The notes beneath the pieces were generated by a model. It saw only the letters and a program-made list of their open reading frames with translations, did no database searches and was not told the origin of the DNA. The position numbers were made by a program, and so were the translations under genes. Source: a virus. Taken from it: a stretch of DNA of 25,115 bases. Below are positions 1 through 25,115 of the stretch, in pieces (position 1 is the stretch's first letter; each line of letters opens with the position of its first letter). Where the stretch lies: IMG/VR virus record IMGVR_UViG_3300022929_000183, positions 1 to 25,115 of that record; one strand, 5' to 3'.

Positions 1-162
1 ATAAAGGAGGCTAATTAGCACCTAAGGAGAGGACCGCTGGAGTACTCAGGAGTATCCCTCTAAGTTATTGATTATAAAGGATAAATGGTGGGGGACGGCG
101 GAGCCTATTGATGCGCTTGAAATCCGCACTAGGGGGCACTGGAAAGGGTTAGCAAAAGTTTC

Positions 163-206
163 GCTCATGTCTCTAATAAGCTCTTATTAGGGGAGTGAGC
201 AGTTTT
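163..206 (+). terminator. Long imperfect hairpin with U-tract: terminator or RNase III-type processing site
   Basis: GCTCA (163-167) pairs with TGAGC (196-200). CTAATAAG (173-180) pairs with CTTATTAG (183-190). The five nucleotides between them can mostly pair through G-U wobbles (168/195, 170/193, 172/191) and C171-G192, leaving G169/A194 as the mismatch. The result is a nearly continuous stem of about 17 pairs with a tetraloop, followed by AGTTTTA. This could terminate rightward transcription from genes left of the window before the late promoter at 290. Long interrupted stems are also typical RNase III sites in T7-type phages. The sequence alone does not decide between the two. Confidence 0.6.
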
Positions 207-289
207 ATGTCAGCCTTTCAAGTAAGGAACCCACTTGTATCTTTAGGGGGCACAATATAGGGAATTACTCATTAAGTTAGTCTTAAGTG

Positions 290-318
290 TTGACTTTAGT
301 CTATAAAAATGTTATAAT
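290..318 (+). promoter_or_regulatory. Sigma70-type promoter for the late block
   Basis: A -35 box TTGACT (290-295) and a perfect -10 box TATAAT (313-318) are separated by exactly 17 nt. Transcription would start near 325 and run into TerS, leaving a leader of about 195 nt. A small dyad TTAAG-N5-CTTAA (272-286) lies just upstream of the -35 box and could be an operator. The same hexamers and spacing occur at 6872-6900. Confidence 0.8.
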
Positions 319-329
319 ATACACTTTAA

Positions 330-445
330 AGTAAACGTTAAAGAATATACACACGCTGTGTCGTAATAACCTTTAATTGTTATAACTATTATATGTTAAC
401 CTCTACAGTATATACACACTCCGTGTTGTTTCTACAACGTTTACT
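330..445. repeat. 10-bp perfect inverted repeat bracketing the late leader
   Basis: AGTAAACGTT (330-339) is the exact reverse complement of AACGTTTACT (436-445). The arms are 96 nt apart. The left arm starts about five bases after the predicted transcription start, so in RNA the 5' end could fold back on the leader. On DNA it could be a paired binding site. Overlapping palindromes ACTCTAGAGT (443-452) and AGAGTACTCT (448-457) adjoin the right arm. Confidence 0.6.
346..429. repeat. Pair of 19-nt imperfect direct repeats with internal dyads
   Basis: TATACACACGCTGTGTCGT (346-364) and TATACACACTCCGTGTTGT (411-429) match at 16 of 19 positions and start 65 bp apart. Each contains a short ACAC/GTGT dyad able to form a hairpin with a small loop. 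I saw no further copy of the TATACACAC core in the window. They could be binding sites for a phage regulator or for the small terminase, or paired leader hairpins. Confidence 0.6.
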
Positions 446-520
446 CTAGAGTACTCTTTTAAGGCCAGATGTGTAGCCAGGTAGTCCCTATGCATACCAC
501 CCCCCTATAAGGCTAATAGT

Positions 521-979
521 GTGTCCGATATAAACGTAGAAGACCCCCCTACAGAGGAAGATGAACAGGTCTTCAAAGCTCTTCCTGAACCTAAGAAGAA
601 AGTAGGAAGACCTAAAAAGAAGGACTTAGCAGCAAATACTCCAGGGAAGATGGCTAAACGGGGAAGACCCCTTGGTGAGGCTTCCGCAATGGCTGACTTT
701 AAAGCCCGGATCCTTACCTCGCCTAAGTCCAAGAAGGTTATAGAGAAGATCTTTGATGCTGCCTTGGATGACGATCATAAGTTCCAGTCAGCAGCATGGA
801 AGTTGATTGTGGATCGTATAGCGCCTATGTCCCAGTTTGATGTCGTAGGGGGTGGGAAGCCCACAGTAACGATCAACATATCAGGTCTTGCAGATAATGT
901 GTCTATCTCCTCCCAAGAGGATAAAACACCATTAGAAGGTGAATACGAGGAAGATTCAGAAGATGGAAATCAAGAATAA
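521..979 (+). CDS. terS: Terminase small subunit-like protein
   Basis: 152 aa with a GTG start at 521. An AAGG lies 8 nt upstream and an in-frame stop at 482-484 excludes a much longer form. The N-terminus is acidic, followed by two AT-hook-like basic GRP motifs (KKKVGRPKKKD near residues 26-36 and KRGRP near 46-50). A helical core follows with the pattern SPKSKKVIEKIFDAALDDDH and AAWKLIVDRIAPMSQF, then a short beta-like stretch PTVTINISGL and an acidic tail. In phages a small DNA-binding protein in this place marks the genome for packaging and hands it to TerL. The assignment rests on position two genes before TerL, size and DNA-binding character; no catalytic motif exists to confirm it. A lysozyme-like gene, unusually, separates it from TerL. 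Confidence 0.65.
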   Translation: MSDINVEDPPTEEDEQVFKALPEPKKKVGRPKKKDLAANTPGKMAKRGRPLGEASAMADFKARILTSPKSKKVIEKIFDAALDDDHKFQSAAWKLIVDRIAPMSQFDVVGGGKPTVTINISGLADNVSISSQEDKTPLEGEYEEDSEDGNQE

Positions 980-1451
980 GAAGAATGCAATAGCCGTCTA
1001 CGAACACCTTAACAAAGAAGTCCTCTTATCAAATAACATAATCATAGCTTTGATGGCTAACATAGCCGTAGAGACTGGTGGTACATTCGATTATGAGACT
1101 AAGCAGGTCGGTAGAGAAACCCCTGCCTATGGTCTTTTCCAGTTTGATCCCCTTGGCGGTATCTATGGTTTATACCAAGACTACCTGGGGTATGTTAGGG
1201 GGGATGATTCCGCAGAGCGCCAACTAGATATGCTCGTGGACATCTTCTTAATGTACTGGCCCAAGGGGGTTAACCATGTTGGTCGCGGAAACGTCAGGAA
1301 AGTCTTACGTGCCGCTCAAGAGAGTGCAGAAAAGGCTACAGAGGCTTTCTGCGACCACATATTAAGACCCGGTAAGCCCCACCTGGAACGGAGGCTTAGT
1401 GCGGTAAAAGACGTAAAGGCTTTGATTGAGGAAATCAATGGCCTCGCTTGA
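963..1451 (+). CDS. Lysozyme-like peptidoglycan hydrolase (candidate endolysin or virion lysin)
   Basis: 162 aa from ATG 963, overlapping the end of TerS by 17 bp. A GAGGAA about 10 nt upstream favours this start over the GTG at 939. The recognisable part is IALMANIAVETGGTFDYE followed by PAYGLFQFDPLGG (roughly residues 29-65). This resembles phage tail lysozyme and transglycosylase-type folds, where a Glu in a 'xxExGG' helix is catalytic and a 'GLFQF' strand follows; E39 would be the candidate acid. There is no signal peptide or membrane segment, so release would need a holin or delivery in the virion. It is the only cell-wall hydrolase candidate I see in the window. Its place between the two terminase subunits is atypical. 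Confidence 0.6.
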   Translation: MEIKNKKNAIAVYEHLNKEVLLSNNIIIALMANIAVETGGTFDYETKQVGRETPAYGLFQFDPLGGIYGLYQDYLGYVRGDDSAERQLDMLVDIFLMYWPKGVNHVGRGNVRKVLRAAQESAEKATEAFCDHILRPGKPHLERRLSAVKDVKALIEEINGLA

Positions 1452-2694
1452 TGTAAGGCTTTTAGAGTGGCAGAAGAAAGTCTGGAATGACCCAAGTCGC
1501 TTCCAAGTAGTTGCAGCAGGCCGTAGGTGTGGTAAGTCCCGCCTAGCGGCTTATAAGCTCTTTGTTAAAGGGCTACAAACTACAATAGGGACTGTCTTCT
1601 ACGTAGCCCCTACACAGGGCCAAGCAAGAGACATTATGTGGGATCTCCTTCTCTCAATGGGGAAGGACATCATTACAGCCACCCACGTAAACAACTTAGA
1701 GATAACCCTCATAAACGGGACCAAGATCCGCCTCAAAGGCGCTGACCGGCCTGAGACCATGAGGGGTGTCTCCTTATACTATTTGGTGTTAGACGAATAC
1801 GCAGACATTAAGCCGGAAGTGTGGGAGCAAATCCTGCGCCCTGCCCTCGCTGACTTAAGAGGAGAGGCTCTCTTTATCGGAACTCCGATGGGCCGTAATC
1901 ACTTCTATGACCTCTATAAGTATGCGGAACTTAGTAACGATCCTGATTGGAAGGCTTGGCACTTCACCAGTGTCGATAACGAAACCTTAGACCCTAGAGA
2001 GATTGAAGCAGCTAAACGCTCTATGAGCAGTTACGCCTTCCGTCAGGAGTTTATGGCATCCTTTGAGTCGATGGGTTCTGAGGTGTTCAGGGATGATTGG
2101 ATACAGTACGGGGACGAGCCAGAAATCGGGGACTACTACATCGCTATTGACCTGGCAGGCTTTGAAGAGCTGGGTAAGACCCGTTCCAAGAATAGCAAGC
2201 TAGACGATTCCGCCATTGCGGTAGTTAAGGTAACCCCTACAGGGGAGTGGTGGATCGCCAACATCATTCAAGGCCGTTGGGAGATTAACCAGACCGCTGA
2301 GAAGATCTTTCAAGCCGTTAGAGACTACCAGCCCGTAGCGGTAGGCTTAGAGCGTGGTATCAGCAGACAGGCGGTAATGACTCCCTTGTCAGACCTGATG
2401 CGTAAGAACAATACCTATTTCAATGTAAAAGAGCTCACCCACGGCAACAAGAAGAAGACTGACCGTGTGATCTGGGCCTTACAGGGCAGGTTTGAGAACA
2501 GGAGGATTTCCCTCAATAAGGCTGACTGGAACGAGAAATTCTTAGATCAGCTCTTCCAATTCCCTAACGCACTCGTGCATGATGACCTTATAGACGCTTT
2601 GGCATACATTAGCGACCTTGCTGAGATACCTTACGGTATAGAAGACTTTGAAGACACCTCCTTTACCCCTTTAGATATACTTTCCGGATACTGA
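1438..2694 (+). CDS. terL: Terminase large subunit (packaging ATPase-nuclease)
   Basis: 418 aa. ATG 1438 follows GAGGAA (1428-1433) and overlaps the lysozyme-like gene by 14 bp; the upstream TTG at 1426 is less likely. The ATPase shows a Walker A-like VAAGRRCGKS (residues 25-34), Walker B YYLVLDE (114-120) and the coupling motif LFIGTP (145-150). The C-terminal RNase H-like nuclease shows AID (D238), GLE (E305) and HDDLIDALAY (D382, D383, D386). The protein docks on the portal, pumps DNA into the prohead using ATP and cuts concatemers. All motifs are intact, so it should be active. The portal gene follows after two bases. Confidence 0.95.
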   Translation: MASLDVRLLEWQKKVWNDPSRFQVVAAGRRCGKSRLAAYKLFVKGLQTTIGTVFYVAPTQGQARDIMWDLLLSMGKDIITATHVNNLEITLINGTKIRLKGADRPETMRGVSLYYLVLDEYADIKPEVWEQILRPALADLRGEALFIGTPMGRNHFYDLYKYAELSNDPDWKAWHFTSVDNETLDPREIEAAKRSMSSYAFRQEFMASFESMGSEVFRDDWIQYGDEPEIGDYYIAIDLAGFEELGKTRSKNSKLDDSAIAVVKVTPTGEWWIANIIQGRWEINQTAEKIFQAVRDYQPVAVGLERGISRQAVMTPLSDLMRKNNTYFNVKELTHGNKKKTDRVIWALQGRFENRRISLNKADWNEKFLDQLFQFPNALVHDDLIDALAYISDLAEIPYGIEDFEDTSFTPLDILSGY

Positions 2695-2696
2695 TA

Positions 2697-4700
2697 ATGG
2701 ATAATTTCGACATAGACGATAAAGAAGACTTCACTAAGGAGCAGTCCCTCCAAGAGTGGGTAATGGAGAAGGTTGACGAGTGGCGGGAACACTACGATAA
2801 CAATTATAGGGCGCAACATGAGGAATATAACCGTATCTGGCGGGGCGTTTGGGCAGCAGGAGACAAGACCAGAGAGTCTGAGCGTTCGCGCCTCATCAGC
2901 CCTGCCACTCAGCAGGCTGTAGAGTCCTCCGTAGCAGAGATTGAAGAGGCTACGTTCGGCAGAGGCTCTTGGTTCGACATTGAAGATGATGTGCAGGACA
3001 CTGAACGGCTGGATGTGGAGTTTATTAAGAAAACCCTGCACCAAGACTTTAAGAAACAGAAAGTCCGTAAGTCGATTGCGGAATCCCTTATCGTATCGGC
3101 TGTGTACGGCACAGGTATCGCTGAAGTGGTCTTGGAGGACGTTAAAGAAATGTCCCCAGGCACTCAGCCAGTCATGGACGGGCAGCTTACTGCCGTTGGT
3201 GTAAACATCCAAGACCGCACAGTAGTCAAGATGCGGCCTATACTCCCCCAGAACTTCCTTATTGACCCTTCTGCGACTTGTATTGAAGAGGCTTTGGGGT
3301 GTGCTATTGATGAGTATGTACCAACGCACAGTATAGAAATCCTCCAAGAGAAAGGCGTATACAAGAAGATTAGCCTCTCCACCTCCGTCCACGACTTGGA
3401 CTTGGAAGAAGACCCTACTTTATCAGTTCCAGAGACTTATAAGACTCAAAAGACTACCTACTATGGCTTAGTGCCTCGCCATCTCCTCCTGAAAGCTCAA
3501 GAGGAAGAGGATGTAGAGGTAATCTCCCTCAGCGAAGACGATGAAGAATCCTCTTACTACGTTGAAGCTATTGTGATTCTCGCTAACGGTGGGGACCTCC
3601 TGAAAGCGGAAGAGAATCCGTTTATGATGCAGGACCGCCCTGTTATTGCTTTCCCTTGGGACATTGTACCTGGCCGTTTCTGGGGGAGAGGGATCTGCGA
3701 GAAGGGTTATAACAGTCAGAAAGCCTTGGATGCTGAACTGAGAGCGCGTCAGGACGCCTTAGCCTTGACTGTGCATCCCATGATCGGTATCGATTCTACC
3801 CGTATCCCACGAGGAATGACCACAGACGTGAGGCCCGGTAAGACGATTCTGACCATAGGCAGACCGTCAGAGATTATTGAACCTGTACGCTTAGGGGGTG
3901 TAGACCAAGTAACCTTTGCACAAGCGGAGGCGCTCCAGCGCATGCTTCAAATGGCTACTGGCGCGATTGACTCAGCAGGCATCCCCGGCAGTATCAACGG
4001 TGACGCTACCGCTGCAGGGATCTCTATGAGCCTTGGAGCGATCATCAAGCGGCACAAGCGCACCCTAATCAACTTCCAAGAGTCCTTCATTATCCCGTTT
4101 GTAGAAAAGGCTGCATGGCGTTATATGCAGTTTGACCCTGAGCACTACCCGGTCAGTGACTACAAGTTTGTTACTACCTCCTCTTTGGGTATTATTGCCC
4201 GTGAGTACGAGGTTACACAGCTTGTACAGCTTCTCCAAACTATGTCCCCAGACTCCCCCTTGTACCCTGCTCTGATTACCTCAATCATAGACAATATGAG
4301 CCTGTCTAACCGTGAGGAGCTTAAAGCCACGCTTGAGAAGGCTTCACAGCCCTCTCCAGAGCAGCAGCAGATGCAGCAGGCTACTTTCCAGGCAGAGCAA
4401 GCCTTCAAAGCCTCTCAGACCTCTGCCCTCGAAGGTCAGGCTTCTGAGTCTAACTCTAGAGCACAGAAGTACGCTGAAGAAACCCGCTTACTCCCTATGG
4501 AGCTTGAGGTCAAGAAGATTGAAGCGGCTACTAAGAACCTCCAGAATGGGAAGGCAGACGATCAGGAATTTGCCCGTAGGGTTAAGCTGGCAGAGATACT
4601 CCTGAAAGAGAGAGAAGTAGCCATCAAGGAGAAGGACACGGAGTTGAAAGGTAGGGATTCCGAGATGAGCCAGCAGGTTCTCACCCGTATAGGCGCATAA
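2697..4700 (+). CDS. Portal (head-to-tail connector) protein
   Basis: 667 aa, starting two bases after the TerL stop. It forms the dodecameric ring through which DNA enters and leaves the head. Evidence is position after TerL, length in the range of the longer podovirus portals, and portal-like segments: the N-terminal RLISPATQQAVESSVAEIEEATFG, the central PFPWDIVPGRFWGRGICE-type segment (VIAFPWDIVPGRFWGRG), and AQAEALQRMLQMATGAIDSAGI. The last 130 or so residues are rich in Gln, Glu and Lys and predicted helical or coiled-coil, resembling a barrel extension. No strong ribosome site is visible, so coupling to TerL translation is likely. It overlaps the next gene by one base (TAATG). Confidence 0.88.
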   Translation: MDNFDIDDKEDFTKEQSLQEWVMEKVDEWREHYDNNYRAQHEEYNRIWRGVWAAGDKTRESERSRLISPATQQAVESSVAEIEEATFGRGSWFDIEDDVQDTERLDVEFIKKTLHQDFKKQKVRKSIAESLIVSAVYGTGIAEVVLEDVKEMSPGTQPVMDGQLTAVGVNIQDRTVVKMRPILPQNFLIDPSATCIEEALGCAIDEYVPTHSIEILQEKGVYKKISLSTSVHDLDLEEDPTLSVPETYKTQKTTYYGLVPRHLLLKAQEEEDVEVISLSEDDEESSYYVEAIVILANGGDLLKAEENPFMMQDRPVIAFPWDIVPGRFWGRGICEKGYNSQKALDAELRARQDALALTVHPMIGIDSTRIPRGMTTDVRPGKTILTIGRPSEIIEPVRLGGVDQVTFAQAEALQRMLQMATGAIDSAGIPGSINGDATAAGISMSLGAIIKRHKRTLINFQESFIIPFVEKAAWRYMQFDPEHYPVSDYKFVTTSSLGIIAREYEVTQLVQLLQTMSPDSPLYPALITSIIDNMSLSNREELKATLEKASQPSPEQQQMQQATFQAEQAFKASQTSALEGQASESNSRAQKYAEETRLLPMELEVKKIEAATKNLQNGKADDQEFARRVKLAEILLKEREVAIKEKDTELKGRDSEMSQQVLTRIGA

Positions 4701-5359
4701 TGGACTACTACATCCCCCTACTCGCTTTAGACACAAAGCTAAAGAAGTCTATAGCCTCTCTTGAGAGCCGTATGAGCGCTATTAAGGCTCAGAAGGGCGA
4801 TCAAGGCCCCGTAGGAGCCTCTGGGAAGCCCGGTAAGGACGGTAAAGACGGGAAGCCAGGGAAGGATGGGCGGGACGGTAAGGATGGCGCTGTAGGGCCA
4901 CAGGGAGCCTCTGGAGAGCAAGGCGTAAGTATAGAGGACGTAAGCGTAGAGTTTGAAGGCTCGCTTATGGTAACCCTCTCTGACGGCAGGCAGATAGATG
5001 CCGGTAATGTCAGGCCATTATCGGAGGCGCTCGCCAACGAAGTACACGTAGCAATCTCAGGACGCTCTGCTAACGCAGCAGCAGCCGACTTAGGGGCTGC
5101 TACAGCCTTTACAGTAGCTGGAGACAAGACTACTGCAGGGCCTGAACTACTTAACGTGACTGCAGCGTGTACTATTACCTTAAATCCTACTCCCCAAGAT
5201 AGAGAAACAGTGGTCGTATCAGCCCAGACTACCGGGCAAGTAGACATCGTAGGGGCTTTTCTTCTAACGACAGGGGATACCACTATTTCTATAACAGCTC
5301 AGAACACAACGCTTATACTTATGTATGTAAATGCTTTTTCTAAATGGATGCTTATCTAA
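4700..5359 (+). CDS. Collagen-like virion fibre protein
   Basis: 219 aa. The order is a short helical, possibly trimerising segment (about 8-32), then 14 consecutive Gly-X-Y triplets (about 33-75) rich in GKD and GKP, then a beta-rich C-terminal domain (about 76-219). Collagen-like triplets in phage proteins form trimeric stalks in fibres and head decorations, so a trimer carrying a small head domain is expected. Starts at ATG 4700 overlapping the portal stop and ends in TAATG with the next gene. Its place in the portal-scaffold interval suggests a structural part. The exact location in the virion cannot be told from sequence. Confidence 0.75.
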   Translation: MDYYIPLLALDTKLKKSIASLESRMSAIKAQKGDQGPVGASGKPGKDGKDGKPGKDGRDGKDGAVGPQGASGEQGVSIEDVSVEFEGSLMVTLSDGRQIDAGNVRPLSEALANEVHVAISGRSANAAAADLGAATAFTVAGDKTTAGPELLNVTAACTITLNPTPQDRETVVVSAQTTGQVDIVGAFLLTTGDTTISITAQNTTLILMYVNAFSKWMLI

Positions 5360-6534
5360 TGAGTTACTTACCTAACCTAAATAGCACCCCATCCGTAGGA
5401 AATAGCACAACAGCTCTCCTATCCGGGGATGCTACCTTCACAGGGGCGGGGGAACTGAATACGCTTCCTGATGTCCAGGTCAGTTGCTTATCCTCCTCCT
5501 CAGGAACGCTCTACTTTGATTTTTCAGTAGATGGTACTAACTGGGGTGCTTTCCCCACAGCCGGTTTTAGCGTAGCGGCAGGAATACATGAGTTCCATTC
5601 AGCCTCAAAAGGTTATAGATACTTTAGAGTTAGGTTTATTAACGGCTCAACTGCCCAGACTACCTTTCGAGTATCTACTAGCTATGGGCTATTCAGACAG
5701 CCGTCAGCCCCCTTAAATCAGGCAATCAGCCTTGATTCAGACGCCATTCTGGTAAGAGCTACATTCCCGTGGCTTGATGTTTCTCGCGGGCTGACCTCTG
5801 GCATGAGCGTGATAAAGAAGTTCGGCAGGAACCCTGCTGTTGGGACTAGCTTTGCTCCAATTACGAGGGGAGGCCAGTATCGGACGCCCCAGCCATCCGC
5901 AGCCACCACGCTACGGGTCAAAGCAGGTGGAAATGCTAACGATACCGCTGCTGGCACGGGCGCGAGGGAGATAACGCTCGAGGGTTTAGGCTCTGACTTT
6001 CTTCCATTAACCGAAACGCTTGCCACGGCTGGGGCTTCCGCATCATCTGCAACAGCATCCACGTTTACAAGGCTGTTTCGGGCTTATGTATCGGAGTCTG
6101 GAACATACGCTACAGCATCGGCAGGAAGCCATGCTGGGGCAATAACGATAGAAAACGGCTCTGGCGGCACAGATTGGGTGACCATCGGGGCTACAGATTT
6201 CCCAAAAAGTCAGTCCGAAATCGCAGCCTATACAATCCCATCAGGATACACAGGCTACGTTAAGCTGAAAAATATATCAGTGGACTCTGGCAAGACTGTG
6301 GAGATTATTTTCTTCGCAAGAGAGGGCGCTGACGCTACAGCCGCACCGTACAAAGCTATGCGCAGCCAGTCTGCCTTTGCCGGGGTAGCTGGTGGCACAT
6401 TAAACAATCTAACTGGTGCCGAGATACCTTTCGGGCCTTATACCGGGCCTTGTGATGTTGGGTTTTTAGCGAAGGTTTCCACAGGAACCGCATCGGTTTC
6501 GGCAGAGTTTGAGATTTACCTGGTAGACGAATAA
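5359..6534 (+). CDS. Beta-rich putative structural/adhesion protein
   Basis: 391 aa from ATG 5359, which forms TAATG with the preceding stop; ATG 5344 in frame is an alternative adding five residues. No clear Shine-Dalgarno is present, which fits coupled translation. Residues about 20-115 read as one beta-sandwich (TLYFDFSVDGTNWGAF, YRYFRVRFING). The rest reads as a second region with the GTGAREITLEGL pattern and repeated Ser/Ala/Thr/Gly strands. I recall similar proteins annotated only as phage structural proteins in aquatic phages. No enzyme motif is seen. It could be a head fibre or decoration component paired with the collagen-like protein. From about 5720 the codon use looks less like the neighbours, hinting at a swapped domain. 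Confidence 0.6.
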   Translation: MSYLPNLNSTPSVGNSTTALLSGDATFTGAGELNTLPDVQVSCLSSSSGTLYFDFSVDGTNWGAFPTAGFSVAAGIHEFHSASKGYRYFRVRFINGSTAQTTFRVSTSYGLFRQPSAPLNQAISLDSDAILVRATFPWLDVSRGLTSGMSVIKKFGRNPAVGTSFAPITRGGQYRTPQPSAATTLRVKAGGNANDTAAGTGAREITLEGLGSDFLPLTETLATAGASASSATASTFTRLFRAYVSESGTYATASAGSHAGAITIENGSGGTDWVTIGATDFPKSQSEIAAYTIPSGYTGYVKLKNISVDSGKTVEIIFFAREGADATAAPYKAMRSQSAFAGVAGGTLNNLTGAEIPFGPYTGPCDVGFLAKVSTGTASVSAEFEIYLVDE

Positions 6535-6555
6535 CACAACAACAGAGGAAATAGT

Positions 6556-6702
6556 ATGCTTACGCAAGCCGAAGTAGCACGTATTGTAGCCCAGATCAAC
6601 GATTCCTTTAGCGAGGATCGGAAACGTATTAGTAAACTTGAGGAACAAGTAAAGGAGCTAATGGGCCAAAGAGTACCCAAAAAGGGGGCTTCTAATGGAT
6701 AA
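6556..6702 (+). CDS. Small coiled-coil protein of unknown function
   Basis: 48 aa. A clear GAGGAA lies just upstream of ATG 6556. The sequence starts MLTQAEVARIVAQINDSF and has a heptad-like helix through RKRISKLEEQVKELMGQ, then a basic tail. There are no cysteines and no membrane segment. It overlaps the next small gene by 8 bp. I do not recognise it. A charged helix of this size among virion genes could be an assembly factor, but nothing shows that directly. Confidence 0.65.
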   Translation: MLTQAEVARIVAQINDSFSEDRKRISKLEEQVKELMGQRVPKKGASNG

Positions 6703-6868
6703 TGAGTCTAAGATTAACCTTTTTCTAACAATACTCGGGTATACGGCAGGAACCTGCAGCCCGAAAGAGGTTATTGAGCTTTACCAGTTTGCTAAAAAGG
6801 AGGGCGCGGGTGTTAAAGTTACGCTAATGGTAGCCCCAACCCCTGAAGAAGAAGAAGCCGAAATATAA
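6695..6868 (+). CDS. Small hypothetical protein
   Basis: 57 aa, from ATG 6695 overlapping the upstream stop. It begins MDNESKINLFLTILGYTAGT, has a helix (SPKEVIELYQFAKKEGAG), a short strand VKVTLMVAP and an acidic end. An AAGGGGG about 8 nt upstream can serve as ribosome site. No family recognised. It ends four bases before the -35 box of the internal promoter, so it is probably the last gene of the first transcriptional section. Confidence 0.6.
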   Translation: MDNESKINLFLTILGYTAGTCSPKEVIELYQFAKKEGAGVKVTLMVAPTPEEEEAEI

Positions 6869-6871
6869 TCC

Positions 6872-6900
6872 TTGACTTACGGCTCCATTTTTGGTATAAT
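6872..6900 (+). promoter_or_regulatory. Internal sigma70-type promoter ahead of the scaffold-capsid section
   Basis: TTGACT (6872-6877) and a perfect TATAAT (6895-6900) are spaced by exactly 17 nt, the same design as 290-318. A start near 6907 puts the initiator only about five bases before ATG 6912, so the first mRNA would be nearly leaderless. It would boost expression of the genes leading to the capsid protein. Confidence 0.85.
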
Positions 6901-6911
6901 AAGGTAATTAG

Positions 6912-7160
6912 ATGAAAGATCGTGAATTAGACTCCTATTATAGTAATTTCCTATCATTATTCCTTCACCCCGGCTGGCTCCAGCTCCTAGAAGAACTAGG
7001 AACAACTGAGCAACAGCTATCAGAGATCCGCAGTATCCGTGATGGACAAGACCTCGCCTACAGGCAGGGACAACTTGAAGCCATTACAACTATCCTGAAC
7101 TTTGAGGAATCAGTCCGTAAAACGATTGAGACCATAGAGGAGGATGAAAATGCTCTTTGA
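6912..7160 (+). CDS. Small acidic helical protein, unknown function
   Basis: 82 aa, first gene after the internal promoter. The sequence is mostly helical and acidic (TTEQQLSEIRSIRDGQDLAYRQGQLEAITTI, ending ETIEEDENAL), with an aromatic patch YYSNFLSLFLHPGW near the N-terminus. If transcription starts near 6907 the 5' leader is too short for a Shine-Dalgarno; transcripts from 290 would offer AAGG at 6901-6904. It overlaps the next gene by 11 bp. Small genes of this type often sit before podoviral scaffold genes, but I do not recognise a named family. Confidence 0.7.
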   Translation: MKDRELDSYYSNFLSLFLHPGWLQLLEELGTTEQQLSEIRSIRDGQDLAYRQGQLEAITTILNFEESVRKTIETIEEDENAL

Positions 7161-7359
7161 CTTTAAGTGCTCTAATGGGCACGTCTTCGAGCAGAACGTT
7201 CCCTCTAGCGTCCACTCTCACGAGTGCCCTACTTGTTCAGAATCCGCTAAACGTCAAATCTCAGTATCACATCTCAAGATACCGTACACTGGGGGATACC
7301 CCGGAGCAGCCCTTAAATGGGCAAAGCATCACGAGAGTGGCTCTAAGAAATACGATTAG
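7150..7359 (+). CDS. Small zinc-ribbon protein (FmdB/regulatory type)
   Basis: 69 aa. ATG 7150 is preferred over ATG 7144 because AGGAGG (7138-7143) is then at a 6-nt spacing instead of abutting the start. The N-terminal half reads LFDFKCSNGHVFEQNV, then HECPTCSESAKRQI: two Cys pairs (C-x-x-G-H and C-x-x-C) as in small zinc ribbons such as the FmdB family. The C-terminal part (YTGGYPGAALKWAKHH) is basic. It probably binds one zinc ion and may bind nucleic acid or protein during assembly. Function unknown. Confidence 0.75.
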   Translation: MLFDFKCSNGHVFEQNVPSSVHSHECPTCSESAKRQISVSHLKIPYTGGYPGAALKWAKHHESGSKKYD

Positions 7360-7373
7360 CACCTGAGTACCCC

Positions 7374-7404
7374 AAAGGATAACCACAGCCAAGTGGTCCT
7401 TTTT
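7374..7404 (+). terminator. Intrinsic terminator before the scaffold gene
   Basis: AAAGG (7374-7378) pairs with CCTTT (7398-7402) and ACCAC (7382-7386) with GTGGT (7393-7397). A three-base bulge lies on the 5' side and the loop is AGCCAA. The stem runs directly into a run of T. No new promoter is obvious before the scaffold gene, so it is probably partial, trimming transcription from 6872. Confidence 0.65.
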
Positions 7405-7436
7405 ACCTCCACAATGTTTAAGCACGGAGCTTGATA

Positions 7437-8222
7437 ATGGCAGCAGAACTTATTGATGACAAGCGTATGCTTGAGGGCGAGATTGAAGCCCTAGAGAAGT
7501 TGGAAGCAAAAGACACCGAGGCCCCTGTAGAGGATACGCCACCGGAGAACGAACTACCTGACAAGTACCGAGGCAAAGACTTATCAGAAATTGTGCGTAT
7601 GCACCAAGAATCTGAGAAGATGCTGGGCCGACAGGCTAACGAGGTAGGAGAACTCCGCAAGGTTGTGGATGACTTCATTACCAAGCAGACAGAACTTGTA
7701 ACCAGTAAACAACCAGACACCGAAGAAGTTGACTTCTTTTCTGACCCTAAGTCAGCGGTAAACCGATCCATTGAATCGCATCCAGCGTTTCAGGAACTAC
7801 GGAACTTAACCACACAACAGAAGCAGGCAACGGCCCAGGCAGATATGCTCAAGCGCCATCCAGATGCTAATCAGTTGGTTACGGACCCTAAGTTTCAAGA
7901 ATGGGTTGGCGCGTCTAAGATTCGGCAGTCCCTCTTGCTAAAAGCTGACAGGGAATACGATGTAGACTCCGCAGATGAGCTGTTCTCACTTTGGAAAGAT
8001 CGCCAGAGCCTTGTGCAAAACACAGTCGCTACTGAGCAGGCTTCACGCAAGGATGCGGTACGGAAAGCCTCTAGTGGCGGATCGGCAACGGCAGAACAGC
8101 CTAGCAGTAAGAAGAAATTTCGGCGGGAAGACATTATTAAACTCATGAGAGATGATCCCGAACGATATGCCTCTTTAGCCTCTGAAATACGACAGGCTTA
8201 TGTAGAAAAGAGGGTAATCTAA
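7437..8222 (+). CDS. Scaffolding protein
   Basis: 261 aa from ATG 7437, with GGAG (7426-7429) at a 7-nt spacing. It is highly charged and mostly helical, with an acidic N-terminal half and a basic helical C-terminus (KKKFRREDIIKLMRDDPERY). This is the typical make-up of podoviral scaffolding proteins, whose basic tail binds the coat protein. It lies immediately upstream of the major capsid gene, as expected. It would direct prohead assembly and leave before or during DNA packaging. No protease motif is seen, so removal without cleavage is likely. Confidence 0.82.
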   Translation: MAAELIDDKRMLEGEIEALEKLEAKDTEAPVEDTPPENELPDKYRGKDLSEIVRMHQESEKMLGRQANEVGELRKVVDDFITKQTELVTSKQPDTEEVDFFSDPKSAVNRSIESHPAFQELRNLTTQQKQATAQADMLKRHPDANQLVTDPKFQEWVGASKIRQSLLLKADREYDVDSADELFSLWKDRQSLVQNTVATEQASRKDAVRKASSGGSATAEQPSSKKKFRREDIIKLMRDDPERYASLASEIRQAYVEKRVI

Positions 8223-8250
8223 GGGAGTCTCAGAACTTACCTTAGGAGAT
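8219..8250 (+). promoter_or_regulatory. Possible mRNA hairpin overlapping the capsid ribosome site
   Basis: CTAAGG (8219-8224, containing the scaffold stop) is complementary to CCTTAG (8240-8245). The right arm runs into the TTAGGAG ribosome site of the capsid gene. This stem could tune or stabilise the capsid leader, or be fortuitous. Confidence 0.35.
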
Positions 8251-8254
8251 AGAA

Positions 8255-9208
8255 ATGGCTACTTCAACATTCCCCACAATGACCGGCGCAGTAGGCTTGA
8301 CCGAAGCCGCAACTTTTGTACCTGAATTGTGGTCTGACGAGATCCGTGCATCTTACGAGAAGAACCTCGTACTGGCCCGACTCGTTAAGCGTTTGAGCAT
8401 GAAAGGCAAGAAAGGCGATACCATCAATATCCCTGCGCCTACTCGTGGTTCAGCATACGCTAAAGCCGAGAACACTGCAGTAACGCTCCAGAACGCAACT
8501 GAGAGCAACGTAGCAGTAGTTGTCGATAAGCATTACGAGTACTCACGCCTGATCGAGGATATTGTAAACGTACAGGCTTTGGACAGCCTGCGTCGCTTCT
8601 ACACCGAAGACGCTGGTTATGCCCTTGCTAAACAGATCGACAACGACCTGTTCGCGCTCGGCAAAAGCCTCGGTGACGGTAACGGGAGTGCGTGGGCACA
8701 CTCTGCCTCTTTCTTTCCAGACGCCTCTACTGGCTTGACCGCTTATGCGGTTGATACAGTGACTACTTCAGACGTCTTTACTGATGCTATCTTCCGTACA
8801 CTTATTCAGCAGATGGACGATGCTGACGTACCGATGGATAACCGTGTATATGTAATCCCGCCTTCGCTGCGGAATGCTATCATGGGTATTGATCGTTATG
8901 TGTCTAGCGACTTTGTTAATGGTCGTGGTGTACAGAACGGTAAAATCGGTGAGCTGTATGGCGTAGACATCTACGTTACCAGCAACTGCCCTGAAGTAGA
9001 ATCAGCCGGTGACAACTCCGCAGGAGATCGCTTGGTAGCCTCTATGCTGATGCATAAAGATACTTTGATCCTGGCAGAGCAGATGGGCATTCGCAGTCAG
9101 ACCCAGTACAAGCAGGAATACTTGGCTAACCTCTATACCGCAGATACCCTCTACGGTGTGAAGTCTTACCGTCCTGATTCAGGTTTTGTTCTGGTAGTAA
9201 ACGACTAA
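8255..9208 (+). CDS. Major capsid protein
   Basis: 317 aa with a strong TTAGGAGAT ribosome site. The N-terminus reads FVPELWSDEIRASYEKNLVLARLVKR, then KGDTINIPAP and DKHYEYSRLIEDIVNVQ, followed by a central AGYALAKQIDNDLFALGK helix; the C-terminal half has YVIPPSLRNAI and YGVDIYVTSNCP. These are familiar from HK97-fold coat proteins of podoviruses. Codon use is strict and GC-balanced, as expected of a very highly expressed gene. It is flanked by scaffold upstream and a terminator downstream, the classic arrangement. No N-terminal delta domain is visible; the separate scaffold replaces it. Confidence 0.92.
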   Translation: MATSTFPTMTGAVGLTEAATFVPELWSDEIRASYEKNLVLARLVKRLSMKGKKGDTINIPAPTRGSAYAKAENTAVTLQNATESNVAVVVDKHYEYSRLIEDIVNVQALDSLRRFYTEDAGYALAKQIDNDLFALGKSLGDGNGSAWAHSASFFPDASTGLTAYAVDTVTTSDVFTDAIFRTLIQQMDDADVPMDNRVYVIPPSLRNAIMGIDRYVSSDFVNGRGVQNGKIGELYGVDIYVTSNCPEVESAGDNSAGDRLVASMLMHKDTLILAEQMGIRSQTQYKQEYLANLYTADTLYGVKSYRPDSGFVLVVND

Positions 9209-9221
9209 TAGTCAGTCAAAC

Positions 9222-9250
9222 GGGGAGGCTCTTCACAGGGTCTCTCCTTT
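9222..9250 (+). terminator. Intrinsic terminator after the capsid gene
   Basis: GGGGAGGCTC (9222-9231) pairs over ten positions (three G-U) with GGGTCTCTCC (9238-9247). The loop is TTCACA and TTT follows. The short U-tract suggests partial read-through to the tail genes, comparable to the leaky terminator after gene 10 of T7. Confidence 0.75.
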
Positions 9251-9268
9251 ACCTTTAAGGCTTCTTAT

Positions 9269-10684
9269 ATGTCGGATTATACTAAAACTACTAACTTTAC
9301 CGCTAAGGACGCTCTTTCAACGGGTAACCCAGCAAAGATTATTAAAGGTGTAGACTTTGATACTGAGTTTACAGCTATCTCCGTGGCTATTGCCACCAAA
9401 CAGAACGCTTTTACTACTAGCTCTTCAGTAGCCGCTGCTGTGTCCGATGAGACCGGCTCAGGCGCTCTTGTGTTTGCTACCTCCCCCACTCTTGTAACCC
9501 CTGCTCTGGGTACTCCCTCAAGCGCTGTACTAACTAACGCTACAGGTTTGCCGCTGACTACAGGCGTAACAGGTACGCTTCCTGCCGCTAATGGTGGCAC
9601 AGGCGTAGCCTCCCTAGGGACAGGCGTAGCTACGTTCCTTGGCACACCTTCCAGCGCAAACCTCGCTGCTGCTGTGTCCGATGAAACAGGCTCAGGCGCT
9701 CTCGTATTTGCTACTTCGCCTACTCTAGTAACCCCTGCTCTGGGTACTCCAGCCTCAGGTGTACTCACTAACGCTACTGGTCTTCCTGTCAGCACGGGCA
9801 TTAGCGGCTTGGGTACCAACGTAGCCTCCTTTCTTGCAACGCCGTCAAGCGCCAATCTTGCCGCTGCCGTTACTAATGAAACCGGCTCAGGGGCTTTAGT
9901 GTTTGCAACAAGCCCTACTCTAGTAACGCCAGCACTAGGAACCCCCGCCTCCGGTGTACTCACCAACGCTACAGGGCTGCCTTTGTCTACAGGCGTTACA
10001 GGCACTCTTCCTGTTGCTAATGGCGGTACTGGAGCAACTACTCTCACGGCAAACAATGTCGTACTCGGTAATGGTACAAGTGCTGTTCAGTTGGTAGCTC
10101 CTGGCACTTCTGGCAATGTCCTTACCAGTAATGGAACTACTTGGGCTAGTTCTGCGGTTGAGACAGGGCTTGTTCTGCTCTCGACTGCTTCTGCTGCCAG
10201 TGACGCTACAGTTGATTTTACGGGTATCAGTTCTTCTTACGATGAATATGTCGTGGTCGGTCTCAACGTAATTCCCGCTACAGACGTTGTGGAGTTTCAC
10301 TGCCGAACATCCACGAACGGCGGGTCGACCTTTGACTCCGGAGTGTCAGACTACACATACCTGGCTAATTACAACCTCGGCACAGCATCGGGGGGGTCTC
10401 AAGGCACAAGCTCTCACATCATCCTGCAATATCAGTCCATCGGCAGCGATGTAAACGAGACAGGCGTATCTTTTGAAATGCGAATTGTCCGACCATCGGA
10501 GGCCACTTACACATCGGTCTACTGGCGCGGAATGAGCGTGAGCAGCACCACAGGGCAATTGTGTACGTTTGAAGGGTGCGCTAGGAGACTCTCTGCCGCA
10601 GATGTTGACGCTATCCGCTTCTACTTCAATTCAGGGAGTGTTGAGTCAGGGCTGTTCAAACTTTACGGGGTGAAAAAGGCATGA
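9269..10684 (+). CDS. Tail fibre protein with three repeated modules
   Basis: 471 aa. The N-terminus (MSDYTKTTNFTAKDALSTGN...GVDFDTEF, residues 1-45) matches the virion-anchoring end seen in many phage and prophage fibres. Then follow three copies of a Ser/Thr/Gly/Ala-rich module (about 53-102, 130-180, 195-244) with shared TGSGALVFATSPTLVTPALG and VLTNATGLP stretches, interleaved with TLPxANGGTG turns. Such repeats form the shaft of trimeric fibres. The C-terminal 170 residues are a different beta-rich domain, probably the receptor-binding tip. The repeats are also similar at DNA level, so copy-number change by recombination is plausible. A small partner gene follows with an ATGA overlap. 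Confidence 0.82.
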   Translation: MSDYTKTTNFTAKDALSTGNPAKIIKGVDFDTEFTAISVAIATKQNAFTTSSSVAAAVSDETGSGALVFATSPTLVTPALGTPSSAVLTNATGLPLTTGVTGTLPAANGGTGVASLGTGVATFLGTPSSANLAAAVSDETGSGALVFATSPTLVTPALGTPASGVLTNATGLPVSTGISGLGTNVASFLATPSSANLAAAVTNETGSGALVFATSPTLVTPALGTPASGVLTNATGLPLSTGVTGTLPVANGGTGATTLTANNVVLGNGTSAVQLVAPGTSGNVLTSNGTTWASSAVETGLVLLSTASAASDATVDFTGISSSYDEYVVVGLNVIPATDVVEFHCRTSTNGGSTFDSGVSDYTYLANYNLGTASGGSQGTSSHIILQYQSIGSDVNETGVSFEMRIVRPSEATYTSVYWRGMSVSSTTGQLCTFEGCARRLSAADVDAIRFYFNSGSVESGLFKLYGVKKA

Positions 10685-11004
10685 GCACAAAATTAGTTAA
10701 TGGCGAGCGTGTGCAAATGCAGCCAGCAGAGGTCGCATCATGGGAGGCATCCAAAGTAACAACGCCACATATCCCAACCTCTGTCACCGCTTTACAGGCT
10801 CTGCTCGCCATAGACGGCGCAGGACTTTCTGAAGCATACGAGGCATGGGCAAGCGATCCGGAGCGTACATTCGCGCAGAGAGCTTTTATCACTAAAGCCC
10901 TTATTTGGAATAGGTCGGATGAAGTACTAAACGAGGGAGCTACAGCCCTTGGCCTTACATCCGAACAGCTTGACCAATTATTTGTTGCAGCCTCCTCTCT
11001 ATAG
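10681..11004 (+). CDS. Small fibre-associated protein (possible fibre assembly or tail-end protein)
   Basis: 107 aa, joined to the fibre gene by an ATGA overlap. The mostly helical sequence has the features TALQALLAIDGAGLSEAYEAW, PERTFAQRAF and a C-terminal LGLTSEQLDQLFVAAS. I recall similar small proteins after fibre genes in many phages and prophages, often unnamed. The coupled position suggests a chaperone or assembly partner of the fibre. No motif proves this. Its stop codon lies inside the following terminator hairpin. Confidence 0.6.
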   Translation: MSTKLVNGERVQMQPAEVASWEASKVTTPHIPTSVTALQALLAIDGAGLSEAYEAWASDPERTFAQRAFITKALIWNRSDEVLNEGATALGLTSEQLDQLFVAASSL

Positions 11005-11012
11005 GAGGTTTT
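10991..11012 (+). terminator. Intrinsic terminator overlapping a stop codon
   Basis: CCTCCT (10991-10996) pairs with AGGAGG (11003-11008) around the loop CTCTAT, followed by TTTT. The stop codon of the upstream gene lies within the loop and stem. The right arm equals a perfect Shine-Dalgarno but no start codon with a real frame follows it. Confidence 0.7.
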
Positions 11013-11044
11013 GTACTTATTAAACTCTTAATTAAGGAATACAA

Positions 11045-11341
11045 ATGAGACTTGCTAAAGATAACAACGCAAACGCAATACAAGTAATGAAGCCTGTTTC
11101 CACAGAGAGGCTTGCTATTAGCTCTACAGCGGCCTCTGCCGCAGCTTTAGCGTCAGACACTACAGTAGTACGCATTGTAGCTAACCTCCCCTGTTTCTAC
11201 AGCGTAGACGGCACAGCTACTACATCGTCTACCTACCTCCCTGGTAGTGTTATGGAATACATCAGGATTGACTCTGGAGATACCCTCAGTGTCATTACAG
11301 AGAGTAGTTCCGGTTATGCTTGGATTTCGGAGATGATCTAA
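11045..11341 (+). CDS. Small beta-rich virion-associated protein, unknown
   Basis: 98 aa, with AAGGAA at good spacing from ATG 11045. Rich in Ala, Ser and Thr, with alternating strands (VVRIVANLPCFYSVDGTA, SVMEYIRIDSGDTLSVI) suggesting a compact beta domain. No signal peptide or membrane segment. It is the first gene after a terminator and is joined to the adhesin by TAATG, so it may be a base, cap or adaptor for it. I do not recognise a named family. Confidence 0.6.
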   Translation: MRLAKDNNANAIQVMKPVSTERLAISSTAASAAALASDTTVVRIVANLPCFYSVDGTATTSSTYLPGSVMEYIRIDSGDTLSVITESSSGYAWISEMI

Positions 11342-13830
11342 TGTTGGGACTACGTCTTAACAGGCTTGGCGCAGCTATACAGTCTTGGATTCCTGAGAAC
11401 CTCTTTGTAGGTGGCACAGCAGGTGCCCTCTACGACCTGGACCGCGCTGGATTAAATTTTAACACAACCGCAGGAGTCACAGAATCCACTGCCGCCGCCG
11501 ACCCTCTGGGCCTTCTGATCCCGGCCAATGGCGATGGGAGGGGGATTGTTAACCTTTTTGTAAATTCCAGTGGCATTGGTGAGTCTAGCTGGTTAAAAAC
11601 CCGAACGAGTGTATCTCAAACAAATCTGGCTAATCCTTTGACTGGCAGGAGTGATGGCTGCAAAGTGATGGAAACTGCGGATACTGGTGCGCACTATATC
11701 TATGCAGCAAGCGGTTTTTATACATATATAAGTGGTCAGCCATATATCATCGAAGCATGGGTAGAGGCAGCAGAACGCGATGAATTTGAAATCGTCTTGC
11801 CCGGTGGAGGCTTTGGGGTAAACAAAGAGGTTACCTTCAATCTGACTGACGAAACAACATCAACAGCAGACACAGGAATAACTTACGGCCTTGACAATCT
11901 CGGCAGCGGGTTATATCGGGCGTGGGTAGCAGGAACGGCAACTGCAACCGCATCAGCTAACACTATAGCTTTGCAGCTTCACGATGAAAATGGTGCTTCC
12001 TCATACACAGGCGACATCACCAAAGGCATATATGTTTACGGTTTGTCTCTTAGAAACGCTGCAACAACTGGCGAGTACCAAGCCAACGGCCCCTTACTCG
12101 GCGGCCCAGAACTCCCGATAGGGCAAGCCACTGCCGGTAGCAGGCCCAGTTTGGCGAGTTATCCGAGGGGTGGTAGAAGGAATCTGCTGACTTATTCTGA
12201 GGATTTCAGCAATGCAGTTTGGACTAAAACTGATACTACTTTAGCGTCCAGCGTATTGACTCAAGGGGCTGCTGGAACCGGGATACTTAGCTACTCGACA
12301 TCTATAACAGTGCCTGCCGGGAGCACAATTTCAGTAACTTTTTCAACTAAAAATGTATCTGGTGCAACTTGGATTAGACTCAGGGCGCTGGATGCATCGG
12401 CAGCTGATGGTGCTACTGCTTGGTTTAATCTTGATACAGGATCAGTAGGAACCACTGCGAGCACAGGCAGCGGAACCTATAGCGCGTCAACCATTACTGC
12501 AAATACGCAGGGAGGGTACGATATAACCCTAACTGCTGTTTTGCCGATTGGGCGAACTTCTGCAAAAATAGACGTTCTTATATCAGATGCTGACAACTCA
12601 AACACCAGAGCAAGCACCGTTCAGTACGGTGCTTATTTTGCACAACTTGAGGCTGGCAGTCCAACCGCATACCAAAAAGTAACCAGCAACTTCCTAGTCT
12701 CCGAAGCCGGACTCCCCTCAGTGCTCACAGCCTACCTTGATGGCGGCGATTACTGGAGTACCTACACGACTACTCTGGAGAACAAGGTTGATGGGAATGG
12801 GGTGGTTAATCTGCTGAAGTATACCAATAGGTTTAATATAAGCCCTTGGACTGGCACGGATACAACTATCACAGCAAATACTACTGCCGGGCCAGACGGG
12901 GAAGTTACCGCCGATACTCTTACAGAAGGAACTGCTGGAAACGCCAGTTGGTCGCAGACACTCAGCACTACAGACTCCGGTGATTTTACCGGGACAATAT
13001 CCGTAAAATACAATGGGACACAGTGGCGAGAACTGCATATAACAGACAGTGCTGGTAACACCTTGCGCTGCTGGTTTGATGTTTTGAATGGCGTTAATGG
13101 AGGAACGCCTGTTGTAGCTGGCACGGCAACTTATATAGACCAAACAATCACCGCTGAAGCAAATGGATTTTATCGCTGTACGCTTTCAGGGAACTTCCCC
13201 GGAGCTAGGACAACTTTGTCGTTATCCTCAATTTCAGCTGATGCGGATGCCAGCACTGTTAGGGTAAATAACGCCTCCTACTACTATGCAAACGCGCAAC
13301 TAAATGCTGGCGCTACTGCCCTTACTTACCAAGGCAACGATGCCACCCTCGGCGGCAGTGCTGGCAGTGCGAGCCTTGCCTGTGTGCCGGATCAGCAGTG
13401 GACTGTTGGGATTGGGTGGAGTTCTGTTTCTTCTGCGGCTCAGTACATTCTTGCAAAAGCATCGAGCAATGCTGCAACACACACACTTTCTATTTTGCTG
13501 GAGGGCGGCGTAATTAAGCCAAGAGTACACGGGACCCAGAGCACTGGGCCATCTGGTTTAGCTGATGGATTATTCAAGGCGGTCTTAATTGTGTGGGATG
13601 GCACAGATGCAGTCCTATACATGCGAGGGCACGACCCCCAATCGTTAAATATAGGAACAGCAGCGGAAGAAACATCAGAGCTAATAACAATCGGTTGCCG
13701 AACTTATACAAGCCCAGCAGTGTTTTTTGCTGGAACTGTTGACCCCCCTCTTTTACTGCCAAGAGCTATGACTGCATCCGAAGCTACCCAGTGGCTTAAT
13801 TTTATGAGTACATCTAAGGGGGTGGTGTAA
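11341..13830 (+). CDS. Large multi-domain adhesin with three carbohydrate-binding-like modules
   Basis: 829 aa. ATG 11341 has GGAG 8 nt upstream and forms TAATG with the preceding stop; the in-frame TTG at 11320 is less likely. After a short N-terminus (1-70) come three related modules (about 70-255, 285-455, 498-668). Each opens with NL(L/F) plus a Ser- or Thr-rich W-containing strand (NLLTYSEDFSNAVWTKTDTT in module two) and closes with a YAxxQLxAGxxxxxYQ-like strand. This pattern resembles carbohydrate-binding jelly-roll modules of phage tail proteins. The last 140 residues (WTVGIGWSS to the end) resemble a LamG/concanavalin-type sandwich. It probably binds host surface glycans. No hydrolase motif is seen. 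Base composition beyond about 11450 differs from the core virion genes. Confidence 0.72.
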   Translation: MLGLRLNRLGAAIQSWIPENLFVGGTAGALYDLDRAGLNFNTTAGVTESTAAADPLGLLIPANGDGRGIVNLFVNSSGIGESSWLKTRTSVSQTNLANPLTGRSDGCKVMETADTGAHYIYAASGFYTYISGQPYIIEAWVEAAERDEFEIVLPGGGFGVNKEVTFNLTDETTSTADTGITYGLDNLGSGLYRAWVAGTATATASANTIALQLHDENGASSYTGDITKGIYVYGLSLRNAATTGEYQANGPLLGGPELPIGQATAGSRPSLASYPRGGRRNLLTYSEDFSNAVWTKTDTTLASSVLTQGAAGTGILSYSTSITVPAGSTISVTFSTKNVSGATWIRLRALDASAADGATAWFNLDTGSVGTTASTGSGTYSASTITANTQGGYDITLTAVLPIGRTSAKIDVLISDADNSNTRASTVQYGAYFAQLEAGSPTAYQKVTSNFLVSEAGLPSVLTAYLDGGDYWSTYTTTLENKVDGNGVVNLLKYTNRFNISPWTGTDTTITANTTAGPDGEVTADTLTEGTAGNASWSQTLSTTDSGDFTGTISVKYNGTQWRELHITDSAGNTLRCWFDVLNGVNGGTPVVAGTATYIDQTITAEANGFYRCTLSGNFPGARTTLSLSSISADADASTVRVNNASYYYANAQLNAGATALTYQGNDATLGGSAGSASLACVPDQQWTVGIGWSSVSSAAQYILAKASSNAATHTLSILLEGGVIKPRVHGTQSTGPSGLADGLFKAVLIVWDGTDAVLYMRGHDPQSLNIGTAAEETSELITIGCRTYTSPAVFFAGTVDPPLLLPRAMTASEATQWLNFMSTSKGVV

Positions 13831-14273
13831 TGATAACTCTAATCGCAATAGCACCCACAACAATACTCCGTGACTGCAATGCCTTTGCCGCTATCCTCAG
13901 TGGTAACGCAGCCGACCTGCTCACATACCGCAATCCGAACAGAACCGACGCACTCGGTAACGAGTATTGCTGGGTGGCCGTACAAGTGCCTGCTGACTTT
14001 TTCAGTGAAACTATGGCGCTTGAAGGTTTGCCAGTACGTGACATCGTATGGGCTGAGCAGGTAGAAGTTACCCCTGCCAATCCTGAAACTGGTGAGCCTG
14101 CCGTATACGAAACTGTCGAGACTCCGCTTGATTACCAAGCTGCTGGTACGGTGCTCGCCACTATGAAAGTGTACTCAGGGCAAGAGGATTTCGTTATTGA
14201 TCCGACTTGTCTTACCGTGTCGATAACTGGTGAGCCTCCTGGTCTTACGGCTATTGTGGAGGACGGCGAGTGA
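13830..14273 (+). CDS. Hypothetical protein following the adhesin
   Basis: 147 aa, joined to the adhesin by TAATG and to the next gene by a GTGA overlap. Composition is beta-rich and acidic, with LGNEYCWVAVQVPADFF and TVETPLDYQAAGTVLATMKV. Only one region near the N-terminus is hydrophobic and it is not a clear signal peptide. Tight coupling on both sides suggests that it works with the adhesin or with the papain-like protein, for example as an assembly factor. No family recognised. Confidence 0.55.
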   Translation: MITLIAIAPTTILRDCNAFAAILSGNAADLLTYRNPNRTDALGNEYCWVAVQVPADFFSETMALEGLPVRDIVWAEQVEVTPANPETGEPAVYETVETPLDYQAAGTVLATMKVYSGQEDFVIDPTCLTVSITGEPPGLTAIVEDGE

Positions 14274-14986
14274 CCGAGATTGAGCAGTACATCTTGGACA
14301 ATGGCGGGTACGAAGGCACCTTGATAAAGCTACGCGCCCACCCAAAACGCAAGTTCAACAATATCACCAAGTACTGCCGTTACGCAAACGACCTGCAAAG
14401 CTGGGTGCTACGTGCCGGGGTCTCCACGCTGCTGGAGCTTGACTGGTATCTGAAAGGCGCAAACGCTGAGTGCCCTCCTGTGCCGTTCGCGCTGGAGAAC
14501 GCCGATCTGATTAAGTACAACGCCAATGACGGTTCTGGCGACTACCCAATTGATATAGGTACCTTGATCGCGCAGCAGTTCACCCGAGCTGTGGGACTGA
14601 AAGAAGTGCATAGCGATGCTTGGTACTGCAAGCTCACTCAGGAGCAAATCGAATGGCTGGCCGCTAACCATCCGGTGCTGAACTTGCCCTTTTCAGAAGA
14701 CGAGGCACAAGATTGTGACAATGCTCGCGGGGGTTTCAAAGGTTGGATGGACAACCAAGGCCGCAACAAAGCTGCAGTAGGCATGGTGAACACTCTACAC
14801 TACTGGGACGACACGTTTAAGTATGCCCACGCAGTCATGGTAGCCGTTCGCACTGATAACACATTGTGGCAGATCGACCCGTCAGCAAAAGGCTTAAGGG
14901 CTATACCGCACCCGCCCTCTTTCCCGAATGCTGGGCAGTATTTACCCGTAGCCAATAGAATCGAAATTTCTGGTATATTGTTTTAA
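14270..14986 (+). CDS. Papain-like (MOA/agglutinin C-terminal type) cysteine-peptidase-like protein
   Basis: 238 aa. GTG 14270 has GGAGG (14258-14262) at a 7-nt spacing, so this start is well supported. C149 in the context AQDCDNARGGFKGWM, H187 in KYAHAVMVAV and D203 in LWQIDPS are arranged as in the papain-like C-terminal domain of the fungal lectin MOA and its many phage relatives ('lectin MOA-related'), where Cys, His and an acidic or polar residue form the site. The N-terminal 140 residues are helical (residues 98-140 look like the preceding cap). Activity is unproven; the role could be peptide bond cleavage in the host envelope or structural use of the fold. GC-rich, CTG-biased codons set it apart from its right-hand neighbours. 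Confidence 0.55.
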   Translation: MTEIEQYILDNGGYEGTLIKLRAHPKRKFNNITKYCRYANDLQSWVLRAGVSTLLELDWYLKGANAECPPVPFALENADLIKYNANDGSGDYPIDIGTLIAQQFTRAVGLKEVHSDAWYCKLTQEQIEWLAANHPVLNLPFSEDEAQDCDNARGGFKGWMDNQGRNKAAVGMVNTLHYWDDTFKYAHAVMVAVRTDNTLWQIDPSAKGLRAIPHPPSFPNAGQYLPVANRIEISGILF

Positions 14987-15031
14987 CCAACCAGGACAGT
15001 AAAATATCACTCTAATTAAAAGGGCTTTATA

Positions 15032-15676
15032 GTGGTTCTTGATTTTCAATACTGGACAGAGTCCTTTACAGCCCTCGGGGGCCTTTCTTTAGCGGTTCTC
15101 CAATTCCTTTATGGAAAATATAAAGAACAGAAAGCTGATAAAGAGATTGCCAACTTAAACGCTGACTTGTCCCCTGGTTTCGAGATTATAATGACTGCTG
15201 AAAGATGGCAGTTAATAGACGAGACTCTTCAGCGTTTGATGGCCTCCACAGGGATTGACAGGGTTATTTTCTTTATTGCTAAAAACGGTGTAGGGGACCC
15301 CCGCAGAACATACGCCTTTATCCAGAAGCGAGACACCGGGGATCTCTGGTTCCACAGTTTCCAGAATGTGGCCTTGGATGACGATTACAAAATACGCTTG
15401 CGGGAATTGTTTTCTGTAGGGGTACATTCTATCCGAGACTGCACAGCCCTTTCTGTACTTACATTGATAGGGGGTATTTATGCTGAGGAGGGGGTACTCT
15501 CTTCATTTTGGGTAAAACTCCAGCGGTTCATGTCAGGCCCTAATGCATTCTACTGCTACTGCTCTTTCTCCTCGCACACTGGAGAAATATCCAATATAGA
15601 GAAGGTCCGATGTGCGGAAGCTGTAAGGATTATAACCCCTATAATTGAAAACTCTATTGTGTTTAATAAGGTGTAA
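15032..15676 (+). CDS. Membrane-anchored GAF-like domain protein
   Basis: 214 aa from GTG 15032, with AGGG about 9 nt upstream. A single hydrophobic segment (about 13-28, TALGGLSLAVLQFLYG) is followed by a charged coiled-coil-like linker (29-46). Then comes an alpha/beta domain (about 50-207) whose order and pattern resemble a GAF fold: helix ETLQRLMASTGIDRVIFFIAKNG, strands YAFIQKR and LWFHSFQNVAL, and a closing helix IEKVRCAEAVRIITPIIENS. Four cysteines (C137, C175, C177, C194) lie in the second half. GAF domains usually bind small ligands or sense redox state. In a late phage operon this could be a membrane sensor, superinfection factor or lysis regulator. The GAF call is by eye only. Confidence 0.5.
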   Translation: MVLDFQYWTESFTALGGLSLAVLQFLYGKYKEQKADKEIANLNADLSPGFEIIMTAERWQLIDETLQRLMASTGIDRVIFFIAKNGVGDPRRTYAFIQKRDTGDLWFHSFQNVALDDDYKIRLRELFSVGVHSIRDCTALSVLTLIGGIYAEEGVLSSFWVKLQRFMSGPNAFYCYCSFSSHTGEISNIEKVRCAEAVRIITPIIENSIVFNKV

Positions 15677-15679
15677 GCG

Positions 15680-16072
15680 ATGAAAGACCCCCGGACACTC
15701 CCCATCGCAGACCTCATCGTAGCCCCTGAGTCGTATAAGAATGCGGATACTGCTCTCCTCTTCTCTATCTGTAACGGCTGTGGCTCCTCACAGAGTAAGT
15801 TTGACTTAGTACCTGATACACTATACGGATTAGACATCTCACCAGCTTGTTTCCCTCACGACTGGGCTTATAAGTTTGGAAAGACTAAGCAGGATAAGCA
15901 ACAGGCTGATTTTGACTTCCTCCGTAATATGCTTACCTTGATAAACAACGATACAGGCTTTATAGGGATCATGTTGAGGATCCCTAGAAGGCGTAGAGCT
16001 TTGAAGTATTACGAAGCTGTAAACCGTTTTGGAGATAAGGCTTTCTGGGCTGGTAAGACACAAGTACGCTAA
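15680..16072 (+). CDS. Phospholipase A2-like protein
   Basis: 130 aa, AAGGTG just upstream of ATG 15680. CNGCGS (31-36) resembles a glycine-rich calcium loop. ACFPHDWAY (56-64) carries the HDxxY signature with H60, D61 and Y64. A second acidic position occurs in ADFDFLRN (D77/D79). This is the core pattern of secreted and parvovirus-type PLA2, which cleave the sn-2 ester of phospholipids with a His-Asp pair and calcium. The C-terminus is basic and helical (IPRRRRALKYYEAVNRFGDKAFW). There is no signal peptide, so it would act in the virion during entry or after lysis begins. It could alternatively be a non-catalytic relative. It sits between a membrane protein and a lipoprotein. Confidence 0.62.
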   Translation: MKDPRTLPIADLIVAPESYKNADTALLFSICNGCGSSQSKFDLVPDTLYGLDISPACFPHDWAYKFGKTKQDKQQADFDFLRNMLTLINNDTGFIGIMLRIPRRRRALKYYEAVNRFGDKAFWAGKTQVR

Positions 16073-16091
16073 ATCGACATAAGGACACATC

Positions 16092-16352
16092 ATGTACACT
16101 AAATCGCTTTTCTTAATCACGTTATTTGCACTAACAGCCTGTGGAGGTTGCAGTACATTCTCTCCTGAGTCCCTTGGCGTAAACGCTGACGATAACGCTT
16201 TCCAGTGTATTCGTGTAGAGCTGGATGGGTACTTTACAGACAGCAACGCCGGTACGGTTCGCTTTGAAGCACCAGGTAACCTGACTATTAAGGATCTAAG
16301 CCCTGAACAGATAATGGCACTTGATGCAATGGCTGAAAGGATGGGCTGCTAA
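16092..16352 (+). CDS. Small lipoprotein
   Basis: 86 aa, with AAGGA upstream. A lysine near the N-terminus, a hydrophobic stretch LFLITLFALTAC and a lipobox LTAC place the modified cysteine at 17; a second cysteine follows at 20. The residue after C17 is Gly, so outer-membrane sorting is expected. The mature part (about 70 residues) has two more Cys and strands around CIRVELDGYF and TVRFEAPG. It is not embedded in another reading frame, so it is not a classic Rz1. It could be a superinfection-exclusion lipoprotein or part of an envelope-acting set with the PLA2-like and membrane proteins; function is unproven. The stop is followed immediately by the GTG of the next gene. Confidence 0.68.
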   Translation: MYTKSLFLITLFALTACGGCSTFSPESLGVNADDNAFQCIRVELDGYFTDSNAGTVRFEAPGNLTIKDLSPEQIMALDAMAERMGC

Positions 16353-18005
16353 GTGGCGAGTACTGAACAGATCCTTGGTTGGCTACAGAAGAACCCCCAA
16401 GCTACTGATGCGGACATCTTCGCTATCATGCAGGCGAGTGGGACTACTCCTGAGCAGCTTGCACAGGCTACTGGTAAGCCTGTAGAGGCTGTCCAACAGC
16501 GTTACGATAACCAGTATGCCAACGCTCTTACTGTTCCTGTACCTACCGCGCCTCCAGCACTCTCTGGGCTACTCGCACAGCCCTCAAAGGCACAGCCGAC
16601 CCTGCCTACTAGCGCCATTCAGAGGGGAGCTGGTATTAATATAGGAGACTCCCTATTAAAAACTATACTAGGGAATGCCAATGTAGGACAGACTCCTGCG
16701 GATGCTGCAGCGGCTGCCGCTATCGATAGAGCTGCTGGGGCTGTTTTAGAAGCTGGCGGGAGTGCTGCGGCTGCAGAAGCGGCTGCTCAGGCAGCAGGGG
16801 CAGGCTTAAACGGGGGCCTCACATTAGATTTTAACCCTGCTACTATGCTCCTCACCAGCATGGCTAAGTTCATTAAAAGCAAGTGGGACAGCGCGGATGC
16901 CCGTCAGGAGGCTTATAAGCAGTGGAAAATAGCTAATAATGATGCAATAGCCGCTGCTGGTTTAGATGTTAATAGTAACAACACCCCTGAGGCTATGCTC
17001 TCTAGTTTGGGCGTTTCTGCTGAAAACGCAGCCGACCTAGACCCTACAGGTATCCTCAAAGAGATAGAGAGCCTTGGCGGGAGCCGCTATAACTTTCCTA
17101 GTGATATTTTTGGACCTTCTACAGTATCGGAACAGGCTCAAGCAGCTACTGGAGGCGCTACTCCACAGGGCTATAAAGAGATACCGGCTAGTCAAGCACC
17201 GCCCCAAGATGCCATAGAGGGAGTCTTTCAAGACACAGCAGGCGCTACCTGGGGATATGACGTACAAGGTAACAAGTGGAAGATAGCAAATGCTCCGGAG
17301 ATCGCCACTCTAGATAACTCCGGTGGCGGTGGTGGTGGCGGCGGGTCAGATAACGCTGCAGACACCACTATCGTTACAGGAGACCCTTCCTTATCAGGCG
17401 GGGACATCCCCACAGCTCCTGAGAAGCCCGTAGAAGGGGATACAGTAGTCACTAATGCTAACGCTAAGGGTAGGGAGGGTTCTACTATTGTGTGGACGCA
17501 TAGGAACCCTGACGGTTCCGTTGTAGCCTCTGATCCTATGGGTGAAATATGGGAAGTATCCCCTCCTACGGAAAAGCAAACGCCTGTAATCCCTACTATT
17601 ATTACCAGTACCGCAGGCCCCGCACAAGGCACGAGCACAGGAACAGGCCCCGGCACAGGCACTGGAGGGACCGGCACAGGCACTGGAGGGACTGGTACAG
17701 GCACTGGAGGGACCGGCACAGGCACTAGCACGGCTGACTCCGGAACTACCCCTGACTCTCCTGTGATGGTAGGTACTATACCCGCTACAGGCACTACTCC
17801 AGACCCCGGCACTACTACTGGAACAGGCCCCGGAACAGGTCCCGGAACAGGTCCCGATACAGGAGGCGCTAAAGGAGGAATGTTCGGATTAGGAGCTACT
17901 GAGACTACTCAGATGGTTTTCCCAGAGCTATACAAACTTTCTTCCACGCCTTACACACTTGTTGGGAACCTGCTCTCCCGCCCTAACAGAGGATTATTTT
18001 CTTGA
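16353..18005 (+). CDS. Gly/Thr/Pro-rich virion protein of unknown function
   Basis: 550 aa with a GTG start directly after the previous stop. Residues 1-55 form helices ([41 protein letters not shown]) of a type common in podoviral internal or tail proteins. Residues 110-150 are Ala-rich and may be amphipathic. A run of Gly occurs near 325-333. The segment from about 430 to 500 is low-complexity GTG/GPGTG repeat. The last 45 residues ([18 protein letters not shown]...) form a separate motif. It precedes the adaptor gene and overlaps its TTG start (TTGA). A virion protein with flexible linkers is likely. Confidence 0.6.
17652..17727. repeat. 21-bp tandem repeat encoding GTGTGGT
   Basis: About 3.6 copies of a 21-bp unit occur head to tail inside the Gly/Thr-rich gene, each unit encoding seven residues (GTGTGGT). 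Copies differ by only a few third-position changes. A shorter 12-bp repeat encoding GPGT follows near 17822-17855. Because the unit is a multiple of three, slippage would change length without breaking the frame. Confidence 0.8.
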
Positions 18006-18649
18006 CTTACTTACAGTTTATCAATCAGGTATTAGTAAGGATGCGTGAGAGTGAGGTGCTTACTCCTACGGATACCTCTTACTCCTCTCTCGTGGGCTTA
18101 CTCGTTAACGATGCTAAAAAGATGGTAGAGACTGCTTGGGACTGGGCAGGTCTCCGGAGTACCTTGACAGTATCCGCTACCTCAGGAACTAATGAGTACA
18201 CTCTCACAGGAAGCGGATTCGCCTATAAGTTCTTGGACGCTTACAACGATACTCAAGATACCCGCCTAGCGCTAACCACTCAGAATGATATGAACACCAA
18301 GATCAAACTGAATACAGCAGCCTCTGCGGCTCCTTATATGTTTAGCCTTAATGGCTTAGACAGTGCAGGGGATCAAAAGATTATTGTGTATCCCACTCCA
18401 GATGCGAGTTACACCTTGCGTTTCGATTGTGTAGTCCGTGAAGCTGATATGTCAGCCGCCGCAGACACTACAGCGCTCCCTTCACAGCCTATTGTGCTGT
18501 ACGCATGGGCGTTAGCGTCACGCGAAAGGGGCGAGACCGGAGGCACATCAGCTCAGGAGCTATTCGCTTTAGCAGACCGTTCCTTGGCAGACTCTATCTC
18601 CTTGGAAGCTCATAAGTATGCAGCGGAACTTACCTGGAGAGTTAACTAA
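18002..18649 (+). CDS. Tail adaptor / tail tubular protein A-like
   Basis: 215 aa. The TTG start at 18002 is chosen because AGAGGA (17988-17993) lies 8 nt upstream and the translated [18 protein letters not shown] matches the conserved N-terminus of the T7 gp11 family. The next in-frame ATG at 18041 would delete it. [18 protein letters not shown] is also typical. These proteins form the ring under the portal and gate DNA. Helices at the start are followed by beta strands ([15 protein letters not shown]). The start overlaps the previous stop (TTGA) and the end forms TAATG with the next gene. Length is close to T7 gp11. Confidence 0.8.
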
Positions 18650-20169
18650 TGGCCCAACAGCTCCAAGCTATTAACATAGCGGCACCGGGCTTTTATGGGC
18701 TAAACACTCAGGATAGCCCTGTTGACCAGCAGCCGCGGTTTGCTTCCATAGCCTTGAACTGCATTATAGATCAGTACGGCAGGGTGGGAACCCGTAAAGG
18801 TTACCAGTATCTCACTACAGACGCTTCTGCGATTAGTGGCGGGGATGGTATTACTTCTGTGTATGAATATACTTCCTCTACGGGGACTCAAACAGTATTC
18901 AGTACAGGTAACAACTTGATACTTACCGGCACCACTACTTTAGTCGATGCTACCCCTGCGGCTTACACGATTACAGATGAAAACTGGAAGATAGTAGAGC
19001 TTAACGACCACGTATACTTCTTTCAAAGAGACTATGAGCCTCTGGTGTATTCTGAGCATACAGGAGCTGTAGAGGCTATGTCGGCTCACGCCCATGCCGT
19101 GGGTACCCCTCCGGAGGGAAACGAAGCCTTAGCAGCCTTTGGCAAGCTCTTTGTAGCTGACTTTGTAGGAGACAAACACACTATTAAATGGTCTGATACC
19201 TTAGACGGTGCAGTCTGGTCAGGAGGCGCTACTGGCTCCATTGATTTAACTACTGTGTGGCCTTCAGGTAATGACGAGATAGTAGCTTTAGCGCAGCACA
19301 ATAACTTCCTAATAGTATTCGGTAGAAGAACTGTACTGATATACCAAGGAGCAAGCGCCCCAGCCTCTATGACTATTTATGATATTCTAGAGAATGTAGG
19401 ATGCGTTGCAAGGGATTCTGTACAAAATACAGGGGCTGACATCCTCTTCCTTTCTGAAAATGGTGTTATTAGTCTTTCCAGACTTATTCAAGAAAAGTCT
19501 CTTCCTGTGCGGGACATTTCCAAAAATGTAAAAAGCGATATTACAGCCCTCTTAGCAGCAGAGACTGGGGAGATAAAAAGCGCCTACGTGCCAGAACACG
19601 CCTTTTATCTTCTTTCGTTTCCCTCACAAGGTTACGTGTATTGTTTTGATATGCGGGGGATGCTGGAGGACGGTGCTCACAGAACAACGCTCTGGAATGC
19701 CATTGAGCCTCTCTGCTTCCATGTAAACCGGAGTGGGTCTCTCTTGATGGGACACCCGAACGGTATCACTAAGTACACAGGATACCTTGATGACACAGCA
19801 GCGTACACTATGGAGTACTACAGTAACCCTATATCTTTTGGGAACGCCTCTGTCTTAAAGTTCATTAAGAAACTAGCAATGACTATTATAGGGGGTAGCG
19901 GTGTCGTTGCTAACTTGCGGTGGGCATTTGATTATAAAACTGATTATAGGACAGCCGCTTATACCCTTACAAGTGGCGGCGTAGCTCAGTACTCAGTAGC
20001 TGAGTTTAACGAGAGCGAGTACTCAGGTGGTTTGCGCATAACAAGAGCTTCAATAAACGGAAGCGGGTCCGGTTACGTTGTCACAGTAGGACTAACCGTA
20101 AACGTAGAAGGTAATTTCTTGTCAATACAACAGATTGACGTACTAGCACTCCTTGGGAGATTGATATAA
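18649..20169 (+). CDS. Tail tube/stabilisation protein (tail tubular protein B-like)
   Basis: 506 aa. The N-terminus has PGFYGLNTQDSPVDQQPRFA and NCIIDQYGRVGTRKGYQYLT, familiar from proteins next to the adaptor gene in many podoviruses. The body is rich in beta strands with repeated WSDTLDGAVWSGG and NNFLIVFGRRTVLIYQG, consistent with a beta-propeller-like platform. It is shorter than T7 gp12 (about 790 aa), so the nozzle may be simpler or completed by other proteins. It starts at TAATG and ends in another TAATG that opens a six-codon minicistron. Confidence 0.75.
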   Translation: MAQQLQAINIAAPGFYGLNTQDSPVDQQPRFASIALNCIIDQYGRVGTRKGYQYLTTDASAISGGDGITSVYEYTSSTGTQTVFSTGNNLILTGTTTLVDATPAAYTITDENWKIVELNDHVYFFQRDYEPLVYSEHTGAVEAMSAHAHAVGTPPEGNEALAAFGKLFVADFVGDKHTIKWSDTLDGAVWSGGATGSIDLTTVWPSGNDEIVALAQHNNFLIVFGRRTVLIYQGASAPASMTIYDILENVGCVARDSVQNTGADILFLSENGVISLSRLIQEKSLPVRDISKNVKSDITALLAAETGEIKSAYVPEHAFYLLSFPSQGYVYCFDMRGMLEDGAHRTTLWNAIEPLCFHVNRSGSLLMGHPNGITKYTGYLDDTAAYTMEYYSNPISFGNASVLKFIKKLAMTIIGGSGVVANLRWAFDYKTDYRTAAYTLTSGGVAQYSVAEFNESEYSGGLRITRASINGSGSGYVVTVGLTVNVEGNFLSIQQIDVLALLGRLI

Positions 20170-20189
20170 TGAACAAAGGTACACTATAA
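20169..20189 (+). other. Six-codon minicistron linking two tail genes
   Basis: ATG AAC AAA GGT ACA CTA TAA occupies exactly the interval. Its ATG overlaps the upstream stop (TAATG) and its stop overlaps the next start (TAATG). It contains AAAGG, 9 nt before ATG 20189, so it also carries the ribosome site of the next gene. The peptide MNKGTL is probably of no use itself. Confidence 0.5.
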
Positions 20190-21136
20190 TGGATTGGTCC
20201 ACGATACTAAGCGGTCTCTTCGGGGCTGGTGCTCAGAGCGCATTAGCGAACTATGGCGTTAACCAGGTACAGCAGGCTGGTAAGGATACGGCCTCTATGC
20301 TCTCCGGAGTAGCCGATCAAGCTCAAGCAGGCTTGCAGTTTAAACCGTACACGGTCACTACTGGCGGCGCTGGCGGCGGCTTAGGCTCCTTCACAGCAGG
20401 GCCTACTGGAACGGCTATGGAACTCTCTCCAGATTACCAGCAGCTCGTACAGCAGCTCACAGGTGCCGGTATGGGCCAGCTCATGGGATCTACAGGTTCC
20501 ATAGACAGTAGGGCATCGGACATCACATCAGCTATGGAGGCTGCTTCTGCGCCCTCCAGAGAGCGTGAACGTCTCGCCCTTGAAGAGCGTTTGCTTGGTC
20601 AGGGTCGTTTAGGCGTACAGACAGCCCAGTATGGCGGTACTCCTGAGCAGCTTGCTCTGTCTAAAGCTATTGAAGAGCAGCGCATGAACAACACTGTTAT
20701 GGGCCGCCAGCAGGCTATGGGGGAGCAGCTCCAACAGTATAACATTGGTCAGGGCCTCTTCCAAAATAGCTTTACTCCTCAGCAGATGCTCCTCAACACT
20801 CTGCAAGGCACTCAAGGCTTTGCTGAACTGTCTAACCGCATGCAGCAGCAGCAGGCCGTTACAGGTGCTGAACTGGCTACTAGGGGCGGTGAAGCTCAGA
20901 TGCAGGGTGAGCAGATGGCTAACGTCCTACGCCAGACTTATCTCCAGAAAGCTCTGGAGGGTTTACTGGCTGGTAATGTCAGCGCTGACGGTTCCTCACA
21001 GGGGAGTATCCTGAGCGGCTTGTTCGGTAACATTAGTGATATGTTTGGAGGCGGTGCTGGTAGTGCTCCCCTTGCAGGAACCCCTACAGCTCAACAAATA
21101 GCGGATTACTACGGGAGCTTAAACACTAATGGCTGA
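20189..21136 (+). CDS. Internal virion / ejection protein (T7 gp14-like position)
   Basis: 315 aa, rich in Gln, Ala and Gly. The N-terminal WSTILSGLFGAGAQSALANYG is amphipathic to hydrophobic and could enter a membrane. The middle is helical and Gln-rich (EQRMNNTVMGRQQAMGEQLQQYN, NRMQQQQAVTGAELATRG). The C-terminus holds a Gly-rich patch (LFGNISDMFGGGAGS). First of three large genes after the tail tube, matching the place of gp14, gp15 and gp16 in T7, which leave the head and build a DNA-translocation channel across the envelope. The assignment is by position and composition. It overlaps the next gene by 8 bp. Confidence 0.65.
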   Translation: MDWSTILSGLFGAGAQSALANYGVNQVQQAGKDTASMLSGVADQAQAGLQFKPYTVTTGGAGGGLGSFTAGPTGTAMELSPDYQQLVQQLTGAGMGQLMGSTGSIDSRASDITSAMEAASAPSRERERLALEERLLGQGRLGVQTAQYGGTPEQLALSKAIEEQRMNNTVMGRQQAMGEQLQQYNIGQGLFQNSFTPQQMLLNTLQGTQGFAELSNRMQQQQAVTGAELATRGGEAQMQGEQMANVLRQTYLQKALEGLLAGNVSADGSSQGSILSGLFGNISDMFGGGAGSAPLAGTPTAQQIADYYGSLNTNG

Positions 21137-22526
21137 TTCATTCGCACAAGGTTTAATACAGAACCTCTTACAGTCTACACAGGCTCCACAGGGGCCTTCA
21201 TCGGCTGACCTGGCAGCTATCATGCAGTCCAAGAACCCTATGGCTACCTACATGGCAGCTAACGTGGATAGGACCGCTGGTAAGATTGGGGAAGGCGTTA
21301 GAGGCATGTTAAGTGGCATCAAAGGGCAGGAAGGCTCTGTACTGAGTCCTAATGAGGCTCTCCAGCAGCAGCTCTCCAGTACTAATATGAACACCTCCGA
21401 GGGCCTCCTGAAAGCGGCTCAACTGGCTAAGTCCGTAGGAAAGGCAGCAGAGGCTGTGCAGTTGACTATGGCGGCTCAGGAGTTGAAGGTTAAGGAGGAT
21501 GCTCAAGCGGCAGCTCTTACTCAGCAAGGACTACAAAGGGCTACTGGCACTACTTACCTCACAGACCTTGCTAGTACGGTTACTGACAAGAAAGCTAAGG
21601 CAGAGATACTTGCTTTAATGAATCCAGTAAGTTCGGGGGCTATGAGTGTCCAAGAGGCCAGTGCTCAGGCTGAAAAGATAATGACTCGTTATAAGGTAGA
21701 TGCCAAGCCATTAGAGGGGAGTAATTACAAAGTTGTCGGCAACGCTGTCTTTGATACTACTACAAAAGAGTGGCTTACCCCGCCTACTGTTAAAGGCGAT
21801 AAAGAAGCTGCTGGCGGTTTAGCAGAGCAGCCCGGTATTGATTTTGACCAGTATGATCCTACATCTTTTCAGGAAGCTAGTAATGCTTTTGACCAAGCTA
21901 AGACACCGGAAGCCAAGCAGGCGGCGATGTCCTTGCTTCTGCCTAAGCCGAGGACTGGTGAAGAATGGCGAATGCTGAATGGCGCTAAAGTAATTTACCC
22001 TGTAACAGGGGAACCCCGTCAACAGGCGAACAAGGCAATAGCAGCCGCGAACAATGCCCGTAACATGGCAAAACGGAGTGGTGAAAACTTCATTGAAGTT
22101 ACTGATGGTATTCTAAACGACTTAAACTCTGGCAAGACTTCCACAGGAGCCTTCGCTGGTGTTCTCGGCTATGTGCCCGGTACTCCTTACTGGGACCAGC
22201 GTGTTAGTGTAGACACACTCTTATCTAACTTGGGGATTGATGCTTTAAGTGAGAGTAGAGCGTCTAGCGTTAACGGTTCTTCTGGCTTTGGGCAGTTGAC
22301 ACAATCAGAGATGGTTCTCTTAAAAGAGAAAGTCCGTAACCTCTCTCTAAGTCAGAGTCAGAAGCAGTTTACAGAGAACCTATTAGCTGTCCGTGAGACT
22401 TACGCTTCCATGCTTGCTAAGGATGGTGGTGAAATGACTATGGCAGACTACGTGGGCGCTCCTCGCCAGGTAAGCACTATAGCAGCCCCGTCCGGAACTG
22501 AATACACTGTTGAGGTGGTTCAATAA
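21129..22526 (+). CDS. Internal virion / ejection protein (T7 gp15-like position)
   Basis: 465 aa, largely helical. The N-terminal part has FAQGLIQNLLQSTQAP and GKIGEGVRGMLSGIKGQ. Long Ala/Gln/Lys helices follow (AAQLAKSVGKAAEAVQLTMAAQELKVKED), then a more globular middle (NYKVVGNAVFDTTTKEWLTPP) and a C-terminal helical part with LTQSEMVLLKEKVRNLSLSQSQKQFTENLL. No enzyme motif is seen. Its place between two other ejection-type proteins and its high Gln content support an internal virion role. TAATG joins it to the next gene. Confidence 0.65.
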   Translation: MADSFAQGLIQNLLQSTQAPQGPSSADLAAIMQSKNPMATYMAANVDRTAGKIGEGVRGMLSGIKGQEGSVLSPNEALQQQLSSTNMNTSEGLLKAAQLAKSVGKAAEAVQLTMAAQELKVKEDAQAAALTQQGLQRATGTTYLTDLASTVTDKKAKAEILALMNPVSSGAMSVQEASAQAEKIMTRYKVDAKPLEGSNYKVVGNAVFDTTTKEWLTPPTVKGDKEAAGGLAEQPGIDFDQYDPTSFQEASNAFDQAKTPEAKQAAMSLLLPKPRTGEEWRMLNGAKVIYPVTGEPRQQANKAIAAANNARNMAKRSGENFIEVTDGILNDLNSGKTSTGAFAGVLGYVPGTPYWDQRVSVDTLLSNLGIDALSESRASSVNGSSGFGQLTQSEMVLLKEKVRNLSLSQSQKQFTENLLAVRETYASMLAKDGGEMTMADYVGAPRQVSTIAAPSGTEYTVEVVQ

Positions 22527-24334
22527 TGGCAAAGTATAAAATAACAGACAAGACTACCGGCAGGACTATGGTGGTTTCTGGAGAGGCTCCCCCTTCGCCT
22601 GAGGATGTAGATTACCTCTTTTCAACAGTTCCCGCTAAAGAGGCGAGTGTCCCCCAAGCACCTGTGATGAAAAAAGAAACTCCTATGGGATCTCCAATGG
22701 ACTACTTAAATGAGGCTGTGGGAGGAGCCGCTAGGGGCATCGCAGGCTTAGGAGATATTCTCCAGAGTCCGTACCAGCTCGCCCGTCAAGCCTTTGGAAA
22801 AGAGCCTCAGTCGTTAACCTCCTTAGTTACCCCTAAGGGGGCTTTTGCAGGTGAGGGAGTCGCAACAGATATTGCGAGCACTGCTGGAGAGTTTGGCGTA
22901 AGCGCCTTATCATTCGGGACAGCCGTTCGTGGTTTAGTCTCTAACCTTCTAGATGACGCTCTAAAGCAAGGGGAGAGTGCCTTCCGAGGTGTTCTTAGAC
23001 AGCTCGGTAGCTCTACCCCTGTAGAGGATGTCGTGGCGGGTATCGTCAGCGGGGCCGGGAAAGAAACTGGAGGGGCTGCTGGAGAGCGTATGGGAGGGGC
23101 AGACGGGAGAGCTATCGGGGAAGGTTTAGGGGGCTTTGGAGCACCTTTAGCTGTTGCTCCTCTCCTTTTCAGGCTGACCCGTCAACTAGAGCCTTTGATA
23201 ACCGAAGCGGCTCCTTCTATTCCGGAGCTTAAAGGAGCTTCAAGGGCACTGTACAAACAAGTTGAAGATATGGGCATTGTCTTTAATGAAAAAGCCACCA
23301 AGACCATTGCAGACGATCTTGAGCGTATCGCTACAGAGGATTCACTTACTAACTTGAGAGGCGAGTCCGTTCTAGCAGGCCAGTACCGCAAGGTAAGGGA
23401 TATGCTCACGCAAACAGGGGAGTTCAACGGTACTACCTTTTCTGTGTTGGACAAGGCCCGTACCGCCTTTGGCGATATTTCAAAAGGGACTGACAACGAG
23501 GCCCGCATAGCGAAGCGCCTGGCAGACTCTATAGATGACTGGTTACTAGGTGCATCCTCTGCTGATATAGCTCCCTTTAAAGTAGACAATCTCGGTAAGT
23601 TACTACCTAGCGCAGGCTCTGTAATTAACCAAACAGAGCGTGTAGAGGTTTCAAAAGCACTCCTCACTGCGCGTAGTCTGTGGCGCAGAGGTAAAGCTGG
23701 TGAAACAATCAACACAGCCTTTGAGGATGCTCGTATAGCCTCTCTAGGGGAAGGAGGCGGTGACTATGTGGAACTGCTCAGTAGTAACCTTAGGAGTATG
23801 CTCCGTAATGAGACCACCGCCAGAGTCTTCTCCGGTAAGGAAAAGGCCATGATAGAAGCCACTCTTAAAGGCGGGTCTTTGCGTAACATGTTTGAATTAG
23901 CTGGCAATGCTGGCATCAAGTCAAACGATATGGTCAAGGCTATGGTGTACGGGAGTATCTTTACTATTATGGCTGGAGGAAGCGGGGCGCAGGTGGGTGT
24001 AGGTACTGCCGCTTTTGCTATTGCACAGCTCCTATCTAAGGGCGCTGGCGTGATCGCTAAAAACTTTCTCAAAGAAGACGCTCGTGTAATGGAAGCCGCT
24101 ATACGTGCGGGGCCAAACGCAAGAGCCTTGACGCGCATCTACATGGCGAAAGTGAAACCTGCTGACCGTAAAGTAGAGGAGCTATCTGCCTTATTTAAAG
24201 CATCTGGGGCTGATGTAGGTCAGCTTGCTAACACGCCTTTGGCTAAATCTAAGTTTGTTTCGGACGCCATACTGTTTACTAACATGTGGGACCAAGCAGC
24301 TAGTGAAGAGGCCGCACTAAACGGTAAGCAATAA
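22526..24334 (+). CDS. Internal virion / ejection protein (T7 gp16-like position)
   Basis: 602 aa, last gene of the late block. The N-terminus (MAKYKITDKTTGRTMVVSGEAPPSPEDVDYLFS) is a small module I recall from the start of other podoviral injection proteins. Gly/Ala-rich segments (about 60-75, 110-215) and a hydrophobic stretch around FTIMAGGSGAQVGVGTAAFAIAQLL (about 475-500) could insert in the membrane. The middle is helical and charged. No lysozyme Glu motif of the T7 gp16 type is recognised, so the peptidoglycan-cutting role may be held elsewhere. The stop TAA lies in the A-run of the minus-strand terminator. Confidence 0.65.
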   Translation: MAKYKITDKTTGRTMVVSGEAPPSPEDVDYLFSTVPAKEASVPQAPVMKKETPMGSPMDYLNEAVGGAARGIAGLGDILQSPYQLARQAFGKEPQSLTSLVTPKGAFAGEGVATDIASTAGEFGVSALSFGTAVRGLVSNLLDDALKQGESAFRGVLRQLGSSTPVEDVVAGIVSGAGKETGGAAGERMGGADGRAIGEGLGGFGAPLAVAPLLFRLTRQLEPLITEAAPSIPELKGASRALYKQVEDMGIVFNEKATKTIADDLERIATEDSLTNLRGESVLAGQYRKVRDMLTQTGEFNGTTFSVLDKARTAFGDISKGTDNEARIAKRLADSIDDWLLGASSADIAPFKVDNLGKLLPSAGSVINQTERVEVSKALLTARSLWRRGKAGETINTAFEDARIASLGEGGGDYVELLSSNLRSMLRNETTARVFSGKEKAMIEATLKGGSLRNMFELAGNAGIKSNDMVKAMVYGSIFTIMAGGSGAQVGVGTAAFAIAQLLSKGAGVIAKNFLKEDARVMEAAIRAGPNARALTRIYMAKVKPADRKVEELSALFKASGADVGQLANTPLAKSKFVSDAILFTNMWDQAASEEAALNGKQ

Positions 24335-24351
24335 AAAGCCCCTGCGGGGGC
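24332..24351 (-). terminator. Intrinsic terminator for the minus-strand genes
   Basis: Read on the minus strand, GCCCC CGCA GGGGC is followed by TTTTTA: a 5-bp GC stem, tetraloop and U-run (stem arms 24338-24342 and 24347-24351; A-run 24333-24337 on plus). The plus-strand stop codon at 24332-24334 is inside it. On plus there is no U-run after the stem, so it is chiefly minus-directed. Confidence 0.8.
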
Positions 24352-24376
24352 AGAGGCTCAAGAGTTACTTCGACTG

Positions 24377-24418
24377 GCCCTCTTTGTTTCCTCTAACGGG
24401 GAACTGAGGGCTTCTTTT
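24377..24418 (+). terminator. Intrinsic terminator for the late block
   Basis: GCCCTC (24377-24382) pairs with GAGGGC (24406-24411). An inner stem GTTTCC/GGGAAC (one G-U) stacks within it. TTCTTTT follows. The U-run overlaps the stop codon (24417-24419) of the convergent HNH gene, so the junction is compact: each strand's terminator touches the other strand's stop. Confidence 0.75.
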
Positions 24419-24980
24419 ATTCTCTCCCGTGGTTCTCGTGGTAGCCGTACTTCTCATTAGCGGCTGCTCTCGCGGCTGCTGCTTCCTCTAGAGTAGCAAA
24501 GAACCCAAGATGGGTATTCTTCCCATTAACAGAAATCGTTACTCGCCACCTACGCCCTATTTGGCGAACTCCCAAAACTCCTGATCTATTGTTTTTATAT
24601 CTACGTGAGTTTTTCTGGTTCTCTGCGTTGGTACACTCTCTCAAGTTTTCCCATCTGTCATCTGAAGGGTCTCCGTTGATGTGGTCTATCACATTAGGCC
24701 ACCGGCCTTCCTGAAAGGCAAAAGCCAGCCGCGAAGCCTTTATAAGATGAGCAGTACCCGCGCTTTTAATACGAATTAGCCACCTTCCGTGGGTTTTGCA
24801 AAAACACCCAGCTCTGCCTTTTTTCCTCCTGGCTTGGGGAATCTTCCAAGTAAACACCCCAGTCTCTGGATCGTATGCCAAATGCTCCTTGAGATACTCT
24901 ATCGGGGGCGGTTCTCTATTACGCCGTTGTTGTAGTTCAAAACCCGCTAAAGCACTTTCTACTTCGTCTTTATCGAACAT
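24417..24980 (-). CDS. HNH homing endonuclease-type protein with AP2 domain
   Basis: 187 aa. The central HNH region (about 93-124) reads WPNVIDHINGDPSDDRWENLRECTNAENQKN, with DHINGD (catalytic-type D99 and H100) and the following N...N...N spacing. A C-terminal AP2-type DNA-binding module (about 133-181) shows SGVLGVRQIGRRWRVTISV, HLGFFATLEEAAAAR and KYGYHENHGR. The N-terminal segment YDPETGVFTWK is typical of the family. Free-standing enzymes of this kind nick or cut a recognition site and spread their own gene. AGGGGG lies 6 nt before ATG 24980 on the minus strand. It follows the DUF3310 gene by nine bases. No intron signature can be seen here. Both domains look intact. Confidence 0.88.
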   Translation of the reverse strand: MFDKDEVESALAGFELQQRRNREPPPIEYLKEHLAYDPETGVFTWKIPQARRKKGRAGCFCKTHGRWLIRIKSAGTAHLIKASRLAFAFQEGRWPNVIDHINGDPSDDRWENLRECTNAENQKNSRRYKNNRSGVLGVRQIGRRWRVTISVNGKNTHLGFFATLEEAAAARAAANEKYGYHENHGRE

Positions 24981-24989
24981 AACAGCCCC

Positions 24990-25115
24990 CTAAGAGTCGA
25001 GTACTTCCAGGTAGAGCTTCTCCAAGTACCACCTAGCCTTCTCAATATCCTCTACAGGCTTACCTTTGTAGTTATATCTCCAGAGGTACTTCAAAGTATT
25101 CCCCTTCAAATACCC
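24990..25115 (-). CDS. DUF3310-type protein, C-terminal part (runs off the window)
   Basis: Only the last 41 residues are present: GYLKGNTLKYLWRYNYKGKP, then VEDIEKARWYLEKLYLEVLDS and TAG at 24990-24992 on the minus strand. The pattern 'GNxxKYLWRxxxKG...D..KARWYL..L' is the signature of DUF3310, a small family common in phage early regions (related to T7 gp1.7, a nucleotide-kinase-type protein). The start is beyond the right edge. Its presence suggests the early or nucleotide-metabolism region begins here and runs leftward, convergent with the late block. Confidence 0.82.
   Translation of the reverse strand, partial: GYLKGNTLKYLWRYNYKGKPVEDIEKARWYLEKLYLEVLDS

Follow-up and report, generated by a model that had tools for sequence, protein, structure and literature searches.

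The segment at positions 9269 to 16352 of the window (the whole 25,115-nt stretch of DNA, from an uncultured phage, analyzed here) is composite. A receptor-binding array (9269 to 14273) is followed by a variable slot (14270 to 16352) that in related viruses holds lysis genes and in the window encodes a PLA2-like protein and a lipoprotein. The slot content is a hint that, in some phages, an enzyme that digests membranes may assist escape from the host cell.

Nine ORFs, all on the + strand, lie between the capsid gene (MCP; 8255 to 9208) and the p16353 and SU10-type adaptor genes (starting at 16353 and 18002, respectively) (Table 1). They are tightly packed, with overlaps of 4, 1, 1, and 4 nt and with gaps of 3, 19, and 0 nt flanking the PLA2 and lipoprotein genes; this bears out the layout given in the first-pass annotation.

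Table 1. Features of the segment and of the flanking genes used for comparison
Feature	Coordinates	Strand	Evidence or remarks
Endolysin-like Phage_lysozyme2 gene upstream of TerL, outside 9269-16352	939..1451	+	PF18013, E 4.2e-9, above cut-off
Fiber; clade-shared N-terminal anchor, internal repeats	9269..10684	+	C terminus phrog_14820, E 2.6e-16
Small ORF after fiber	10681..11004	+	phrog_6034 (unknown function), E 3.9e-10
98-aa accessory ORF	11045..11341	+	43% identity to L015 ORF; one relative in clade
Triple GTA head-spike-fiber-domain protein	11341..13830	+	NF048003, E 9.9e-54, three stretches
147-aa ORF, function unknown, possibly fiber associated	13830..14273	+	1-nt and 4-nt overlaps with neighbors
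Papain/transglutaminase-like cysteine-peptidase candidate	14270..14986	+	C149, H187, D203; spacing 38 and 16 residues
Orphan 214-aa protein (first annotated as GAF-like membrane protein)	15032..15676	+	Weak phrog_29276, E 1.2e-4
Prokaryotic-type PLA2-like protein without signal peptide	15680..16072	+	H60-D61 dyad, N-G-C-G loop
86-aa lipoprotein adjoining PLA2	16092..16352	+	Lipobox LTAC, K4, hydrophobic core
p16353, downstream slot boundary	16353..18005	+	Ends 47% and 39% identical to L005 equivalent
SU10-type head-tail adaptor, downstream anchor for comparison	18002..18649	+	PF24175, E 2.2e-12; 62% to L005

The capsid-to-adaptor region across the clade

All 12 relatives that span both the capsid and the adaptor genes have 4.4 to 8.2 kb between the two. 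The 7-kb stretch of the window is normal for the clade and no odd insertion, and the expectation that podoviral adaptor genes directly follow the capsid gene is wrong for this virus's own clade; the comparison corrects the view of the stretch behind the capsid gene as an unusual insertion. In the relatives, the slot contains a GTA_holin_3TM gene, a small one-TM coiled-coil protein, and sometimes a GH24 lysozyme, with GTA_holin_3TM (L005, L083, and L058) or Phage_lysozyme (L046) just before the adaptor side. The closest relative, L005, has both flanks in common with the window and carries a holin-type gene set in place of the papain-like, GAF-like, PLA2, and lipoprotein genes. Relative to the GTA_holin_3TM lysis cassette of these viruses, the slot and its flanking genes are the same, whereas the window has the PLA2 and the lipoprotein and lacks a recognizable holin.

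None of the four genes occurs in any of the 12 spanning relatives, and a nucleotide search among phages with positions 14200 to 16352 gave no match. The set is likewise absent from 72 PLA2 loci, across which the adjacency of PLA2 and lipoprotein genes is its only recurring part; therefore, homologs of the four genes do not keep company as a set, and the PLA2-lipoprotein pair is the part that does. Because no other locus has the full set, the proposal that the segment constitutes one conserved adsorption, entry, or superinfection-control module finds no support. The accompanying idea of envelope attack is supported by a single gene, that for PLA2, and by the slot itself, in which the relatives keep lysis genes.

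The PLA2-like protein and its gene neighborhoods

The annotation of the 15680 to 16072 product as PLA2-like was corroborated in both family and fold. A family profile run against PDB sequences with hmmsearch recovered the Streptomyces PLA2 (1faz; E = 2.1e-7), and the AF2 model (pLDDT 90.4) retrieved PLA2s as its top five Foldseek matches in the PDB (probability 0.85 to 1.0, best E = 4e-3, TM 0.44 to 0.58). H60, D61, and the N32-G33-C34-G35 loop are invariant in an alignment of 31 diverse family sequences. With the secreted PLA2s of group XIV/XIII (S. violaceoruber 1faz and Tuber borchii 4aup; PF09056), the protein shares the His-Asp dyad in a C..HD..Y context, the Cys-Gly loop ahead of it, and the helical core. 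In contrast to them, it is phage borne, lacks a signal peptide, displays conserved CNGCG, VPDT, and C-terminal FGGxAFW motifs, and as a single sequence scores 14.6 bits against PF09056, below the gathering score of 29.4. TtaP/DUF1353, a distant group XIV PLA2 homolog of demonstrated activity, stays with the producing cell (PMC11525133); the phage PLA2, in distinction, is not matched by the Pfam DUF1353 model, and the toxin islet is absent here. The phage protein is probably Ca2+ dependent. As many as 30 of the 31 family members are devoid of a hydrophobic N terminus, a property also seen in holin-dependent endolysins.

The adjoining gene encodes a lipoprotein, as first annotated, with the lipobox MYTKSLFLITLFALTAC. 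It had no relatives in a tblastn search of 50,697 phages and resembles none of the other lipoproteins linked to PLA2 (64 loci). As a class, lipoprotein genes cluster around PLA2: in 64 nonredundant loci, which lack phylogenetic independence, they occupy 15/114 slots immediately beside PLA2 versus 9/1209 farther away (odds ratio 20, Fisher P = 3e-11). A looser search found an adjacent lipoprotein at 19 of these 64 loci (~30%), including two recurrent lipoprotein families. Of the 177 proteins encoded up to two genes to either side of PLA2, ~21 belong to peptidoglycan-hydrolase families; in the control, at ±5 to 9 genes, at least 1 of 145 does (among the 25 families listed). At one locus (L123), the order is a holin-like gene, an Rz-like gene, an overlapping Rz1-like lipoprotein gene, PLA2, and an M15 endolysin. 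Elsewhere, PLA2 frequently follows fiber genes; in Vibrio phage 1.097.O it lies between TerL and the head-completion adaptor, and in P2-like prophages (L114 to L119, L145, and L148) it lies between tail-fiber-assembly-like and sheath/tube genes, sometimes by a Dam methylase, a position that looks like a cargo slot.

A proposed role in lysis and the alternatives

Lysis of Gram-negative hosts by phages is described in terms of holin, endolysin, and spanin. From the homology, fold, catalytic residues, slot content, and recurrent neighborhoods documented above, we infer a role for the PLA2 in this process: an enzyme without a signal peptide that was co-opted into the lysis slot and is set free when the cell lyses, the lipoprotein being its envelope partner, is the preferred reading, and we put its chances a little short of even. 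Pointing to it are the 4.4- to 8.2-kb region of all 12 spanning relatives, with holin or lysozyme genes near its adaptor side, the enrichment of lipoproteins and peptidoglycan hydrolases around PLA2, and the near-universal absence of a hydrophobic N terminus. The PLA2 would build up in the cytoplasm in an inactive state, with Ca2+ low and its conserved Cys pair reduced. A breach of the inner membrane late in infection would expose it to Ca2+ and the oxidizing periplasm, whereupon it would hydrolyze phospholipids and assist the endolysin in dismantling the envelope. The lipoprotein might anchor, position, or restrain the PLA2 at the outer membrane, or might be an o-spanin-like part.

Several observations stand against a role in lysis. 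The endolysin, the member of a canonical cassette that is present, is encoded away from the slot (in the clade it is shared only with L005). Within the window, itself part of a fragmentary contig, we recognized neither an i-spanin-like partner for the lipoprotein nor a holin; in the slot, the signal of the lipoprotein was the one plausible TM stretch. The cargo-like position in P2-like prophages, the match of 16 of 30 PLA2 family members to phrog_1158 ("tail assembly chaperone"), the dissimilarity of the window's lipoprotein to its PLA2-linked counterparts, and the subthreshold PF09056 score also belong here.

The capsid PLA2 of parvoviruses is a model for membrane opening at entry, and a virion-borne PLA2, with the cysteine-peptidase candidate, could similarly open the membrane during DNA delivery. 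The gene does lie among virion genes and adjoins the spike/fiber array, the absence of a signal peptide fits packaging, and the Vibrio phage arrangement is compatible; we nevertheless consider entry unlikely, as no virion-targeting domain was seen in the PLA2, its neighborhoods elsewhere are enriched for endolysins and lipoproteins, and all 12 close relatives evidently infect without it. Hardly different in standing, and likewise improbable, is that the pair is effector and antidote or superinfection cargo, the PLA2 harming membranes of competitors or of the superinfected cell. Type VI secretion system (T6SS) Tle phospholipases are paired with Tli lipoproteins. One such phospholipase is neutralized by the outer-membrane lipoprotein Tli3 (PMC9860674). 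The repeated adjacency of PLA2 to lipoprotein genes, which come from no fewer than two unrelated families, and the cargo-like position in P2-like prophages would suit such a pair; against it, a recognizable adjacent lipoprotein is found at only ~30% of PLA2 loci, the PLA2 has no delivery system or signal peptide, and the lipoprotein matches a T6SS-immunity model only without significance (E = 0.1). Moreover, the PLA2 is group XIV-like, in distinction to the T6SS pairs, and no T6SS genes were found in the window.

Still less probable is that the PLA2-fold protein, its catalysis lost or unused, serves as a tail-assembly chaperone. The phrog_1158 matches and the frequent position after fiber genes speak for this; however, PHROG names come from annotation rather than tests, and the invariant dyad and N-G-C-G loop would be needless for a chaperone. 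Least credible of all is that the nine genes together form one co-adapted module for adsorption and entry: their tight one-strand packing favors it, but the set is found at no other locus, and unrelated genes take its place in relatives.

The lysis reading also has a stronger form, which we regard as a long shot. Here, the PLA2 module would replace the relatives' holin genes, being silenced by low Ca2+ and reduced cysteines, held or aimed by the outer-membrane lipoprotein, and triggered by the first influx of Ca2+ (at sea-water level) into a self-amplifying membrane collapse; the pair would then be a widespread, unnamed lysis accessory of phages with Gram-negative hosts. In the literature, we did not find a PLA2 in a lysis cassette, and the only relevant paper placing a phospholipase with lysis proteins concerns the patatin of phage WO, the one case, as far as we found, for which a membrane-lipid hydrolase has been proposed as a regular lysis member (PMC9203015). 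The idea is the same, a phospholipase that belongs to a lytic cassette and has a small membrane protein and a tail module for neighbors, whereas patatin is an unrelated enzyme family, and the WO cassette is likewise a proposal. Were a PLA2-lipoprotein pair to recur by endolysins in numerous unrelated phages and prophages, the idea of a lipid hydrolase as a lysis member would become testable with small, expressible proteins.

The other genes of the segment

The two remaining slot genes have a near-identical contig (L002) as their sole match in IMG/VR single-protein scans, besides the weak PHROG match of the second, and tblastn against 50,697 phages yielded nothing beyond chance for either even at E = 10. 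The papain identity of the first was not confirmed: it has no significant family match in Pfam, NCBIfam, or PDB, and the candidate triad amounts to Cys, His, and Asp in order at the spacing given in Table 1, with no relatives to gauge conservation. Matches to cruzipain were rejected (E = 0.24; the alignment ends at residue 188, short of D203). A regular-expression search for the motif across loci gave no partner gene, and the candidate was absent from 399 genomes. For the second, a GAF fold is unsupported: Pfam and NCBIfam gave no GAF profile hit at E ≤ 1, and there was no PDB match and no GAF domain among the PDB fold matches of a poor single-sequence AF2 model (pLDDT 44). Its "membrane" label is marginal, the best 19-mer of the weakly hydrophobic N terminus having a mean hydropathy of 1.09, under the usual TM threshold. 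Searches with phrog_29276 in sets of 40 records, 15 genomes, and 399 genomes matched only the window. A likeness by eye of this N terminus to the relatives' small one-TM protein was ruled out by a profile search (E = 0.5).

The preceding block (9269 to 14273) encodes the receptor-binding apparatus, and the adsorption role first assigned to it is backed by the clade-shared fiber N terminus and the triple GTA-spike-domain protein. The N terminus and repeat region of the fiber are 59% identical to those of the L005 fiber at the same position; the small ORF that follows is, from its position, possibly fiber-assembly-like. The 147-aa ORF closing the block had no family match in profile searches (PHROG, Pfam, and NCBIfam). 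The three-module adhesin stands as annotated: the spike protein matches NF048003 (GTA_spike_fiber) in three stretches, scoring 182.6 bits where the cut-off is 36, and is 31% identical to RcapMu/RcWaterboi tail proteins. The head spikes of RcGTA bind capsular polysaccharide (PMC10218006), and binding of a host surface polysaccharide is expected here. The two differ in that, here, three such domains are combined within one podovirus-type protein. The gene probably starts at ATG 11341, which overlaps the upstream stop by 1 nt, rather than at the annotated TTG 11320.

Gene layout between capsid and adaptor

The window, a 25,115-base virus record, is a fragment from a podovirus-like phage and covers its structural half. 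All genes of the stretch 9269-16352 lie on the plus strand and overlap by 1 to 4 nt or are separated by 0 to 45 nt; further tail/internal genes follow the adaptor. The Phage_lysozyme2 endolysin between the TerS-like and TerL genes is, among the clade loci, common only to the window and its closest relative, L005, and is therefore also mobile within the clade. Few relatives (L012, L083, L053, and L070) have a collagen-like (GXY) fibre such as that between portal and scaffold.

Features of the window (single values are starts)
Feature	Position	Strand
PF18013 lysozyme	939-1451	
TerL	1426	
Portal	2697	
Collagen-like fibre	4700-5359	
Scaffold	7431	
MCP	8255-9208	
Fibre	9269-10684	+
Papain candidate	14270-14986	+
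GAF-like protein	15032-15676	+
PLA2	15680-16072	+
Lipoprotein	16092-16352	+
p16353	16353-18005	
SU10-type adaptor	18002-18649	
HNH endonuclease	24417-24980	-

We mapped the genes from MCP to adaptor in 80 IMG/VR loci with MCPs 58 to 79% identical. The first-pass annotation had held that podoviruses usually pass straight from capsid to adaptor, which fails for this clade: all 12 loci having both genes carry 4,432 to 8,164 bases between them (window, 8,794). The rule may hold for distant isolates such as HMO-2011, HTVC033P, and phiM6, as their MCPs lie only ~0.5 kb from the next longer genes. The plan in relatives is mostly MCP, one or two long fibre genes directly after it, small fibre-associated open reading frames, small membrane/lysis genes, and adaptor, with a long low-complexity protein preceding the adaptor in many. 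The region includes a GTA_holin_3TM in three relatives (L005, L083, and L058) and a GH24 lysozyme in one (L046). The lysis slot also houses a conserved 73- to 77-aa protein (MDYQ..F....GG...) that has a hydrophobic N-terminal stretch and a coiled coil (L005:15986-16207, L046:10643-10864, and L035:4945-5178); the single member scanned (L046) had no Pfam match. Because an HNH endonuclease gene (phrog_99; E = 1.6e-61) lies at the window's end and an HNH-like gene inside the L005 slot (L005:16207-16641), homing may contribute to the shuffling of these slots.

Probable receptor-binding genes and slot proteins

Each piece of the stretch has known relatives. We interpret its first block (9269-14273) as serving receptor binding. 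The fibre matches phrog_14820 at its C terminus and L005 at its N terminus (59%), an anchor also found in fibres of some relatives; its internal repeats (SPTLVTPALGTP...LTNATGLP...) give several alignments to the L005 fibre, which suggests that repeat number varies. The 836-aa protein, earlier described as a three-module glycan-binding adhesin, indeed has three domains of the already known GTA_spike_fiber type (E = 9.9e-54), one module resembling tail proteins of Rhodobacter phage; glycan binding is likely by analogy, since capsular polysaccharide is the ligand of the RcGTA head spike fibre (PMC10218006).

The proposed PLA2 was borne out. N32-G33-C34-G35, C57, and H60-D61 are invariant, and Y64 and D77 nearly so, across 31 phage family members; the family profile matches solved PLA2s (1faz, 2.1e-7; also 4aup, 7ygk, and 8k1w). 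An AF2 model from a 30-member alignment (pLDDT 90.4) retrieved secreted PLA2s at the first five Foldseek ranks against the PDB, with modest E-values (best, 4e-3) and no competing fold in that ranking. A clean lipobox marks the lipoprotein. The papain-like candidate has a Cys-His-Asp pattern (spacings of 38 and 16 residues), which we take to resemble the LapG/transglutaminase-like arrangement, and found no database support. Neither a GAF fold nor a clear transmembrane (TM) segment could be confirmed for the supposed GAF-like membrane protein, whose one weak PHROG relative, phrog_29276, is a family of unknown function.

PLA2 gene neighborhoods and possible roles

IMG/VR and GTDB genome scans yielded 72 PLA2 loci (64 once near-duplicates were removed). 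A lipobox gene, called by regular expression, directly adjoins PLA2 in 15 of 114 same-strand slots versus 9 of 1,209 farther off (the loci are not independent); with a wider start search, 19/64 loci have one. Among genes immediately following the phage PLA2, at least two distinct lipoprotein families are seen repeatedly (L089/L104/L132/L134 and L110/L111/L116/L149); we found no description of either, and the window's lipoprotein belongs to neither. Peptidoglycan hydrolases (Amidase_3, GH108, Amidase_2, M15, lysozyme, and DUF5675, with M15_4 and PG_binding_3 excluded against double counting) make up, by family count, ~21 of 177 proteins within two genes of PLA2; the 145 control genes five to nine places away include at least one among the 25 families listed. 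Locus L123 is the clearest lysis-type case, with two-TM holin-like, Rz-like, and overlapping Rz1-like lipoprotein genes (our reading from size, TM segments, and lipobox), PLA2, and an M15 endolysin.

Canonical endolysins have no signal peptide, and 30 of the 31 PLA2 family members lack one; for the enzyme, access to the substrate from outside therefore requires a holin-type breach or virion packaging. Homologous PLA2s depend on Ca2+, and C34 and C57, being invariant, may form a disulphide; judged from the enzyme family, the cytoplasm would be unfavorable to both conditions and the periplasm or sea water favorable. Given these conditions, the lysis slot, and the gene neighborhoods, we tentatively favor a lysis accessory, whose lipoprotein could tether, restrain, or complement PLA2. 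Roles in entry and as effector-antidote cargo are about equally unlikely. In P2-like (pro)phages (L114-L119, L145, and L148), PLA2 lies between fibre-assembly-like and sheath genes, which we read as a cargo slot; a D12 adenine methylase sometimes adjoins it. For the favored lysis role, phage WO offers a likeness: a phospholipase, there a patatin, has been proposed in its lytic cassette (PMC9203015). TtaP (DUF1353), a distant group XIV-like PLA2, was shown to be active (PMC11525133). In the open-access literature we found no paper on this PLA2 family in lysis neighborhoods or on its lipoprotein partner. In Vibrio phage 1.097.O, a lipoprotein and PLA2 lie between TerL and a head-completion adaptor.
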